A DNA stretch of 64,000 nucleotides from a bacterium (lineage in GTDB: Bacteria > UBP6 > UBA1177 > JAKLFG01), in assembly GCA_022709425.1 (NCBI GenBank), contig JAKLIW010000004.1, positions 62,001 to 126,000 on the forward strand, written 5' to 3'. The notes beneath the pieces were generated by a model. The model had not been told where the DNA came from. It saw only the letters and a program-made list of their open reading frames with translations, and ran no database searches. This document shows, piece after piece, positions 1 through 64,000 of this stretch. The translations under genes were made by a program, and so were the position numbers. Position 1 is the stretch's first letter. Each line of letters begins with the position of its first letter.

Positions 1-2
1 TC

Positions 3-293
3 CTCGGCGCGGTCGCCGGAATGATTGATGTGATGCCGATGCTGGCGCAAGGGCTACCGTGGGAGGCCGACGCATCGGCTTTCTGCCTGTGGGTGATCGC
101 CGGCTTCTTCATCCAGCGGACCGACCTGCACCTGCCCGCCCCGCTCAAAGGGATCGCCATCTCATTCCTCCTGCTGACCCCCGCCGCCATCCTCATTGCC
201 GCCAAGGAGCCATTTTCCCTTATACCTATTACAATAATGACCACCATCCTTGGCGCCGCCCTCGGCTACTCAATCAAAAAGGTGACCGCATGA
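3..293 (+). CDS. Membrane protein, 5' end missing
   Basis: The reading frame is open from the first bases of the window, so the gene starts upstream; about 96 residues are visible. They are strongly hydrophobic, with two to three probable membrane helices (around the ALCLWVIAGFF-like stretch, a central AISFLLLTPAAILIA segment and a last IPITIMTTILGAALGY segment). The stop overlaps the start of the next gene (ATGA), so the two are translationally coupled and probably work together. I do not recognise the family. A small permease subunit or a DUF3147-like relative is possible, but this is inference only. Confidence 0.6.
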   Translation, partial: LGAVAGMIDVMPMLAQGLPWEADASAFCLWVIAGFFIQRTDLHLPAPLKGIAISFLLLTPAAILIAAKEPFSLIPITIMTTILGAALGYSIKKVTA

Positions 294-646
294 TGCTTCT
301 TATCGTGAAATACGCCGTGACGGCGCTCGTGGTCGTGGTCGTGTCGGAGTTCGCCAAACGCTCCGACAAACTCGGCGCCCTCATCGCCTCGTTGCCGCTG
401 GTCACCATCATGGTGATGATCTGGCTCTACGCCGAGAAACAGGGGAGCGAGAAAGTGGCGAACCACGCCTACTACACCTTCTGGTACGTCATCCCGACCC
501 TGCCGATGTTCCTCATCATGCCGTGGCTCCTGCGGCGCGGCGTCGGCTTCTGGAGCGCGCTCGGCCTTTCGGTGGTGCTGACCGCCGCCTGTTTCATCGC
601 CACGGTGTTCATCGCCAAACGGTTCGGCGTCGAACTGATGCCCTGA
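290..646 (+). CDS. DUF3147-like small membrane protein
   Basis: A 118-residue protein that is almost entirely membrane helices (about residues 4-20, 28-45, 64-80, 88-110). The N-terminal half, with a VVVSEFAKRSDKLGALIASLP motif followed by a MIWLYAE segment, matches what I know of DUF3147 integral membrane proteins, whose function is unknown. The start ATG at 290 overlaps the stop of the preceding membrane gene; a second ATG at 293 is equally possible. A longer in-frame reading from base 59 runs through the previous gene and is not credible. Family assignment is from motif memory. Confidence 0.75.
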   Translation: MMLLIVKYAVTALVVVVVSEFAKRSDKLGALIASLPLVTIMVMIWLYAEKQGSEKVANHAYYTFWYVIPTLPMFLIMPWLLRRGVGFWSALGLSVVLTAACFIATVFIAKRFGVELMP

Positions 647-706
647 ATCGTTCGCGGCATTTTCGCCGCCTATTATTATATGGTAGCCGCCTGCTAAAAA
701 AGTTTC

Positions 707-735
707 TTGTATAACCGAAACTTTTAGTGTATAGT
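707..735 (+). promoter_or_regulatory. Sigma-70 promoter of the AAA ATPase gene
   Basis: TTGTAT (707-712), a 17-base spacer and TATAGT (730-735) give a good housekeeping promoter about 50 bases before the ATPase start. A GGAG-type ribosome site lies at 773-778. Confidence 0.6.
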
Positions 736-786
736 GCATTTGTTTCGGTTGTATCGTAAACTTTTCAGTTTGCGGAGGCGTTTTTC

Positions 787-1995
787 ATGTACGAACGAAA
801 GTTTTATCAGGAACAGGTAGCCCGGTTTGCCGGAACGCCGCTCATCAAAGTCCTCACCGGTATGCGCCGCGTCGGCAAAAGCACCGTCATGCGCCTCTTC
901 CGCGACGACCTCATGAGAAACGGCGTGACACCGGAACGGATCATCTACATCGACATGGAACTGCTCGAATTCGCCGCGATCCGCACCGAGACCGATCTGC
1001 ATACCTTCGTCACCGACCGGCGCCCGAAAAAAAAGAAAGGGGCGGAGCCGCACTATCTCTTCATTGACGAGGTGCAGGAGATAGAAGGGTGGGAACGGGC
1101 GGTCAATTCACTCCTGAACGAGGGCGGCTTCGACATCTACCTCACCGGGTCGAACGCGAATCTGCTCTCGTCGGAGTTGGCGACACTCCTGACCGGCCGC
1201 TACATCGAGATCCCGGTCTATCCGCTGTCGCTGCGCGAATATGCACTGTTCCGGGGCGCGGAGCCCGACGAGAAACTGTTCGACGAGTTCCTGCGGCGCG
1301 GCGGGATGCCCGGCATCCACCACATGGAACAGGACGACGAGACGATACGGCAGTATCTCGGATCGCTCTTCGACAGCATCATCCTCAAGGATATCGTGGC
1401 TCGCTACGGGGTGCGCGACATTGACCTTCTGCGCCGGATCATCCGGTTCCTCGCCGACAATTCGGGCAATGTCTTTTCGGCGAAACGGATCGCCGACTTC
1501 ATGAAGAACGAGCGGCGGACGGCGGGCGTCGAAACGGTTTACAACTATATCGCCTACATCGTTTCGGCCTTTCTCGCGCATCGGGCGTCGCGGTACGATC
1601 TGAAAGGGAAGCGGTTCCTTGAGGTGAGCGAGAAATACTACTTCGGCGACCTCGGCCTGAAACACGCCCTCATCGGGTACCGCCAGTCGGACATCAACAC
1701 GGCGCTCGAAACGGCGGTCTACTTCGAGTTGAAGAAGCGCGGCTATGCGGTGAGCGTCGGCAAATTCGGCGAAACGGAGATAGACTTCATCGCCGAACGC
1801 GGCGGGAAGAAGATATATCTGCAGGTGTGCTATCTGCTCGCCGACGAATCGGTGTCGCGCCGGGAGTTCGGGCCGCTGGAGGCGGTGCAGGACAACTATC
1901 CGAAGTATGTCCTTTCGATGGACCGTATCGGCGGCGGCGACCGCAACGGTATCCAAAGGCTCTATCTTCCCGAGTTCCTGTTGAAGGAAAATTGA
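787..1995 (+). CDS. AAA ATPase with DUF4143 domain
   Basis: A 402-residue protein with the standard layout of the AAA_14/DUF4143 family. The Walker A motif GMRRVGKST lies near residues 25-33 and the Walker B motif YLFIDEVQE near residue 93. A sensor/arginine region (LTGSNANLLS, LLTGRY) follows around 118-140. The C-terminal DUF4143 half ends in a nuclease-like TEIDFIAE motif (about residue 325). Such proteins are widespread in bacteria and archaea, often as stand-alone genes with their own promoter, as here; their role is not established. The gene is monocistronic and convergent with the next gene, only 12 bases between stops. The length is normal for the family. Confidence 0.9.
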   Translation: MYERKFYQEQVARFAGTPLIKVLTGMRRVGKSTVMRLFRDDLMRNGVTPERIIYIDMELLEFAAIRTETDLHTFVTDRRPKKKKGAEPHYLFIDEVQEIEGWERAVNSLLNEGGFDIYLTGSNANLLSSELATLLTGRYIEIPVYPLSLREYALFRGAEPDEKLFDEFLRRGGMPGIHHMEQDDETIRQYLGSLFDSIILKDIVARYGVRDIDLLRRIIRFLADNSGNVFSAKRIADFMKNERRTAGVETVYNYIAYIVSAFLAHRASRYDLKGKRFLEVSEKYYFGDLGLKHALIGYRQSDINTALETAVYFELKKRGYAVSVGKFGETEIDFIAERGGKKIYLQVCYLLADESVSRREFGPLEAVQDNYPKYVLSMDRIGGGDRNGIQRLYLPEFLLKEN

Positions 1996-2007
1996 CCCGT
2001 AGACGGA

Positions 2008-3966
2008 TCAGCCGATGACGCTGCAACCGCAGGCGTTGGACTCTTCTTCGATCATCTCATCGTCGGTCACCTCTTCGGCGCCCTTGTCGGTCACCGGCGC
2101 GATGGTGTCGGCCGTCTGTTCATCGTCGGGCGTCGCGGTGTCGTCGGTGACCGGTTCCTCGGTCGCCCCGATGCATCCGCCGCAGGCCGGATCGCACCGG
2201 TCGGGCGAGGCGCAGACATCGGCCGGGGGACAGGTTATCGACTTGCGGAGCCGCACCGGTACATTGCTGTTGGTGAAGTAGGCGGCGGTCCCGGTGTCGA
2301 ATATCTCGGCGGTGTTGTTGATCACGATATTCTTGGGCAGATCATCTTTCGGCTGGACCTTGAACCGGACGAAATAGCGTTCGGAACAACTGCCGCCTAG
2401 GCATGGTGCGAGCGTGTCGGCGACCAGGAGCCCCGCCACGACCGGCGAAACGCCCGCGTCATCGGGTACGGTGTGCCACTGCGGTTCGCCGCTGCCGGTC
2501 GGGTCGTAGCCGATCTCGGTGGTGCCGGCGATGTAGGTCACTTCGTTGGGAATGGCGTCGCGGACCGTCACCTGACTCGCCATCGCCTCGCCCCAGTTCT
2601 CGACCCGGATGAGGTAGTAGAGCGGGCGGCCGTCGCAGAAGGAACGTTCGGCGTCGGCGCAGGAGCAGTAGCTTTTCTCCTCCGTGTCGGGGATGTCGAA
2701 CGAGGCCGGTTTGGTGTCGACCGATACGATCACAAGGTTGGTCACCACCATATCCTGATTGGCGCGGATGTTGAATTCGAGGTCGGTGTCGCCCGGCGTG
2801 AAATGGCCGGGGAAGTCGGTGGGACGCAGGATGAAGGTATCGACATCGATCGCCCACTCTGCCGTCGCGGCGTCGGTCTCGCCCGGCGCATTGGGCAGTC
2901 CGCCGATGCAGTAGACCTGTTCGGCGTCCCAGTTGTAGAAGCTCGATATCGAGTTGAAGATATCGTCATAGCCCTTCTGCCCGAACGCCATCGGCTCGCG
3001 GTGGGGGTGACAGATGTTGAAGACCGGCGCCCACGGCAGTTCCGGTGCGCCGCGGAAGTCGAGCCCTTCGGGGAGCATGTGTTCGGCGTCGGCCACATAG
3101 AGGTCCGAATCGCCTTCCGATACCATGAGCGTGAGCCGGATGACGGGGCTGTCGGGCAGCTGGAATCCCGAGACGACCACCGGGGTCTGTTCGTGATTGT
3201 AGAGCTTGAGCCCGTTATAGAGATATATCTTCTTCGGGTTCATGCCGGGGGCGTTGGAGGTGTAGACAAAAACGATCGCCCAGTTGCTCACCAGCGAGGT
3301 GTTCTGGAGATAGGGGAAGGTCTGGTTGGTGCAGTCGAGCCCCGAAACGGTGTAGTCGCCCGTGATGCTCGCGCCGTCGGCGAGTCCCAGTTCGCGCCCT
3401 TTGGCGTGCAGTTCGGCGAAGAAGTCGGTGATATCGACGCGGTAGGTGAAATAGGCGAGTTCGCTCTCGACATAGCCGGTGTGGTCCTCGTTGACGATCT
3501 CGCGCAGGAGCCGCGTTCCTTCGAACGGGAAGCCTTTATCGCCGCCGAGGAGTTGCGCCTCGCCCGCCGTTATCTCGCGTTCCAGCGACCCGCCGCCGCT
3601 CCCGGTGAAACTGAGCGTCACGGTGTTGTCGGTGGGGGCGTCGAGCGATTCCAGCGGTACCGCGCCGTTCCAGATGAGGAATGCGTCGGTGATGTAGGCG
3701 TCGGGCGGGATGTTGAAATCCTGCAGGGTGAAGGTCGCCGCGTCACGGCAGGTGTCGGGCTGCATATTGGTCTGACTCGACGCGGTGTCGAACTGGCGCG
3801 AAAGGAGGCTTTTGAACATCACGAAGAAGTCGTGGGCGCCGTCTTCCCACTTGAGTTCACGGTCGCCGATCTTCGACACCGAGGGACCGAGCGTATCGCC
3901 TTCGACCGTCTCGGCCGCAAGCGCCGCCGCGATGAGGATCGTGGCGAGAAGAATGAGTTTGCGCAT
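2008..3966 (-). CDS. Secreted DUF11-type surface protein with CGC tail
   Basis: A 652-residue exported protein. Residues 1-18 (MRKLILLATILIAAALA) form a signal peptide. The large N-terminal part (about 20-400) is an unrecognised beta-rich region. Residues about 430-560 look like a DUF11 repeat (LYYLIRVENWGEA, TVRDAIPNEVTYIAGT). A cysteine-rich segment (CPPADVCASPDRCDPACGGC) follows, then an acidic T/D/E linker and a short C-terminus NACGCSVIG. The tail resembles the cysteine part of MYXO-CTERM sorting signals but lacks their membrane helix and arginine cluster. The gene lies 12 bases after the DUF1566 lipoprotein gene on the same strand, so they form an operon. The start is preceded by GGGAGA. 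The function is unknown; a cell-surface or adhesion role is inferred. Confidence 0.75.
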   Translation of the reverse strand: MRKLILLATILIAAALAAETVEGDTLGPSVSKIGDRELKWEDGAHDFFVMFKSLLSRQFDTASSQTNMQPDTCRDAATFTLQDFNIPPDAYITDAFLIWNGAVPLESLDAPTDNTVTLSFTGSGGGSLEREITAGEAQLLGGDKGFPFEGTRLLREIVNEDHTGYVESELAYFTYRVDITDFFAELHAKGRELGLADGASITGDYTVSGLDCTNQTFPYLQNTSLVSNWAIVFVYTSNAPGMNPKKIYLYNGLKLYNHEQTPVVVSGFQLPDSPVIRLTLMVSEGDSDLYVADAEHMLPEGLDFRGAPELPWAPVFNICHPHREPMAFGQKGYDDIFNSISSFYNWDAEQVYCIGGLPNAPGETDAATAEWAIDVDTFILRPTDFPGHFTPGDTDLEFNIRANQDMVVTNLVIVSVDTKPASFDIPDTEEKSYCSCADAERSFCDGRPLYYLIRVENWGEAMASQVTVRDAIPNEVTYIAGTTEIGYDPTGSGEPQWHTVPDDAGVSPVVAGLLVADTLAPCLGGSCSERYFVRFKVQPKDDLPKNIVINNTAEIFDTGTAAYFTNSNVPVRLRKSITCPPADVCASPDRCDPACGGCIGATEEPVTDDTATPDDEQTADTIAPVTDKGAEEVTDDEMIEEESNACGCSVIG

Positions 3967-3978
3967 GTATTTTCTCCC

Positions 3979-5481
3979 TTACCGCACACAGCGGACGGTG
4001 AACTCCCAGCCCTTATCGAGGTAGCCGATCTTGCTCGTGCTGAAGTTGAGGGTCCACGCGTTCTCGGTGGCGGTCTGCGTTTCTTCGGTTGCCGACCAGT
4101 GGTTCTGGATGTCGAGCCCGAGTATCTCGGGGAGGTAGTTGCCTGACGCGCATCCTTTGCAGTCGGCGCTGCCGCCGTTGCAGGAGGTGTAGCCGGCGCA
4201 GGCGTCGGTGATGCCGCAGGTCGCGGTGCCGGCGCAGGTGGAGAGCGTCTTCAGTTCGTCGATGGTCGGGAGCCGCCAATCGGCCGAACCCCCAAGATCC
4301 AGCGCGTCGCAGTAGGCGATGCCGTCGGCCCATGTCTTCTTGGTGGGGAAGGTCTGCCAGGTCAGGCCGCTCGCGCTGTCGAGCCACGTCTCTTCGGGGA
4401 TGAGAATGCACTGATTCTCGACGCAGTATTTCTCGACCGGGCAGTCGAGGTCGCGGATGCATTCGCCCGACGCGACCGGCGGATAGTCGGTCTGCCCCTC
4501 GGGGATGTCGTCTGCGGTCCCAGCGCGGATACAGCGGACCCAGTTGGCGCCGCTCAGCAGATCGGCGTCGCTGTTGATGAGGGCGCGCTTGAAGTTGAGA
4601 TACCAGAAGGCTTTGGTGGAGGTGCCGGTCGCGCTCGTGTTGGGAGTGGAGGACCAGTCTCCGTCGCAGGGACCGGTCAGGCGGCTGACGCGGTAACATT
4701 CGGTATTGGTCAGTTGGCGGTCGGAAAGTTGACAGTCGGAGGATTCGAGGTAACTGAAGGCGGGGTCGTAGGTGTCGGCGAGCGCCTGACAGCCGAGGCA
4801 GGAGTTGCCGAACCCCTGTGCGTTGTCTTTGTCTTTATTGCAGGTATCCTGATTGGAGCATGCCTCGGTGGTGGGGCATTTTCCGCCGGTCATGGTGGTG
4901 GAAACGCCGCGCACGAGGGTCCGCAGTTCGTCGATGGTCGGGAGGCGCCAGTCCTTCGCCCCGGCGAGGACGAGGTTGGCGCAGTAGGTCTCCGCTGCCG
5001 CGTGGGTGGGGCCCATGCCGCCCGTGCCTTGATTGCCCATCGGCTCTTCCCAGATGAGGTAGGTGTCGGGATCGGTCCAGAAGCCGCCGGCATTCTTGTC
5101 GAACACGCCGGGGTCCTCGTCGGATATCACCGTGCCGTCGTCGGTCGCGCCGGGGGTATCGCTATCGGGCGTCGTCCCCTCGGAGGTCTCTTTCACGCAG
5201 TTGGTGGTGTCGTAGCCGGTGCAGTTGCTCTTGCAGACCGCGAGGCCGCCGGTGAAGTCGCCGAGCGTGGCGCAGTCGACCGCGTCGCCGTCGCAGACAT
5301 CGGCGCCGTTGGTGATGCTGTCGCCGCAGGTCGCCGACGCGGTGGTGTCGTCGTCGCTGCCGCCCGTGGTGTCGGTGACGGTCAGGTCGTCGGTCACCTC
5401 GCCCGGTTCTTCTGCGACGGTGCAGGAGATGAACAGGAGAGACAGGATCATCGCCGGGAGCGCCCAACTGAATTTTGACAT
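3979..5481 (-). CDS. Lipoprotein with two DUF1566 (Lcl C-terminal) domains
   Basis: A 500-residue surface lipoprotein. The signal peptide ends in a lipobox LFISC (Cys20). After an acidic T/D linker comes a cysteine-rich segment beginning CGDSITNGADVCDG, of the kind common in deltaproteobacterial surface proteins. Two DUF1566 domains follow, each with the hallmark WRLPTIDEL motif (around residues 178 and 400). DUF1566 is the Lcl C-terminal domain, a lectin-like fold in bacterial adhesins. A GGAGG ribosome site precedes the ATG. The gene leads the operon with the DUF11 protein and is divergent from the S8 protease gene. A role in binding at the cell surface is likely from the domains; the ligand is unknown. 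Confidence 0.85.
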   Translation of the reverse strand: MSKFSWALPAMILSLLFISCTVAEEPGEVTDDLTVTDTTGGSDDDTTASATCGDSITNGADVCDGDAVDCATLGDFTGGLAVCKSNCTGYDTTNCVKETSEGTTPDSDTPGATDDGTVISDEDPGVFDKNAGGFWTDPDTYLIWEEPMGNQGTGGMGPTHAAAETYCANLVLAGAKDWRLPTIDELRTLVRGVSTTMTGGKCPTTEACSNQDTCNKDKDNAQGFGNSCLGCQALADTYDPAFSYLESSDCQLSDRQLTNTECYRVSRLTGPCDGDWSSTPNTSATGTSTKAFWYLNFKRALINSDADLLSGANWVRCIRAGTADDIPEGQTDYPPVASGECIRDLDCPVEKYCVENQCILIPEETWLDSASGLTWQTFPTKKTWADGIAYCDALDLGGSADWRLPTIDELKTLSTCAGTATCGITDACAGYTSCNGGSADCKGCASGNYLPEILGLDIQNHWSATEETQTATENAWTLNFSTSKIGYLDKGWEFTVRCVR

Positions 5482-5676
5482 CGTGCTTCCTCCATTGGAA
5501 ATATCGGTTTCTGGGGTATCAGACCGTGCGCGCCCGTTTTTTTCGTTCCGGACCGCCGGTGAGGACTTATTTCAGGTCCTGAAACCTCGGGAACGGCCCT
5601 TGACCGCCCTGTGCGGCCGATTTTTACCCATTTTTATAGTAGTGAATGACCAGTGACCTGCAATGGAGGTATCGGT

Positions 5677-7674
5677 ATGCGGTTGGTTCTTGCGGCTATG
5701 CTGACGGTGGTGTGGGGGATGGCGGTGGCCGGTACGGTCGGCGACCATTTTTACCGGGGGTTTGAACGGATACCGGTCGATCGGCTCGGGGTGGATCCCG
5801 CTGGTCTGCCGCTGGTCCACTTTCCCGGCGCCCGGGCGGCCCAGCTCCTTGCGCCGAACCTCTATATCAAACTCTCGGATGAGGCCAACCTTCCGGAACT
5901 GCTTGGAAAAAACAAGCTTGCGCTCGTGCGGCGGCTGGCGGTGCCCGGCTGGTTCTATGTCGCAACGGCGGGTGACCCGATCGGCGTGGCGGCGGCGCTC
6001 TACGATTCAGGGGCGGTGTTGGCGGCCGAACCGAGCGTATATACTAAGGTAAACCTTTACGGCATTGATCCGTTGACCACCAACGATCCCTATTTCACCG
6101 ACCAGTGGAACATCCACAGCGACGGCCCCTACACCTCGCTGGACGGCAAGGCGCAGATCCGGGGCGGTGACAACGCTCATGTGGCGGAGGGGTGGCGGCT
6201 CATGCAACTGCTCGGTATCGTTTCGGGGGTGAGCGACCTCGGCGCCGGGATGCGGCTTGCGGTCATCGACGACGGGTTCGATCTTCTGCACGAGGACCTT
6301 GTCGACCGTTACATCGTCTCGAACAATTTCGGCGGGCCGGTCGAGACGGGGAACCTCTTCGCCGAAACGGTCGATACCGGCAACTTCCACGGCACGATGG
6401 TGACCGGACTGGCGGTCGCGAGCGGCGACAACGGGCTCGGCCTGACCGGCAGTTGCCCGCGCTGCGGTCTGATCGCGGCCCGGATGGCGGCCGATCCCAC
6501 CTCGACGGGGCTGACGGCCGACGCCTACTTCGACCAGATATTCGACTGGGTCATGGCGCAGGATCCCGATGTCATCAACTGTTCGTGGGGTCCTGACGAC
6601 AGCCTGCCGTCAACTTATTTCAGCGAATTGGTCGACCACATCACCACCACCGGCCGCGACGGCAAGGGGACCGTCATCGTCTTTGCGTCGGGCAACTCGG
6701 GGGAGGACTTCGCGTGGAACGGACTTGCCACCCATCCGAACGCCGTGGCGGTGGGCGCCTCGAACAGTCAGGGGGTCCGCTACGATTTCAGCAACTACGG
6801 CGCGGCGCTCGATATCGTTGCCCCGACCAGCGGCGGCGAACGGCAGTCGTCCACCCTCTACTACGACCGCATCTGGAGCACCGATAATTTTCTGCGGCCC
6901 GCCTGTCTTGACGACGGCGAGACCCCGGCCTCCGGTTGCCACGATACTGCCGGCTGGAATCCCGACAGCCCCGTCGCGGGGGGCGACGGCTGGTGGGGAC
7001 GCTACAGTTACCGTTTCTCGCACACCTCATCGGCGGCGCCGCTGGTGTCGGGGATCGTGGCGCTCATCCTGCAGACCAACCCGGCGCTGAGTGCGGCAGA
7101 GGTCCGCGATATCATCGTCGGTACCGCCGACAAGATAAACAGCGGCGGGGCGGGTTATGACGCCGACGGCCACAGCGATAACTACGGCTACGGCCGCATC
7201 AATGCCCTACGCGCCATCGCCAAAGCGTGGATCCTCGGCGGCGGCGCAATCACCGATGAGATAAAACAGGACATCGACGAGTCGTCGCCCTGTACCGTCG
7301 CCGACTGCTGGGATTTCACCGACGATCCCGTTACCGACTACGATGCGATGCTGGTCGATGAAGGGGGAGAAAAGGACATAAACGACGAAAGCGACCTAAC
7401 GGACGAGGATCAGCTGATCGACAACGAACCGGTCGACGAGGACCTATCTGAAAATCCCGATGAAACGGATGATACCCTGCCTGACACCGTGACCGGCGAC
7501 GATACGGTGCCTGATGAAACGGCCGACGATGTTCCCGTGACCGATACTGGCAACGATTCCTATCACTCCGATTCGTCCCCTGACTCCTATCCTTCCAATG
7601 ATTCTGGAGAACTCCCCGACGAGGAGATCGTTGAGGAAGGTTCTACCGGCTGTGGTTGTACGCTGGTGCTCTAG
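5677..7674 (+). CDS. Secreted S8 (subtilisin-like) protease with acidic linker and CGC tail
   Basis: A 665-residue serine protease. The start at 5677 was chosen because a TGGAGGT ribosome site lies just before it and a clean signal peptide follows (MRLVLAAMLTVVWGMAVAG); an earlier in-frame ATG at 5653 adds a polar extension. The catalytic triad is visible: Asp198 in LAVIDDGFD, His238 in FHGTMVTG, Ser451 in HTSSAAPLVSG (the usual GTSMAAP begins with Gly; here His). Residues 20-150 are probably an inhibitory propeptide. The last 110 residues are an acidic D/T/E/P linker ending in STGCGCTLVL, the same kind of tail as the neighbouring DUF11 protein. It may process the divergent surface proteins, which is inference from position. 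Confidence 0.92.
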   Translation: MRLVLAAMLTVVWGMAVAGTVGDHFYRGFERIPVDRLGVDPAGLPLVHFPGARAAQLLAPNLYIKLSDEANLPELLGKNKLALVRRLAVPGWFYVATAGDPIGVAAALYDSGAVLAAEPSVYTKVNLYGIDPLTTNDPYFTDQWNIHSDGPYTSLDGKAQIRGGDNAHVAEGWRLMQLLGIVSGVSDLGAGMRLAVIDDGFDLLHEDLVDRYIVSNNFGGPVETGNLFAETVDTGNFHGTMVTGLAVASGDNGLGLTGSCPRCGLIAARMAADPTSTGLTADAYFDQIFDWVMAQDPDVINCSWGPDDSLPSTYFSELVDHITTTGRDGKGTVIVFASGNSGEDFAWNGLATHPNAVAVGASNSQGVRYDFSNYGAALDIVAPTSGGERQSSTLYYDRIWSTDNFLRPACLDDGETPASGCHDTAGWNPDSPVAGGDGWWGRYSYRFSHTSSAAPLVSGIVALILQTNPALSAAEVRDIIVGTADKINSGGAGYDADGHSDNYGYGRINALRAIAKAWILGGGAITDEIKQDIDESSPCTVADCWDFTDDPVTDYDAMLVDEGGEKDINDESDLTDEDQLIDNEPVDEDLSENPDETDDTLPDTVTGDDTVPDETADDVPVTDTGNDSYHSDSSPDSYPSNDSGELPDEEIVEEGSTGCGCTLVL

Positions 7675-8891
7675 CGGCCGACCTTCTGGCGGCGGAATTC
7701 GCGCGGGGTGAGCCCCGTTGTCTTCTTGAAGAGCGTATTGAAGTGCGACTTCGATTTGAAACCCGACTCGAACGCGGCGGCGAGTATATTCTCCTCCTTG
7801 CGTGACGGGTCGGCGAGGAGCCGTTGCGCCTCTTCGATGCGGAAGTTGTTGACGAAGGTGAAGAAGTTCATCCCGGCGCGGCCGTTGACGACCTGCGAAA
7901 GGACATGTTCGGTCAGCCCGATGGCGGCCGCCAGTTCCTTGATTCCCAGTTCGCTGTTGAGGTAGGGTTTGGCGGTGCGCATGTGGGTGGTCAGCTCGGC
8001 GAGGTAGGCATCGGCGATATGGTCGTCGAGGCGGCTTTTCTCGTATTTGACCTTCGGTTCGTGAGTCGTGAGAGGTGAATCGTGAGAGGCGAGAGGCGGG
8101 TCGGGTAGGGGTGTCGATTCATCGCGCCCTGTTGTTGCCGGTTCGATGATCCGCCGATAGTCGTTGAATATCGGCGCCTGCCGCATCGCGAGGATGCCGA
8201 CGATGTAGATGAGCGCGGTGTCCCAGAGGTAACTGATGCGGGTGATGCCGTGGGTCATCGTGATGATCTCAAGTCCGTGGCCGGTGACGGTGGCGAGGAA
8301 TATGCCGATCATCGCGAGGTTGACTATGGCGAGTAGTTTCAGCCACCCGAGGTCGAGCCGTTCCAGTTCGGAATACTGTTCCTCCATCTCGCGGCGGTAG
8401 CGGGCGATGAGTTGAAGCGTCAGGCCGAGGTAGAGGGCGTAGTGGAGCAGTTTCAGCGAATAGGTGAACAGCGGCTTGAAATGGGTCGGGAAGCCCGAGA
8501 CGAGGTAGTGGTCGTAGGCCGCGATCTTGAAGTCGCCGGTCTTGAGATAGAAGGGGAGTATCGTTGCGAAGTGCAGGAAGAAGGGGATAAAGTTAAGTAG
8601 ATATATCGGTTTGAAACGGCTGAATCGACCGGTGAGGGTCCCGGCGTAAAGGAATATCAGCGGGCCGTAGAGGAACGGTGCGGAGGTGAAACTCCAAAGC
8701 ATATGCGGAAACTGCCGGTAGTAGCCCATTTCTTCAAGGAAGAGTTCAAAGAGGTTGAGGGCGAAGATGCCGAGTAGCACAGCCAACAGGCGGTTGGCGC
8801 GCCGGTTCTCGGGGCGCAGGAAAAGCTGGATGCTGAGAAACGCCCCCTGTCCGGCGCCGAGTAGGTAGATGATGGCGAACAGTACGCTCAT
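7671..8891 (-). CDS. AraC-family regulator with membrane sensor domain
   Basis: A 406-residue protein. The N-terminal half (1-235) has about seven membrane helices, and the C-terminal ~100 residues form an AraC/XylS double helix-turn-helix DNA-binding domain (IKELAAAIGLTEHVLSQVVN for the first HTH, ILAAAFESGFKSKSHFNTLF for the second, then the TPREFRR signature). This layout is known for membrane-tethered AraC regulators of unknown signal. The ATG at 8891 has an AGGGA site in front; an ATG four codons upstream has none. The stop overlaps the stop of the S8 protease gene, tail to tail. Targets cannot be deduced; the adjacent surface-protein genes are candidates. Confidence 0.85.
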   Translation of the reverse strand: MSVLFAIIYLLGAGQGAFLSIQLFLRPENRRANRLLAVLLGIFALNLFELFLEEMGYYRQFPHMLWSFTSAPFLYGPLIFLYAGTLTGRFSRFKPIYLLNFIPFFLHFATILPFYLKTGDFKIAAYDHYLVSGFPTHFKPLFTYSLKLLHYALYLGLTLQLIARYRREMEEQYSELERLDLGWLKLLAIVNLAMIGIFLATVTGHGLEIITMTHGITRISYLWDTALIYIVGILAMRQAPIFNDYRRIIEPATTGRDESTPLPDPPLASHDSPLTTHEPKVKYEKSRLDDHIADAYLAELTTHMRTAKPYLNSELGIKELAAAIGLTEHVLSQVVNGRAGMNFFTFVNNFRIEEAQRLLADPSRKEENILAAAFESGFKSKSHFNTLFKKTTGLTPREFRRQKVGR

Positions 8892-9035
8892 GGTCCCTAC
8901 CATGCCGTGAAGGGGGGGGTGAAGTCAATTTTTTCGCCCGGCTCTCCTGCAACGCATGGTTTTCGCGGTCGAGAAAATACTTTCCAAACGGACGGCGGCA
9001 CATATAATCGCGCCGACCGTATGAGGATGTACCGC

Positions 9036-10814
9036 ATGAACATCATATCGGCCGACGGCATCTCCCGGACGATCGCCGACAAGCCGCTTTTCGAGAACCT
9101 CTCTTTCGGTATCGGTGATGGCGACAAGGTGTCGCTGATCGGCGTGAATGGCTGCGGCAAAACGACGCTCCTGCGGCTGGTGGCGGGGCTCGATCAGCCC
9201 GACGGCGGCACGGTGGTCCGGTCGCGCGACGCCCGCATAGCCTACCTTCCTCAGATACCGCCTTTCGATCCGGCGCATACCATCGAAGAGCATCTTTTCA
9301 GCGGTCCCGCCGCCCACGACCGGCCCGAGGGGTGGCGGCTCAAGTCGTTCCTGACCGATTACGGGGTGACCGACCTTGCGGCGCGGATGGGGGCGCTGTC
9401 GGGGGGGATGCAGAAAAAGGTGGCGCTCGCCCGGGTGTTGGCGACCGACGCGCAACTGCTGATACTCGACGAGCCGACCAACCACCTCGATCTCGACGCC
9501 ATCCTCCGGCTACAGGAACATCTGCGCGAGATGAAAAAGGCGCTCTTCATGGTGACCCACGACCGGATGTTCCTCGACGCCGTTTCGACCGGCATCTGGG
9601 AGATCGACCGGCGGCAGCTCTTCACCTACGGCGGCGGCTACGAACGCTATCTGGAACGGAAGGCGGAGCGCGACCTGAGCCTTCAGCGCAGTGAAGATAA
9701 GGCCGAGAACATCCTGCGGACCGAACTCGAATGGCTGCGGCGCGGCCCCAAGGCGCGGGCCACCAAGTCGCAGGACCGCAAGGACCGGATACAGCGCCTG
9801 CTCGACCGCGAACAGATAGCGGCGCCGGGCGAGGTGGAGCTATCCATTACCGGGCGGCGGCTCGGGAAGAAGATACTGGAGGTGAAGGGGATAACGAAAC
9901 GCTACGGCGGCCGCGTGGTGCTCAACCCCTTCAGTTGGACCTTCAAAAAGAACCAGAAACTCGGCATCGTGGGGCCCAACGGCTGCGGCAAGACGACGCT
10001 CCTCAACCTCCTGACCGGCGTGATAGAACCCGACGGCGGCACGGTCGAGCCGGGGGTGAACACCTGTTTCGGTTATTTCGATCAGCGCGGCGCAACGCTC
10101 GACCCCGATATGAAGGTCATCGACTTCATCAAGAGCGCGGGGGAGCGGATAGAGGTGGCGGGCGGCGTCACCATCAGCGCGTCGCAGATGCTCGAACGGT
10201 TCCTCTTCACCGGGACGATGCAGTATCAGCCCATCGGGAAACTGTCGGGCGGGGAGAAGCGGCGTCTCCAACTGCTTTTCGTCCTGATGAAGAACCCCAA
10301 CTTCCTCATACTCGACGAGCCGACCAACGATCTCGATATCAAGACGCTCACGATACTGGAGGATTTCCTGCAACGGTTCGAGGGGTGTCTGCTCATCGTT
10401 TCGCACGACCGCTGGTTCATCGACCGGTGCTGCGAGTTCCTGCTCGTGTTCGATGAGAACGCGACGGTCGGCGGTTTTGCCTGCGACATGTCTGACTATA
10501 TCGAGATGCGGGCGGCGCAGAAGGTGCGGGCAAAGGAGCCGGAGAAAAAAGAAAAACCGGTGCCGCAGGTCCGTCCCCGCGACATCGAGAAAAAGGTGAA
10601 GCTCACCTTCAAGGAGCGGCTGGAGCTCGATAAACTGCCGGCCGAGATCGGGGCGCTGGAGCGCGAGAAGGAAGAGCTGGAGGCGCAGTTGTCAGGTGGT
10701 GCTCATGGCGACATGGCGCGGTTGACGGCGTTGGGACACCGGTTCGAAGAGGTGCGGCGACTCATCGACGAAAAGCTGGAACGCTGGGCGTTATTGTCGG
10801 AGAAAGAGGAGTAG
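9036..10814 (+). CDS. uup: ABC-F ATPase, Uup type
   Basis: A 592-residue soluble protein with two ABC domains and no membrane part. The first Walker A is GVNGCGKTTL (about residue 37) with signature LSGGMQKKVALA and Walker B LLILDEPTNHLDL. The second is GPNGCGKTTL with LSGGEKRRLQLL and FLILDEPTNDLDI. The interdomain linker carries the basic RRGPKARATKSQ stretch typical of Uup. A C-terminal coiled coil (about 520-592) follows, the Uup DNA/ribosome-binding tail. ABC-F proteins act on ribosomes; Uup is also linked to replication and precise transposon excision in E. coli. The start at 9036 follows a GAGGAT site; a TATAAT box lies at 9003-9008, so ATGs at 9021 and 9027 are less likely. Confidence 0.88.
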   Translation: MNIISADGISRTIADKPLFENLSFGIGDGDKVSLIGVNGCGKTTLLRLVAGLDQPDGGTVVRSRDARIAYLPQIPPFDPAHTIEEHLFSGPAAHDRPEGWRLKSFLTDYGVTDLAARMGALSGGMQKKVALARVLATDAQLLILDEPTNHLDLDAILRLQEHLREMKKALFMVTHDRMFLDAVSTGIWEIDRRQLFTYGGGYERYLERKAERDLSLQRSEDKAENILRTELEWLRRGPKARATKSQDRKDRIQRLLDREQIAAPGEVELSITGRRLGKKILEVKGITKRYGGRVVLNPFSWTFKKNQKLGIVGPNGCGKTTLLNLLTGVIEPDGGTVEPGVNTCFGYFDQRGATLDPDMKVIDFIKSAGERIEVAGGVTISASQMLERFLFTGTMQYQPIGKLSGGEKRRLQLLFVLMKNPNFLILDEPTNDLDIKTLTILEDFLQRFEGCLLIVSHDRWFIDRCCEFLLVFDENATVGGFACDMSDYIEMRAAQKVRAKEPEKKEKPVPQVRPRDIEKKVKLTFKERLELDKLPAEIGALEREKEELEAQLSGGAHGDMARLTALGHRFEEVRRLIDEKLERWALLSEKEE

Positions 10815-10822
10815 GGGCGACC

Positions 10823-11152
10823 CTACCACTTCTTGAAAATAAAGAACACCGCAAGGATGATGAGGGCGAACCCGACGAGGTAGTTCCACTTGAACTCCTC
10901 CTTGAGATAGACCACCGAGAAGACCGCGAAGACCACCAGCGTGATCACCTCCTGTATCGTCTTCAACTGCGCGGCGGTGAAGGTGCCGTGCCCCCAGCGG
11001 TTTGCGGGGACCATGAAGCAGTACTCGATAAAGGCGATGAGCCACGACGCGATGATGACGATCCAGAGCGGCTTGTCCTTGAACCGCAGGTGGCCGTACC
11101 ACGCGATGGTCATGAAGATGTTCGAAACGGTGAGCAAAGCGATGGTTCTCAT
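10823..11152 (-). CDS. DMT-superfamily protein, DUF486
   Basis: A 109-residue membrane protein with four helices. The sequence around IAWYGHLRF, WGHGTFTAAQLKTIQEVITL and LKEEFKWNYLVGF is characteristic of the DUF486 family, a small group related to the drug/metabolite transporter superfamily. The length matches the family. A GGAG site sits seven bases before the ATG at 11152; a longer frame running further upstream would overlap the class II aldolase gene. It may be co-transcribed behind the aldolase gene (16-base gap). Substrate unknown. Confidence 0.88.
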   Translation of the reverse strand: MRTIALLTVSNIFMTIAWYGHLRFKDKPLWIVIIASWLIAFIEYCFMVPANRWGHGTFTAAQLKTIQEVITLVVFAVFSVVYLKEEFKWNYLVGFALIILAVFFIFKKW

Positions 11153-11168
11153 AAATGACTCCGTATGG

Positions 11169-12113
11169 TCAGGATAATTCTTTCCGGTAAGCGGCCAAGG
11201 CTGCCGTTTCGGTGCGGTGGATGACCGCGAAGGGGGCGTTGAAATCGAATTCCCCGGCGGCGAACAGGCCGTGGCCGCGGACGATGGCGGCGCCGTGCTT
11301 CGTGACGGCGTCGGGGAGGGTGCGGGCGAGATCGGCGCCCGGATCGCCCGTGACCACCGGCAGTCCGAAGAGGCTCTTTTCTTCGCCGGCAAGCGACCGG
11401 ATGACGGTCCAGCGCGGGTGACCGTGGAGCACCGCGCGGTAGCGGCTCTCGAGGGCGATACGCCGGTGCGACGGATATTCGGAGGAGGCGCAGCGGGCGG
11501 TGCCGCATTCTTCGCACAGCGGGCAGAGCGCCGTGCCGCCGTCGAGTTTATCCAGCGGCGCGCCGGAGCGGCTGATAAGGAGCGTGTCGCGCATCCGGTA
11601 GGAGATGTTGCCGAAGATCGAGTCGACCAGCCCTGCCGCCACGAGCGCTGCCCCCGCCTCGCCGACAGCGCGCTGTGCCGCCGATTCGTCGGCGAAGGGA
11701 CCGTGCATCAGGCGCGGGGCGGCCGGTAACGGCGGGAGAGCGGCAAGAAGTTCGCGGGCAAGCGTCCCGGCGGCGGCGGGAAGCGTCCCGACGCGCTTCA
11801 GGGCCAGTATCTCGCCGAAAAAGTGGACGAAGAGGGCGAACCGCGCGATGTCGCGGTGGAGGAGCGCCTGCGCTTCGGTCGTGACGCCGCGGACGAGTAT
11901 CCTGCCGTCGCGGGTGAGATGGACGGTGCGGTCGCCCACGGCATCCTGCGGCCGTTCGATGATCGGGATATCGGTGAGGAAGAGCCGCGTCTCGGAATCG
12001 CGCGGGGTGAGGCGGTCGATGCCGGCGGCGCAATAATGGACGACTATCGAGTGATAGGGTTCGCGGTGTTCTTCAAGCAGGAAAAAATCGGTCGGCACAC
12101 AGCACCTCGTCAT
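11169..12113 (-). CDS. Class II aldolase/adducin family protein
   Basis: A 314-residue protein. The C-terminal two-thirds has the class II aldolase fold: IFGNISYRM, then LHGHPRWTV with the metal-binding His-x-His pair, and IVRGHGLFAAG with the third histidine. Family members are zinc lyases acting on sugar phosphates or related decarboxylases/epimerases. The N-terminal ~110 residues are an extra segment I do not recognise. A four-cysteine group (CPLCEECGTARC) within the aldolase domain is unusual and could bind a metal. The start at 12113 is chosen because the promoter -10 box ends only ten bases upstream, so the longer reading from 12152 begins inside the -35 box. The mRNA would be leaderless or nearly so. 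Confidence 0.75.
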   Translation of the reverse strand: MTRCCVPTDFFLLEEHREPYHSIVVHYCAAGIDRLTPRDSETRLFLTDIPIIERPQDAVGDRTVHLTRDGRILVRGVTTEAQALLHRDIARFALFVHFFGEILALKRVGTLPAAAGTLARELLAALPPLPAAPRLMHGPFADESAAQRAVGEAGAALVAAGLVDSIFGNISYRMRDTLLISRSGAPLDKLDGGTALCPLCEECGTARCASSEYPSHRRIALESRYRAVLHGHPRWTVIRSLAGEEKSLFGLPVVTGDPGADLARTLPDAVTKHGAAIVRGHGLFAAGEFDFNAPFAVIHRTETAALAAYRKELS

Positions 12114-12123
12114 TGACCGGGCG

Positions 12124-12152
12124 ACTATACCGCTGCTAGTGGGCAAAGTCAA
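12124..12152 (-). promoter_or_regulatory. Promoter of the class II aldolase gene (near-leaderless)
   Basis: Reading leftwards: TTGACT (12152-12147), a 17-base spacer, TATAGT (12129-12124). The ATG begins ten bases after the -10 box, leaving essentially no 5' untranslated leader and no room for a Shine-Dalgarno site. Confidence 0.65.
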
Positions 12153-12175
12153 AAAGGAAAAAACGAACCGTTTTT

Positions 12176-12204
12176 TTGACTTGCGGACGACGGCGCGCTA
12201 CTAT
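12176..12204 (+). promoter_or_regulatory. Promoter of the OmpA lipoprotein gene
   Basis: TTGACT (12176-12181), 17-base spacer, TACTAT (12199-12204). It is back to back with the leftward aldolase promoter. A strong AAGGAGGAA ribosome site precedes the ATG at 12249. Confidence 0.65.
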
Positions 12205-12248
12205 CATGCCGGTCATCCGGCCGGACAAACGACTACAAGGAGGAACAG

Positions 12249-13157
12249 ATGTCGAAAGTATTTCTTTTCGTCGTAATGATGGGCTTTATGGTCTCCTGCG
12301 TTACCAGCGGCACGCACCAACTGGTGGTCGATGAACTGGCGGCTCAGAAGAAGGCAAACGAGGCATTGACGGCCGACAATGACGGCCTGAAAAAAGATGT
12401 TGCCGATCTTAAGGCCGACATCGAAAAATTCAAAGCGGCGCTCCTGAAACTCAAGAAGGAATACGATGACATGTCGAAGAATTTCATGGACGCGATGGCG
12501 TTCAATGACGACCTGAAAAAGACGCTCAAGGAAAAAGGCGCGTCGCTTGAAGAACTCGACGCGAAAAATAAGGAGTTGGCGACGAAAAAGGCCGAGGAGC
12601 AGGCGAAGTTCGCGGCGGAGCAGGAGCGGCTCAAGGCGGAACTCGAACAGTTGAAGCGGATGAAAGAGGCGGCCGAGAAACGGAACGCCGAATTCAATAA
12701 TGTCATGGCGAAGCTCAAGAAGATGATCGACGCCGGAACGCTCTCGGTCAAGATCCGTAAGGGGCGGATGATCGTCACCCTCTCGTCCGACATCCTCTTT
12801 GCCGTCGGGGCGACCGAACTGACCCCGGAGGGCAAGGCGGCCATCGCCGAACTCGCGGCGACCCTGAAAGAGATACCCGACCGCAACTTCCTCGTGGTCG
12901 GTCACTCCGACTCGACGCCGATAAAGAAGAAATTCGCCTCCAACTGGGAACTCTCCTCTCAGCGCGCCATCGAGGTGGTGAAACTGATGATCGCGAGCGG
13001 CGTGCCGCCGACGATGATCGCCGCCTCCGGCAACGCCGAATTCGACCCGATAGCCGATAACGACACCCCCGAGAACAAGACCATGAACCGCCGCGTCGAG
13101 ATCGTCTTCATGCCCAAGATAGACGAACTCCCCGGCTTCGGTCCCGAAGCGAAGTAA
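12249..13157 (+). CDS. OmpA-family lipoprotein with long coiled coil
   Basis: A 302-residue envelope protein. The signal peptide ends in a lipobox MVSC (Cys17), so it is probably lipid-anchored. Residues about 25-165 are a continuous K/E/A/L-rich coiled coil. The C-terminal ~120 residues are an OmpA/MotB-type peptidoglycan-binding domain: ILFAVGATELTPEGKAAI, then VVGHSDSTPIK, LSSQRAIEVV and NRRVEIVFMP. It would tether the outer membrane to peptidoglycan. It has its own promoter and is followed convergently by tRNA genes. The length fits OmpA proteins that carry a coiled coil. Confidence 0.92.
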   Translation: MSKVFLFVVMMGFMVSCVTSGTHQLVVDELAAQKKANEALTADNDGLKKDVADLKADIEKFKAALLKLKKEYDDMSKNFMDAMAFNDDLKKTLKEKGASLEELDAKNKELATKKAEEQAKFAAEQERLKAELEQLKRMKEAAEKRNAEFNNVMAKLKKMIDAGTLSVKIRKGRMIVTLSSDILFAVGATELTPEGKAAIAELAATLKEIPDRNFLVVGHSDSTPIKKKFASNWELSSQRAIEVVKLMIASGVPPTMIAASGNAEFDPIADNDTPENKTMNRRVEIVFMPKIDELPGFGPEAK

Positions 13158-13171
13158 GCAATTCAAAAAAT

Positions 13172-13247
13172 TGGCGCGCCCGGGAGGACTCGAACCTCCA
13201 ACCCTTTGGTTCGAAGCCAAATGATCTATCCATTGAACTACGGGCGC
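13172..13247 (-). tRNA. tRNA-Arg (TCG)
   Basis: A 76-base cloverleaf on the minus strand with acceptor stem GCGCCCG/CGGGCGC, encoded CCA, T-loop GGTTCGAGTCC and anticodon loop CTTCGAA giving anticodon TCG (reads CGA). It lies downstream of a strong terminator that follows tRNA-Met. Confidence 0.93.
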
Positions 13248-13257
13248 ACAAGAACAT

Positions 13258-13294
13258 AAAAAAACGGGTCAGGCCCCGAAGGACCTAACCCGTT
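13258..13294 (-). terminator. Rho-independent terminator with UUCG loop between two tRNA genes
   Basis: On the minus strand a 14-bp stem (with two G-U pairs) closed by a TTCG tetraloop is followed directly by seven T. It lies ten bases after tRNA-Met and ten bases before tRNA-Arg, so tRNA-Arg depends on read-through or its own weak promoter. Confidence 0.85.
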
Positions 13295-13303
13295 GGAAAG
13301 AGA

Positions 13304-13380
13304 TGGTGGCGAGGGAGTGACTCGAACACTCAACCCTCGGGATATGAATCCGATGCTCTAACCAGTTGAGCCACCTCGCC
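13304..13380 (-). tRNA. tRNA-Met (CAT)
   Basis: A 77-base cloverleaf on the minus strand, acceptor GGCGAGG/CCTCGCC, encoded CCA, anticodon CAT. The 5' end pairs normally, so it is not the initiator type. An A-C mismatch closes the anticodon stem. A lysidine-modified tRNA-Ile (CAT) cannot be excluded without further identity-element analysis. Confidence 0.88.
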
Positions 13381-13394
13381 ACGAGGCGTTGCCG

Positions 13395-13422
13395 ATAATA
13401 ATCGTCCGCATGTTTTTGTCAA
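13395..13422 (-). promoter_or_regulatory. Promoter of tRNA-Met
   Basis: Leftward TTGACA (13422-13417), 16-base spacer, TATTAT (13400-13395), placed 15 bases before the mature tRNA-Met 5' end. Confidence 0.65.
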
Positions 13423-13428
13423 AGATTT

Positions 13429-14607
13429 TTAGAGAGGTTTGCGCAGGAGCGTTTCGAGCCGCTGTTCTGTGATGCCGTAGTGGGCCTTGATGGCCGCTAT
13501 CTTCGCATGGAACGGGGCGGGGTCGGAGGGGCGGTTGAGTTTGCGGGCGACGAGCATCACATTCTTCGCGGTGTGTTCGCTCGATATGAATTCGAAGACC
13601 TTCACCGCGTAACCCGACGCTTCGAGCAGAAGCGCCCGGAGCGCGTCGGTCGCTATCTCCGCCTGTCGTTCGGCGAGTATGCCGTGTTCGAGGAATGCGT
13701 TCGCGTCGCCGGTGACGGTGAGCTGTTTGCGCACCTCCTTGTGACAGCAGGGGGCGGCGATGATGAGTTTCGCGCCGTTGACTATACCTTTATATATAGC
13801 GTCATCGGTGGCGGTGTCGCAGGCGTGGAGCGCGATGACCATGTCGGCGGCGGTAAGTTCGGCCGTCGCGATGGTGCCGCGCGTGAACGATAGTCCGGTG
13901 AATTTGCCGTCGGCCGCTATCCTGTTGCAGAGGTCGACCAGTTCCTGCCGCGTCTCGATACCCGAAACCCTCGGGTTCATATTCCGATGGTTGACGAGGT
14001 GGTCGTAGAGCGCGAAGGTGAGGTACCCTTTGCCGCTCCCCATGTCGGCGATGACCGGCGCGGCGGGCAATGCCGTTTCGTTGAGGAGGCCGTCAACGAT
14101 CTCGATGTATTTGTCTATCTGCTTGAACTTGTCCTGCATGGTCGGTTTGACGATCCCCGCGGCGTCGGTGATGCCGAGCGCGTGGAGATAGGGGGCGTGT
14201 GGATCGACGAGGCGCGCCTTCGCCTTGTTGTGGTCGAGCGACGGGGCCTCCTGAAAGCGAGGCGCCGATGCGGTGATGCGCGGCCCTTTCTCCTGAAGCA
14301 TCAGGTGGAGGTCCTCGGCGGTGGAGTAGAGATCGGCGTTGCGGAAGGCGCTGTCGAGCAGTTCCCTGATGACGGTCCGTGCCTCGGCCGGGTCGTAGTT
14401 CTTGACAATGTCCTTGGTCGTGTGGCGGTAGGTGCAGGAGATCGCCAGCCCCTTTTTGATGGTGACGAGCCGTGCGATGACCTGCGTGAGGTCGCTTTTT
14501 TTGTCGCGACGGTCGGAGAGAAGCAGTTTGACGAGGCTTTGGTCGATGATGCTCCGGTCGAGCGCGTCGAAGAAACGATCAAGCGCCGGATGGGCGGGAA
14601 GGGTCAT
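13429..14607 (-). CDS. SAM-dependent methyltransferase, Methyltransf_32 (METTL25-like)
   Basis: A 392-residue protein. The class I methyltransferase motif I is DMGSGKGYLTFAL (about residue 187). ALHACDTATDDAIYKG and IIAAPCCHKE follow; the cysteine pair in the latter is the mark of the Methyltransf_32/METTL25 family. The substrate of bacterial members is not established. The N-terminal 150 residues form an unassigned helical region. The start at 14607 is preceded by a GGAGGTG site; the nearest upstream ATG (14622) is itself part of that site, so it was rejected. The gene is divergent from the START protein gene. Confidence 0.82.
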   Translation of the reverse strand: MTLPAHPALDRFFDALDRSIIDQSLVKLLLSDRRDKKSDLTQVIARLVTIKKGLAISCTYRHTTKDIVKNYDPAEARTVIRELLDSAFRNADLYSTAEDLHLMLQEKGPRITASAPRFQEAPSLDHNKAKARLVDPHAPYLHALGITDAAGIVKPTMQDKFKQIDKYIEIVDGLLNETALPAAPVIADMGSGKGYLTFALYDHLVNHRNMNPRVSGIETRQELVDLCNRIAADGKFTGLSFTRGTIATAELTAADMVIALHACDTATDDAIYKGIVNGAKLIIAAPCCHKEVRKQLTVTGDANAFLEHGILAERQAEIATDALRALLLEASGYAVKVFEFISSEHTAKNVMLVARKLNRPSDPAPFHAKIAAIKAHYGITEQRLETLLRKPL

Positions 14608-14681
14608 GTCGGGCACCTCCATAAGTGTGCATCCTCTCAACATACTGACAAAATCCAAAAGGAAAAGATATCCGTCGAATC

Positions 14682-14709
14682 TTTACTTTTCCCCCCTTTT
14701 TGATACACT
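14682..14709 (+). promoter_or_regulatory. Promoter of the START-protein/MFS pair
   Basis: TTTACT (14682-14687), 16-base pyrimidine-rich spacer, TACACT (14704-14709). An AGAGGTG ribosome site precedes the ATG at 14733. Confidence 0.5.
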
Positions 14710-14732
14710 GCCCCGAATTGAGAGGTGTTGCG

Positions 14733-15353
14733 ATGAAACGCTACGGTCTGTTCTGCTGTATCCTGCTGATCGCATCGTTCCTCTGTGCCGCCGAAGAGCC
14801 GGGCGGCCCGTGGAAAGAGGAGCGGAGCGACGAGAACCTTTCCATCTTCAGCCGAGAGGTCCCCGGCACCGACATCCGCGAGGTGAAGGCGACCGCCCTC
14901 ATGGTCGGCACGATAAAGGAAGCGGTCGACATCATCTTCGACCGGAAGAACCATCCCGGCAACATGCCCTACATCCAGAAGTCGGTGGTGCTGTCAAAGG
15001 ATGACAAGTGCGATGTCTCCTACAATATCATATCGCCGCCGGTCGCCAGTAATCGCGACTATCTCGTCCGGTCGTGCGCCGACAAGACGAGCAGTCAGGA
15101 GACGAAGCTGTGGTGGGAAACGGCGACCCATCCCGACTATCCCGAGAACGAAGACAATGTCCGGGTGAAGGTGAACAAGGGCTACTACATCTTCCGGCAG
15201 ATCGAGCCCGATAAACTGCTGGTCGACTACTATATTTATACCGATCCGGGTGGCTCGTTGCCGATATTCGTTAAGAACATCGCCAACCGCACCGGCGTCT
15301 CCGATGTGCTGGAGAGTCTCGAAAAGACCATTCAGAAGCGCAGAAAGAAGTGA
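14733..15353 (+). CDS. Exported START-domain protein
   Basis: A 206-residue protein with a signal peptide (MKRYGLFCCILLIASFLCA). The rest is a START/SRPBCC lipid-binding fold: WKEERSDENLSIFSREVPG, the IFDRKNHPGNMPYI helix, VSYNIISPPVASNRDYLVRS and WWETATHP. Secreted bacterial START proteins are thought to carry or sense hydrophobic ligands; the ligand here is unknown. The stop overlaps the GTG start of the MFS transporter (GTGA), so the two are coupled and could handle the same lipid or hydrophobic compound. Confidence 0.85.
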   Translation: MKRYGLFCCILLIASFLCAAEEPGGPWKEERSDENLSIFSREVPGTDIREVKATALMVGTIKEAVDIIFDRKNHPGNMPYIQKSVVLSKDDKCDVSYNIISPPVASNRDYLVRSCADKTSSQETKLWWETATHPDYPENEDNVRVKVNKGYYIFRQIEPDKLLVDYYIYTDPGGSLPIFVKNIANRTGVSDVLESLEKTIQKRRKK

Positions 15354-16609
15354 CGATATCCTTGCATGCCCTGTTCGCTCGGCCGCTCGACGACCGTCGA
15401 AAAACCTTTTTTGCCCATGCCGCCTTCATGTCTCTCGAGGAGTTCGTCTGGGGCATTTTTGTCCTCGCGGAGGTGGTTCTTCGTCGCGAACTGCAAGCAA
15501 GTTCCTTCACCATAACGCTCTTCGCGATACTCAATCCCGCCTCGTCGCTCTTTTCTGTTTATTTTTCGCAGGTGCTTTCGGCGCGCCCCGACCATATCTA
15601 CCGCCACATCCGTTTGGTGGCGGTGCTGACGCGCCTGCCGCTGGTGTTGTTTTTCCTTTGGCACGATGCCGCTTCGGTGCTTCTGCTGTTCGGCCTATTC
15701 AACATCGGCGTGGCGATGCTCAAGCCGGTGCAGAGCATCTATATGCGCGAGAATTTCCGCGAAGGAGAGATCGGGCGACTCTACGGCATTACCGTCTCGA
15801 TAGCGAAGGTATTCTTCATCGCCGCCAGTTACGGCTTTGGCCTGTGGATGGATGTCAACCATGCCTCATACATAACGGCATTCGGCGGGAGTGGGGTGGT
15901 GGCGTTCGCATCTGTCCTGCTGCTTACCCTTATTCCGTTCCACGGCTGGCGTACCGTCGAGGCGGCGCCGGCGCCCAAGGATATGCTGGGCTTCGCCACG
16001 ACCCGCGAGACGCTGCGCGACAACGCCCCGTTCCGCCGGTTCGAGGCCGCCTTCTTCACCTACGGATCGGGTTTTATGGTGGTGCTTCCGGCGATGCCGA
16101 TACTGCTGGTAGATCATCTCGATCTTTCCTACAGCGTCGTCTCGTTCGGTCGCGGCGTGATGTCGGCTATCTTTCTGATCATCTTCACCCCTCTGCTCGG
16201 CCGCGTTCTTGACCGGACCAATCCGATCTACCTGAGCAAGGTCTCCTTTTTCGTCCTTATCGCCTATCCGCTGTTCCTCATCGCGGCATGGTTCCTGCGC
16301 GATGCTGCCGAGCCGTTGTTCTACCTTTCGTTCGCCGCCTTTGGGGTGGCGATGGCGGGGGTGACGCTGACCTGGAACGTCGGGCCGATGTATTTCGCGG
16401 CGACCCCCCGGGAGATACCGCGACTGATGAGCGTCCATGTGACGCTGACCGGACTGCGCGGACTGTTGGTGCCGATCGTCGGATATTTTCTTCTCAAGAT
16501 AGGCATCTTAGCACCGTTCTTCGTGAGCGCCTGCTGTTTTTGCGCCGCCGGATTCATGATGCGGCGTGACGGGAAAAATTTGTTGACAGCGGAAAAAAAC
16601 TCCGTATAA
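15350..16609 (+). CDS. MFS transporter
   Basis: A 419-residue polytopic protein with about 11-12 membrane helices, consistent with the major facilitator superfamily. The central loop (around ETLRDNAPFRRFEAAFF) separates two six-helix bundles. The GTG start at 15350 overlaps the START gene stop by four bases; no in-frame ATG lies nearby. The last codons overlap the -10 box of the downstream tRNA promoter. Substrate not predictable. Confidence 0.85.
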   Translation: MTISLHALFARPLDDRRKTFFAHAAFMSLEEFVWGIFVLAEVVLRRELQASSFTITLFAILNPASSLFSVYFSQVLSARPDHIYRHIRLVAVLTRLPLVLFFLWHDAASVLLLFGLFNIGVAMLKPVQSIYMRENFREGEIGRLYGITVSIAKVFFIAASYGFGLWMDVNHASYITAFGGSGVVAFASVLLLTLIPFHGWRTVEAAPAPKDMLGFATTRETLRDNAPFRRFEAAFFTYGSGFMVVLPAMPILLVDHLDLSYSVVSFGRGVMSAIFLIIFTPLLGRVLDRTNPIYLSKVSFFVLIAYPLFLIAAWFLRDAAEPLFYLSFAAFGVAMAGVTLTWNVGPMYFAATPREIPRLMSVHVTLTGLRGLLVPIVGYFLLKIGILAPFFVSACCFCAAGFMMRRDGKNLLTAEKNSV

Positions 16610-16610
16610 A
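16583..16610 (+). promoter_or_regulatory. Promoter of the tRNA-Gly-Cys-Leu cluster
   Basis: TTGACA (16583-16588), 16-base spacer, TATAAA (16605-16610), 18 bases before tRNA-Gly. It lies inside the last codons of the MFS gene. Confidence 0.75.
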
Positions 16611-16628
16611 ACGCCCTGCCTATGCTGA

Positions 16629-16704
16629 GCGGGAATAACTCAGTGGCTAGAGTGCAACCTTGCCAAGGTTGAGGTCGAGGGTTCAAATCCCTTTTCCCGC
16701 TCCA
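16629..16704 (+). tRNA. tRNA-Gly (GCC)
   Basis: A 76-base cloverleaf, acceptor GCGGGAA/TTCCCGC, anticodon loop CTTGCCAAG region giving GCC, T-loop GGTTCAAATCC, CCA encoded. First of three tRNAs transcribed together. Confidence 0.95.
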
Positions 16705-16725
16705 TTTTTTTTTCTTCTTATCCGG

Positions 16726-16799
16726 GGCGCCTTGGCCAAGTGGTAAGGCAGAGGTCTGCAAAATCTCCATCTCCGGTTCGAATCCGGAAGGCGCCTCCA
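16726..16799 (+). tRNA. tRNA-Cys (GCA)
   Basis: A 74-base cloverleaf, acceptor GGCGCCT/AGGCGCC, anticodon GCA in TCTGCAAAA, T-loop GGTTCGAATCC, CCA encoded. Confidence 0.95.
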
Positions 16800-16820
16800 T
16801 CCTTACCTGATATTGTAAGT

Positions 16821-16908
16821 GCCGGAGTGGCGGAATTGGCAGACGCAAGGGACTTAAAATCCCTCGGAGCATTGCTCTGTACCGGTTCAACCCCGGTCTC
16901 CGGCACCA
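16821..16908 (+). tRNA. tRNA-Leu (TAA)
   Basis: An 88-base class II tRNA with a long variable arm (CTCGGAGCATTGCTCTGT region), acceptor GCCGGAG/CTCCGGC, anticodon TAA in ACTTAAAAT, CCA encoded. Confidence 0.95.
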
Positions 16909-16942
16909 TCTCATCGTATCCATTTTTTTATAGGAGCCTACC

Positions 16943-18058
16943 ATGAACGATCCGAGACTCGACAAATTGGCCAAGGTGCTCGTCCACTATTCGACCCGCG
17001 TGAAACGGGGTGAGTTCGTCTTCATCCGCGCCGACGAGGTGGCGACGCCGTGGGCGATAGCCGTGGCGCGCGAAGCCACTAAGGCCGGCGCTCATGTCGA
17101 AACGATGCTGGTGTCACAGGAGGTGGCCGAGGCGCGGCTCAAGTACGCCTCCGACGATGAGCTCAAGACCGGCAACTACATGCTCGAGAAGATGCTCGAG
17201 AAGGCCGATGTGTGGCTGACGGCGTGGGCGGCGCGCAACGTGAAGGTCAATGCCGCGATACCGGCCGAACGGTTGAAGATCGACGCGCAGGGGCAGAGCG
17301 GCTGGCGCAAGATATATTCCGACCGGATGGCGACCGGCAAACTGCGCTGGTGCGGTACCCAGTTCCCGACCTACGCCGATGCGCAGGAGGCCAACATGAG
17401 CCTCGAGGACTACGAGAACTTCGTCTACGGCGCGGGGCTGCTCGATGCTGATAATCCGGCGGCCGAATGGAAGAAGGTGAGCGAGGCGCAGGAACGCTGG
17501 GTCAAGTGGCTCGATACGAAAAAGTCGCTCCATATCGTATCCGAGGGGACCGACATCACCGTGAGCGTCGCGGGAAAGAAGTGGATGAACTGCGACGGCC
17601 GGGTCAATTTCCCCGACGGCGAGGTCTTCACGAGCCCCGAGGATACCAACATCAACGGCCACATCTCGTTCAGTTTCCCCGGCATCTACGCCGGCAAGGA
17701 GATCGAGGGGATCCGGCTGGAAGTGAAAAACGGCCTCGTGGTCAAGGCGACGGCGCGCAAGGGCGAGGAGCTCCTGCTGGCGCTTCTCAAGACCGACGAG
17801 GGGGCATCACGCTTCGGCGAGGTGGCGGTCGGGACCAATTACGGCATCCAGCGCTTCACCCGCAATATGCTCTTCGACGAGAAGATCGGCGGCACGGTCC
17901 ACATGGCGCTCGGCAATTCGATGGCCGAAGCGGGCGGGAAGAACCACTCCGCGATACATTGGGATATGCTGTGCGATATGCGGCAGGGCGGCACGATAAC
18001 GGCCGACGGGACGCTTTTCTACAAGGACGGCAAGTTCATCGACGAAGTGCTTATCTGA
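16943..18058 (+). CDS. M29 family aminopeptidase
   Basis: A 371-residue cytosolic metalloaminopeptidase of the M29 (thermophilic aminopeptidase/AmpS) family. Conserved blocks are present: SEGTDITVSVAGKKW, the metal-ligand region NFPDGEVFTSPED with its Glu, GTNYGIQRFTRNMLFDEKIGGTVH and GNSMAEAGGKNHSAIHWDML with His/Asp ligands near the C-terminus. These enzymes remove N-terminal residues using two Co/Zn ions. An AGGAGCC site precedes the ATG. The length is slightly short of the usual ~410 residues. It follows the tRNA cluster and is probably transcribed on its own. Confidence 0.92.
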   Translation: MNDPRLDKLAKVLVHYSTRVKRGEFVFIRADEVATPWAIAVAREATKAGAHVETMLVSQEVAEARLKYASDDELKTGNYMLEKMLEKADVWLTAWAARNVKVNAAIPAERLKIDAQGQSGWRKIYSDRMATGKLRWCGTQFPTYADAQEANMSLEDYENFVYGAGLLDADNPAAEWKKVSEAQERWVKWLDTKKSLHIVSEGTDITVSVAGKKWMNCDGRVNFPDGEVFTSPEDTNINGHISFSFPGIYAGKEIEGIRLEVKNGLVVKATARKGEELLLALLKTDEGASRFGEVAVGTNYGIQRFTRNMLFDEKIGGTVHMALGNSMAEAGGKNHSAIHWDMLCDMRQGGTITADGTLFYKDGKFIDEVLI

Positions 18059-18111
18059 TCCACTGCCTTTCTACCCATTAGGTTCCTTTCGTCCTTTCGG
18101 TCCCTTTCAGG

Positions 18112-18468
18112 TCATCCCCACAGGTGCCAGATGAGCAACCCGATGACCGCCAGCGGCATGATGAGGTGCAGTTTGAACCAGAGAGGCAGGCGCAGTCTGG
18201 GACCGAGCCAGGCGAAAAGGATCGCAAGGATGATCGCACCGAGAAGTACCTGTCCTGAGTTGAATTGCGGTACTCCCCAGACGATGGTGGAGTGGGTGAT
18301 GGCCGAGACGACGAGCAGTCCCGCCGCCCACGGATGGATGCGGCGCAGAAAGGTAAGCGTTCGGTCCGGCGGTTTCAGGAGCTTTCGTGCCGGGAAGATC
18401 GCCGCCGCGACGAACAGCAGGGCGACATTCACCCAGCCGAGCAGTTTGCCGAATTCGTGCATATCCAT
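18112..18468 (-). CDS. Mini di-heme membrane cytochrome b candidate
   Basis: A 118-residue protein with four predicted helices (about 11-25, 46-64, 74-90, 98-117). Its histidines are at 4, 45, 59, 101 and 115. The pairs 45/59 and 101/115 are each 14 residues apart, on helices two and four. This is the spacing by which two b hemes are stacked in cytochrome b, NOX and ferric reductase proteins. I infer a minimal di-heme quinol-side or relay cytochrome. The start lies four bases after the stop of the cytochrome b5 gene, so the two are co-translated. No named family is recognised. Alternative: DUF-type membrane protein without heme. Confidence 0.7.
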   Translation of the reverse strand: MDMHEFGKLLGWVNVALLFVAAAIFPARKLLKPPDRTLTFLRRIHPWAAGLLVVSAITHSTIVWGVPQFNSGQVLLGAIILAILFAWLGPRLRLPLWFKLHLIMPLAVIGLLIWHLWG

Positions 18469-18472
18469 GACG

Positions 18473-18826
18473 TCACTTCTTCAGTTTGCCGACGATTTTT
18501 AGGTTCTTGGTTACCTTGTCGCCGTGCGGTGATTTCGTGGTGATGAGCGGGGTGATGTCGGTGCCGGGCGTGCCGCCCTTGTGGCCGCCGCTCGACCATG
18601 CCTTGACGCCGGTGATGTCGTAGACGACGCCGTTGATGGCGACATAGGCGGGGCGTCCCTCCTTGCCGTCGAACTTCGCGAGTTCGGCGAGAGTGAATTC
18701 CTTTTCGGCGGGCGCGGACTCGACCTTTTTTTCGGTGACGGGGGCGGCCGGTTTCGTGGCGGGGGCGTCGGCCGCGATGGCGATAAAGGCAAAAAGCGCA
18801 ATGGCGATGACGATGAGCTTTTTCAC
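18473..18826 (-). CDS. Exported cytochrome b5-like heme protein
   Basis: A 117-residue protein with a signal peptide (residues 1-20), a Pro/Ala-rich linker (about 20-42) and a cytochrome b5-type domain (43-115). Typical features are [32 protein letters not shown], the first axial ligand His82 in GGHKGG, the second His101 in SPHGDK, and the terminal IVGKLKK. Such proteins bind heme b in the periplasm and shuttle electrons. The GTG start follows a GGAGGG site that overlaps the stop of the upstream barrel gene. Operon order: barrel protein, b5, membrane cytochrome. Confidence 0.88.
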
Positions 18827-18835
18827 GGATCCCTC

Positions 18836-19459
18836 CTAGAAATATGCGGTCATCGAAAGCAACAGGGCGAGCGTGACGCCGTTGACCCCCATCTCGTTAG
18901 TGACCGTTCCTGCCGGCGTGATATTGTCATTCTCTACCCAACAGTGAAGATAGCTGAGCGCGACCTGTCCGCCGAGGCTGAAGTTATCGTTGAGCGGTAA
19001 TTCGCTGCCGACGAAGAGTTCGGGAACCAGATAATGCCAGCGCGTTTCGCCGCCGCCGCCGCCGCCATTCACCTGATACACATAGGAGAGAAAGAGACCG
19101 CCGTAGATGATGATCGGGTCGCTGATGATGTCGTAACGGATACCGGGACCCATCTGGAAGGTGGTACTCTGCCAGTCGCCGTCCACCCAATTGAAATTGA
19201 GACCGAAACGGGCGAGAACGTAAAAATCGGGGATCACCGCAAAACCGCCGGTGATGAGCGCCGCCGAGAGGTCGGGGCCGAAGTTGACGGTATCAAGGCC
19301 GTCATCGGGGACATCCTCCACATTCATATAGTTGTAGTTGAGCAGGTTCGCGGAGAAATTGAAAAGCCCGATATGGCCGCCGCCGGAGCTTTCTTCCTGC
19401 GCCGCGAGCGGAAGGGCGGAAAGAACGAGGATCGAAGCGATGAACAAGATACGTTGCAT
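18836..19459 (-). CDS. Small outer-membrane beta-barrel protein
   Basis: A 207-residue exported protein. The signal peptide is MQRILFIASILVLSALPLAA with an AQ cleavage site. The mature part alternates hydrophobic and polar residues with many aromatic girdle residues (FYVLARFGLNFNWV, IIIYGGLFLSYVYQV, VALSYLHCW, LALLLSMTAYF), typical of an 8-10-strand barrel ending in a C-terminal phenylalanine. It is first in a three-gene operon with cytochrome b5 and the membrane cytochrome. An AAGGAGT site precedes the ATG. The role is unknown; its placement suggests an outer-membrane partner for the heme proteins. Confidence 0.82.
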   Translation of the reverse strand: MQRILFIASILVLSALPLAAQEESSGGGHIGLFNFSANLLNYNYMNVEDVPDDGLDTVNFGPDLSAALITGGFAVIPDFYVLARFGLNFNWVDGDWQSTTFQMGPGIRYDIISDPIIIYGGLFLSYVYQVNGGGGGGETRWHYLVPELFVGSELPLNDNFSLGGQVALSYLHCWVENDNITPAGTVTNEMGVNGVTLALLLSMTAYF

Positions 19460-19494
19460 GGTACACTCCTTCGAAAGTTCAAAAAAGCCGCCAC

Positions 19495-19523
19495 ATCATA
19501 AACCACGAGCCCGACTAATTCAA
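19495..19523 (-). promoter_or_regulatory. Promoter of the barrel-b5-cytochrome operon
   Basis: Leftward TTGAAT (19523-19518), 17-base spacer, TATGAT (19500-19495), followed by the barrel gene about 35 bases on. Confidence 0.6.
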
Positions 19524-19536
19524 TTTTTCCAAAAAG

Positions 19537-19564
19537 TTGGATTGCGCCCCGTTTCTTGTATACT
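19537..19564 (+). promoter_or_regulatory. Promoter of the wzi-like gene (leaderless)
   Basis: TTGGAT (19537-19542), 16-base spacer, TATACT (19559-19564). The first ATG begins at 19572, seven bases after the -10 box, where transcription should start. No ribosome site can fit. Confidence 0.6.
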
Positions 19565-19571
19565 GCCGGGC

Positions 19572-21137
19572 ATGATGGCGCGATGGTCCCTCATCTTCAT
19601 GATCTTGTGCGGCGTGATGCCGCTTACTGCCGTGGAACAGGGTGCCGAATCCTTTGTCCTGCCGCGCTACTGGTATGAACCGGCGCAAAACTTCGACTCC
19701 AATCCGCTCATCAATCTTCTGCCGGAAGATACCGTCGTTTGGGAAACGGTCGAAGGGGCGTTCTCTTACAAGCGCGAGCCGGTCGCGGTGGTGCCCTATG
19801 CACTCTACGATACCTTGCCGCTCCTTGAACACTATGAACGCATCGGCCTATATACAAAAGGGGTTCAGCGCGAAACCTATCTGCAACCGTTTCAGAGTTT
19901 TCGTAGCACGGTCTATTTTGCGAGCGAGGATACCACGCTGTACGGCAAGGCGGGGCTCAAGCTCGACAAGGGGTTCAACGGCGTGCTTACCGAGGACGGC
20001 AACCTTTCGGTGATGAACCGGTTCGGCGCCTACTGGAGTTTCCGGCACCGTTGGAGCGCCCAGACCGAACAGAACGAGCTTCACCGGCTCTATGCAAAGG
20101 GGCGACTCGGGAAGTTCTCCATCGAGGGGGGGCGCGACAGCGTGAACTTCGGACCGGGCGAGTGGGGACTGCTTCTCTCATCGAACGCCGAGCCGTTCTG
20201 GATGATCAAATTCCAGAACGAAGAGGCTATAGAGTTCTATGGCAAATGGTCGTTCGTCCTGCTCAACGGCTGGCTCATGGATGAACGCGGCGATCATTCC
20301 GATCCGAAACTGTTCGCCGCGCGGGTGACCTATCAACCGGCCGGTTGGGTAGAGATCGGGGTGACCCGCACCGAGTTGTACGGTGGTGAGGGACGGCCGA
20401 CCTATCAGATACACGAGATGCCCGAGGTGATATTCGGCGGCAAGGATAACGTGCCGGGCGGTCGGTTCGACAACGACGGTTACGCGGCGCTCGATTTCAC
20501 CTTCTCTCTGCCGATGGATCGCTGGACCGGCGGAAAGGTAAAGTCGCTCCGCTTTTATTTTCAGGAAGCGGGGACCGACATTGCCGCGCCGTGGCAGCCG
20601 GAGGACCGCATATTCACCGTGCCGTGGCTTTTCTTCCATTTCTTCGAGCGGGCATACCTTATGGGGTTCACGATGTCGCTCGAAGATCATTTCTTCCGTC
20701 TGGAGTACGCCAAAACGGCGCTCAGTTTCTATCGTCATCACCTCTATCCGCAGGATGGGTACACCTATCGCGGCCTCTCGCTGGGGTATCCCTTCGGTCG
20801 TAATTTTCAGAGCATCTTCTTCAAGCACCGCTGGAACGCGGCCGACTGGCTGACGCTCGAGTACCGGGTGGGACTTCACCAACTTCCGGCCCACAGCGAA
20901 GCCGACCATAAAAAAGAGTTTGCGCTGGACCCCATGTTCACGGTGTCGGGCGGCGTCACGCGCTACTGGGGCGAGGCGACGCTGACCTTCCCGGTCAAGA
21001 ACCTCTTTTTTGAGCTATATGGCCGTGTCGAGGGAGGCGACGCCTATGATGCCGATCCCGATCCGATATCCTATACCATCGTTCGCGACCCGCGGGTGAC
21101 CGGCATCGCCGGTTTCTCGATCGGCGCCAAGTTCTGA
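19572..21137 (+). CDS. wzi: Capsule assembly Wzi family protein
   Basis: A 521-residue outer-membrane protein with a signal peptide (MMARWSLIFMILCGVMPLTA). The block SIEGGRDSVNFGPGEWGLLL followed by SNAEPFWMIKF is the hallmark of the Wzi capsule-assembly family (a large beta-barrel lectin that holds capsular polysaccharide on the cell surface). The rest is barrel-like with aromatic-rich strands, ending in a C-terminal phenylalanine. The start at 19572 (or 19575) is set by the promoter just upstream; earlier in-frame ATGs lie before the promoter. No neighbouring gene makes polysaccharide; the exporter and synthesis genes are about 16 kb downstream (from 37.5 kb). Confidence 0.85.
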   Translation: MMARWSLIFMILCGVMPLTAVEQGAESFVLPRYWYEPAQNFDSNPLINLLPEDTVVWETVEGAFSYKREPVAVVPYALYDTLPLLEHYERIGLYTKGVQRETYLQPFQSFRSTVYFASEDTTLYGKAGLKLDKGFNGVLTEDGNLSVMNRFGAYWSFRHRWSAQTEQNELHRLYAKGRLGKFSIEGGRDSVNFGPGEWGLLLSSNAEPFWMIKFQNEEAIEFYGKWSFVLLNGWLMDERGDHSDPKLFAARVTYQPAGWVEIGVTRTELYGGEGRPTYQIHEMPEVIFGGKDNVPGGRFDNDGYAALDFTFSLPMDRWTGGKVKSLRFYFQEAGTDIAAPWQPEDRIFTVPWLFFHFFERAYLMGFTMSLEDHFFRLEYAKTALSFYRHHLYPQDGYTYRGLSLGYPFGRNFQSIFFKHRWNAADWLTLEYRVGLHQLPAHSEADHKKEFALDPMFTVSGGVTRYWGEATLTFPVKNLFFELYGRVEGGDAYDADPDPISYTIVRDPRVTGIAGFSIGAKF

Positions 21138-21166
21138 GGTTCGGAAGAAAAAACCGTATAAAAACC

Positions 21167-21194
21167 TTGACGCGGGAAGTTCACTGTATATAAT
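21167..21194 (+). promoter_or_regulatory. Promoter of rplU-rpmA
   Basis: TTGACG (21167-21172), 16-base spacer, TATAAT (21189-21194). The -10 box is perfect, as expected for ribosomal protein genes. A leader of about 45 bases ends in a GAGAGGAG site before rplU. Confidence 0.8.
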
Positions 21195-21245
21195 CGCGCC
21201 TCGGTTATTTGGTAGTTCGTTGTTTTGATTTGAGAGGAGAAACCG

Positions 21246-21557
21246 ATGTATGCGGTAGTCAATTTCGGCGGCAATCAGGTGAAAGCCGTCCCCGGCGCGA
21301 AGATATTCGTCAACGCGCAGCACAAGGAAGTAGGCGAGGTCTTTGAGAATACCGAGGTGCTCTTGGTGGCCGACGGCGACAACATCACGGTGGGAAAACC
21401 CCATGTGGTCAACGCGGTGGTGAAGTTCGAGGTGCTCGATAACCTCAAGGACAAGAAGGTTATGGTCTTCAAGAAAAGACGCCGTAAGGGGTATCGCCGG
21501 AAAAAGAGCCATCGCGCTCATCTCACGGCCCTCAAGGTGATCGAGATCCGCAAGTAA
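21246..21557 (+). CDS. rplU: 50S ribosomal protein L21
   Basis: A 103-residue protein with the complete bL21 sequence: MYAVVNFGGNQVKAVPG at the start, a central beta region, the basic loop VFKKRRRKGYRRKKSHR that contacts 23S rRNA, and HLTALKVIEIRK at the end. It is the first gene of the usual L21-L27-Obg cluster, with its own strong promoter and ribosome site. Confidence 0.97.
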   Translation: MYAVVNFGGNQVKAVPGAKIFVNAQHKEVGEVFENTEVLLVADGDNITVGKPHVVNAVVKFEVLDNLKDKKVMVFKKRRRKGYRRKKSHRAHLTALKVIEIRK

Positions 21558-21576
21558 GAGAGAAGGGAGATAACCG

Positions 21577-21855
21577 ATGGCAACCAAAAAAAGCGGCGGC
21601 AGCGCACGTAACGGTCGCGACAGTCAGGGCCAGCGTCGCGGCGTCAAGAAGTTCGGCGGCGAGATCGTCCGCGCCGGCAACATCATCATTCGTCAGGTCG
21701 GGACGAAGTGGCACGCCGGTGAAAATGTCGGCGTCGGCAGCGATTACACGCTGTTCGCCCTCATCGACGGCGTGGTGACCTATCAGACCTATCGTCGCAA
21801 CGGCAGCGAGAAGACCCGCGTGCATGTCCTTCCCGTCGAGGCGGCAAAGGCGTAA
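21577..21855 (+). CDS. rpmA: 50S ribosomal protein L27
   Basis: A 92-residue bL27. It starts [20 protein letters not shown] without the Firmicute-type N-terminal extension, so no processing is needed; the flexible N-terminus reaches the peptidyl-transferase centre. [19 protein letters not shown] and [18 protein letters not shown] are conserved. It lies 19 bases after rplU with a GGGAG site. Confidence 0.97.
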
Positions 21856-21880
21856 TACGCGCAACGGTCGATAATTTTCC

Positions 21881-21910
21881 GGGGCAGCTGCAAGGCTGCT
21901 CCTTTTTTTT
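21881..21910 (+). terminator. Terminator/attenuator between rpmA and obg
   Basis: An 8-bp GC-rich stem (GGGGCAGC/GCTGCTCC, one G-U pair) with a 6-base loop, followed by eight T. It ends only 15 bases before the obg start, so obg is expressed by partial read-through. Confidence 0.85.
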
Positions 21911-21925
21911 GTCCGCGGGGTTCGT

Positions 21926-22951
21926 ATGAAGTTCGTCGATGAGGCGGTCATAACGTCGCGCGCCGGAAAGGGCGGGGCGGGAGCGGTGAGTTTCCTCCAC
22001 GAGAAATATATGCCGCTGGGCGGTCCCGACGGCGGCGACGGCGGCCGCGGTGGCAGTGTGGTCATCATCGCCGACGAGAATATCGGCACCCTCTACGATG
22101 TCCGTTTCAAGCGCGAGATACAGGCCGAAGACGGCGAGAACGGGATGAACAAGAATATGTTCGGTCGCGCCGGTAAGGATGCCCTTGTCCGCGTGCCGGT
22201 CGGGACGATGATCTACGACGCCCGCTCCGAGGAACTGTTGGCCGATCTGACCGCCCATCTGCAGGAATACACGGTGGCCAAAGGGGGCCGCGGCGGTCAG
22301 GGAAACGCCCGTTTCAAGAGTTCGCGTCGGCAGGCGCCGCAGTTCGCCCAACCGGGAGAAGAGGGGGAGACACGTCGGATACGATTGTCGCTCAAACTCA
22401 TCGCCGATGTCGGTATCATCGGATTCCCGTCGGTCGGCAAATCGACCCTCATATCGGTCATATCGAATGCGCGGCCCAAGATAGCCGAATATCATTTCAC
22501 GACCCTCACCCCCAACCTCGGCATTGTCGAGGGGGCCGACTTTCGGTCCTATGTCGTCGCCGATATTCCCGGCATCATCGAGGGAGCCCACAAGGGGACG
22601 GGTCTCGGTCATCGCTTCCTGCGTCATGTCGAACGGACCAAATTCCTGATCCATATGGTCGAGATAACGGCGGGTCGCCGCTCGCCCATCGAAGATATCG
22701 AGATACTGAACCGCGAGTTGGCGCTCTTCAGCGATGAGCTGACGAAAAAAGAGCAGATATATGTCCTCAATAAATGCGACATCTATGGTCCGGAAGAGGA
22801 GGCGCTGCGCTGCGAATTGCGAACGTTCGTCGGTGATAAGCCCTTTTTCGAGATAAGCGGCGTGACCCGCTCCGGACTTAAAGATCTGATGAATTTCGTG
22901 GGACGGAAGGTGATAGAGTATCGTCAGAAGGCGGCTGGTCAGGCCGTCTGA
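21926..22951 (+). CDS. obgE: Obg-family GTPase
   Basis: A 341-residue GTPase. The N-terminal glycine-rich Obg fold (1-158) contains GRAGKGGAGAVSF-like turns (RAGKGGAGAVSFLHEKY) and GGPDGGDGGRGGSV. The G domain follows with G1 GFPSVGKST, the G3 region DIPGIIEGAHKGTGLG and G4 NKCD. There is no long C-terminal OCT extension. ObgE binds 50S subunits during late assembly and responds to ppGpp. It is separated from rpmA by an attenuator and overlaps the convergent PilZ gene by 13 bases. Confidence 0.96.
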   Translation: MKFVDEAVITSRAGKGGAGAVSFLHEKYMPLGGPDGGDGGRGGSVVIIADENIGTLYDVRFKREIQAEDGENGMNKNMFGRAGKDALVRVPVGTMIYDARSEELLADLTAHLQEYTVAKGGRGGQGNARFKSSRRQAPQFAQPGEEGETRRIRLSLKLIADVGIIGFPSVGKSTLISVISNARPKIAEYHFTTLTPNLGIVEGADFRSYVVADIPGIIEGAHKGTGLGHRFLRHVERTKFLIHMVEITAGRRSPIEDIEILNRELALFSDELTKKEQIYVLNKCDIYGPEEEALRCELRTFVGDKPFFEISGVTRSGLKDLMNFVGRKVIEYRQKAAGQAV

Positions 22952-23301
22952 GTTTTTGCCAAGAACTCTTTTATCCGAGCGCGGTCGGCCGGCGCTATCT
23001 GGGTGAACCGTATCCCCATGCCCGGTATCGGATCGCAGGCGGCGCAGCCGGGAAAGAGGAGGTATTTGTCCTCGGCGCGGGCCACCTCGCCTTTAGCCAC
23101 GATCTCGCGGTCGGTTCCCGGTAGCGTAAAGACAAGATCGAAACGTTCGCCCGGTTCCCACAGGAGCGGCGAGTGGACGAACATCCCCCCTTCGCTGAGA
23201 TCCTTTATGTCGAAAGCGGCGGCGATGTCGGTGTCCGACTCTTTGAGCCGGATGCGTATCGTCACCTCGATCCGTTTGAAGTGTCTATTCTCTTTTCCCA
23301 C
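22939..23301 (-). CDS. PilZ-domain protein (c-di-GMP binding)
   Basis: A 120-residue single-domain PilZ protein. The RxxxR signature is RHFKR near the N-terminus, followed after about 30 residues by DLSEGGMF, the D-x-S-x-x-G signature; both contact cyclic di-GMP. The start is read as GTG at 23301 because an AAGGTG site sits five bases upstream and it begins ten bases after the panD stop; the ATG at 23361 would lie inside panD. A GCAACDP segment with two cysteines is an oddity. Co-transcribed after panD. A link to the type IV pili or polysaccharide genes is plausible but not shown. Confidence 0.85.
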   Translation of the reverse strand: MGKENRHFKRIEVTIRIRLKESDTDIAAAFDIKDLSEGGMFVHSPLLWEPGERFDLVFTLPGTDREIVAKGEVARAEDKYLLFPGCAACDPIPGMGIRFTQIAPADRARIKEFLAKTQTA

Positions 23302-23311
23302 AGGACACCTT

Positions 23312-23662
23312 TTAACTAATGGGGTCGTTGCGGTCATTGACGAAGATGACGAATGGTTCATGCGAGACCGATTCGTCGTCGGTGAGATAGCGATGGGAGG
23401 CGACGATGATGAGATCGCCCCGGCTCACCAGTCGCGCCGCCGCGCCGTTGACGCAGACCTCGCGCTTGCCGCGCTGACCGGCGATGGCGTAGGTCTCGAA
23501 ACGGTTGCCGTTGGTGACGTTCCAGACATCGACGAACTCGTAGGGGCGAATGTCGGCTCGCTCCATAAGTTCCGGATCAAGGGTGATGCTTCCCTGATAA
23601 TCGAGGTTTGCGTCGGTTATCCGCAGGCGGTGTATCTTCGATTTAAGCATCTTGCGAAACAT
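23312..23662 (-). CDS. panD: Aspartate 1-decarboxylase precursor
   Basis: A 116-residue pyruvoyl enzyme that makes beta-alanine for pantothenate. It self-cleaves between Gly24 and Ser25 in YQGSITLD. Choosing the ATG at 23662 (MFRKMLKSKIH) puts these at exactly the canonical positions 24/25; the upstream ATG would shift them. Conserved VDVWNVTNGNRFETYAI and GDLIIVAS follow. It lies ahead of the PilZ gene on the same strand. Confidence 0.95.
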   Translation of the reverse strand: MFRKMLKSKIHRLRITDANLDYQGSITLDPELMERADIRPYEFVDVWNVTNGNRFETYAIAGQRGKREVCVNGAAARLVSRGDLIIVASHRYLTDDESVSHEPFVIFVNDRNDPIS

Positions 23663-23733
23663 GATCCCGATGAACCTCACCGTGTTGACCGGGGGCATCA
23701 TAACCCGTTCGGCCCGGTTGTCAATAGTGGGTG

Positions 23734-25065
23734 TCAGATGCCGAAATAGTCGTTCTGCCGTGTCGCCGACAGGACCCCTTTCCAGAGCGCCTCTTCGGCG
23801 TATATCTTGCGTCGCTCGATGGTGGCGAGCGCTATGGGGACATGGGTGAAGAAGTTGTTCCAGTGACCGATGAGGCAGTTGGTCTTGCCCGCCATCGCGG
23901 CATGGACCGCATGTTCGGCCAGTAGGTGACAGAATATCGCGTCGGTCCCCTGCGCCGCAACGCTACGGATGATATAGGAGGGGTCGAAGTATTTGATCGA
24001 GAAATCGTATTTCTTCGCCTTGAGATGTTTGTTCAGCTCCTCCTTGAGATAGATGCCGATATCCTTGTGCAGGACATTGCCCGAGGCATCCTTGTTCTTG
24101 TTGTGATCCGCGAAGAACTTCTGGCCCGCCCCCTCGGCCACCACCATGACGGCGTGCCGGTTCTTCTCCAGACAGCGTTCGATTGCGCGGAACAGGCCGT
24201 GTTCCCCCTCGAGATCGAAATCGACCTCCGGTACGAGGCAAAAGTCGGCGACCGAGTTGGAAATGGTTGACGCGGCGGCAATGAAGCCCGAATCGCGTCC
24301 CATCAGTTTCACCAGCGATATGCCGTTGTAGGCCCCGGCGGCCTCGTTGTGGGCGCAGGTGAGGACATCGAAGGTCTGATAAACCGCCGTTTCGTAGCCG
24401 AAGGTCTTCTCGACGAAGGCGAGGTCGTTGTCTATCGTTTTCGGGATGCCGATGACGCTGAGCGGCTGTTTCCGTTTCTTTACTTCGAGCGCGATGTCGC
24501 GCGCCCCCTTCAGCGTGCCGTCGCCGCCGATGCAGAAGAGGATGTTGATGTTCATCCGCAGGAGGGTGTCGGTCATCTCGGCGACATCCTGATTGCCGCG
24601 CGACGAACCGAGTATCGTGCCACCGTCCTCGTGGATGTTGTCGACCACCTCGGGGGTGAGCATGAGCGGTTCATGCCGGTATTTCGGCGCGAGCCCCTGA
24701 TAGCCGTAACGGATACCGTAGATGTGGCGTACGCCGTAGTCCTGCCAAAGGACATTGACGAGCCCCTTGATGACATTGTTCAGTCCGGGGCACAGGCCGC
24801 CGCAGGTGACGATGGCGGCGCGGCTCCACGACGGATCGTGGAATATCTTCTCGCGCGGTCCCGCTTTTTGGAAGGCGGGAAAGTATTTTGATGAGATGAG
24901 CTTGCGGAGATTCCTGACCTGACTGGAGAAGACGACCTGATCGTCGTCGGTGACGAAGATGCCGCTCTTTATCGGCGTGGCGACGGTGCAGGGGCCGAGT
25001 TCGTCGATGCCGAAGCTGTACTTTTCAGGTTCCTTGATAACGCGATCATAGATGAACATGGACAT
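23734..25065 (-). CDS. pfkA: ATP-dependent 6-phosphofructokinase (group with PKTIDND motif)
   Basis: A 443-residue enzyme phosphorylating fructose 6-phosphate in glycolysis. GGDGTLKGA carries the Gly typical of ATP-using enzymes (PPi enzymes have Asp there), while IPKTIDNDL has the Lys found in plant and trypanosomatid ATP-PFKs rather than E. coli PfkA. GGLCPGLNNVI and GRDSGFIAA complete the active site. The ~80-residue N-terminal extension fits this clade. The ATG at 25065 follows a GGAGGG site; the longer reading to 25356 overlaps the divergent barrel gene. PPi use is less likely but needs assay. Confidence 0.9.
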   Translation of the reverse strand: MSMFIYDRVIKEPEKYSFGIDELGPCTVATPIKSGIFVTDDDQVVFSSQVRNLRKLISSKYFPAFQKAGPREKIFHDPSWSRAAIVTCGGLCPGLNNVIKGLVNVLWQDYGVRHIYGIRYGYQGLAPKYRHEPLMLTPEVVDNIHEDGGTILGSSRGNQDVAEMTDTLLRMNINILFCIGGDGTLKGARDIALEVKKRKQPLSVIGIPKTIDNDLAFVEKTFGYETAVYQTFDVLTCAHNEAAGAYNGISLVKLMGRDSGFIAAASTISNSVADFCLVPEVDFDLEGEHGLFRAIERCLEKNRHAVMVVAEGAGQKFFADHNKNKDASGNVLHKDIGIYLKEELNKHLKAKKYDFSIKYFDPSYIIRSVAAQGTDAIFCHLLAEHAVHAAMAGKTNCLIGHWNNFFTHVPIALATIERRKIYAEEALWKGVLSATRQNDYFGI

Positions 25066-25093
25066 GAGGCCCTCCCTAGCGTTAGACGAACGC

Positions 25094-25121
25094 ACTATAC
25101 CAGTTCGTGCGCCGCAAGCAA
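25094..25121 (-). promoter_or_regulatory. Promoter of the phosphofructokinase gene
   Basis: Leftward TTGCTT (25121-25116), 16-base spacer, TATAGT (25099-25094). Confidence 0.55.
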
Positions 25122-25143
25122 AATTTTTCGCACTCCGGTATTC

Positions 25144-25172
25144 TTGACATGTATCGCCTCTTTTGTTAGGGT
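25144..25172 (+). promoter_or_regulatory. Promoter of the barrel protein/CpsB-type phosphatase pair
   Basis: TTGACA (25144-25149), 17-base spacer, TAGGGT (25167-25172). The -35 box is perfect and the -10 box weak. Confidence 0.5.
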
Positions 25173-25201
25173 GCTTTGTACAAATGCGCATCGAGGTTGC
25201 G

Positions 25202-26041
25202 ATGAAACGTTTCGCGCTCGTCCTCCTGATAGTGGTCACGGCGTATATGCCGCTCCACGCCCGGCAGAAAATGGATTTCATGCTGTTCAACCTCGGCAGT
25301 TCCGCCGAAGGCATCGCTGATTTCGAGATGATGGCGACCCAATTCGCGGCGGTCATCGCCCCGATGTTCCATGGCGAGGCCGAATCACGGGGCGCCGAAG
25401 GTTTTGAACTGGGCTTCGGTTACTCGTTCACCAAGATAAACTATACCGCGCGTTACTGGACCAATGCCCTCAACGACAAGCCGACCGACATGCAGGTGCC
25501 CACTTTTTATAATGGCGTCGACATCCACGCGAAAAAAGGGTTCTCGTTCGGGCTGGTGGTGTATGGTAATCTTCGTTATTACATCCTTACCGAAATGATC
25601 TCCGGCGGCGTCGGGATGGAATATGTCGTCAATGAGGGGCTCAAGAACTGGCCCGATATCTCGTTGGGCGCAGGCTATAACGGCCTGTTCGGCGCTTACG
25701 ATCTTAATATGCATGAGATCGAACTGCGCGCCAAGATATCCAAGACCTTCGTGGCTAAAAAGGAGGTCAAGCTCATTCCTTTTCTGGCATACAGCCATCT
25801 TTTCACTTTTGCATGGTCCAACCGGCTGGGCGGTTATTGGCCGATCACGGACGGCACCTCATACTACGGCGACCCGCAGGGCGCTCCTTTTTATTTCGAC
25901 GAGACATTCCTCAATATCGACCGCGTGATACTCGGCTTCAAGTTCTCCCGCGCCAATTTCGGGTTCACCATCGAAGGCGCGCTTCCCTTCAATGCGTATA
26001 AGGCATTTAGTCTGAACACCGGCTTCGCGGTGGTGTTTTGA
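25202..26041 (+). CDS. Outer-membrane beta-barrel protein
   Basis: A 279-residue exported protein with signal peptide MKRFALVLLIVVTAYMPLHA. The remainder has barrel-like strands (GFELGFGYSFTKINYTARYW, FSFGLVVYGNLRYYILTE, VILGFKFSRANFGFTIEG) and ends TGFAVVF with a C-terminal phenylalanine for BAM recognition. The start at 25202 follows a GAGGT site; an in-frame ATG at 25163 lies in the promoter. The family is not recognised. The next gene, a PHP phosphatase, starts 13 bases on and is probably co-transcribed. Confidence 0.75.
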   Translation: MKRFALVLLIVVTAYMPLHARQKMDFMLFNLGSSAEGIADFEMMATQFAAVIAPMFHGEAESRGAEGFELGFGYSFTKINYTARYWTNALNDKPTDMQVPTFYNGVDIHAKKGFSFGLVVYGNLRYYILTEMISGGVGMEYVVNEGLKNWPDISLGAGYNGLFGAYDLNMHEIELRAKISKTFVAKKEVKLIPFLAYSHLFTFAWSNRLGGYWPITDGTSYYGDPQGAPFYFDETFLNIDRVILGFKFSRANFGFTIEGALPFNAYKAFSLNTGFAVVF

Positions 26042-26054
26042 CCCATCGCGCCAG

Positions 26055-26726
26055 ATGATCGATCTTCACTCCCATATCCTACACCAGCTTGATGACGGGC
26101 CGGAATCCATCGATGAATCGCGGGAGTGCCTTCGCATCCTTGCCGAGTTCGGCTTCGAGGAACTTATTCCGACGCCGCACCGGTTCCATATGCTCTATGA
26201 TCCGCAACCCGAGGATGTCGCTGATCGCGTCGCCGAGATCGGATCGCTCCTTATCCGTCGCTTCTCATTCGAATATATGTACGCCCATGATCTGGTCGAA
26301 CGGCAGTTCGATGCCTTCGAGCTCTCCACCACCGCATCGGGATGGAAAGTGCTTTTGGTGGAGTTTCTGCCGTTCATGTCGCGCAAGAACGATATCGAGC
26401 AGGCGGTCTTCTCTCTTAACATGAAGGGGATCGCGCCGCTCATCGCCCATATCGAACGCTACTCGATGCCCGACGAATTCTGGGCGGAACTGAAGAGGAA
26501 ATATGCCGTCTACTACCAGATAAGTCTCAAAACGTTGTCCAACCGTTTCTTCGACAACAAGCGCAACCAGATCATCCGCCTGCTCGACGCGGGCCTTATC
26601 GACAATGCCGCCACCGATCTGCACCGTCTGGCGAAGATACAGCAGATCGAACAGGGGCTCAACTACCTGCACAAGAAGTATTCAAAGCAGATAGCGCGAT
26701 TGTTCTCGCTTTCGTTCGAAGGATAA
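26055..26726 (+). CDS. CpsB/CapC-type PHP-domain tyrosine phosphatase
   Basis: A 223-residue PHP-fold metallophosphatase. Metal-binding histidines are visible in MIDLHSH (His5, His7), in TPHRFH, in LIAHIERYS and in ATDLHR. The opening LHSHILHQLDDGPESIDES matches CpsB/YwqE proteins, which remove phosphate from tyrosine of the capsule BY-kinase and so regulate polysaccharide export. No BY-kinase is in the window; the exporter here is of Wzm/Wzt type. Histidinol-phosphatase activity is the main alternative, but the motif set favours CpsB. Confidence 0.85.
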   Translation: MIDLHSHILHQLDDGPESIDESRECLRILAEFGFEELIPTPHRFHMLYDPQPEDVADRVAEIGSLLIRRFSFEYMYAHDLVERQFDAFELSTTASGWKVLLVEFLPFMSRKNDIEQAVFSLNMKGIAPLIAHIERYSMPDEFWAELKRKYAVYYQISLKTLSNRFFDNKRNQIIRLLDAGLIDNAATDLHRLAKIQQIEQGLNYLHKKYSKQIARLFSLSFEG

Positions 26727-26752
26727 GATAACCGGAATTCGGTCGCTTCGCC

Positions 26753-29113
26753 TTACTGTTCCAGCGGACAGCTGTACAGATACATATAATCGCCGGGGTA
26801 GTCGTTGGAGCCGTAACCACCCTCCTCGGTCTGGAAATTCTGGAAGATGACGGTGGTCGGCGGAGTGGCGGTGGTGATGTCGAGGTACTGATCCATATCA
26901 TCGACATAGTCGTTGTAGGGAGTCGTCTGGTATGCGGTTCCGTTGGCAGTCATCTGGAAGCCGTTCATGACGGTCTCCTCGTCGCTGATGAATCGTGTTC
27001 TGATACGGTTGGTGGGGTAGGCGACAGTCGCCGGAAGGGCCGTTCCTTGATAGCGCGCCTCAAGATTGCAGGTCGCCGGCACCGTGCCGTGGGTGAATGA
27101 GGGGCATGCCGATATCTGGACATGATCGTAGGAGCAGGAGGCGTTATATTCGATGCCGTCGGCGAGTATCCGCAGAGTAATCAGGCCGATGTTGTTGTTT
27201 GAATCGAGTACCCATAGCCGCTCGGTGTCGGCGGGATAGGTGCCTGAGTCGGGGTACTTGATGATGACCTGCCCGCTGCGGATGATCTCGAAGCCGCTCT
27301 TGTTGGTGCCGCTGTCCGAATCGAAGTAGACATAGGCTTTCCGCGCGTTGATGGTGTAGTCAGTGGTGGTTTCGGCGTAGTCGCTCGGACTGCACTTCTT
27401 GCCCGATGCATCGGTGTAGCCGGGGCAGATCGAGGTCTCGGGGGTCCAATCGCTGGCGTCTATATCGCCCAGATAGGTGACTACGACCTTGTTTTCCGGT
27501 TGGGTCGTCGCCGAACAGTCGGCGGCGCAGTAATCGCCGTCCGCCTCGTTGCCGTCATCGCAGGCTTCGGCGCCGGTCTTGTAGCCGTCCCCGCAGTCAT
27601 CGGGACCGGTGGTGAAGGTGAATGTGTAGTCGGCCGCCATGGGGTTGCCCGCCGTGTCGGTGATGGCGGTGGTGAGGGTGATGGTGTAGAGTTTCTCGCC
27701 GATGAACGGAACGGTGGGGGTAAAGGTTGCCGTCAGGCCGTTTGCCGAAAGATCCACGGTCCCATCCACCGTGGCGGTATCGGTCGTGTTGACCACGGTC
27801 ATCGTCGTCCCGGTCACATTCATTACCGGTTCGCTGAAATCAGCCGATATCTCGCTGGTCGTTATCGGGGCGGGGTTGGTGCCGTTGACCGGATCGGTCG
27901 AAACGACCGTCGGGGCGATGGTATCGCTGGTCGAGAAATGGAAGGTCGCCTGCGTCATAGTGTTGCCGGCCGCATCGCTCACGGCGGTAGTGAGGGTGAT
28001 CGTGTAGGTGGTATCGGTCGGAAGATCGGCGTCGGGAGTGAAGGTGAGCACTGTGTCGCCCACCGACCACGCGAGTGTGCCGGTAACCGCCGGAGCGCCG
28101 TTGTCGCCGACGATCGTGAGGCTGGTGCCGAACACTACCGAGGCGGTATTCATCGCTTTGGAGAAGGTCAAGACAATGGCGGTATCGACCGCCACATCGG
28201 TCGTCGGCGACGGAGTGGTGAGGGTCGCTGTCGGCGGGTTGAAGTCGGTCGTGAAGGTCCAGTCATATTCTTTGTCGAGATAGTTGCCGCTGGTATCCTG
28301 TATCGTATCGGGAACATTCACGGCATAGGTGGTGTTGTTGGCGAGGTCATCAAGTAGTTTGACCGTGAGCGTCTTGCCGTCGACCGAGAGCGCGGAGTTG
28401 GTCGAATCGATTTCGATGGTCGGCGTTATCGTGATGACGTAGATCGGATCTGAACAGCCGCCGCCTGAAACGAGTGTCGTTTCATCGACCGGCCGGCTGA
28501 AGGTGATGACGAGGTCGGGGCGTAACTGGTTGGTTTTTGCGGCGTCACCGGGAGCGGTAAAGGTCGCGGTGAAGATGCCCGCGTCGACATCGGTGTCGGG
28601 CTCTTCCTCGGTCAGAATTGAATCGGAATCGGTGTCGGGTTCCTCCTCGGTCAGGATCGAATCGTCGTCGGTTACCACGGTGCCGTCGTCGGTTACCACG
28701 GTGCCGTCGTCGGTCACCACGGTGCCGTCATCGGTTACCACGGTGCCGTCGTCGGTTACCACGGTGCCGTCGTCGGTTACCACGGTGCCGTCGTCGGTCA
28801 CCACGGTGCCGTCGTCGGTCGGCGGATTATTATCCTGAAGTGAGTCCTTATCCTGTGGCGGAGTGGTGCCCGGCTTGCAATAGCCGTCGATGCAATCGTA
28901 CCCGGTCGGACAGGAGCCGTCGGTGCACTCTGAAGCGCCGATACACTCCCCGAGGGGATCGCCGTTCTCGTCAACGATCTCGCCGCTGGTAAAACAATAC
29001 TCCGAAATGGCGCAATCGTCGTTGGTCTGACAGTTAACGGCCTCTTCATCGACCGCGCAACCGGCGACAAGAAGCAGTGCCGCGAACAGAAGCATCATCG
29101 CATTCTTAAGCAT
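26753..29113 (-). CDS. Large lipoprotein with Ig-like (Big_5) domains and TVVTDDG repeats
   Basis: A 786-residue surface lipoprotein. The lipobox is LVAGC (Cys19). A cysteine-rich segment (about 25-90) precedes seven exact TVVTDDG repeats and two DSILTEEEPDTD units, forming an acidic stalk. About three Big_5 (SbsA Ig-like) domains follow, recognisable by ADFSEPVMN-, TYTITLTTAVSDAAGNTMT- and AGNPMAADYTFTF-type blocks. A DUF4215/Myxococcus cysteine-rich repeat comes next (CGDGYKTGAEACDDGNEADG), then an unrecognised C-terminal domain of about 230 residues. The ATG at 29113 has a GGAGGGATCC site; a longer reading upstream crosses the promoter. Likely an adhesin or surface stalk protein. Confidence 0.82.
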   Translation of the reverse strand: MLKNAMMLLFAALLLVAGCAVDEEAVNCQTNDDCAISEYCFTSGEIVDENGDPLGECIGASECTDGSCPTGYDCIDGYCKPGTTPPQDKDSLQDNNPPTDDGTVVTDDGTVVTDDGTVVTDDGTVVTDDGTVVTDDGTVVTDDGTVVTDDDSILTEEEPDTDSDSILTEEEPDTDVDAGIFTATFTAPGDAAKTNQLRPDLVITFSRPVDETTLVSGGGCSDPIYVITITPTIEIDSTNSALSVDGKTLTVKLLDDLANNTTYAVNVPDTIQDTSGNYLDKEYDWTFTTDFNPPTATLTTPSPTTDVAVDTAIVLTFSKAMNTASVVFGTSLTIVGDNGAPAVTGTLAWSVGDTVLTFTPDADLPTDTTYTITLTTAVSDAAGNTMTQATFHFSTSDTIAPTVVSTDPVNGTNPAPITTSEISADFSEPVMNVTGTTMTVVNTTDTATVDGTVDLSANGLTATFTPTVPFIGEKLYTITLTTAITDTAGNPMAADYTFTFTTGPDDCGDGYKTGAEACDDGNEADGDYCAADCSATTQPENKVVVTYLGDIDASDWTPETSICPGYTDASGKKCSPSDYAETTTDYTINARKAYVYFDSDSGTNKSGFEIIRSGQVIIKYPDSGTYPADTERLWVLDSNNNIGLITLRILADGIEYNASCSYDHVQISACPSFTHGTVPATCNLEARYQGTALPATVAYPTNRIRTRFISDEETVMNGFQMTANGTAYQTTPYNDYVDDMDQYLDITTATPPTTVIFQNFQTEEGGYGSNDYPGDYMYLYSCPLEQ
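28664..28820. repeat. 21-bp tandem repeat, seven copies, coding for TVVTDDG
   Basis: Seven consecutive 21-base units plus a partial one, differing only at a few third-codon positions (GTCGTCGGTTACCACGGTGCC type). They lie in the stalk region of the Ig-like lipoprotein. In-frame units allow length change without frameshift. Confidence 0.95.
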
Positions 29114-29147
29114 GGATCCCTCCAAGAAAAATACTTTACCCACGCAA

Positions 29148-29176
29148 CTTATAATAAGGAAAAAAAGGAAAGTCAA
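29148..29176 (-). promoter_or_regulatory. Promoter of the Ig-like lipoprotein gene
   Basis: Leftward TTGACT (29176-29171), 17-base pyrimidine-rich spacer, TATAAG (29153-29148). Between this and the rightward glgA promoter about 100 bases show nothing else I can identify. Confidence 0.65.
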
Positions 29177-29273
29177 CAACAAACAGTTTTTCTGATGAAC
29201 CTTACAAGCGATCCCGTTGCGTTTAAACTGACCTTGCATCAAAGGGGGATGACGGTGCGGCGCCCTTGAAAAA

Positions 29274-29302
29274 TTGACTCGCCCCCCGTTTGCTGATATA
29301 CA
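29274..29302 (+). promoter_or_regulatory. Promoter of glgA
   Basis: TTGACT (29274-29279), 17-base spacer, TATACA (29297-29302). A leader of about 25 bases carries a GAGGG site. Confidence 0.7.
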
Positions 29303-29335
29303 CTTCCGATCCTTTTTCTTTGTGGTCCGAGGGCA

Positions 29336-30793
29336 ATGACGGCACCGAAAATCCTTTTTGTCTCTTCCGAAATATATCCATTCACCTATGCCGGTGCTTT
29401 ATCCGAGGCGGTCGGCGCCCTTCCCAAGGCGCTCGAGGGCCACTGCGAGACGGTCCTCGCGATGCCGCTCTATTCGGTCATCGACAGCGAACGCTACGGG
29501 CTGGAGCGGACGCAGTACCGCTTCATCATTCCGATATCGGACCGCGACGAGCCGGCCGACATCTGGAAAGGGCTTCTCCCCGGCACCGATATCCCGGTCT
29601 ATTTCGTCGCGAGCCACTATTTCGAACGCGACGCCCTCTACGGCAACGCTACCGGCGATTATCCCGACAATTCGGAGCGGTTCGTCTTTTTCTGCCGCGC
29701 CGTCACCGAAATAGCGGAGAACATCGTCCGCCCCGACATCGTCCACTGCAACGATTGGCAGTCGGCGCTCGTCCCGGTCTACCTGAAGGAAGCCTATATG
29801 CCGTACGGCCGGATGCGGAGCGTCAAGACGGTGCTCACCATCCACAACGTCGCCTATCAGGGCAAATTCTGGATGTACGATCTCCACATACTCAACCTCG
29901 GCTGGCATGTGTTCAGCCCCGATAAACTCGAGTTCTACAATCACATCAACTATCTGAAAGGCGGCATCGTCTACGCCGATGCGGTGACCACGGTGAGCCG
30001 CCGCTACGCCGAGGAACTGCGCACGGCCGAATTCGGCCACGGACTCGAAGGATTACTCAAGAACATCGGCCGCAAACTGACCGGCATCCGCAACGGCGTC
30101 GATGCCGACTACTGGGACCCGGCGACCGACCGCCATCTGCCGTCCCGTTATACTGCGCCCGACACCGGGGGAAAAGCGGCCTGCCGCAAAGCGCTGCTGG
30201 CCGAGGCGGGACTCGACCGCGATATCGTCGATCCGATATTCGGCATGGTGACCCATATCAACCTGCACAAGGGGATCGACCTGCTCGTTCGAATGCTCGG
30301 CGACGCGGCGACACGGGGCGACGCCGTGTTCGTCATTCTCGGTTCGGGCGAGAAACTGCTGGCCGATTCGCTACGGGCGCTCGCCGACCGTCATCCCGGC
30401 CGCATCGTGTTCCGCCCCGGGTACGACGAGCGGCTTTCGCACCTCATCCACGCCGGGAGCGATTTTTATCTGATGCCGTCGCGTTACGAACCGTGCGGCA
30501 TGAACCAGATGTACGCGATGCGCTACGGCACCGTGCCGGTGGTGCGCTCCGTCGGCGGCTTGAACGATACGGTCATCGACATCGACGAGCATCCGTCGCA
30601 CGGGACCGGGCTCAAGTTCCGCGACGCTACCCCCGAGGCGCTCAAGGGACGCATCGCCGATGCGACGAAACTGTTCCGCGACAACCCCGACCGCTACAAA
30701 CTTATGGCGCGCCGCTGTATGGCGGCCGACTTCGCGTGGTCCGGCGCGGCCGACGAATATCTGGCGCTCTACGGGATGCTTGCACAACAATGA
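29336..30793 (+). CDS. glgA: Glycogen synthase (GT5), variant N-terminal motif
   Basis: A 485-residue GT-B enzyme of family GT5, which extends alpha-1,4-glucan from ADP-glucose. Recognisable blocks are ILFVSSEIYPFTYAGALSEA, IVHCNDWQSALVPVYLK, LTIHNVAYQGKFW, GIRNGVDADYWDP and the C-terminal LMPSRYEPCGMNQMYAMRYGTVPVV. The canonical KTGGL sugar-nucleotide motif near the N-terminus is replaced by YAGAL, so the usual lysine is absent. This points to an altered donor preference or mechanism. The length is normal (about 480). It is followed at 68 bases by the LPP20 gene; no other glycogen gene is present. Confidence 0.88.
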   Translation: MTAPKILFVSSEIYPFTYAGALSEAVGALPKALEGHCETVLAMPLYSVIDSERYGLERTQYRFIIPISDRDEPADIWKGLLPGTDIPVYFVASHYFERDALYGNATGDYPDNSERFVFFCRAVTEIAENIVRPDIVHCNDWQSALVPVYLKEAYMPYGRMRSVKTVLTIHNVAYQGKFWMYDLHILNLGWHVFSPDKLEFYNHINYLKGGIVYADAVTTVSRRYAEELRTAEFGHGLEGLLKNIGRKLTGIRNGVDADYWDPATDRHLPSRYTAPDTGGKAACRKALLAEAGLDRDIVDPIFGMVTHINLHKGIDLLVRMLGDAATRGDAVFVILGSGEKLLADSLRALADRHPGRIVFRPGYDERLSHLIHAGSDFYLMPSRYEPCGMNQMYAMRYGTVPVVRSVGGLNDTVIDIDEHPSHGTGLKFRDATPEALKGRIADATKLFRDNPDRYKLMARRCMAADFAWSGAADEYLALYGMLAQQ

Positions 30794-30861
30794 AGAGTTT
30801 TTTGAATAGGAGAAGAACGATGGTGTCTAGAGGCTTTGTCAATTTTTCGACGGAGAACGCC

Positions 30862-31713
30862 ATGAAGAGGATCTCGATCATGTTGGTGTTGCTTGTCGCT
30901 TTCTGTTCGCTTGTGATGGCGCAGGATGCCGATAAGGGCGACGCGACGCAGGATGTGCCGCACGGCAAGATAAACTGGACCAAGCAGTATGTCTATGCTA
31001 CCGGCAGCGGCGCGCCCGATCTCAAGGCGCCCAATGTGGCGGTTGCGCGGCTCGGCGCCGAACGGGTCGCCAAGGCCGACGCCTACCGCAATCTGCTCGA
31101 GGCGATCAAAGGGGTGAACGTCACCGGCAGCACCACCCTCAAGAATTCCATCGAGGAGTCGATGGAGGTCAAGACCTCGGTCGAAGGTCTGGTCAAGGGC
31201 GCCGAGATCGTCACGACGAAATATTATTCCGACGGCGGTGTCGACGTGGTCGTGCGCGTGCCGCTTTCGACGCTTTCCGACAAGGTGAGCGGTTCGCCGA
31301 CGGTCGAGAAGGAGATCGCGAACAAGGAATCGGTCAAGCCGGCCGCCCCCGCGACCCCGACTCCGGCGGCCGATGGTGGCGGGCAGAAGTCGGTGCTCGT
31401 GTTCGATGTGCGCGGCGCCAAGTTCACTCCGTCGCTGTTCCCGGTGGTTTACACCGATGACGGCAAGATCGTCTATAGCAAGAAGCAGGTGCGCGACGAG
31501 GTGCTCAAGACCACCGGCATGATCCATTACATCAAGGACGATCTCGATTCGGTCTCGATGATGTACGGCGACGCCGCCACGATGCTGGTTCTCAAGATCA
31601 ACAAGGTCAAGAACAAGTCGGACCTTATCGTCGGCGCGAACGAACTGGCGTCGATACAGTCGAAACTCAAGCCCGACGCGATGAGCGAAGGGAAGGTCGT
31701 GATATTGTTCTAA
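30862..31713 (+). CDS. Exported LPP20-family protein
   Basis: A 283-residue secreted protein. The signal peptide ends at VMAQ (about residue 21), without a lipobox. The core (about 40-140) is LPP20-like: IYATGSG-type KQYVYATGSGAP, ARLGAERVAKADAYRNLLEAI, GVNVTGSTTLKN and GAEIVTTKYYSDGGVDVVVRVPL. A Pro/Ala linker (150-185) precedes a C-terminal domain (VLVFDVRGAKFTPSLFPVVY, AATMLVLKINKV) seen in related proteins. LPP20 and FlgT-type genes often sit together near flagella; here no flagellar gene is present. It is first of five envelope genes in a row. Confidence 0.82.
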   Translation: MKRISIMLVLLVAFCSLVMAQDADKGDATQDVPHGKINWTKQYVYATGSGAPDLKAPNVAVARLGAERVAKADAYRNLLEAIKGVNVTGSTTLKNSIEESMEVKTSVEGLVKGAEIVTTKYYSDGGVDVVVRVPLSTLSDKVSGSPTVEKEIANKESVKPAAPATPTPAADGGGQKSVLVFDVRGAKFTPSLFPVVYTDDGKIVYSKKQVRDEVLKTTGMIHYIKDDLDSVSMMYGDAATMLVLKINKVKNKSDLIVGANELASIQSKLKPDAMSEGKVVILF

Positions 31714-31729
31714 CAGGAAGGGGGATACC

Positions 31730-32878
31730 ATGAAGAAGATACTCGTTCTCATTGCGGCGTTGCTGTTGTGCGGCATGCTTGCGGCCGCCGAGAAGAAGGT
31801 GACCGTCGAAGGGTTCGGCGCCGTGGTGAACGGCAATGTCGAAATGGCCAAGAAGGATGCGATCGAAGATGCCCTGCGCCGCGCGCTTGAGATGGTGATG
31901 GGGGCGTCGGTTTCGGCCGAGACGGTTGTCGAAAATTACCAACTCGTTTCCGACAAGATCATCTCGAAGGTCAACGGCTACATCAAAAATTACAATGTCC
32001 TCTCCTCGAAGGAGGATCAGGGCGTGGTCACGGTGAAGGTCGAGGCGACCGTCAAGGAGAGCGACCTCAAGAACGACCTCGAACTGCTTCAGACCACCCT
32101 CGAGCGGATGAACTACCCCAAGGTGGTCATCATGATGGCCGAACAGAATGTCGGTATGACCGTGTTCTCGTATTGGTGGGGCGGCTCGAATGTGCAGTCG
32201 GTCCAGACCGACATCGGGTCGGCCGAACAGGCGCTCACCTCGGCGCTCCTCGAGAAGAATTTCCGCATCGTCGATCGCAACTCGCTGGCGTCGGGCGCGA
32301 AGGTCAAGCCGGCATTTCAGGTGGTCGATATCAGCAATCAGGATATCCTCGAACTTACCAAAACACTTGACGCCGACATCGTCATCGCCGGGAAGGCGAT
32401 GGCTCGTTCCGCCGGCAATATCGCCGGGTCCCAGATGATATCGAATCAGGCGAATGTCACCATGCGCGCCATCAATTTGAAAGACGGCAAGGTGCTCGGT
32501 TCGGCCGCGTCACAGGCGGCCATGCCGCATATCGACCCGGTCACCGGCGGTACCATGGCCATCGATAAGGCGGCCAAAGAGGCCAGCAAGAAACTGGTCA
32601 GCGACATGGTTCGTTCGTGGACGCAGGCGCTCAATAACGGCGAAGAATACACCCTTATCGTCAACAACCTTGCTGACCCGGTAGCCATGTTCAAGGCGGA
32701 GCAGGCGATCCGCGCCAACAAGCTGGTGACCGGCGTCATGTTGCAGTCCTTCGAGGGCAAAACGGCCACTTTCCGCGTCTCGTTCCGCGGCGCCGCCAAC
32801 GCGTTGGCGCAGGCTTTGGCGAGCGGTTTCAAGCCGGTCGAGATATCGGCCAAAAAAATTGTCATCGAACCCAAATAA
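31730..32878 (+). CDS. FlgT-like exported protein
   Basis: A 382-residue protein with signal peptide MKKILVLIAALLLCGMLAAA. The N-terminal domain (about 22-125) matches the FlgT N-terminal fold: VTVEGFGAVVNGNVEMAKKD, ALRRALEMVMGASV, VSDKIISKVNGYIKNY. The middle domain (130-280) is CsgG/TolB-like (ALTSALLEKNFRIVDRNSL, LDADIVIAGKAMAR). A C-terminal domain follows. FlgT supports the flagellar H-ring in Vibrio; without flagellar neighbours I read this as a related periplasmic/outer-membrane assembly protein working with the CsgG gene next to it. It lies 16 bases after the LPP20 gene. Confidence 0.82.
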   Translation: MKKILVLIAALLLCGMLAAAEKKVTVEGFGAVVNGNVEMAKKDAIEDALRRALEMVMGASVSAETVVENYQLVSDKIISKVNGYIKNYNVLSSKEDQGVVTVKVEATVKESDLKNDLELLQTTLERMNYPKVVIMMAEQNVGMTVFSYWWGGSNVQSVQTDIGSAEQALTSALLEKNFRIVDRNSLASGAKVKPAFQVVDISNQDILELTKTLDADIVIAGKAMARSAGNIAGSQMISNQANVTMRAINLKDGKVLGSAASQAAMPHIDPVTGGTMAIDKAAKEASKKLVSDMVRSWTQALNNGEEYTLIVNNLADPVAMFKAEQAIRANKLVTGVMLQSFEGKTATFRVSFRGAANALAQALASGFKPVEISAKKIVIEPK

Positions 32879-32886
32879 AGTATAAT
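32859..32886 (+). promoter_or_regulatory. Internal promoter before the CsgG gene
   Basis: TTGTCA (32859-32864), 16-base spacer, TATAAT (32881-32886), overlapping the end of the FlgT-like gene. It would let csgG and later genes be transcribed separately. Confidence 0.55.
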
Positions 32887-32945
32887 GAGGCGTTCCTTTT
32901 TTGAGAAAGAGGGTATCACCAAATGGTAGCTTTGGAGGTTACGCC

Positions 32946-33875
32946 ATGAGGAAGCTGACGACGATCCTTATCGCCTCATTGTTCGTGCTTGCCGCATTTT
33001 CGTGCGGTGGTCCTAAGAAACAGGCCGCGATAGCTCCCGCCGACACGGTCGATTATTCCAAGTTGGTGACCCATGGACCCAAGAAGCGCATCGCCATCGC
33101 CGAATTCATCAACAAGACCCAGTACGCGAAAGGCCGCATCGGCACGCAGGCTTCCGATCAGTTGGCGACCCATCTGGTGAAGTCGAACGCATTCATCGTC
33201 ATCGAACGGGAACAGTTGGCCAAGGTCATGGGCGAGCAGGCGCTCGGTCAGACCGGCGCGGTCAAGGGCGAGACGGCGGCCAAGGTCGGCGAACTGCTCG
33301 GCGCGCAATCGCTCATCACCGGTTCGATAACCGAGTTCGGATTCACGCAGGGGACGACCGACGGCGGTCTGTTCAAGAAAAAAGTGCAAAAGGTCCGCGC
33401 CGTGGTCAATATCCGCGCGATCGACACCTCGACCGGCGCGATACTGTTCGCCGAGAACGGTGAAGGGGTTGCGGAGACCGAGGATACGCAGGTTTTCGGG
33501 TTCGGCAGTAAGTCGGGCTACGATGAGACGCTCAATGACAAGGCGCTCAATCAGGCCATCGTGAAACTCGTCAGCAATATCGTCAAAAACCTTGATAAGG
33601 TCCAATGGTCCGGTCGCGTCGTTAAGGTGACCGACAGCGGCAAGCTCATCATCAATGCCGGTCAAGAAACGGGTCTGCAGATGGGCGACACCTTCACCGT
33701 CAGCAAGCTCGGCGAGATGCTCACTGACCCGGAAACCGGCATGTCGCTCGGCCGCGAACCCGGCGAAACGCGTGGTAAGGTCAAGATCACCTCGCTCGAA
33801 GAGAAGATGTCCATCTGTGATGTGGTCGAAGGCCAAGGCTTCGAGGCCGGGGACCAGATCAAGATGGTAGACTAA
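32946..33875 (+). CDS. CsgG/HfaB-family outer-membrane lipoprotein
   Basis: A 309-residue lipoprotein. The signal ends in AFSC (Cys20). The CsgG domain (about 50-225) has KRIAIAEFINKTQYAKGRIG, DQLATHLVKSNAFIVIEREQL, the LLGAQSLITGSITEF strand and RAVVNIRAIDTSTGAILFAENGEG. The C-terminal 80 residues form a small beta domain (GRVVKVTDSGKLIINAGQETGLQMGD) as in CsgG-related proteins of many Gram-negatives. CsgG makes a nonameric outer-membrane pore for curli; no curli subunits are nearby. A TTTGGAGG site precedes the ATG. Confidence 0.9.
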   Translation: MRKLTTILIASLFVLAAFSCGGPKKQAAIAPADTVDYSKLVTHGPKKRIAIAEFINKTQYAKGRIGTQASDQLATHLVKSNAFIVIEREQLAKVMGEQALGQTGAVKGETAAKVGELLGAQSLITGSITEFGFTQGTTDGGLFKKKVQKVRAVVNIRAIDTSTGAILFAENGEGVAETEDTQVFGFGSKSGYDETLNDKALNQAIVKLVSNIVKNLDKVQWSGRVVKVTDSGKLIINAGQETGLQMGDTFTVSKLGEMLTDPETGMSLGREPGETRGKVKITSLEEKMSICDVVEGQGFEAGDQIKMVD

Positions 33876-33892
33876 CACAGCGGAGGAATACA

Positions 33893-34210
33893 ATGCGGAA
33901 CATCCTGCTATTCTCGTTACTCGCCATCGCTCTTTTCAGCGTGTCGTGTAACACCATCAGGTCCAGCGAGACCGGCGTCGGCAATCAGGGTTTGCTTGCG
34001 ATTTTCTGCGAGCCCGATGATGCCAATGTTTATGTTGACGATGTCCTGCAGGGCAAGGCGAAACAGTTCGACGGTCGTCCCGCATATCTCGAGCTCACCT
34101 CCGGCTCTCATAAGATACGTCTTGAGGCGCCCGGTTATCAGCCTTACCGCACCGAGCTGTATATCAGCGAAGGCAAGGAAGAACTGAAGGTGACCTTGAG
34201 AAAGAAGTAA
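33893..34210 (+). CDS. Small PEGA-domain lipoprotein
   Basis: A 105-residue lipoprotein. The lipobox is SVSC (Cys19). The mature part is a single PEGA domain: LLAIFCEPDDANVYVDDVLQ, YLELTSGSHKIRLEAPGY, then YRTELYISEGKEELKVTL. PEGA domains are small beta-sandwiches on surface or periplasmic proteins. It sits 17 bases after csgG in the same operon and is probably a partner of the CsgG or FecR proteins. A GGAGG site precedes the ATG. Confidence 0.88.
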   Translation: MRNILLFSLLAIALFSVSCNTIRSSETGVGNQGLLAIFCEPDDANVYVDDVLQGKAKQFDGRPAYLELTSGSHKIRLEAPGYQPYRTELYISEGKEELKVTLRKK

Positions 34211-34231
34211 CCATCCGTGAAGGAGGCTTCC

Positions 34232-34966
34232 GTGCGCCGTATGTATGTTGCAGTCCTTGCGGTCGTGATATTACCGTTCATTCTTCTATCGGCCGAATGC
34301 GGCACCCAAGGCGCCGTGAAGGTCGATAAAATTGAGGGGATGGCTAAATCATCGGCCGATCAACAGGCGTGGGCACCTCTCAAGGCGGGACAAGAGGTCC
34401 CGGCCACCCATTTCGTCAAGACCGAGGCGGGCGCCCGGACGATGCTCTTGTTCCCCGACGGCTCGTCGCTCAAAGTGGGGGAGAATTCGCTGGTCAGTCT
34501 CAGCGAGATCACCTCGAATTCCTCCTGCGAACGCGAGGATTATAAGGTCAAGGTCTTCTTCGGCAAGGTCTGGTCGAATGTCAAAAAACTGGTCAGCAAG
34601 AACGATGCGGGCGGGTTTGTGGTCGAATCGAAGAACGCCGTTGCGGGTGTCCGCGGCACCAGTTTCGGTTTCGTGGTGAATACCGACGGATCGGGTGCGC
34701 TCATGGTCGAGAACGGCAAAGTCGAGATAACCGGACAGGCGAAACCGGCCGAACCGAAAAAGATGAACATTCAGGAATGGAAAAAGAACCGTTCGCGACA
34801 AGAGGTCGCCGGTCCGACCGAGATATCGAAAAAAGAATGGGATTCCATCGTCGTCGAGGCGATGCAGATGGTCCGCTTTGCGACCGACGGAACTCTCTCC
34901 AAGCCCGTTCCCATCGGCGCTGCAAACGCCGATGTATGGTACCGCGAGAACGCGCCCATCAAATGA
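34232..34966 (+). CDS. FecR-domain exported protein
   Basis: A 244-residue protein. A signal peptide (VRRMYVAVLAVVILPFILLSAE) precedes a FecR domain (about 30-165): WAPLKAGQEVPATHFVKTEA, LLFPDGSSLKVGENSLVSL, FFGKVWSNVKKL, FVVESKNAVAGVRGTSFGF, VENGKVEITG. This is the stand-alone exported FecR type, not an anti-sigma regulator with a membrane helix. The GTG start at 34232 is chosen because GGAGG lies five bases upstream; ATG 34241 is an alternative. The stop overlaps the AI-2E gene start. Such proteins often accompany CsgG/PEGA genes; function unknown. Confidence 0.85.
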   Translation: MRRMYVAVLAVVILPFILLSAECGTQGAVKVDKIEGMAKSSADQQAWAPLKAGQEVPATHFVKTEAGARTMLLFPDGSSLKVGENSLVSLSEITSNSSCEREDYKVKVFFGKVWSNVKKLVSKNDAGGFVVESKNAVAGVRGTSFGFVVNTDGSGALMVENGKVEITGQAKPAEPKKMNIQEWKKNRSRQEVAGPTEISKKEWDSIVVEAMQMVRFATDGTLSKPVPIGAANADVWYRENAPIK

Positions 34967-36069
34967 TCCAACAAAAGCTTTATACTTTTCTCGTAGAACG
35001 GAAAGGTTGGATACCGATCGGGTTCCTGATCCTTGCCGGCTTCATCCTGCTGTTCCTGCCGCGCATTACCGCGATACTGCTCGCCGCTTTCTTCACCGCG
35101 TATGCCATTTCGCCGGTGGTCGAGTTCATGGACCGACGTCTGCATCTGCCGCGCGCCGTGGCGACCGTCCTGCTGATGCTGGCGGCGCTCCTGTTCGTGG
35201 CTTTGCTCATTTTCATCATCGTGCCGGCCATTTTTTCGCAACTTGCCGATGCGGTGGGCAAACTGCCCTCACTAGCCGTTGCGGCGATCACTTGGCTCTA
35301 CGAAACGGCCTACGAGAACGGCGTTGACATCACCCAATATCAGAACCTCACCGAGGAGGCCTTACTCGAGCGGCTCGGTTCCTTCATGCCCGCTTTTTCA
35401 TCGCTTCCCGAATTCATCGGCGCGGTGTTCCGGCAGACATTCTCGGTTCTTTCCTTCTTCGTCGATCTGCTCATCTATGCGGTCGTCACTTTCTTCGTCA
35501 GCACGCGACTTCCGGCCATATTCAACTCAATAACGGGACTTTTTCCTCCGGCCCGCAAACCCGAAATGATGGAATGGCTCGACAAGTTCGATCGGGTTCT
35601 TTCGGGGTTTATCCGCGGTCAGATCATGGTCTGTTTCATCCTTGGATCCTTTTATACGACCGGCCTGACGCTTGCGGGACTTAGAGACGGCGCGTCGGTC
35701 GGCGTCCTTATCGGCGCCCTCTGCTTCGTTCCCTACATCGGCATCATCACCGGCGTCATCATCGCCTCGCTACTCGCCCTCAGCGCAGGGGGTCCGCTCC
35801 TTATGTTCAAGGTCTTTCTCGTGTTCGTCATCATACAGTCACTCGACGCGGTCGCCATAACGCCCAACATCATGGGGAAGAAGGTCGGCATCAGCCCGGT
35901 TTTGGTCATAATAGCCCTATTCGCGGGCGCCGAACTGGCCGGGTTCCTCGGCGTGCTCGTCGCCGTCCCGACCTTCGCGATACTTAAACTCATCGGCGGC
36001 TATCTTGTCGACAAGTATAAATCGAGCGCCATCTACAACGCCCCGGTCGATACGCCGAAAGTTGACTAA
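34963..36069 (+). CDS. AI-2E family transporter (PerM/YdiK)
   Basis: A 368-residue inner-membrane protein with about eight helices. Family features are the N-terminal double helix ([19 protein letters not shown]...), [18 protein letters not shown], the periplasmic helical segment (120-165), [19 protein letters not shown] and the C-terminal [19 protein letters not shown]. Members have been linked to AI-2, sodium or bacteriocin-immunity transport, so substrate is open. The ATG overlaps the FecR gene stop (ATGA). Its end contains the -35 box of the asnS promoter. Confidence 0.92.
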
Positions 36070-36089
36070 TCGGCCTACTCCGGTATAAC
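36062..36089 (+). promoter_or_regulatory. Promoter of asnS and possibly the locus downstream
   Basis: TTGACT (36062-36067), 16-base spacer, TATAAC (36084-36089), then a GGAGG site before asnS. Confidence 0.6.
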
Positions 36090-36122
36090 TATCAGTCACC
36101 GTTTTTTTCCACCGGAGGCATT

Positions 36123-37514
36123 ATGGCTCATCTGCTACTGAAAGAACTTTTCGCGCGGTCGGCTGAACTCATGGGATCCGACATCGCCCTTTCGGGCTGG
36201 ATCAGGACTCTGCGCGTCTCGAAGAACCTCGGTTTCATCGAGCTCAATGACGGCTCCTTTTTCTCCGGCGTCCAGATAGTGTTTCAGGATACCTTGCCGA
36301 ACTTCGAGGCAGTCTCGAAACTCGGTACCGGCAGCGCCATCGCGGTGAACGGCAAGATCGTCGCGAGCCCCGGCAAGGAACAGTCCTTCGAAATAGCGGC
36401 CGATGCTATTGAGATAGTCGGCGCCTGCGACAGCGACTACCCGCTCCAGAAAAAGCGGCACACCTTTGAATATATGCGGACCATCGCCCATCTGCGTCCC
36501 CGCAGTAACACCTTTTCGGCGGTCTTCCGCGTGCGGAGCCTGCTTGCCCACGCTATCCACTCGTTCTTTCAGGATCGCGGCTTCGTCTATGTCCATACCC
36601 CCATCATCACCGGCTCCGATTGCGAAGGGGCGGGGCAGATGTTCCGCGTGACGACGCTTGATCCGAAAACGCCGCCGCTCACCGACAGCGGCACGGTCGA
36701 CTTTTCGAAGGACTTCTTCGGCAAGGAGACCAACCTGACGGTGTCGGGACAACTTGCCGTCGAGAACTTCTGCATGGCGTTCCGCAATGTCTACACCTTC
36801 GGTCCGACCTTCCGCGCCGAGAACTCCAACACCCCGCGCCACGCCTCGGAGTTCTGGATGATAGAGCCCGAAATAGCCTTCGCCGGCATCGAAGAGGATA
36901 TGCGGCTGGCCGAGGATATGACCAAGTTCATCATCCGTTTCGTGCTGGAGCGCGCCCCCGAAGAAATGAAGTTCTTCAACGCGATGATAGACAAAGGATT
37001 GCTTGAACGGCTTGAAATGGTCGCCTCATCCGATTTTGGCCGCGTGACCTATACCGATGCGATAGCCCTGCTCAAAAAGTCGGGCCGGACCTTTGAATAT
37101 CCGGTAGAGTGGGGGGGCGACCTCCAGACCGAGCACGAACGTTATCTCACCGAAGAGGTTTTCAAACGGCCGGTCTTCGTCATCAACTATCCCAAAGAGA
37201 TAAAAGCCTTCTACATGCGGCAGAACGACGACGGCAAGACCGTCGCCGCGATGGATATGCTTGTCCCCGGCATCGGCGAACTCATCGGCGGATCACAACG
37301 CGAGGAACGTCATGAGGTGCTCCTGCGCCGTATCGAGGAACTCGGTCTGAAAAAAGAAGATTACTGGTGGTATCTCGATATCCGCCGGTTCGGCGGTTGT
37401 CCCCACGCCGGTTTCGGCCTCGGCTTCGAGCGGGCCGTCATGTACCTGACCGGCATGAGCAACATCCGCGATGTCCAACCCTTCCCTCGGACCCCCAAGA
37501 ATGCCGAATTCTAG
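36123..37514 (+). CDS. asnS: Asparaginyl-tRNA synthetase
   Basis: A 463-residue class IIb synthetase. The N-terminal OB fold (15-110) holds the anticodon-binding domain ([21 protein letters not shown]). Motif 2 is [25 protein letters not shown] and motif 3 [15 protein letters not shown]; the protein ends [16 protein letters not shown], as in bacterial AsnRS. The last 14 bases overlap the start of the next membrane gene. A diverged copy of the last 153 bases occurs at 39257-39409. The gene itself is complete and marks the edge of the polysaccharide island. Confidence 0.97.
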
Positions 37515-39225
37515 TCAGTCGAGAAAAAACCTATCGGTCTATATTCTTTTAGTTCTGACCGCAGCTTTCTTTACCTTTTATAAAGTGCCGTTAGGTGATA
37601 TTTGGATACACCTCGCGCAGGGGCGATACATTCTTCAGACCGGCGTGGTGCCAGACACCGATGTGCTCAGTTTCACCTATTATGGGCAGCCGTGGTCTAA
37701 TTGGGAGTGGCTACATAATGTGTTGTCGGTGTTGTGCTGGCGTGCATTCTCTTTTAACGGCATAATCTTGTTGCGTTTCTTTATCGCTGTCGGTATCCTT
37801 TTGATGCTATATCATACAAACCTTTCTATTTGTAACAGCACAGCAATCTCCTATGGATTGGCCAGTTTCTCTTTGGTGCTTTTCCAATTGAGGATCACCG
37901 AGCGCCCAGTTTTTATATCTTACTTTTTTTTGGCTCTGATCGTGCTGATCGTTTGGCGTTCTCTTTATGATCGAAAACATGTGTGGTTGGTTCTTTTACT
38001 CATGATCATTTGGCGAAATACCCACCCCTCGTGGATATTTGGTTTGGCCGTTTGGTTGGGAGGTTACCTCGATTCACTCATAAAAGGCGAACAGGATCGA
38101 GCTGTGCGTGCTATCCTTGTTCAAATAATGTTTTTCCTTCTGATTCTTGTGTCGGCTATTTTTGTAACCCCCGTTCCTTTTGATCTGTCGAGTTACTCGC
38201 TCTTGCAAAGTAGCAAAAATCTTGGTGAGTGGGCAGCGTTGTATGATCGACATTATACGATCATCTTGAAACACTATATCCCATTCCTTGTTTTCTCGTT
38301 ATTTTTGTTGCCTTTGGCATTGATTCGCAGCAAGGGTCGCCCTTTTTACCGCTTGTTAACAGGCGCGATGGTGGTCAATGCTTTTCTTCACGAACGATTT
38401 GTCGCCGATGCGATCATATTGGGGATGCCGCTCGTTGCTCAAATGACGAGGGAAATCGCATTGCATACATTGCCTCGCGTGAAATCAGGGATTCTTGTCG
38501 TGGCAATTCTTGCACTGACTCTTTTTTGGGGGCAACTGAATTTTTCTCTCTACCCCTTCAATCGAGGATTGGGGGTTGATGAGACCATGAATCCCATTTA
38601 TGTTGCAGAATTCATGAAAGAGTATGGGTTGAAGGGGCACCTTTATTCTTCTCATACGAATGCGATGGAGTTTTTGGCGTTTTACCTCTCGCCTGCTGCA
38701 AAAGTGACGGTGGACATAAGAGTTCCGGGCCTTTATCCACTTGACTTTGCAGCAAAATATGCAGACATCAATAACGAATCGGACTTTAAGACAGACGTGC
38801 TCACCTTGCCGCTTGATTATATCGTGCTGGGGCGCCCCGATATTCTAGCATGGCAGGAACATGACTTTTACTTTGAACGTCTTTTGCTGAGAGAGGGGTG
38901 GCAACTCCTTTACTTTGACCTGCGTTTTGCCCTATATCAGGCACCGGATCCGGCGACTGAAAAGAAAAGAAAATCTCCTCCTCCCTTTACGTTGCTTGCC
39001 CGCTGGAATTTTACAGAGGAGGTGATCGCAAAAATGTCGGAAGAGGCAAAATTTCAAGAAGTGCTTTCGGAGATAAAGCGACTCAAGCACTATACCGCAG
39101 GGCGAGACGATTTTTACCGAGAGGTGATGGTTGCGTTATATTCGTCATCTTCCCTGAATGATGAGCAGAAGAAAGCGCTTGAGGAGTTGTTTGATAGTAA
39201 GCGGGGCGAAGATGCCGATATCTGA
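37501..39225 (+). CDS. GT-C-like membrane protein, paralogue A
   Basis: A 574-residue polytopic membrane protein with roughly 10-12 helices. The first outside loop carries [21 protein letters not shown] and [18 protein letters not shown], a pattern of an uncharacterised GT-C-type family (acidic residue after the first helix, as for lipid-sugar-using enzymes). The C-terminal soluble part is about 160 residues. It is clearly related to the protein at 39396 (shared [28 protein letters not shown]). The ATG at 37501 lies inside the end of asnS and has no ribosome site, so coupling to asnS is likely; an in-frame ATG at 37471 is the alternative. By eye more A/T-rich than upstream genes. Confidence 0.7.
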
Positions 39226-39256
39226 TCGCGCCAAGAATCTTTTCTGCTTTTTCAAC

Positions 39257-39409
39257 TACTGGTGGTATCTCGATATCCGCCGTTTCGGCGGTTGTCCTCA
39301 CGCCGGGTTCGGCCTCGGTTTTGAGCGGGCCGTCATGTACCTGACCGGCATGACCAACATCCGCGATGTCCAACCCTTCCCCCGGACACCCAAGAATGCA
39401 GAATTCTGA
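39257..39409 (+). pseudogene. Displaced 3' end of asnS
   Basis: These 153 bases match the last 153 bases of asnS (37362-37514) with ten differences. Eight are synonymous codon changes, one is Ser to Thr (AGC to ACC), and one changes TAG to TGA. The frame is open but has no synthetase upstream. The matching stops at the same codon (TAC of the [10 protein letters not shown] motif). Downstream it is fused to the start of gene B just as asnS is fused to gene A. This is a recombination scar rather than a functional gene. Confidence 0.92.
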
Positions 39410-41204
39410 AAACGGAAAACACATACCGGACCCTAGTACCACCGCCCCATCTTACATTTCAATAAAAGAAAAAACAAACGACGATCCTCCTTTCTTTTTT
39501 TTGCGACACGATATTCTGTTATCTTTGTTGTTGATTTTTCTTGCCGCCAACTACGCGCTTTTCAAAATCGGCGTGAGCGATTTCTGGATGCACCTAGCCC
39601 AAGGAAGATACATCATCGATCACAACGGTATTCCCACGAGCGATGTGTTCAGTTACACTCACTACGGCAATGAGTGGGCAAACTGGCAATGGATCCCTGA
39701 TGTTATCTATGCCGTCATCTGGGGGGTCGCCGGATCGACAGGGATTATTCTTCTTCGCATGTTTCTTTTTGCCTCGATAGTGGTGTTTTTTTATTTTTTA
39801 CTCCGACGTGCCGGGCAGTCGTCATTTATCTCTTTTCTTTTCGCTTGTGTGGCACTTTTAATATTGCAGACGCGCGTGTTTGATCGTCCTTTTCTATTTT
39901 CCTACCTATTCTTAACAATTCTGCTTTTTTTGTTTGCATCTCGACCATGGCCGCTCAGCGGATGGCGCATATTCTTGACGGTATTGCTACTTGCTGTGTG
40001 GCGCAACAGCCATCCCAGTTGGTTGTTGGGGGGTGCATTGATTTTTGTTTTTTATGTGGATCAATGGTGGTTAATGCGTCGGAATCCGCCACGATGGATG
40101 TGGCATACGCTGTTCCCGCTGGCGGGTATTATTGCGGGGGGGTTTTTGATAACTCCGTTGCCTTTGGATTTTTCCCAGCACTTTTCTCTTCAAACATCCG
40201 GCCAAGCTTCATTAAGTGAGTGGAAATCTGTCTTTTCTTTGGGCCCCGAATTGCTGAACGGTTATTTCCTGCTCTTTTTTCTTTTTTCTCTCTTTGTGTT
40301 GCCGATCTCATTTTTTGAGATACGTCGCCGTCCTTTCTATGTGATCTTTCTTCTGGCAATGCTGACCAATGCTTTTCTTCACGCAAGATTTATCCCTGAA
40401 GCCGCATTGATCGGACTTCCTCTGGTGGCCGAATTCATGGAGTCCCGTCTAAAAGAACGCATCAGCGATCAAAAAGTTCTTTCCTTTTTTCTTTTCTTTG
40501 TGTTGACTCTTTTTCTTAGTGAAATGTTGAGAGATTCTTTATTTGCAAAAAAAGGATTTGGCATTGATGACCGCATGGTTCCTTTACATGCGGCCGAATT
40601 TATGAAAAAAGAATCGATAGGAGGCAACATATACGGACACTATTGGTTTTCAATGGACTTCCTGATGGGATATCTTTATCCTTCAGTACGGGTTGCTGTC
40701 GATTCACGAGTTCCCGGTCTCTACTCATTTGAATTCGCCAACAGCTATTGGCATATAAAAGATGCGACTGTTTTCAGAGATATGGTTCTTCCGTTACCCT
40801 TGGATTATATTCTATTAGGCCATCCGGAATGGCGTAGCGATAGTAAGGAGAAAGAGTCCGATGTCGAAAGTTTGCTTTTACAGTATGGGTATCAACTTGT
40901 CTATTTCGACGGATATTCTGCATTGTATAGGGCACCAGAAAAGAAAATGACGGATGATGTTGGCCTGCGTCCGCTATTCTCTTTTAAATTCCTAACACGT
41001 TGGAATACCGATCAACAGAAATTAAAGAAATATGTCGAGGATGGTTTTTTCGAAGATGTCATAAGAGAGACTGCTGTCTTAAAGGAGATGACCACTGGTA
41101 GGGATGATTTTTACCGAGAAGTCCTTGTTGCTCTTTATCAGATACCGGGAATGGATGAAGAGAAAATGCGTCGAATGGAAAAGCTATTCGGCGCATCTCA
41201 ATAA
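39396..41204 (+). CDS. GT-C-like membrane protein, paralogue B
   Basis: A 602-residue polytopic membrane protein, paralogue of the gene at 37501, with the same first-loop block ([36 protein letters not shown]) and the same C-terminal [14 protein letters not shown] motif. An extra ~45 polar residues precede the first helix. The start ATG at 39396 lies in the asnS remnant; the ATG at 39366 is also in frame. Probably an uncharacterised lipid-linked-sugar glycosyltransferase or flippase-like protein; no family name is certain. Base composition is low-GC by eye. Confidence 0.7.
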
Positions 41205-41261
41205 CTTGATTTCTCACACCATCGACGAGGTGGCTGTTTGCTGAGAAGCGGGGGAGCGGTT

Positions 41262-43553
41262 ATGCGAAAAAACGACCTGATGGCTGGATTGTTGATTCTC
41301 TTATCGGTGACGTTGCTTTTCGGCGATGCTCTCTTTCTCTCCTCCGGGCTTGTTCTGACGAGTGGCACCACCGATGTTTTTCTGACTTTCTATCATCAGA
41401 GAAGTTTTGCGGTTGCCGAGATACTTGCGGGTAATCTTCCCCACTGGAACCCCTATATTTTCTCCGGTTCTGTTTTCTCTTCGGATTCCGAGCCGGCCCT
41501 TTTTTATCCTTTTTATCTCGTCTATCTTGTTTTTCCGATTCATCAAGCGATCAATCTCGACATATCCTTTCATATGACCTTGTTGGGGTTCTTTACCTAT
41601 TTGTGGGTCTCTCGGAACCAGTGCGGATTGCTTCCCTCCCTTTTGGCCTCCTTTTTTATGATGTTCGGCGGCGCGTACTATATGCATTTCTATTCCGGTC
41701 ATCTGGGGGTACTGGCCACATCGGCATGGGCGCCTTTGATACTGCTTTCTTTGGACAAGATGCGTGGTGGTTTCCGTAAGGCACGGGGCTGGCTGTTCGC
41801 AGGTTTTTTTGCCGCGGCGATGTCGTTCCTCGCCGGTCAATTGCAGTATGTGATCATATCTGCCGTCGCGGCTGGTACATACTCTGTATATCTTGCTTTC
41901 ACCGGAGAAGGGAAGCCCCGTTATTTTCCTTTGTTGGCGGTTTTATGTTGCTATGGCGGCGGTGCGCTTTTGGCGGCGATACAGCTTTTTCCCGCTTATG
42001 ACGGGATGCTTGATTCTTATCGTACCGATCTGTCGGAGCGATTTCTTTCCTCCTTTTCTTTTCATCCCGAGAATCTACTCACGATGGTAGCTCCGGATTT
42101 TTTTGGCAACATGGATGCGGTTCCCTATTGGGGACGTGAATATATGTGGGAGGAGTCTCTGTTCGTGGGCGTCTCCGGATTATTTATTTTTTTCTGCGGT
42201 CTGCGTGGCAAAAAGGGAATGTTGCTCGCGGCATGCGCCCTATTTCTCCTGATCCTTGCTTTGGGTGCCCATACCCCTGTTTTCGGGGTGACATCGAAGT
42301 TGCCGATACTCGATAAAATGAGGGGACACGGTAAGTTCGTTTTCGGTTTCATGTTATTCTTCGCCATTGTCGGGGCGCGCGGCGCTGCGGACCTGTTCAC
42401 CCGTCGTTTCTCTCCGCTGATCCCTGTGTTGTTATGTGGCGTGGCCTTCTTCTTTGCCTTCTCAGCATATTATGTCGGCAACGCTTTTTCTCTGGAAGAG
42501 TGGCGGGACATGATGGTCTTCGGCTTGAAGGACGAACTTTTCGCATCCTATGCCGCTCCCCATTTATTCGAAGACCCCGCCTACATTCTGCGGGCACAAA
42601 GCCTCAGTGCCGTTGCACTGTATATCGTAGCGGTAAAATTATTTGCGTTGTCAATACTGGTGTTTTTTCGGGAGCGTTTCGTTTGGTTTTCCTATGTCAT
42701 CGTTTGTTTTGCGTTGGTCGAGATGTTACTGTTTGCGAACGACTATAAGAGAACTTTTTCCGTTGACTCTTTTCAGTCACCCGAGCTGACGCATGCCCCG
42801 AGCGTCATCGCCGGGGATGCCCGATGGCACGATTCTTGGCTTCCTAACAGGTCCATGACCAGTCGTCTTCTCAATGTGGATGGCTACAATTCACGGATCA
42901 AAAGCAAGAGATATCACGATTATTTCGAATCCTTTCTGCGGCCCGACACGTGGATGGTCAATCCGGATGGAACGGTGACCGACCGTTATCATCTATCGCC
43001 GCTCCTGCGTTTGACCTATATTCTTGCCCCGATGAATGGTTCGCTTTCTTTTCTCAAGGTGACCGATGAACCGATGCCGCGGCTCCAGTTGTTTGATGAA
43101 TATACCGTTAAAAGTGATGAAAAAGAACTCCTTGCGCTATTGCGCTCGCCCGATTTCGATCCGCGGAAGACCTTGATCCTTGAGCGGAAACCAAGCATAA
43201 CGCCGTTCGCCGGAGACGGAAGCGGCACGGTCGTCATTAGCGAAGAAGACACCGACCATATGGTCATCGAGGCGGAGCTCCCCCGAAACCAGATACTATT
43301 GGTGACTGATGCATATAGTCGTCACTGGCGTGCCCGCCCACTGGACGGAAGCGTGCAGGAAAAATACGAGGTTTTGCCGGCTGACCATATTCTCCGGGCT
43401 ATACCGCTCGCGGCCGGGAAGCACCGTTTTGTTCTGGAGTTTGCCTCGAGCTCTTTCGTGTTCGGTGTTTGGCTCTCTGTTCTTTGTTGGCTTCTTTTTA
43501 TCTTGTTCGGCGTAGGATTGCTTCTGCGTGGGCGGGTTATTCGTGCGCAATGA
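41262..43553 (+). CDS. YfhO-family membrane protein
   Basis: A 763-residue protein with about 12 helices and a C-terminal outside domain, as in YfhO proteins. The first loop GTTDVFLTFYHQRSFAVAEI and GNLPHWNPYIFSGSVFSSDS (polar loop after helix one), the YLWVSRNQCG segment and the C-terminal beta-rich end (SRHWRARPLDGS, HRFVLEFASSSF) are typical. YfhO proteins are GT-C glycosyltransferases; in Listeria a member decorates lipoteichoic acid. The ATG at 41262 follows a GGGGGAG site; a TTG 24 bases upstream is less likely. The end overlaps the tilS reading frame. Confidence 0.8.
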   Translation: MRKNDLMAGLLILLSVTLLFGDALFLSSGLVLTSGTTDVFLTFYHQRSFAVAEILAGNLPHWNPYIFSGSVFSSDSEPALFYPFYLVYLVFPIHQAINLDISFHMTLLGFFTYLWVSRNQCGLLPSLLASFFMMFGGAYYMHFYSGHLGVLATSAWAPLILLSLDKMRGGFRKARGWLFAGFFAAAMSFLAGQLQYVIISAVAAGTYSVYLAFTGEGKPRYFPLLAVLCCYGGGALLAAIQLFPAYDGMLDSYRTDLSERFLSSFSFHPENLLTMVAPDFFGNMDAVPYWGREYMWEESLFVGVSGLFIFFCGLRGKKGMLLAACALFLLILALGAHTPVFGVTSKLPILDKMRGHGKFVFGFMLFFAIVGARGAADLFTRRFSPLIPVLLCGVAFFFAFSAYYVGNAFSLEEWRDMMVFGLKDELFASYAAPHLFEDPAYILRAQSLSAVALYIVAVKLFALSILVFFRERFVWFSYVIVCFALVEMLLFANDYKRTFSVDSFQSPELTHAPSVIAGDARWHDSWLPNRSMTSRLLNVDGYNSRIKSKRYHDYFESFLRPDTWMVNPDGTVTDRYHLSPLLRLTYILAPMNGSLSFLKVTDEPMPRLQLFDEYTVKSDEKELLALLRSPDFDPRKTLILERKPSITPFAGDGSGTVVISEEDTDHMVIEAELPRNQILLVTDAYSRHWRARPLDGSVQEKYEVLPADHILRAIPLAAGKHRFVLEFASSSFVFGVWLSVLCWLLFILFGVGLLLRGRVIRAQ

Positions 43554-44535
43554 AAATCTTTCTTCACTCTTTAGCCGTTACATAAAAAAAAGATTTCCCT
43601 TCATGCTTGGTCAACGCATCCTTCTTGCGGTATCGGGCGGTCTTGATTCGATGGCGATGCTACATCTTTTTCTCGAAACACGGGAAAAGTTGAAGATCAT
43701 CCCCATCGTTGCGCACATAAACCATAATCTCAGACCAGATTCCGGACGCGATGCGCAATTTGTTGACAATTTTTGTCAAGAGCACGGCGTTGAGTGTTAT
43801 CTGTCTGAAATAAATGAAGAATTCTGGGACAGCGGAAAGGGGAATATCGAGGACCGTGCCCGCCGAGAACGTTACCGACTCCTTGAAAAGATATCCCGGA
43901 AGTGTCGCGTTGCCTATATCGCCACCGCGCACCATCGTGACGATCAGGTCGAAACGGTGTTGATGCGCATTCTTGATCGCGGCACCGGCCTACAGGGCCT
44001 TGGCGGCATCGCCGAACTTTCTGCAAGTGGGAAGATAAATTATCTCAGGCCACTACTCCGTTTTTCGCGCCGACAATTGGCCGACTATATGGCTGATCGG
44101 GCGTGGATCGAGGATATCTCCAATGCCGATATCGATATCCGGCGCAACCTTTTCCGTCACGAGGTGATACCCCGCTTGGAAAAAGTCCTTGGCCACCCGG
44201 TGGGGGATCATGTTGCCCGTCTTGCCGAAACGGCGGGACAGTACGACGAAGTGCTTTCGGTCGCGCTGAACCATTTCTGGGAAACACATCGCCGGTCGCC
44301 TCGATCCCGTGCATATCTGCTCACCTGTTCGGAAATAGCCAATTATCCCGATGCGTTCTGGCTTGCCGCGATCGCCCACCTGGTGCGGCAGGCGCGGGGC
44401 TATACCTTCGGCGCCCGGACACTGAAGGATATGGTCGGGTTTCTCCGGGGAGATTCCGCATTTGCTTCCTATCAGCCGTTAACTATTCGGAAAGACAAGT
44501 TGAAAGGCCATGTCTGGATAGGACTGAATGGATAA
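43528..44535 (+). CDS. tilS: tRNA(Ile)-lysidine synthase
   Basis: A 335-residue N-type ATP pyrophosphatase. The PP-loop is LAVSGGLDSMAML (about residue 33), followed by VAHINHNLRPDSGRDAQFV, IATAHHRDDQVETVLMRI and LRPLLRFSRRQLADYM. TilS converts C34 of tRNA-Ile (CAT) to lysidine, preventing AUG misreading; it is essential in most bacteria. Translation starts with GTG at 43528 or 43543, inside the end of the YfhO gene. The C-terminal substrate-binding domain is short. Its place within a polysaccharide/pilus locus is unusual. Confidence 0.92.
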   Translation: MGGLFVRNENLSSLFSRYIKKRFPFMLGQRILLAVSGGLDSMAMLHLFLETREKLKIIPIVAHINHNLRPDSGRDAQFVDNFCQEHGVECYLSEINEEFWDSGKGNIEDRARRERYRLLEKISRKCRVAYIATAHHRDDQVETVLMRILDRGTGLQGLGGIAELSASGKINYLRPLLRFSRRQLADYMADRAWIEDISNADIDIRRNLFRHEVIPRLEKVLGHPVGDHVARLAETAGQYDEVLSVALNHFWETHRRSPRSRAYLLTCSEIANYPDAFWLAAIAHLVRQARGYTFGARTLKDMVGFLRGDSAFASYQPLTIRKDKLKGHVWIGLNG

Positions 44536-44546
44536 TCTATGTTCGG

Positions 44547-44563
44547 TTGGCACGCTGCTTGCT
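44547..44563 (+). promoter_or_regulatory. Sigma-54 promoter of the pilin gene
   Basis: TTGGCACGCTGCTTGCT matches the sigma-54 consensus YTGGCACG-N4-TTGCW at every defined position, with GG and GC separated by ten bases. It lies 66 bases before the pilin ATG. RpoN control of major pilin genes is known in Pseudomonas, Geobacter and Myxococcus. Confidence 0.88.
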
Positions 44564-44628
44564 TGTACAGCGGTCGATGAAACACCGTAGTGTGTTGGGT
44601 CATTATTAACACGATGATGGAGAGAGAG

Positions 44629-45132
44629 ATGAAGAAAGGCTTTACGTTGATCGAGCTCATGATCGTTATCGCGATCATCGGTATTCTTGCGGCCGTCGCT
44701 ATCCCGATGTACAACGACTACACCAAGAAAGCGCGTACCTCGGAAGTTCCCGGTTCGCTGAAAGAGATCGTGAAAAACCAGCTCGCGTTCCGTGAGGATC
44801 CCTATCAGGGTAACGGTACCCGTTATGCGGCCAACATCGGCACCATCGGTTGGAAGACCAACCTGAACACGCAGGCTACCGCTGCGTCCGGTTGCGAGGC
44901 TGGCGGCACGGGTATTAGCACTACCACCTACACATGGGCGTGTGGTAAGTACTTCGCGTACGGCGCGGCCAACAATGGCTCGACCGAAGCGGCCTGTTCC
45001 CCCACCACCCTTTCTGGCGAAAACCAGACCTCCTACGCCAAAGCCGCCGCTGGGGTTCCGCTTGACAAAGTTCCGGCCGACTGGGATGCGGGTGCCTGCA
45101 TGAATGTCAATCTGTCGCTCATCCACGACTAA
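44629..45132 (+). CDS. pilA: Type IV pilin (prepilin), first copy
   Basis: A 167-residue prepilin. The leader MKKG is cleaved before [20 protein letters not shown], with the invariant Glu5 of mature pilin. The helix continues [17 protein letters not shown]. The globular part has four cysteines (SGCEAG, TWACGK, EAACSP, GACMN), able to form two disulfides. The start is MKKG at 44629 after a GGAG site; an earlier in-frame start adds a nonsense leader. It has a sigma-54 promoter and a strong terminator, marking it as a highly expressed major pilin. Confidence 0.95.
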
Positions 45133-47041
45133 TTCCTTGTTCAGGTTTTTTCAAAAGGGGAAGGTAACTTCCCCTTTTTTTTTGCTTTTAATTCTTGTGA
45201 TCGTTTTTTTTGTCTATGGCCGTTCTCTGGATAATGCTTTCATTTTTGATGATCGGGGACTCACCGTAGACAGCACCTTGGTGACCGATCCTTCCATCGA
45301 GAATATCTTTTCATCCTATCGCCCTGTGCGCACCGCCTCTTATGCGCTTGATCACTTTGTTTTCGGTTCATCACCCGTAGCATTCCGGGGGATGAATATT
45401 TTTTATCATTTGTTGGTTGGCGTATTGGTGTTTCTCTTTGTCCGTTCCATATCGGGTGGTTATATTGCCCCTTTGATAGCGGCGACGCTTTTCGCGCTTC
45501 ATCCCATACAAACGGATGCCGTTGCCTACATATCGGGGCGTCGCGATATCTTGGTCGCGCTGTTTTTCGTGGCATCGCTTGTAGCGTTTCTGCGCTATGT
45601 CAGGTCGGGTGGTCCCGGCTATCTGGCACTTTCGCTGTTTGCTTTTATCCTCAGTTTCTTGAGCAAAGAGACCGGCGCGATGGTTCCGTTGGTAATGTTG
45701 GCGATGCTTTTCTCTTTCGGACGGGTCATGCCGCCTGCGAGAAAACGGATGCTCCTTGCCGTTTTTCTGTTGTTGCTTTCCGGAGCGCTGGTCATGGCGC
45801 TACGCGGTGGAGGCAGTCCTCTTATCTATAGAGGGAACATTACCTTTCATGGTAATAGCGCCGTTACGCACTATCTGACCGCGGCGACGCTTTTGCCGTA
45901 CTATATCAAACAGGCGATATTTCCCCTGCAACTGATCATGGACAATGCGAACTATCCGCTGGTGACCGACCTCGGCGCCAAATTCTTCTTTTCTCTTCTT
46001 GCTATCCTGTTCTATCTTGCGATCATGGTTCGACTCTATGTTAAAAAGCATGTTCGACTATCTTTTTATATGCTCTTTTTTCTTGCGACACTCTTGCCGG
46101 TTCTGCAGATCGTTCCTCTGCACGAAATCGCGGCCGATCATTATCTCTATCTGCCGCTGGTCGGTTTTTGCGGGATCGTCGGCGAACTCGGAGGGCGTGC
46201 CGTCGCGTGGCTACAGGAGCGGCGGCGCATCGTCCCGGCGGTGGCTTTTCTGACGCTTTTATGCCTAACCTTACCGCTCTATTCGGCAAAAACGACCCAG
46301 CGTATCGGTGAAATGTCCGATATCTACACCGTACTGCTGGCCGACCACCAATGGCGACCGATATCATTCCGCGGGCTCTACACGATCGGCGCGTTCTATA
46401 TGGATGCCGGCTTTCCCGATATTGCCTATCGTTATTACCGAGCATCACTCGCGACCGGTTATTACGACGCCTCTCTTTTGGGGAATATCCTTTCCTATTA
46501 CATCGTGAAAGGTGATCATGCCGCGGCGATCCGCTATTTTGAGGAGCGGGAACATCGAAAAGAGGCGGTCTCATCACCCGCTTTTGCCCATATGGCGGTC
46601 ATCTACGCGATACAGGGAGATTGCCCGCGCGCTGAAGCCACAATACAGAGACTTCCCGCCGGTGTCTTTGAACAACAGCGGGCCCTTGTCGCTCAATGCG
46701 CAGATCTGGCGGGGAAGAACGCTGAGGACAAAATAGATATGCTACGCTCTCTCGGTCTTTTCGTGGAGGCGCGTCCCCTGTACGAGCATTTGCTGTATAA
46801 CGACGATACCCACCCAGAAGAGATAAAGAAAGATCGCCTGCGAGAACTGATCGACATCCTTGCCCGGCATGATGTTCTCTTTGCATTCCTGATAGTTAAG
46901 CTTTCCAGCGAGGCATCGACAGCGGGGCAAAGGGCCGCGCTTTCAATATCTCGGGAGCGGGGACGGCTCTTTTGTGTATGGAGCGACGCGGTATTAAGGA
47001 ACGGTTTTTGCAGAGAACCTTTTGTGACGGATGTGGAGTAG
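45104..47041 (+). CDS. TMTC-like GT-C membrane glycosyltransferase with TPR end
   Basis: A 645-residue protein with 10-11 helices. The first outside loop has [13 protein letters not shown], whose Asp-Asp is the GT-C catalytic pair of TMTC-type O-glycosyltransferases. [18 protein letters not shown] and [10 protein letters not shown] are also typical. The C-terminal ~230 residues look like TPR helices ([23 protein letters not shown]). The frame opens with an ATG inside the pilin end and crosses a strong terminator (45153-45183); a later TTG (about 45138) is another possible start. Lying between two pilin genes it is a candidate pilin O-glycosyltransferase; this is inference. Confidence 0.78.
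45153..45183 (+). terminator. Terminator after the first pilin gene
   Basis: An 11-bp perfect stem (AAAAGGGGAAG/CTTCCCCTTTT) with a GTAA tetraloop and a run of T to 45183. It lies inside the 5' end of the GT-C frame, so that gene is expressed by read-through at a fraction of pilin level. Confidence 0.9.
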
Positions 47042-47044
47042 GCA

Positions 47045-47506
47045 TTGAGGAGTGGTTTTACCCTTATTGAGTTGATGATCGTTATTGCCATCATCGGGGT
47101 GATGGCATCGGTTGCTATTCCCATGTACAATGATTACACGAAAAAGGCTCGAACATCCGAAGTCCCTGAAATGTTAAAGGGTGTCTCGCAGGCACAATTC
47201 GTTTTCTTCGAAAATCCCTACGAGGGGAACACGCAACGCTATGCTTCCCGCATCGGCACCCTGCAATGGAGCACCAGTTTGCGGACGCACAACAACGGGA
47301 CGCCCATACAGCCCGATATACATGACTACGATAATGCCGACGGCACCTATTGGTTCTTCAATGCACAGAATGACCAGACCTGCAATAGTTTGAATGTTCT
47401 GAACAAGGGCTTTGCCTCCGCCGTACCCAAAGAACCGCAAAATGTTCCGGGGGACTGGCAGATCGGCGCCTGTATGAATACTACCAAAGATATTCATCAC
47501 CAGTAG
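47045..47506 (+). CDS. Type IV pilin (prepilin), second copy
   Basis: A 153-residue prepilin starting with TTG (GGAG site about seven bases upstream). The leader is MRSG before [20 protein letters not shown]; the following [17 protein letters not shown] is identical to the first pilin. The globular domain differs, with two cysteines (QTCNSL, GACMNT) and the shared end motif [11 protein letters not shown]. It begins four bases after the GT-C gene. A minor pilin or an alternative major pilin for antigenic variation are both possible. Confidence 0.93.
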
Positions 47507-47523
47507 TATTTCCCATCATTTAC

Positions 47524-47552
47524 TTGTCTATTTGTCCGACTGTTGCTATACT
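47524..47552 (+). promoter_or_regulatory. Promoter of the export/glycosyltransferase operon
   Basis: TTGTCT (47524-47529), 17-base spacer, TATACT (47547-47552), 21 bases before the wzm ATG, which has an AAGGGAG site. Confidence 0.65.
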
Positions 47553-47573
47553 TTCACCGATTTTATAAGGGAG

Positions 47574-48437
47574 ATGCGACCGGCGATGATACAACAGAAT
47601 GGCGATTGGACAACGATCATCTCTCCTGTGCGGTATAGGCGACTCATAGATGTTAAAGAACTGATCGCTTACCGCGATCTGGTCCGTCTTTTTATCAAGC
47701 GCGACTTCATTACCCAGTACAAGCAGACCATCCTTGGTCCGGCGTGGTTTCTTATCCAGCCGCTCCTTACCACCGCCATGTTCCTTGTGGTATTCGGCAA
47801 GATAGCCAAGATACCGACCGACGGGGTTCCCCAGCCGCTTTTTTACATGGGCGGTCTTATCCTCTGGAATTATTTTTCGGGGATACTTACCCAAACCTCG
47901 TCGGTGCTGACCGCTAACGTTCACCTCTTCTCCAAGGTCTATTTCCCGCGATTGGTCGTACCGATAGCACAGGTCGTGGCGGGACTGGGACGCTTCGCCA
48001 TCCAGTTTGCCCTGTTCGCGGCGTTGTATGTGTTTTATCTTTCCATAGGCATGAAGAGCGCTATCGGTTGGACACTCTTGTTTTTCCCCCTGACGCTTCT
48101 CTATGTCGCAGTGCTCGGCTTCGGTGTCGGACTCATCATTAGCGCCTTCACCACTCGCTACCGCGATCTGCAGGTGGGGTTGTCATTCCTCCTGCAGTTG
48201 TGGATGTACGGTTCACCCATTGTTTATCCTGTATCTCTTATTCCCGAAGAGTGGCGCAGCCTCTACCTCCTCAACCCGGTCGTCCCGGCGATGGAATCAT
48301 TCAAATATATCTTTTTTGGAGCCGATTTGCCGCCGCTATCGGTGTTTGGCACAGGCATTGCGGTAACGTTTCTGCTACTCGTGGTTGGGCTGTTCTTTTT
48401 TAACAAAGTGGAGAGAACTTTTATAGATACCGTTTAG
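47574..48437 (+). CDS. wzm: Polysaccharide ABC exporter, membrane subunit (Wzm type)
   Basis: A 287-residue ABC-2 type permease with six helices. The segment LIAYRDLVRLFIKRDFITQY ahead of helix one, GPAWFLIQPLLTTAMFLVVFG, GGLILWNYFSGILTQTSSVL and FTTRYRDLQVGLSFLLQLWMYGSPIVYP are characteristic of Wzm/KpsM-like O-antigen exporters. It moves undecaprenol-linked polysaccharide across the inner membrane with Wzt. The ATG at 47574 overlaps its ribosome site; ATG 47586 is an alternative. Unusually, the partner wzt gene is not adjacent but 578 bases away, separated by a repeat-flanked cassette. Confidence 0.93.
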   Translation: MRPAMIQQNGDWTTIISPVRYRRLIDVKELIAYRDLVRLFIKRDFITQYKQTILGPAWFLIQPLLTTAMFLVVFGKIAKIPTDGVPQPLFYMGGLILWNYFSGILTQTSSVLTANVHLFSKVYFPRLVVPIAQVVAGLGRFAIQFALFAALYVFYLSIGMKSAIGWTLLFFPLTLLYVAVLGFGVGLIISAFTTRYRDLQVGLSFLLQLWMYGSPIVYPVSLIPEEWRSLYLLNPVVPAMESFKYIFFGADLPPLSVFGTGIAVTFLLLVVGLFFFNKVERTFIDTV

Positions 48438-48497
48438 GGTTGAGCGTGAGTTGAGCGTGAGTTGAGCAGGGGTTGAGCGGGAGTTGAACAGTTGAGA
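48438..48497 (+). repeat. Left GTTGAGC array
   Basis: Six units of GTTGAGC or variants (48439, 48450, 48461, 48472, 48483, 48491), spaced mostly by 11 bases as GAGTTGAGCGT. The last contains the TTG start codon of the four-helix-bundle gene. Confidence 0.95.
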
Positions 48498-48860
48498 GAG
48501 TTCGGATTTGAGAAATTGGAGGTCTGGAAGTTGTCGGTGAGTTTTGCGCGCGACATTTACATCATAACGAAAGGATTCCCGAAAGAAGAAGTGTATGGAT
48601 TAACCTCGCAGTTGAGGCGAGCGGCCGTTTCGGTTTCTTCCAATATAGCTGAAGGCTCGTCGCGAGCCTCCCTGAAAGATCAATCCCGCTTCTCCGAGAT
48701 CGCATACGGAAGCCTTATGGAAATAATGAGTCAACTCGCAATAGCAAAGGAACTGGGATTTCTTGAAGAATCTGTTTTTTACGATATGCGCACAAAATCA
48801 GAGATGCTTTCTGTCAAACTGAATGCATTGCGCAAATCGCAGGTGGATCGACATGGCTAA
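48492..48860 (+). CDS. Four-helix-bundle protein (23S rRNA IVP / S23 family)
   Basis: A 122-residue protein of the TIGR02436/PF05635 family: FEKLEVWKLSVSFARDIYII, KGFPKEEVYGLTSQLRRAAV, SVSSNIAEGSSRASLKDQSR, FSEIAYGSLMEIMSQLAIA and KELGFLEES. The family was found as the reading frame inside intervening sequences of 23S rRNA and is related in fold to Avd of diversity-generating retroelements; its biochemical role is unknown. The TTG start lies within the last left repeat. The gene splits the wzm-wzt pair and is flanked by inverted repeat arrays, in keeping with an inserted element. Confidence 0.9.
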   Translation: MREFGFEKLEVWKLSVSFARDIYIITKGFPKEEVYGLTSQLRRAAVSVSSNIAEGSSRASLKDQSRFSEIAYGSLMEIMSQLAIAKELGFLEESVFYDMRTKSEMLSVKLNALRKSQVDRHG

Positions 48861-48870
48861 ACTACTCAGC

Positions 48871-49006
48871 AGGCGCAGCCGCTCAACGGTCGTATTTGCC
48901 CACTCAACAGGCGTAGCCGCTCAACGGGCGTATTTTCCCACTCAACAGGCGCAGCCGCTCAACAGCGAAGCGCTTAACAGGCGCAGCCGCTCAACTCCCG
49001 CTCAAC
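48871..49006 (+). repeat. Right GCTCAAC array
   Basis: Two 38-base tandem units (48871-48908 and 48909-48946; start AGGCGCAGCCGCTCAACG, end CCCACTCAAC), then two shorter ones. In all eight copies of GCTCAAC or ACTCAAC/GCTTAAC (48881, 48902, 48919, 48940, 48957, 48972, 48989, 49000). Complementary to the left array. Confidence 0.93.
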
Positions 49007-49015
49007 GGAGTCCCC

Positions 49016-50338
49016 ATGTCTGACATAGTGATATCGGTAGAGCATCTCACCAAAGAGTACAGGATCGGCGCCATCACTCACCGCACTTTTCAACGCGACC
49101 TGCAATCATGGTGGGCCCGTATGCGCGGGAAAGACGACCCGAATCTGCCGGTGGATGGTGGGCGTCGTAAGAAACTGGAGGCACTGGCCGACGAGAACGG
49201 TATCATCCATGCGCTGAATGATGTTTCGTTCGAGGTAAAGCAGGGAGAAGTGCTCGGCATCATCGGGAGGAACGGCGCCGGGAAATCGACCTTGCTCAAG
49301 ATTTTGTCGCGAGTCACTGCGCCAACATCAGGATGTGTGAAGATAAAAGGGCGTATCGGTAGTCTTCTCGAGGTGGGGACCGGGTTCCATCCTGAACTGA
49401 CCGGCCGCGAGAACATCTACATGAACGGCGCCATCCTTGGGATGAAGAAGCGGGAGATAGATCGAAACCTCGATGAGATCATCGATTTCTCCGGCGTCGA
49501 GCAGTTCATTGATACGCCGGTCAAACGCTATTCGTCCGGCATGTATGTGCGGCTTGCCTTCGCCGTCGCGGCGCATCTTGACCCAGAAATACTCGTAGTT
49601 GATGAAGTGCTTGCGGTCGGCGATGCCGAGTTCCAGAAAAAATGTCTCGGCAAGATGGACGATGTGAGCAAGAAAGAGGGGCGGACAGTTTTTTTTGTTT
49701 CCCATAATATGAGTGCCATAAGGCAGATATGTTCTCGGGGCATTTTGATTTATAACGGATCTCTTGCCTGCGATAGCGAGTGTGCCGAAGTGGTGGCGCG
49801 GTATTTATACTCGGCAAGTGGCGGAAAAAATGCGAACTCCGAGCCGTCGATAGGACGAAAATGGTCGTCAACAAATCGGCCATTTGCAAAAATTTTAGAA
49901 ATATGCTCCATTGTTGCCGAGAGTGAAAAAGGCGAGCAGCTTGTCAAAATAGATTCAGATACGCCGTTTTGTCTTGTCATAGACTACAACATACTGAAAG
50001 AAAGGTCATATGCGGCGTTCACTTTTGTTTTCCATGATAGCGAGCTCAACTGCGCCTTTAGTGCGATTAGTAACCACGAGTCAACCTATTACAATAAACC
50101 GATGAATATCGGCTCCTATCGGACGAGGTGCCACATCCCGGGAATGTTTCTCAACGCCGACAGGTATTCGGTGTCTATTAATGTGCTGACAAGGAATTAT
50201 CGACAGTTGCTCTCTCTGCCACATTTCCTAACTATAAATATTGATGATGGATTGGGGGTGCGTGGTGACTATACACATGGCTATTCCGGTAGCGTAAGAC
50301 CTTTTTTACAATGGCATACTGAGAGGTGTACTCCATGA
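49016..50338 (+). CDS. wzt: Polysaccharide ABC exporter, ATPase with C-terminal glycan-binding domain (Wzt type)
   Basis: A 440-residue ATPase. Walker A GIIGRNGAGKST (about residue 85), the Wzt-typical IGSLLEVGTGFHPELTGREN, signature YSSGMYVRLAFA, Walker B ILVVDEVLAVGD and the switch histidine VSHNM are all present. An insert (residues 25-65) precedes Walker A, usual in this family. Residues about 275-435 form a beta-sandwich Wzt C-terminal domain, which in O9a-type systems recognises the non-reducing-end cap of the finished chain. The ribosome site GGAG directly follows the last repeat of the cassette. Its last bases overlap the methyltransferase gene. Confidence 0.93.
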   Translation: MSDIVISVEHLTKEYRIGAITHRTFQRDLQSWWARMRGKDDPNLPVDGGRRKKLEALADENGIIHALNDVSFEVKQGEVLGIIGRNGAGKSTLLKILSRVTAPTSGCVKIKGRIGSLLEVGTGFHPELTGRENIYMNGAILGMKKREIDRNLDEIIDFSGVEQFIDTPVKRYSSGMYVRLAFAVAAHLDPEILVVDEVLAVGDAEFQKKCLGKMDDVSKKEGRTVFFVSHNMSAIRQICSRGILIYNGSLACDSECAEVVARYLYSASGGKNANSEPSIGRKWSSTNRPFAKILEICSIVAESEKGEQLVKIDSDTPFCLVIDYNILKERSYAAFTFVFHDSELNCAFSAISNHESTYYNKPMNIGSYRTRCHIPGMFLNADRYSVSINVLTRNYRQLLSLPHFLTINIDDGLGVRGDYTHGYSGSVRPFLQWHTERCTP

Positions 50339-51096
50339 GGACGACGATACGAAATTTCCTAAAAGTGATCTGTTCGGGAATTATTCGGGAAGAACTTAGA
50401 ATGGTGCTATACGAGAAAAACGGAATCATCGCAAAACTAGAAGAGGAGAATGAGAAAAAGAGACAAAAGATATCGTTTTTGCGAGAATATATACGTGCGC
50501 GAGATAGAGCGGGGACGGTATGTTCCTACGATCGAGAAGAACTGGAGACTGAGTTAAAAGCAAAACTCTGCTCAGCGGAAGTCGTGCTTGATATTGGTTG
50601 TGGCATACGTCCGCAAAGATTAATTCGCGCAAAGACTCATATCTGCTGTGACCCCCATTTGGAATATCTGGAAAAACTTGTTCCGCCTTTGGGGGAAGGA
50701 TCCCCGCTGTGCCATGTTTTTATAAATGCTGATTGGGAACAGGTGCTTGCCCTGTTCCCGCCTCGATCAGTAGACTCCGTGTTCTTGTTGGATGTCATTG
50801 AGCATTTGCAAAAGGAAAAGGCTAAAGAACTTATTGATCGCACCCTTGTCTTGGCTCGAAAGCAAGTGGTCGTGTTCACTCCCCTTGGTTATATGTCCCA
50901 AGAGGAAGAAGGAGAGACGGATGCATGGGGATTGGGCGGAATGAAATGGCAGAAACACCGTTCGGGGTGGACGCCCGAGGACTTCAGTGCTGGGTGGGAT
51001 ATTTACCGTTGCGATAAATATCACACGCATGATAGTAGAAACAACCATCTGCCGAAACCGTTTGGGGCATTTTATGCAGTAAAAACAAATAATTGA
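50335..51096 (+). CDS. SAM-dependent methyltransferase with N-terminal coiled coil
   Basis: A 253-residue protein. A coiled-coil segment (about 28-55: KLEEENEKKRQKISFLREYI) precedes a class I methyltransferase domain with motif I VVLDIGCGIRPQRL and SVFLLDVIEHL. GYMSQEEEGETDAWGLGG and TPEDFS are seen in small sugar or lipid methyltransferases. Beginning with ATGA overlap on wzt, it could add the methyl cap that ends chain growth and is read by the Wzt C-terminal domain, with the coiled coil as a ruler (as in WbdD). That role is inference from position. The following 230 bases hold no gene I can support. Confidence 0.85.
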   Translation: MRTTIRNFLKVICSGIIREELRMVLYEKNGIIAKLEEENEKKRQKISFLREYIRARDRAGTVCSYDREELETELKAKLCSAEVVLDIGCGIRPQRLIRAKTHICCDPHLEYLEKLVPPLGEGSPLCHVFINADWEQVLALFPPRSVDSVFLLDVIEHLQKEKAKELIDRTLVLARKQVVVFTPLGYMSQEEEGETDAWGLGGMKWQKHRSGWTPEDFSAGWDIYRCDKYHTHDSRNNHLPKPFGAFYAVKTNN

Positions 51097-51329
51097 TTAA
51101 CTCGCGATGAGTGCTGAAAGTGGTGATGTTGCAAGTTGTATCGTGCTGTTTTGCTGTTCTGGATATTATGTTATATTTCGGCAAGCAGAATCGGTGCATT
51201 GCGAACGCGGGGAAAGCAATGGGGTTTTCTTGTGTCATCTTCTTGGATTTATTATCGCCGATCAGAGGTCGAGCGGTGGCTGGCGGCTTTGCGGTGAATT
51301 ATTTGATTTGAAACGTGGGGTGGCGATGC

Positions 51330-52295
51330 ATGGAAGGTGGTGATATTCTGCTGGTGTCGGTCATCATTCCAACCTACAATCGCGCTACGATGGTTATCGA
51401 GGCGATAGAAAGCGTACTAGCGCAGACCTATCGCAATATAGAAGTCATCGTTGTTGACGATGGCTCGGTTGACGATACTGAAATCTTGGTTGCTCGCATC
51501 ACGGATGAGAGGTTGCGCTACCTCAAAATACCCCATGCCGGTCGTTCGGTTGCGCGAAACCACGGAATACGCCATGCGCGGGGAGAATACATTGCCTTTC
51601 TTGATTCGGATGATCTTTTTCTGCCCGATAAGATATCGAAACAAGTTGAGGTTTTAAGGGGCCAAAGCATTGTCGGTTTGGTTTGTTCCTCCGCCTATTT
51701 TGTGACGGTCACCGAAGAGGTCTCCCAAGCTGTCGTTCCTTGGCATAAAGGGCTAGATGAAATGTTGAGGGGCTTCAAGGTAGATTATATTTACCACGAA
51801 ACAAAGTCGGGGGACATATACAGGGATGTTATGATATATGATCCTTCTTTTACTTTGATATTGCCAACCGTCATGGTGAAAAAGAGCGTTTTTGATCTTG
51901 CCGGTTATTTTGATGAGAGCATGTCGCGCATAGAAGATATTGATATGTGGCGTAGAATATCAAAACATGTTTACTGCCAATCACTAATAGAACCATTGAC
52001 GATAGTTCGCCGACATGAGGGAAATACTGTGGAAACAACGACAGAATTGTTGGGGTCCATCGACTACTATGTCGGAAAACTATTTTCTGAAGACAGCAAT
52101 AAGGTTGGCAAGAATTTTATCCGAAAGAAAGCTGCAAAAATGTATTTAACCTACTATCTGTTTCTAAATGAGCAGGCTTCTTCTTGCCGCTCTTTTCTTG
52201 CTCGTGCCGTAAAATACTATGCTCTGGCTATCTTGGCAGATGTTTGGCGAATAGCCATAATGCCTTTTAGGCGATTGGGCAGGCGGGCATTATGA
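51330..52295 (+). CDS. Glycosyltransferase family 2
   Basis: A 321-residue GT-A enzyme. LVSVIIPTYNRATMVIEAIE opens the fold; VIVVDDGSVDDT and the DXD-type FLDSDDLFLPDKI bind the nucleotide sugar; HAGRSVARNHGIRHARGEYI lies between. VEDIDMW-like RIEDIDMWRRIS holds the catalytic base region. A basic amphipathic C-terminus follows. ATG at 51330 is the best start; GTG 51315 is in frame. It is the only GT2 here that does not share the ALSYGDRIRYF segment with the others. The acceptor and sugar are unknown. Confidence 0.88.
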   Translation: MEGGDILLVSVIIPTYNRATMVIEAIESVLAQTYRNIEVIVVDDGSVDDTEILVARITDERLRYLKIPHAGRSVARNHGIRHARGEYIAFLDSDDLFLPDKISKQVEVLRGQSIVGLVCSSAYFVTVTEEVSQAVVPWHKGLDEMLRGFKVDYIYHETKSGDIYRDVMIYDPSFTLILPTVMVKKSVFDLAGYFDESMSRIEDIDMWRRISKHVYCQSLIEPLTIVRRHEGNTVETTTELLGSIDYYVGKLFSEDSNKVGKNFIRKKAAKMYLTYYLFLNEQASSCRSFLARAVKYYALAILADVWRIAIMPFRRLGRRAL

Positions 52296-54577
52296 ATACT
52301 GATCAACCTTTGATCTCCATAGTTATACCGGTTTACAACGGTGAGAATTATCTCCGAGAAGCGATAGACAGTGCACTCGCACAGACTTATCCGAATATAG
52401 AGGTGATCGTCGTTAACGATGGTTCGACCGATGATGGCGCAACCGAACGGATCGCTCTCTCCTATGGCGACCGGATACGCTATTTTGCAAAGAAAAACGG
52501 AGGGGTCGCTTCTGCGCTTAATATGGCTCTCAGGGAGATGAGGGGTGAATATTTCTCGTGGCTGAGTCATGATGATGTGTATCTGCCGGAGAAAATCGTT
52601 CGACAATGGGAGGTGCTTTCCCGATCAGAGGGAAAGCGTATGGTAACTTGTCATGTGTGCGTTATCGATTCTTCTGGGAAGAAACTTCGGGAGATTGTGC
52701 CATCCAGTCGATTGTCTCGGTCGCCGAGATGGTTCCTCGCGCTGGATATTGATGGCGGCATGAATGGATGTTCTCTGCTCATCCCCAAAAGCGCTTTTGA
52801 TGAATATGGCGACTTTGATGAAAATCTCCAGACGACGCAAGATTACGATATGTGGTTCAGGATAACAAATAACTACTCGATCGCGATAGTACCCGAAGTG
52901 CTTCTCTGTTCACGCCAACACGCCAAACAAGGCGCTGCTCTCCATCCTCAACTTTGTACAAAAGAGGGAGATACTCTCCATGCCCGGTTTGTTGAATCAT
53001 TAGGTACAGAAGGGTTTGCTGATTATATAAACGGCGACATAAAATATCTTGCACGAGTTCATGATGCCTATTTCAGTGCGGGCTACCGAAAAACTGCTGT
53101 AGCCATTTTACGCATGGCCATGGTGTCGTTAACGGAAGAATATGATTTATTTCTAACCGATCTTTCACGCTCCGCCATAGATTTCGTTGAGCCATCACCA
53201 CATATTACTGCTAAGGGAATCAGAGATTTTCTTTTACAGGGGAAAGAAAAAAAACGATTGCTTTTCTATTCCTACGCATGGACGATCGGCGGTGTTCAGC
53301 GTGTTCTTGCCACGTTGCTTCCCCTCCTTTCTGAACATTATGGTATTGTTCTAGTGTGCCCCGAAAAGCAGGGGGGGCAAGATGCTTTTCCTGTACCTTC
53401 CGGTGTTTTGCAGATAACTTTACCAGTAGGATCCCCAGAGATTCTTGGTCAACGCCTCGTAACACTTGTTTCGCTCCTATCTGCAGATGTTTTTATCGGT
53501 TGCCCTAATACGGACGAAACATTTCTTCCAGTTTATACTGTTTTAAAAGATTCTAACATCAAGACGATCATGTGGAACCATTATAATTATTTTTTGCCTT
53601 TTCAGTACGATTGGCTTCATTCCGTGGTTCGCAAAAGATCCGATGCCTTCAAAATAGTCGATGTCATTGTTTGGCCTACAGTCTTTTCGGCGAACATAAC
53701 TTCACTTCTATACGGCAAATCAATCAGTATTCCCAATCCACTTCCTTTTCCTGCAATCAACAAGGAGCGAATCGAGAAAAAGAAGAATATTCTCTGCATC
53801 GGAAGATTCGACGATGCTCTTAAGAGAATCGATCTTGCCTTTCGAGTATTTCATCTGATCCTTCAGAAGCATCCCGATGCTAAGCTGATCGTTGTCGGAA
53901 AGTATGATGGGAATGTGCAGGTGCCACTTGGTTCGGGGCGTAAAATAGATAATGTTTTTAAAGATTACAATTTTCCGCCCGGTTCTGTTGTTTTCCAAGG
54001 AGAGCAGCCATCTGTTGAAGAGTTCTATAGACCCGCAAAGGTGTTCCTTCAGACCTCGGAGACTGAGGGTTTTGGTATGACGTTGATAGAGTCTGCTGCC
54101 TTCGGTGTTCCCGCCGTTGCTTTTGATCTTCCCGGACTGGATGAGATAATTTCTGACGGCGAGAATGGATTTCTTGTTCCTATGGGCGATTGTGAGGCGA
54201 TGGCTGATCGAATAAATTGTTTGTTTGAGAAAGAGACTCTCTGTAGTTCCTTCGCGGAGAAGGCTATGACTTCTTCACAGAGATTCGGGGAAGAGCGTAT
54301 CCTCAAGGCATGGAAATGTCTTTTGACCTCATTTTTCGCTTGTTCCATAAGCGATCTCTCTTGCGAGTGGAGAGCGCGCAGTAGCCTTTCCTGCTCTGAA
54401 GCAGATGCATTTCTAAGGAGAATGGTCTTTTGCTACGAGAAATCATGTGTTGATTTGTTGATGGAAAGCGAAAGAAGTAAAAGCTTATTATCGTCAAGAA
54501 AAAAGCGTTTTTCCTTTTTTTTAAACCGAGATTTGTTAAAGCGGGCATGGGCACATCTTAAAGGCTGGGCATTCTAA
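52292..54577 (+). CDS. Bifunctional glycosyltransferase: GT2 + GT4 fusion
   Basis: A 761-residue protein with two catalytic domains. Residues 1-230 are a GT2 (GT-A) domain: ISIVIPVYNGENYLREAIDS, VIVVNDGSTDDGATERIAL, WLSHDDVYLPEKI, TQDYDMWFRI. Residues about 320-670 are a GT4 (GT-B) domain: SYAWTIGGVQRVLATLLPLL, KKNILCIGRFDDALKRIDLAF, VFLQTSETEGFGMTLIESAAFGVPAVAF. The last 90 residues are basic and unassigned. It can add two sugars in sequence to one chain. It starts with ATGA overlap on the preceding GT2. The DNA is visibly A/T-rich. Confidence 0.88.
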   Translation: MNTDQPLISIVIPVYNGENYLREAIDSALAQTYPNIEVIVVNDGSTDDGATERIALSYGDRIRYFAKKNGGVASALNMALREMRGEYFSWLSHDDVYLPEKIVRQWEVLSRSEGKRMVTCHVCVIDSSGKKLREIVPSSRLSRSPRWFLALDIDGGMNGCSLLIPKSAFDEYGDFDENLQTTQDYDMWFRITNNYSIAIVPEVLLCSRQHAKQGAALHPQLCTKEGDTLHARFVESLGTEGFADYINGDIKYLARVHDAYFSAGYRKTAVAILRMAMVSLTEEYDLFLTDLSRSAIDFVEPSPHITAKGIRDFLLQGKEKKRLLFYSYAWTIGGVQRVLATLLPLLSEHYGIVLVCPEKQGGQDAFPVPSGVLQITLPVGSPEILGQRLVTLVSLLSADVFIGCPNTDETFLPVYTVLKDSNIKTIMWNHYNYFLPFQYDWLHSVVRKRSDAFKIVDVIVWPTVFSANITSLLYGKSISIPNPLPFPAINKERIEKKKNILCIGRFDDALKRIDLAFRVFHLILQKHPDAKLIVVGKYDGNVQVPLGSGRKIDNVFKDYNFPPGSVVFQGEQPSVEEFYRPAKVFLQTSETEGFGMTLIESAAFGVPAVAFDLPGLDEIISDGENGFLVPMGDCEAMADRINCLFEKETLCSSFAEKAMTSSQRFGEERILKAWKCLLTSFFACSISDLSCEWRARSSLSCSEADAFLRRMVFCYEKSCVDLLMESERSKSLLSSRKKRFSFFLNRDLLKRAWAHLKGWAF

Positions 54578-54580
54578 AAA

Positions 54581-56518
54581 ATGTGCGGCATCTGCGGAAT
54601 AGTAAAGGGACACGAAAATGATCGTCTCGCTCCGATGCTGTCCGCAATGCGTCATCGTGGCCCCGACGATAGCGGCATCTTCGCTGATGATGTCGTCACG
54701 CTCGGGATGGTTCGTCTTTCCATCATAGATACCTCCGTTCTCGCCCATCAGCCGATGTCAAATGAAGATGGTACTGTCGTCATCGTCTACAACGGTGAGA
54801 TGTACAATTTCGGCGAGGAACGGGAGATACTCGCAAAGAAAGGTGTCGTTTTCCATTCCCGTTCCGACACTGAGGTCATACTGCGTATGTATGAAGCCTA
54901 TGGCGATGATCTGGTGCTCCGGATACGGGGCATGTTCGCGTTCGCAATCTATGATAGGCGGGGTGGGAGAGGACGGGAACGTTTGCTGTTGGCGCGCGAT
55001 CATCTGGGGATTAAGCCGCTTCTTTATACCAAGGACAAGGGACTTTTTGTTTTTGCTTCTGAGTTGCGCGCACTTTTGGCGAGCGGTCTAATTGAAAAAC
55101 GATTTTCTCCGCAGGCGTTGAGGCATCTTCTGACCTACGGGTCGATCACTCAGCCGTTGACCGCCGTGGAAGGGGTCCGCATGCTGCTGCCGGGCCACCG
55201 GATGATCGTTACCGTCGCCGGCGAACATACCGAATGTTTCTGGCGGATGGCGACGGACCGTTATCCCGATATCGCCAAAGCGTCCTATGCGGAACAGGTG
55301 TTGGCGGTGCGTATGGCGCTTGAAGAGGCGGTGCGTCTGCAGATGGTGAGCGATGTTCCGCTCGGCGCTTTTCTGAGCGGCGGGGTCGACTCATCGCTAC
55401 TGGTGGCCCTGATGGCGCGGGAAAGCACCCATAAAGTGAGAACCTTCTCGGTCGGTTTCGGTGAGGAGGGACGAGCGATAGACGAGACCGATGATGCGCA
55501 AAAGATAGCCCGCTATATTGGTACCGATCACTCTCGCATCGTCATTCGTGGAGCCGATGTCGTTGCGCGACTGCCACATATCGTATGTTCATTGGATCAG
55601 CCTTCGGTCGATGGTGTCAATAGTTATTTTGTTTCTTGGGCTGCGCGTCAGGCGGTGACAGTTGCCATTTCGGGCACCGGTGGCGACGAACTGTTTGCGG
55701 GTTATCCGTGGTTTGCCGAAATGATGGCTTTTTCAGCACATGAGAGAAAAATGGGGATTGCGGGGTCAATGCGTCGACTCGTAGGCAGGGCGCTGAGCAA
55801 TCCCACATTCGACACATATACGGTCGGGGTGCACGGTGCTACTTTGGAAGCATATCGCGCGCGTTCCGGATTTCTTTCTCATTTCGCGCGACGCTATCAG
55901 ATATTCGGCGGCAACGGAGCGTCCCGGATGATTCATCATTCACTCCGTCATGAGAGCGGTGCGGGTAGGGAAGCGGCGCATGACATCGAGTCGCACGATG
56001 AGTTGTCCAGCGGAACGTCGCTCCAACGCAGTGCGGCCCTCTGTCTGCGTGGGTATACGAAGAACCAACTGCTACACGATATCGACGCGGTATCCATGGC
56101 TCACTCGCTGGAAGTGAGAGTCCCGTTACTGGATCATCGTCTGCTTGATCTGGCTCTTTCTCTGCCCGATGTCGCAAAACTGGAACCGGAAAAGGCGCGG
56201 AGCGATCCTTTCGGCACCTATGCCGATACTGGAGTGAAAAAGATACTTTTGGCTGTCGGACGCGATCTACTGCCGGAGGGACTTGCACATCAACGCAAGA
56301 GAGGCTTCGCTCTTCCGATGGAACATTGGCTGAAGCATGATATCCGCGAAGCGATGGAGGACGCTCTTTCACCGGGAGCCGTTATTCGCAGGGGCCTTTT
56401 AGATGAACATGAGGTTGCGACGGTTAAAGAGAAATTTCTTGCGGGCGAGTTACACTGGTCTTATACTTGGTTATTGATGGTCATTGAATTGTGGTGCCGG
56501 GAAGTATTGGACATATGA
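54581..56518 (+). CDS. asnB: Asparagine synthase (glutamine-hydrolysing) family
   Basis: A 645-residue two-domain enzyme. The N-terminal class II glutaminase has nucleophile Cys2 (MCGICGIV), RGPDDSG and YNGEMYNF. The synthase domain has the PP-loop AFLSGGVDSSLLVAL, GTGGDELFAGYPWF and SMAHSLEVRVPLLDHRLLD. It makes Asn from Asp, or in O-antigen loci amidates uronic acid sugars or other acids (as proposed for WbpS). Its place among glycosyltransferases, with an ATGA overlap to the next, favours a role in the polysaccharide. Length 600-660 is normal. Confidence 0.9.
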   Translation: MCGICGIVKGHENDRLAPMLSAMRHRGPDDSGIFADDVVTLGMVRLSIIDTSVLAHQPMSNEDGTVVIVYNGEMYNFGEEREILAKKGVVFHSRSDTEVILRMYEAYGDDLVLRIRGMFAFAIYDRRGGRGRERLLLARDHLGIKPLLYTKDKGLFVFASELRALLASGLIEKRFSPQALRHLLTYGSITQPLTAVEGVRMLLPGHRMIVTVAGEHTECFWRMATDRYPDIAKASYAEQVLAVRMALEEAVRLQMVSDVPLGAFLSGGVDSSLLVALMARESTHKVRTFSVGFGEEGRAIDETDDAQKIARYIGTDHSRIVIRGADVVARLPHIVCSLDQPSVDGVNSYFVSWAARQAVTVAISGTGGDELFAGYPWFAEMMAFSAHERKMGIAGSMRRLVGRALSNPTFDTYTVGVHGATLEAYRARSGFLSHFARRYQIFGGNGASRMIHHSLRHESGAGREAAHDIESHDELSSGTSLQRSAALCLRGYTKNQLLHDIDAVSMAHSLEVRVPLLDHRLLDLALSLPDVAKLEPEKARSDPFGTYADTGVKKILLAVGRDLLPEGLAHQRKRGFALPMEHWLKHDIREAMEDALSPGAVIRRGLLDEHEVATVKEKFLAGELHWSYTWLLMVIELWCREVLDI

Positions 56519-57735
56519 AGACTAACAACGCGCAAAGGCCAAAGATACTTTTTATCGCGTATGCCAACAGCTCCCATACGCATTCATGGATATCCACGAT
56601 TGCGGGGTCCGCCTTTGAGGTGAGCCTTTTTGCCGTTTCCGGTACGGCGGGCCCGGAGGCTAGCCGATGCCCGATTTATATGTTCCGTGCTCCGGCAGTT
56701 CCTCGCGGCGGTCTTTGGAATGATATTCGTTCGGGCCTTGTGCGGGTCTTTTGGAAGATGGCGATGAGAGTGCTGGGCGGCGACCGACTGGTCTCTCTTT
56801 TGATCGTATTCGGTCATCGGACACAGTTTTCCGCGTCCTTGAGAGAGATCGAAAATATGGAATATTTCTGGTTGATTCGAACAATAAAAGATATGCGCCC
56901 CGACATCATTCACACCTTGGCCATCGAACCGAGCGGATTCCTTTTTCATCGACTGCGGGAACAGGTGGCCGGTTATTATGGCAAATGGATGCTCACGGCG
57001 CGTGGACGTGAGCTGACGCTTAAGGGATATTTGCCCGAGGAGAAGGTAAAGGAGGTCCTTTCCTTCTGTGACATGGCGATAGTCGACTCCCGGCATTCTA
57101 AAGAGATCGCGGAGCGATACTGTAGATCGGTAATGCAATTTCCGGGGACCGGAGGGATAGATATCCCGGAGCAGATAGTGGAGAAACGAGAACGAATGAT
57201 CCTCTTCCCCAAGGCTCATGAATTCTGGGGTTCGAAATCATTGCCGGTTCTTGAGGCGCTCGCACTTTGCTGGCAGGAAATCAAGCCATGTACAATCCAT
57301 ATGGCGGCAGTCGACCGAGAAACGAGAGAGAGCGTGGGGCGTCTGCCCGAAGATATGCGTTTCTCTATAGTGATGCATGACCGTATGCCGAGAGAAGAAT
57401 TGTTTGACCTCATGACGCGCACACGCGTGTTGCTTGCTCCCTCACTAAGCGATGGTATCCCCAATGTGCTGTATGAGGCAATGGCGTATGGCGCCTTGCC
57501 GGTCGTTTCGCCGCTGGAAACGATCCGCGAAGTGGCGGAGGATGGTAAGAATTGTCTTTTTGCGCGTAATCTGTATCCCGAGGAGATAGCGAAGGTAGTG
57601 GTCCGCGCCATGAACGATGACGAGCTATTCGTCCATATCCAGAGAAACAATCGTGAAAAAGTGATGGCGGTGGCCGACAGGAAAGAGATCGCGAAAGAGA
57701 TCAATCGCCTTTATGAGGAGATGCCCGATGTCTGA
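56515..57735 (+). CDS. Glycosyltransferase family 4 (GT-B)
   Basis: A 406-residue GT-B enzyme. ILFIAYANSSHTHSWISTIA at the N-terminus and the C-terminal nucleotide-sugar motif MPREELFDLMTRTRVLLAPSLSDGIPNVLYEAMAYG with Glu pair typical of GT4 retaining enzymes. TLAIEPSGFLFHRL resembles the protein at 60589. The ATG at 56515 overlaps the asnB stop. Donor and acceptor unknown. Confidence 0.86.
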   Translation: MKTNNAQRPKILFIAYANSSHTHSWISTIAGSAFEVSLFAVSGTAGPEASRCPIYMFRAPAVPRGGLWNDIRSGLVRVFWKMAMRVLGGDRLVSLLIVFGHRTQFSASLREIENMEYFWLIRTIKDMRPDIIHTLAIEPSGFLFHRLREQVAGYYGKWMLTARGRELTLKGYLPEEKVKEVLSFCDMAIVDSRHSKEIAERYCRSVMQFPGTGGIDIPEQIVEKRERMILFPKAHEFWGSKSLPVLEALALCWQEIKPCTIHMAAVDRETRESVGRLPEDMRFSIVMHDRMPREELFDLMTRTRVLLAPSLSDGIPNVLYEAMAYGALPVVSPLETIREVAEDGKNCLFARNLYPEEIAKVVVRAMNDDELFVHIQRNNREKVMAVADRKEIAKEINRLYEEMPDV

Positions 57736-58702
57736 CCGGCCATTGGTGTCGATTGTTATTCCCGTTTATAATGGTTCGAACTATCTTGCCGAAGCGATCG
57801 ACAGTGCTCTTGCACAGACATATCCGAACATTGAGGTGATCGTTATCAACGATGGGTCAAACGACGAGGGCGCCACGGAGCGGATAGCATTGTCCTATGG
57901 TGATCGGATACGCTATTTCGCAAAAGAGAACGGGGGGGTGGCGACCGCGCTCAATCTTGGTATAGAGAAGATGCGTGGAGAATACTTCTCGTGGTTAAGT
58001 CATGATGATCGCTATTATCCGGAGAAGATAGCGGTGCAAATGGATATTTCGGCAACGTTCCCCGATCCGGGCAGAATCATTCTTTTTGGGGACTATGATG
58101 TTATTGACGAGCAGGGGGAGCGGAAATATATTTGCGCAATAGATCATGAACGATCGAAAAAAAACTTCTACAATATATTCTATGGCCATCTTAACGGATG
58201 TTCTCTCTTGATACCGAGAACCTGCTTTGACAAAACAGGAGTTTTTGATCCTCGATACCGGACCACGCAAGACTACGATCTTTGGTGCAGGATGGCGAAG
58301 TTCTTCGAATTCAAGCATCTGCCGGGTGTGCAGGTGAGTTATCGTATCCATTCAGCGCAAGATACGCGAACAAAAACGATGGTTCATCGACAGGAAGAGG
58401 TCGAACTCTACCTTAGATGCATGAAAATGCTTTCTGTTGGTGATTTAAAAAGTCTGGAGGAGCGACCGTCCATTTTTTATATGAAGATGGCAGAAAGATT
58501 CAGAGAGATGCTCCCCAAGGTTTCCTCTTTTGCGTTGCGAGAGTTTCGACGCTCCGTTTTTCGTAACCCACAACACATCGTGAGTGATCTAAAATTGTTG
58601 CTGGGCTTCTTTTTGCATCCGCCGTATCTCAATGCAAGAGAATTCCTGCGCAGGGTAGAAAAGAAGATGGTATTTTTTTGGGAAAGAAAGGCGGGAAAAT
58701 GA
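57728..58702 (+). CDS. Glycosyltransferase family 2
   Basis: A 324-residue GT-A enzyme. LVSIVIPVYNGSNYLAEAID, VIVINDGSNDEGATERIALS, RIRYFAKENGGVATALNLGI, WLSHDDRYYPEKI and TTQDYDLWCRMAKF. The first 110 residues are nearly the same as in the genes at 52292 and 58699, while the C-terminal halves differ, so they are paralogues with different acceptors. The ATG at 57728 follows a GAGGAG site inside the end of the previous gene. Confidence 0.88.
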   Translation: MSDRPLVSIVIPVYNGSNYLAEAIDSALAQTYPNIEVIVINDGSNDEGATERIALSYGDRIRYFAKENGGVATALNLGIEKMRGEYFSWLSHDDRYYPEKIAVQMDISATFPDPGRIILFGDYDVIDEQGERKYICAIDHERSKKNFYNIFYGHLNGCSLLIPRTCFDKTGVFDPRYRTTQDYDLWCRMAKFFEFKHLPGVQVSYRIHSAQDTRTKTMVHRQEEVELYLRCMKMLSVGDLKSLEERPSIFYMKMAERFREMLPKVSSFALREFRRSVFRNPQHIVSDLKLLLGFFLHPPYLNAREFLRRVEKKMVFFWERKAGK

Positions 58703-59610
58703 TGGATACTCCTCTCGTTTCCATCGTAATCCCGCTCTACAATGCTTCACGGTATATGCGGGAAGCGATCGACAGCGCTTTGGCACAGACCTATCCGAAC
58801 ATCGAAATTCTGGTGATCAACGACGGGTCCAACGATGATGGAGATACCGAGCGGATCGCCCTTTCCTACGGCGACCGGGTACGCTACTTCGGGAAAAAGG
58901 AGAACGAGGGGGTGTCAAGCGTCCTGAATATCGGCATTCGGGAGATGCGGGGCGATTATTTTTCGTGGCTGAGTCACGACGATCTCTACCATGCCCAAAA
59001 GATCGCGGCGCAGATCGATCATCTGCGGGCGTTCGGGCGGGATGACTTGGTGGTGTATACCGATTATGAGTTTATTGATGGGGGAGGGAAAACAATACGG
59101 GAAATGAGATTGCCCTCCGTCCTGCCTGAAAAGTTCAGATATTTCATTACCGCGACAAGCGACTTGAACGGGTGTTCGCTTTTGATACCGAAGAAATGTT
59201 TCGATGAAATCGGTTTTTTCGATACGGCGGAGCGTATCACGCAGGATTATCGGATGTGGTTCCGTATGGCGGAGAAATTCGAGTTCCATCACCTGCCTCG
59301 AAATCTCGTCAAGTTGCGGTTACATGGCGATCAGGTCACGGTCAAATTGTCGGATCACATGAACCCTGCATGCGATCTGCTAAAATATTCCTTCATCGAA
59401 GAGATGGAGAGGACCGGTATCGGCTTGCCCGACGAGCACAGGGGGCGGATCTATGCAACACTCGCCCTCTCCATGGCGCGGCACGGATACCGACGAGCGT
59501 TTCGCTATACCGCTCGTCTGGCGTTGCGCCATATGGGTAAACAGCCGGTCGCCGATTTGCCGATCTCCATTGCTAAAGTTCTTTTTGCCATCTACAAGAG
59601 TTTGAAATAA
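58699..59610 (+). CDS. Glycosyltransferase family 2
   Basis: A 303-residue GT-A enzyme closely related to the preceding one: LVSIVIPLYNASRYMREAID, ILVINDGSNDDGDTERIALS, WLSHDDLYHAQKI, NGCSLLIPKKCFDEIGFF and ITQDYRMWFRMAEKF. The C-terminus is shorter and basic. ATG at 58699 overlaps the previous stop; ATG 58702 is equally possible. It probably adds one residue of the repeat unit. Confidence 0.88.
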   Translation: MMDTPLVSIVIPLYNASRYMREAIDSALAQTYPNIEILVINDGSNDDGDTERIALSYGDRVRYFGKKENEGVSSVLNIGIREMRGDYFSWLSHDDLYHAQKIAAQIDHLRAFGRDDLVVYTDYEFIDGGGKTIREMRLPSVLPEKFRYFITATSDLNGCSLLIPKKCFDEIGFFDTAERITQDYRMWFRMAEKFEFHHLPRNLVKLRLHGDQVTVKLSDHMNPACDLLKYSFIEEMERTGIGLPDEHRGRIYATLALSMARHGYRRAFRYTARLALRHMGKQPVADLPISIAKVLFAIYKSLK

Positions 59611-59641
59611 CATATCGTCCGAACAATGGAGGAGGAGGTTC

Positions 59642-60592
59642 ATGGAAACCGAGCGGGTCCTAGTCACCGGTGGCGCTGGATTCATCGGATCGAATCTTGT
59701 GCAGGAGTTACTGCGAAAGGGGTACGCCGTTACCGTTATTGACAACCTTTCAACGGGATATCTCAAAAATCTCGAAGGATTGGAAGATAAAATAGGATTC
59801 GTTCGTGGCGATGTCAGAGATCCGCACGCGGTCGCGTTGGCCATGGTTGGTGCTTCGGGTGTTTTTCATCTAGCCGCCAGCGTGGGGAACATCAGATCGA
59901 TAGAAGATCCTCTTCAAGATGCCGATGTGAATGTGCGCGGTACGATCAACGTATTGAGTGAGGCGCTTGCTGCGGGTATAAAAAAGATGGTGGTTTCATC
60001 TTCGGCGGCCATATACGGAGAACTGGTCTATAATCCGGTGGATGAAAAGCATCCGTGTGAGCCCGATTCGCCTTATGGCGTCAGTAAGTTGGCGGCCGAA
60101 AAGTACGCCCTCTGTTTTTCCCGTATGCACGACTTCGATGTGGCCTGTCTTCGCTACTTCAATGTCTATGGTGAGAACCAGCGCTACGATGCATATGGTA
60201 ATGTTATTCCGATCTTTGCCGATCGACTTGCTGAAAGAAAGCCGTTGACCATTTATGGAGACGGGGAGCAGAGCCGTGATTTTATCAATGTCCGTGATGT
60301 GGTGCGAGCCAATATCTCTGCCTATGAGAAAAAAGATTTGCGCGGGGCTTTCAATATCGGTAGCGGGAGGGCTATCACGATAAATGCATTGGCGGAAATG
60401 TTTTTCGGCGTAACGGGTGACAATGCCGGTATCGTGCATGCCACTGAACGGCACGGAGAGGTGCGGCACAGCCTGAGCGATATTTCGGTCGCTAGCCGCG
60501 GGTGGGGCTTTGCGCCGTCAGTTGATATGGAAGAGGGTCTTCGCCGCTATTGGGAATGGTTTTGCCGTGACAAAAAGGTGGGGAGGGAATGA
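59642..60592 (+). CDS. NAD-dependent sugar-nucleotide epimerase (extended SDR)
   Basis: A 316-residue Rossmann enzyme. The NAD motif is LVTGGAGFIGSNLVQELL, the active site VSSSAAIYGE with YGVSK as the Tyr-x-x-x-Lys pair, and RYFNVYGENQR, YGDGEQSRDFINVRDVV are typical of WbpP/GalE-like UDP-hexose or UDP-N-acetylhexosamine 4-epimerases. It supplies a sugar donor for the locus. A GGAGGAGG site precedes the ATG. UDP-glucuronate decarboxylase is less likely given the motifs. Confidence 0.87.
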   Translation: METERVLVTGGAGFIGSNLVQELLRKGYAVTVIDNLSTGYLKNLEGLEDKIGFVRGDVRDPHAVALAMVGASGVFHLAASVGNIRSIEDPLQDADVNVRGTINVLSEALAAGIKKMVVSSSAAIYGELVYNPVDEKHPCEPDSPYGVSKLAAEKYALCFSRMHDFDVACLRYFNVYGENQRYDAYGNVIPIFADRLAERKPLTIYGDGEQSRDFINVRDVVRANISAYEKKDLRGAFNIGSGRAITINALAEMFFGVTGDNAGIVHATERHGEVRHSLSDISVASRGWGFAPSVDMEEGLRRYWEWFCRDKKVGRE

Positions 60593-61836
60593 AGAAGAAA
60601 AAGAAAATACTCTTTGTCGCGTTCCCGCATAGCATTCATGCCGTTCGTTGGATACGGCAGTTGAAGAACGCGGGGTGGGATGTCGCGATCTTTCCTTCAG
60701 TAGATGTGCCGGAGTACCACCCCGAAATGCCCGAAGTCGCCTCCCCCTTCATCTCTCTCTATCTCCTACGGAATCCGAGGACGGCGGTGCGGAGATATGG
60801 TGGATACTTTTTCCTCCTGAATATCTTTCTGTTCCTTTTGAAGTGGTTTATGGTGGTGACTTCGGGTGATATTAGACGGAGGGCGGGCAAGCGTTATTTG
60901 AAAACCCAACTGGACATGGTGTTGCGGTTTTGGCGACCCGACATAGTGCATTCTCTCGAAACCCAGAGTGCGGGCTATCTGGTCGCGGATGTCAAAAGAA
61001 AATGGAAAGGGCGGTTCCCTGTATGGGTTCATACCAACTGGGGAAGTGATCTATATCTTTTCGGTCGCCTGAAAGTTCACGAGGAACGAGTGCGTGAGGT
61101 CATCTCTTCCTGCGATCATTATCTGTGTGAGTGTCGTCGCGACCTCGCGCTTGCGAAGACCTTCGGGTATGCCGGCCCGGTCCATGAGCCTTATCCGAAC
61201 ACCGGAGGATTCGATGTCGAAAAGGTGGGCAAATTAAGGGGCGTCTCGAAAACATCGGAGCGAAAAATCGTTTTGGTAAAAGGTTACCAGCACTGGGCGG
61301 GGCGGGCCCTCGTTGCTTTGCGTGCTCTGGAATTATGCGCTGACGACCTGAAGGGATATGAAGTATGGCTTTACAGCGTTCAGACCGATGCGGTCACAAT
61401 AAAGGCGGAGTTGTTCGCGCAGACCACGGGGCTTCCTGTCAATATCATGCCACTCGATAGTTCGCATGATGCGATATTGGAACTGTTTACTCGCTCTCGT
61501 ATCTATGTTGGCCTCAGCATAAGCGATGCGATAAGCACCTCACTTCTCGAAGCGATGGTGACCGGTGCTTTTCCGATCCAGTCTTGCACTTCATGTGCCG
61601 ATGAGTGGATCGTAGACGGAAAAACCGGCTTTATTGTCCCGCCGGAGGATCCTGAGAGGGTTGCGGTGGCGATACGGCGCGCGCTGACCGACGATGCGCT
61701 GGTTGATCGCGCGGCGGATTTAAATTGGCAGCGGAACGCCGAACGGCTTGATGCAAAGATACTTGCTGAAAAGACGATACAATTGTATACTAACGTCCTC
61801 GAAATGGGTAAAGCGGAGCGTAACGATGTTCAATGA
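60589..61836 (+). CDS. Glycosyltransferase family 4 (GT-B)
   Basis: A 415-residue GT-B enzyme. ILFVAFPHSIHAVRWIRQLK, DIVHSLETQSAGYL, WVHTNWGSDLYLFGRL and LFTRSRIYVGLSISDAISTS with LLEAMVTGAFPIQS (GT4 donor region). A membrane-associating hydrophobic stretch is at about 80-98 (YFFLLNIFLFLLKWFMVV). Start by ATGA overlap on the epimerase gene. Confidence 0.86.
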   Translation: MKKKKKILFVAFPHSIHAVRWIRQLKNAGWDVAIFPSVDVPEYHPEMPEVASPFISLYLLRNPRTAVRRYGGYFFLLNIFLFLLKWFMVVTSGDIRRRAGKRYLKTQLDMVLRFWRPDIVHSLETQSAGYLVADVKRKWKGRFPVWVHTNWGSDLYLFGRLKVHEERVREVISSCDHYLCECRRDLALAKTFGYAGPVHEPYPNTGGFDVEKVGKLRGVSKTSERKIVLVKGYQHWAGRALVALRALELCADDLKGYEVWLYSVQTDAVTIKAELFAQTTGLPVNIMPLDSSHDAILELFTRSRIYVGLSISDAISTSLLEAMVTGAFPIQSCTSCADEWIVDGKTGFIVPPEDPERVAVAIRRALTDDALVDRAADLNWQRNAERLDAKILAEKTIQLYTNVLEMGKAERNDVQ

Positions 61837-62836
61837 CAAAGTGATACTGGTGACGGGCGGAACCGGATCCTTCGGCAACGCGGTGGTGAACCGTTTTCTC
61901 AACACCGGTGTGCGGGAGATCCGTATCTTAAGCCGTGACGAGAAAAAGCAGGACGATATGCGCAACCTCTACAATTCGCCGAAACTCAAATTCTACATCG
62001 GCGATGTGCGCAACTATGACAGCATTTTCGAAAGCACGAAAGGGGTTGACTTCATCTTCCATGCGGCTGCTCTCAAGCAAGTGCCGTCGTGCGAGTTCTT
62101 CCCGCTAGAGGCGGTCAGGACCAACATCCTCGGTGCCGAGAATGTCATGAATGCGGCTGTTGCAAATCGGGTGCAGCGGGTGATATTCCTCAGTACCGAC
62201 AAGGCGGTCTATCCGATCAATGCGATGGGGATGTCAAAGGCGCTGATGGAAAAAACGGTGGTAGCCCGTTCCCGGAACCTCGTTAAAGGCGAGACGGTGC
62301 TCTGCTGTACCCGTTACGGTAATGTCATGGCGTCGCGCGGCTCGGTGATACCGTTGTTTGTCGAGCAGATAAAAGCAAAAAGACCGATAACGGCGACCGA
62401 TCCCTCCATGACCCGTTTCATGATGTCGCTCACGGATGCGGTCAATTTGGTCCTCTACGCCTATGAACACGGCGAACAGGGAGATCTTTTTGTGCAAAAG
62501 GCGCCGGCGGCGACGATGGGCGATCTGGCGGTGGTGATGAAGGAGATATTCAATTCAAAAGTTGAAGTGCGGGTCATCGGTACCCGGCATGGCGAGAAAC
62601 TATACGAGACGCTCGTGACCCGCGAGGAGATGGCCAAGGCGACCGACCTCGGCGATTATTACCGCATCAGGGCCGACAACCGCGACCTGAACTATGGAAA
62701 GTACTTCAGCGAGGGCGAACAGAAGGTCGCAGAGCATGAGGACTATAATTCACACAATACGCACCGCTTGTCTCGCGATGAATTGAAGACGCTGCTTCTG
62801 GGGCTTGATTACATTAAAGAGGAACTCGCGAAGTAG
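61826..62836 (+). CDS. capE: UDP-GlcNAc 4,6-dehydratase (CapE/WbjB type)
   Basis: A 336-residue SDR. Nucleotide motif VTGGTGSFGNAVV, AALKQVPSCEFFPLEAVRTN, and active site STDKAVYPINAMGMSKALME, where Met replaces the usual Tyr of Tyr-x-x-x-Lys, a mark of CapE/WbjB rather than PseB. It makes UDP-2-acetamido-2,6-dideoxy-L-arabino-hexulose, the first step to UDP-L-FucNAc. ATG at 61826 follows a GGAG site and overlaps the previous stop by 11 bases. The next gene is a 2-epimerase, as expected for this pathway. Confidence 0.88.
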   Translation: MFNDKVILVTGGTGSFGNAVVNRFLNTGVREIRILSRDEKKQDDMRNLYNSPKLKFYIGDVRNYDSIFESTKGVDFIFHAAALKQVPSCEFFPLEAVRTNILGAENVMNAAVANRVQRVIFLSTDKAVYPINAMGMSKALMEKTVVARSRNLVKGETVLCCTRYGNVMASRGSVIPLFVEQIKAKRPITATDPSMTRFMMSLTDAVNLVLYAYEHGEQGDLFVQKAPAATMGDLAVVMKEIFNSKVEVRVIGTRHGEKLYETLVTREEMAKATDLGDYYRIRADNRDLNYGKYFSEGEQKVAEHEDYNSHNTHRLSRDELKTLLLGLDYIKEELAK

Positions 62837-62845
62837 GGGGCGACG

Positions 62846-63964
62846 ATGAAAAAACGCACAGTGATGACTATCGTCGGAACCCGTCCCGAACTCATAAAAC
62901 TCAGCCGCATTATTCCGGCGCTTGACCGACACTTTCTGCATGTGCTTGTCCACACCGGTCAGAATCACGACTATGAGTTGAACGGCATTTTCTTCGATCA
63001 GATGGGGATACGCAAGCCCGATCACTTCCTTGATGCCGCCCGTCCAACCGCCGCTGAGAGTATCGCCGAGATAATCCTTCGCAGTGATACGGTTTTCGAG
63101 AAAGAAAAGCCCGACGCCCTTCTCATTTACGGCGATACCAATTCCTGTCTGTCGGTCATTCCCGCCAAGAGACGCCACATCCCGATATTCCATCTGGAAG
63201 CGGGCAATCGCTGTTTCGACGAACGGGTCCCCGAGGAGGTGAACCGTCGGATCATCGACCATGTCAGCGATATCAACATGCCGCTTACCGAACACGGACG
63301 GCGCTATCTGCTCGCTGAGGGGATACGGCCCGAAACCATCTTCACGGTGGGATCCTGTATGCGGGAGGTCATCGAACATCACCGGAAAGGGATCGAACGG
63401 TCGGCGATATTGAAAGAATTGAAGTTGGCCGCCGGCAAATATGTCGTGGCCAGTTTTCACCGCGAGGAGAATGTCGACGATGCGGCGAATCTGAGCGCGA
63501 TCCTTGATTCGCTTGATGCCGTCAAAAAAGAGTTCGGGAAACGGATAATCGTTTCTACCCACCCCCGGACCCGCAAACGGCTTGCTGGACTAAAGCATAA
63601 GGCATCGAAAGATATCCTATTCCTGAAACCGCTTGGGTTCCTTGATTATATTCGGCTTCAGAAGGATGCTTTCTGCGTGCTTTCCGACAGCGGTACATTG
63701 ACCGAAGAGGCGGCCATTTTAGGCTTTCCGGCGGTGATGATCCGTAACGCGCACGAGCGACCTGAGGGGATGGATGCCGGTGTCGCTATCATGAGCGGGC
63801 TCAAATCAGAGCGGGTCATTGCGGCAGTTGATATGGCCACCCGCATACCGTGCCATGCGGCGATGGTCGCCGATTATGAAAGAACACAGGTGTCGGTGGT
63901 CGTTGCGCGTATCATCGCCAGCTATATCGACTATGTGAACCGGACCGTCTGGTCGAAACGATAG
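62846..63964 (+). CDS. capG: UDP-GlcNAc 2-epimerase family (WecB / CapG-WbjD)
   Basis: A 372-residue non-hydrolysing epimerase of the GT-B fold. MTIVGTRPELIKLSRIIPAL, VHTGQNHDYELNGIFFDQMG, LIYGDTNSCLSVIPAKRR, HLEAGNRCFDERVPEEVNRR and SDSGTLTEEAAILGFPAV are family blocks. Beside capE it is most likely the UDP-L-FucNAc-forming 2-epimerase (WbjD/CapG); plain UDP-ManNAc formation (WecB) is the alternative. GGGGCGACG precedes the ATG nine bases after capE. Confidence 0.86.
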   Translation: MKKRTVMTIVGTRPELIKLSRIIPALDRHFLHVLVHTGQNHDYELNGIFFDQMGIRKPDHFLDAARPTAAESIAEIILRSDTVFEKEKPDALLIYGDTNSCLSVIPAKRRHIPIFHLEAGNRCFDERVPEEVNRRIIDHVSDINMPLTEHGRRYLLAEGIRPETIFTVGSCMREVIEHHRKGIERSAILKELKLAAGKYVVASFHREENVDDAANLSAILDSLDAVKKEFGKRIIVSTHPRTRKRLAGLKHKASKDILFLKPLGFLDYIRLQKDAFCVLSDSGTLTEEAAILGFPAVMIRNAHERPEGMDAGVAIMSGLKSERVIAAVDMATRIPCHAAMVADYERTQVSVVVARIIASYIDYVNRTVWSKR

Positions 63965-63977
63965 GGGGCTATGCCGC

Positions 63978-64000
63978 ATGAAGGTTCTGGTGCTCGGCGC
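63978..64000 (+). CDS. Start of a further gene, cut by the window end
   Basis: An ATG at 63978, nine bases after an AGGGGG site, opens MKVLVLG, the first strand of a Rossmann nucleotide-binding fold. Beside capE and the 2-epimerase a CapF/WbjC-type or RfbD-like reductase is expected, but only seven residues are visible, so this is an inference from context. Confidence 0.45.

Follow-up and report, generated by a model that had tools for sequence, protein, structure and literature searches.

A possible IVS-type insertion element in a protein operon: a PF05635 gene between complementary short-repeat arrays at a wzm-wzt junction

Introduction

The present study concerns an unexpected piece of DNA between two transporter genes, wzm and wzt, in the window, i.e. 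the whole 64,000-nucleotide stretch that was analyzed. The piece holds a gene of the 23S rRNA intervening sequence (IVS) protein family between two arrays of short repeats, and the question is what such a cassette is and how it came to lie in a protein operon. IVSs are known in the 23S and 16S rRNA of Coxiella, Leptospira, Salmonella, Campylobacter, and CPR bacteria; where rRNA IVSs come from and what their S23 protein does have, to our knowledge, been standing questions since about 1990. An earlier reading of the sequence (the original prediction) had proposed that the cassette is a free-standing relative of these elements.

Results

The locus has the following features, where G000 is the window genome, G001 its congener, and G002 and G004 are genomes of the same family.

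47589 to 48437, forward strand: wzm, ABC-2 transporter permease gene (PF01061, 5e-22), upstream of the insertion, stop codon TAG at 48435-48437
48438 to 49015, forward strand: inserted cassette, 578 bp, missing from G002 and G004; G001 has it together with an additional gene
48439 to 48496, forward strand: left array of five GTTGAG units and one GTTGAA, mostly at an 11-nt period, G-rich on the sense strand
48492 to 48860, forward strand: PF05635/TIGR02436 gene (23S rRNA IVP, S23; four-helix bundle), 122 aa
48864 to 49006, reverse strand: right array, the complement of the left one, with seven CTCAAC units, one CTCAGC and one CTTAAC
49007 to 49010, forward strand: GGAG at the end of the insertion, from its sequence the likely wzt ribosome-binding site
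49016 to 50338, forward strand: wzt, ABC transporter ATPase with Wzt C-terminal domain (PF00005, 1e-22; PF14524, 2.6e-4), downstream of the insertion

The PF05635 gene between GTTGAG and complementary arrays, as originally described, was borne out by the sequence and by profile match, and the boundaries also agreed: a single base (48438) separates the wzm stop from the array, and the right array stops directly at the GGAG, in keeping with the stated end at the wzt ribosome site, with the wzt ATG at 49016. The unit counts required adjustment. There are six left units as claimed, one of them the GTTGAA variant rather than GTTGAG, and the right array is complementary as claimed, its eight predicted units being replaced by the mixture listed above. 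TRF assigns the left array a period of 11 at 48439-48487, and the periods of the right array are 38/17-21 nt, with small palindromes separating its units. The TTG start of the PF05635 ORF falls inside the last left-array unit. The arms 48472-48489 and 48989-49006 do pair at 17 of 18 positions, and a repeat search extends them to 23 nt at 87%. The PF05635 ORF is the only gene content of the cassette, in which no transposase, recombinase, nuclease or reverse transcriptase was found.

That wzm and wzt are normally adjacent and that the cassette has been inserted between them was upheld by comparison within the family. The junction is empty in G002 (locus L036), where it measures 1 nt, and in G004 (L035), where it measures 3 nt, and Wzm is 86–87% identical in these genomes; because the genes lie 1–3 nt apart there, 48438-49015 is an insertion. 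The cassette is present in both the window genome and its congener (locus L049) and is therefore not an assembly artefact of one genome. No target-site duplication was visible at the window's own insertion site. A second empty-site case occurs at a DUF1385|prfA junction (the name DUF1385 being our own reading of the neighbor gene), with a cassette in G043 and none in G064 and G065 of the same family. In the congener an additional gene of 479 aa, of the AlbA_2/HATPase_c_4 type (L049:178-1617), is enclosed by GTTGAG arrays and wedged between wzm and the PF05635 gene.

The window ORF scored 119 bits against the PF05635 profile (cut-off 33.8) and 113 bits against TIGR02436. Its nearest solved chain, and the sole one found by sequence, is 2GSC (XCC0516; E 9e-24), a relative that forms a homopentameric torus. 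In the broad family alignment (A1) the residues R43, S47, N51 and E54 of an RxxxSxxxNxxE core are invariant or nearly so. The dN/dS of the gene against its orthologue in the congener was 0.16, and two further PF05635 pairs gave 0.08 and 0.06; by this measure the cassette proteins are under purifying selection. Copies sharing a genome had a median best identity of 46%, with none above 80%, and are as a rule old and diverged.

The duplex of left and right arms had a predicted energy of −57.3 kcal/mol compared with a mean of −47.3 (sd 4.1) for shuffles, a value reached by 6 of 500 shuffles, or 2 of 500 when the left arm was shuffled, and the pairing of the window arms is beyond chance. The same was not true for the 591-nt RNA of the whole cassette, for which extra stability over shuffled sequences had been anticipated: its MFE of −193.3 is no more stable than shuffles (−188.6, sd 8.2; z −0.57), and a stable global RNA fold was rejected on this basis. 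Both the MFE and the centroid structure of this RNA join the two arrays around the ORF. Across loci, mismatches within arms were G.U and A.C in 300 versus 240 instances (52 versus 45 loci); G.U is not clearly in excess, and covariation gives no clear signal that the arms pair as RNA.

How general is the arrangement? PF05635 genes from whole genomes of many families were surveyed together with 80 named GTDB loci, the latter found by profile scan of genome contigs with a narrower alignment (A2) instead of A1, so that the named set leans toward relatives of the window protein. The left flank (150 nt) was aligned to the reverse complement of the right flank (200 nt), with a threshold score of at least 18. 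Inverted arms at this threshold flank 131 of 220 genes (60%), some related loci sharing ancestry so that the counts are not all independent; about 40% of the genes have no detectable inverted arms in the tested flanks. The corresponding frequency fell to 3.0% when flanks were taken 600 nt more distally and to 2.5% when they were swapped at random, and it was 16% in direct orientation, and in multi-copy genomes arms matched their own partner in 61% of cases as against 4.8% when swapped between loci of the same genome. Among control families, whose contexts were not operon junctions, inverted arms were found at 0 of 30 ParE and 0 of 28 AlbA_2 genes; AlbA_2 was accordingly rejected as a regular array cargo, despite the one such gene within arrays of the congener. 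Arms generally consist of repeated 7–8-nt units, and in 114 of 118 the sense strand of the left arm is rich in G and poor in C. A search for arrays around PF05635 genes outside rRNA had been put forward as a check, and most such genes are in fact flanked by them: the array-PF05635-array design is widespread in bacteria outside rRNA, pointing to a large population of insertion elements that has apparently gone undescribed. Genes of a second family, GxxExxY (PF13366; L283-L312), had inverted arrays at 14 of 29 loci, of separate types (CACAGAG, CGCAAAGG and ACGCGAATG), which suggests that cassettes of this kind carry GxxExxY as another cargo. Carriage by phage was also considered and dismissed, with a single partial match among 2.9 million viral contigs scanned.

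The positions of the cassettes follow a pattern. For 204 genes with called neighbors, 137 lie between two genes in the sense orientation and 12 are antisense to both, and the arrays frequently start at or overlap the upstream stop codon; TAG was rejected as an insertion target, being in only modest excess among upstream stops (39% versus 25%). Certain junctions recur in unrelated genomes. Cassettes occupy wzm|wzt in the window genus, in five Pedobacter species and in G203, moxR|DUF58 in G028 and unrelated Flavobacteriia, and a tolC|hlyD-like junction in Flavobacteriia, where names other than wzm and wzt are our own reading of the neighbor sequences, and the proteins at recurrent junctions are not each other's nearest relatives. 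The host operons have very different functions, and wzm|wzt is not the general home of the family: at most of the other wzm loci wzt is too close for a cassette or not adjacent, L276 having a wzm-wzt gap of about 870 nt. A further cassette lies at cmr2|cmr3 on a plasmid of the cyanobacterium Picosynechococcus, and a PF05635-family gene is reported at cmr2|cmr3 in Pleurocapsa as well (PMC3936711).

Arms are specific to the locus. In G043, G218, G123 and others every copy has a different unit (e.g. AATGGCT..., CACGTTA... and TTAGGTTA...), complementary to that of its own partner, and arm pairs from different loci scored at least 18 in 1.4% of comparisons within genomes versus 1.3% between genomes, so that in multi-copy genomes the idea of arrays as a property of the host genome was rejected. 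Arm similarity drops fast as the proteins diverge, and even at the orthologous wzm|wzt site of Pedobacter the arrays vary by species while mostly remaining self-complementary, the exceptions being L139, not self-complementary in the tested flank, and L152, weakly so. For arms to be both locus-specific and self-complementary, either pairing must be selected for or one arm must be copied onto the other.

For the GTTGAG type in the window genus, arrays do behave as a property of the host genome. G000 has about 12 additional sites with such arrays and no PF05635, and G001 has 9, mostly directly 3′ of a stop codon and in sense orientation; G002-G004 have none. The original prediction had counted arrays scattered without the gene as evidence against itself, and their occurrence shows that this array type has a life of its own in the window genus. 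These solo arrays (L413-L430) are often mixed with small palindromes and TAGGGGCG..CGCCC-type repeats. At one of them (L417, G000:C45:62574-63931) a YhcG_C (PF06250) nuclease-like ORF lies within two direct GTTGAG arrays about 1.3 kb apart.

Long direct duplications of target sequence lying outside the arrays, roughly 33–117 bp and of the kind that insertion leaves, were present at three other loci (L224, L435 and L440). At L224, in G076, 98 bp of the 3′ end of a ferredoxin-domain gene are directly duplicated on both sides of an array-PF05635-array cassette; the upstream copy is cut short at the junction (..TPELD*), and the original end seems to survive in the downstream copy, as if the cassette had inserted inside the end of the gene with a long target duplication. 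G035 has palindromes of about 700 bp at up to ten places (L435-L444), in which a central hairpin lies between two divergent PF05635-like genes and degenerate 7–8-nt arrays flank the whole. Over 278 nt, two copies have 97–99% identity. Two of the palindromes are flanked by direct duplications, of about 33–49 and 101–117 bp, and a third by a weaker one of about 50 bp. Recent multiplication within genomes was confined to these twin elements and was not seen in the general PF05635 set.

A motif screen of 226 surveyed PF05635 genes returned one clear rRNA case, L256, in which the ORF lies inside a 23S rRNA gene (a single LSU match spans it) between arms of GACAGA type (left GAGAGGACAGAGTACAGGCGACAGATGACAGAG, right CTGTTTTCAGTCTTCTGTTCTCTGTCCTCT). 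A stand-alone cassette, L010, has GACAGA-type arms as well, and in the IVS of Coxiella the S23 ORF is preceded by three tandem GACAGAT heptamers, the 28-bp stem of that IVS being cut by RNase III, which excises it (PMC4990558). The likeness of these three indicates that arrays belong to the IVS design in at least these cases and are not a peculiarity of one locus.

Discussion

The cassette between wzm and wzt is inserted, co-oriented with its operon, and bounded by self-complementary arms, and its protein is under purifying selection. Its closest likeness is to rRNA IVSs, with which it shares an S23 ORF within terminal inverted repeats that can form a closing stem, in sense orientation in a transcribed host gene. 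The host transcript here is a protein operon, however, and the arms are long degenerate tandem arrays; because the rRNA location that defines an IVS was tested and is absent, the element is not an rRNA IVS, and excision by RNase III, as known for rRNA IVSs, would be a prediction for the window cassette. What stands of the proposed free-standing relative is thus the insertion, the IVS anatomy and the matching arms of the rRNA case; arrays that also occur without the gene and a fold not above random count against it.

Other known systems share part of the design. Stand-alone TIGR02436 genes (XCC0516/2GSC; cas loci) are of the same family with the same in-operon location, but inverted arrays and a reading as insertion elements do not feature in the available portion of their description (PMC3936711). 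REP/RAYT and MITE-type foldback elements likewise have a single gene within inverted repeats and related solo repeats elsewhere, whereas PF05635 is not an HUH nuclease or transposase and cassette arms are locus-specific; nor does the cassette have the transposase or recombinase of its own that marks an insertion sequence or transposon. Avd of diversity-generating retroelements (DGRs) has a PF05635-type fold working with nucleic acid, and DGR targets too are at gene 3′ ends. PF05635 has been named in the DGR context (PMC10053308), but the window cassette has neither an adjacent reverse transcriptase nor a template and variable repeat (TR/VR), its neighbors being wzm and wzt. Cyanobacterial STRR heptamers and the TAACTGA arrays of Beggiatoaceae, the latter just upstream of start codons, resemble the arms as intergenic arrays of about 7–8 nt near start or stop codons; both are direct arrays, and their descriptions include neither a gene that they flank nor an inverted counterpart (PMC4679880). 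The GTTGAG arrays of the window genus do share with STRR-type repeats a dispersal independent of any gene. Each component is known by itself, be it the stand-alone S23 gene, the rRNA IVS or the short tandem array, and their combination is apparently new: no account joining them was found in the open-access literature, most subscription papers lying outside the scope of the search.

We favor, at about an even chance of being right, the reading that 48438-49015 is an IVS-type insertion element in a protein operon and one of a widespread population of cassettes. The cassette would be transcribed together with the wzm-wzt operon, and in the transcript the arms would form a long, imperfectly paired stem whose loop holds the PF05635 ORF. 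By analogy with rRNA, a double-strand RNase such as RNase III could cut this stem and leave wzm, PF05635 and wzt on separate messages, which would make insertion at a junction cheap for the host. The PF05635 protein, whose relatives are toroidal pentamers, may bind arm nucleic acid and serve upkeep or spread of the element, and new copies, judging by the other loci, would insert at gene 3′ ends and leave long direct target duplications. Action in the transcript is favored by the sense bias, the fixed polarity of the arms and the rRNA parallel.

An alternative explanation, somewhat unlikely in our view, is that the arms act at the DNA level, as the ends of a small non-autonomous or trans-mobilized element of MITE or REP/RAYT-like kind forming single-stranded DNA hairpins, with RNA folding incidental. 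This is consistent with the lack of an RNA-specific covariation signal in the arms, with multiplication of the palindromic twin-gene element in G035 (at 97–99% identity over 278 nt), with the direct duplications that flank three elements, and with dispersal of one array type in the window genus. A pure DNA element would not be expected to produce the 137:12 bias toward operon sense or the fixed G-rich polarity, however, and same-genome copies seldom share arms and the cassette has no nuclease. The dispersed arrays bear also on the possibility that arrays came first, i.e. that tandem repeats of the STRR or TAACTGA kind built up 3′ of stop codons through slippage or dispersal and then received PF05635 genes, the inverted layout being secondary. 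The solo GTTGAG arrays behind stops in G000 and G001, the AlbA_2 gene also enclosed by such arrays, and the TAACTGA arrays just upstream of start codons (PMC4679880) would all fit, but the genera without the cassette (G002-G004) are also without arrays, in multi-copy genomes every PF05635 locus differs from the others in array type and yet has two arrays complementary to each other, and ParE and AlbA_2 genes are without inverted arrays, so we regard an array-first origin as improbable.

Even less probable is that the cassette is a domesticated regulator in which the PF05635 protein and the hairpin set the Wzm:Wzt ratio, for example if binding of the stem uncovered the wzt start. The wzt ribosome site does come from the insertion, the protein is under purifying selection, and the cassette has been kept at the same junction in two congeners and five Pedobacter species, wzm|wzt being a recurrent site; against this, cassettes sit in operons of very different function, arms turn over rapidly at orthologous sites, and same-family genomes manage without the cassette.

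Extending the favored reading of an IVS-type insertion element, we speculate, with considerable doubt, that PF05635 cassettes, together with those of GxxExxY, make up a class of foldback elements, as yet undescribed and with one gene each, which insert at gene 3′ ends, duplicate tens to about a hundred target bases, and have their arms made anew at or after each insertion, rRNA IVSs being the minority that landed in rRNA. Remaking of arms at each insertion would explain why they are locus-specific and yet self-complementary, and it would suggest a copying mechanism, e.g. synthesis by target priming or template switching with help from an Avd-like protein. If most PF05635 members do live in protein operons, each between complementary arrays peculiar to its locus, the IVSs of rRNA would be only the conspicuous part of a general insertion element, one open to study in tractable genes with empty-site controls. 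This would also give a reason for the many genes annotated as "four helix bundle protein" and for many unexplained short inverted arrays in bacterial genomes.

Two other features of the window may be recorded. A pair of type IV pilin-like genes with nearly identical N-termini (44590-45132 and 47045-47506) lies upstream of wzm, on opposite sides of a large membrane-protein gene, and tandem repeats with periods of 39 and 21 occur at 28584-28819, probably within a coding region.
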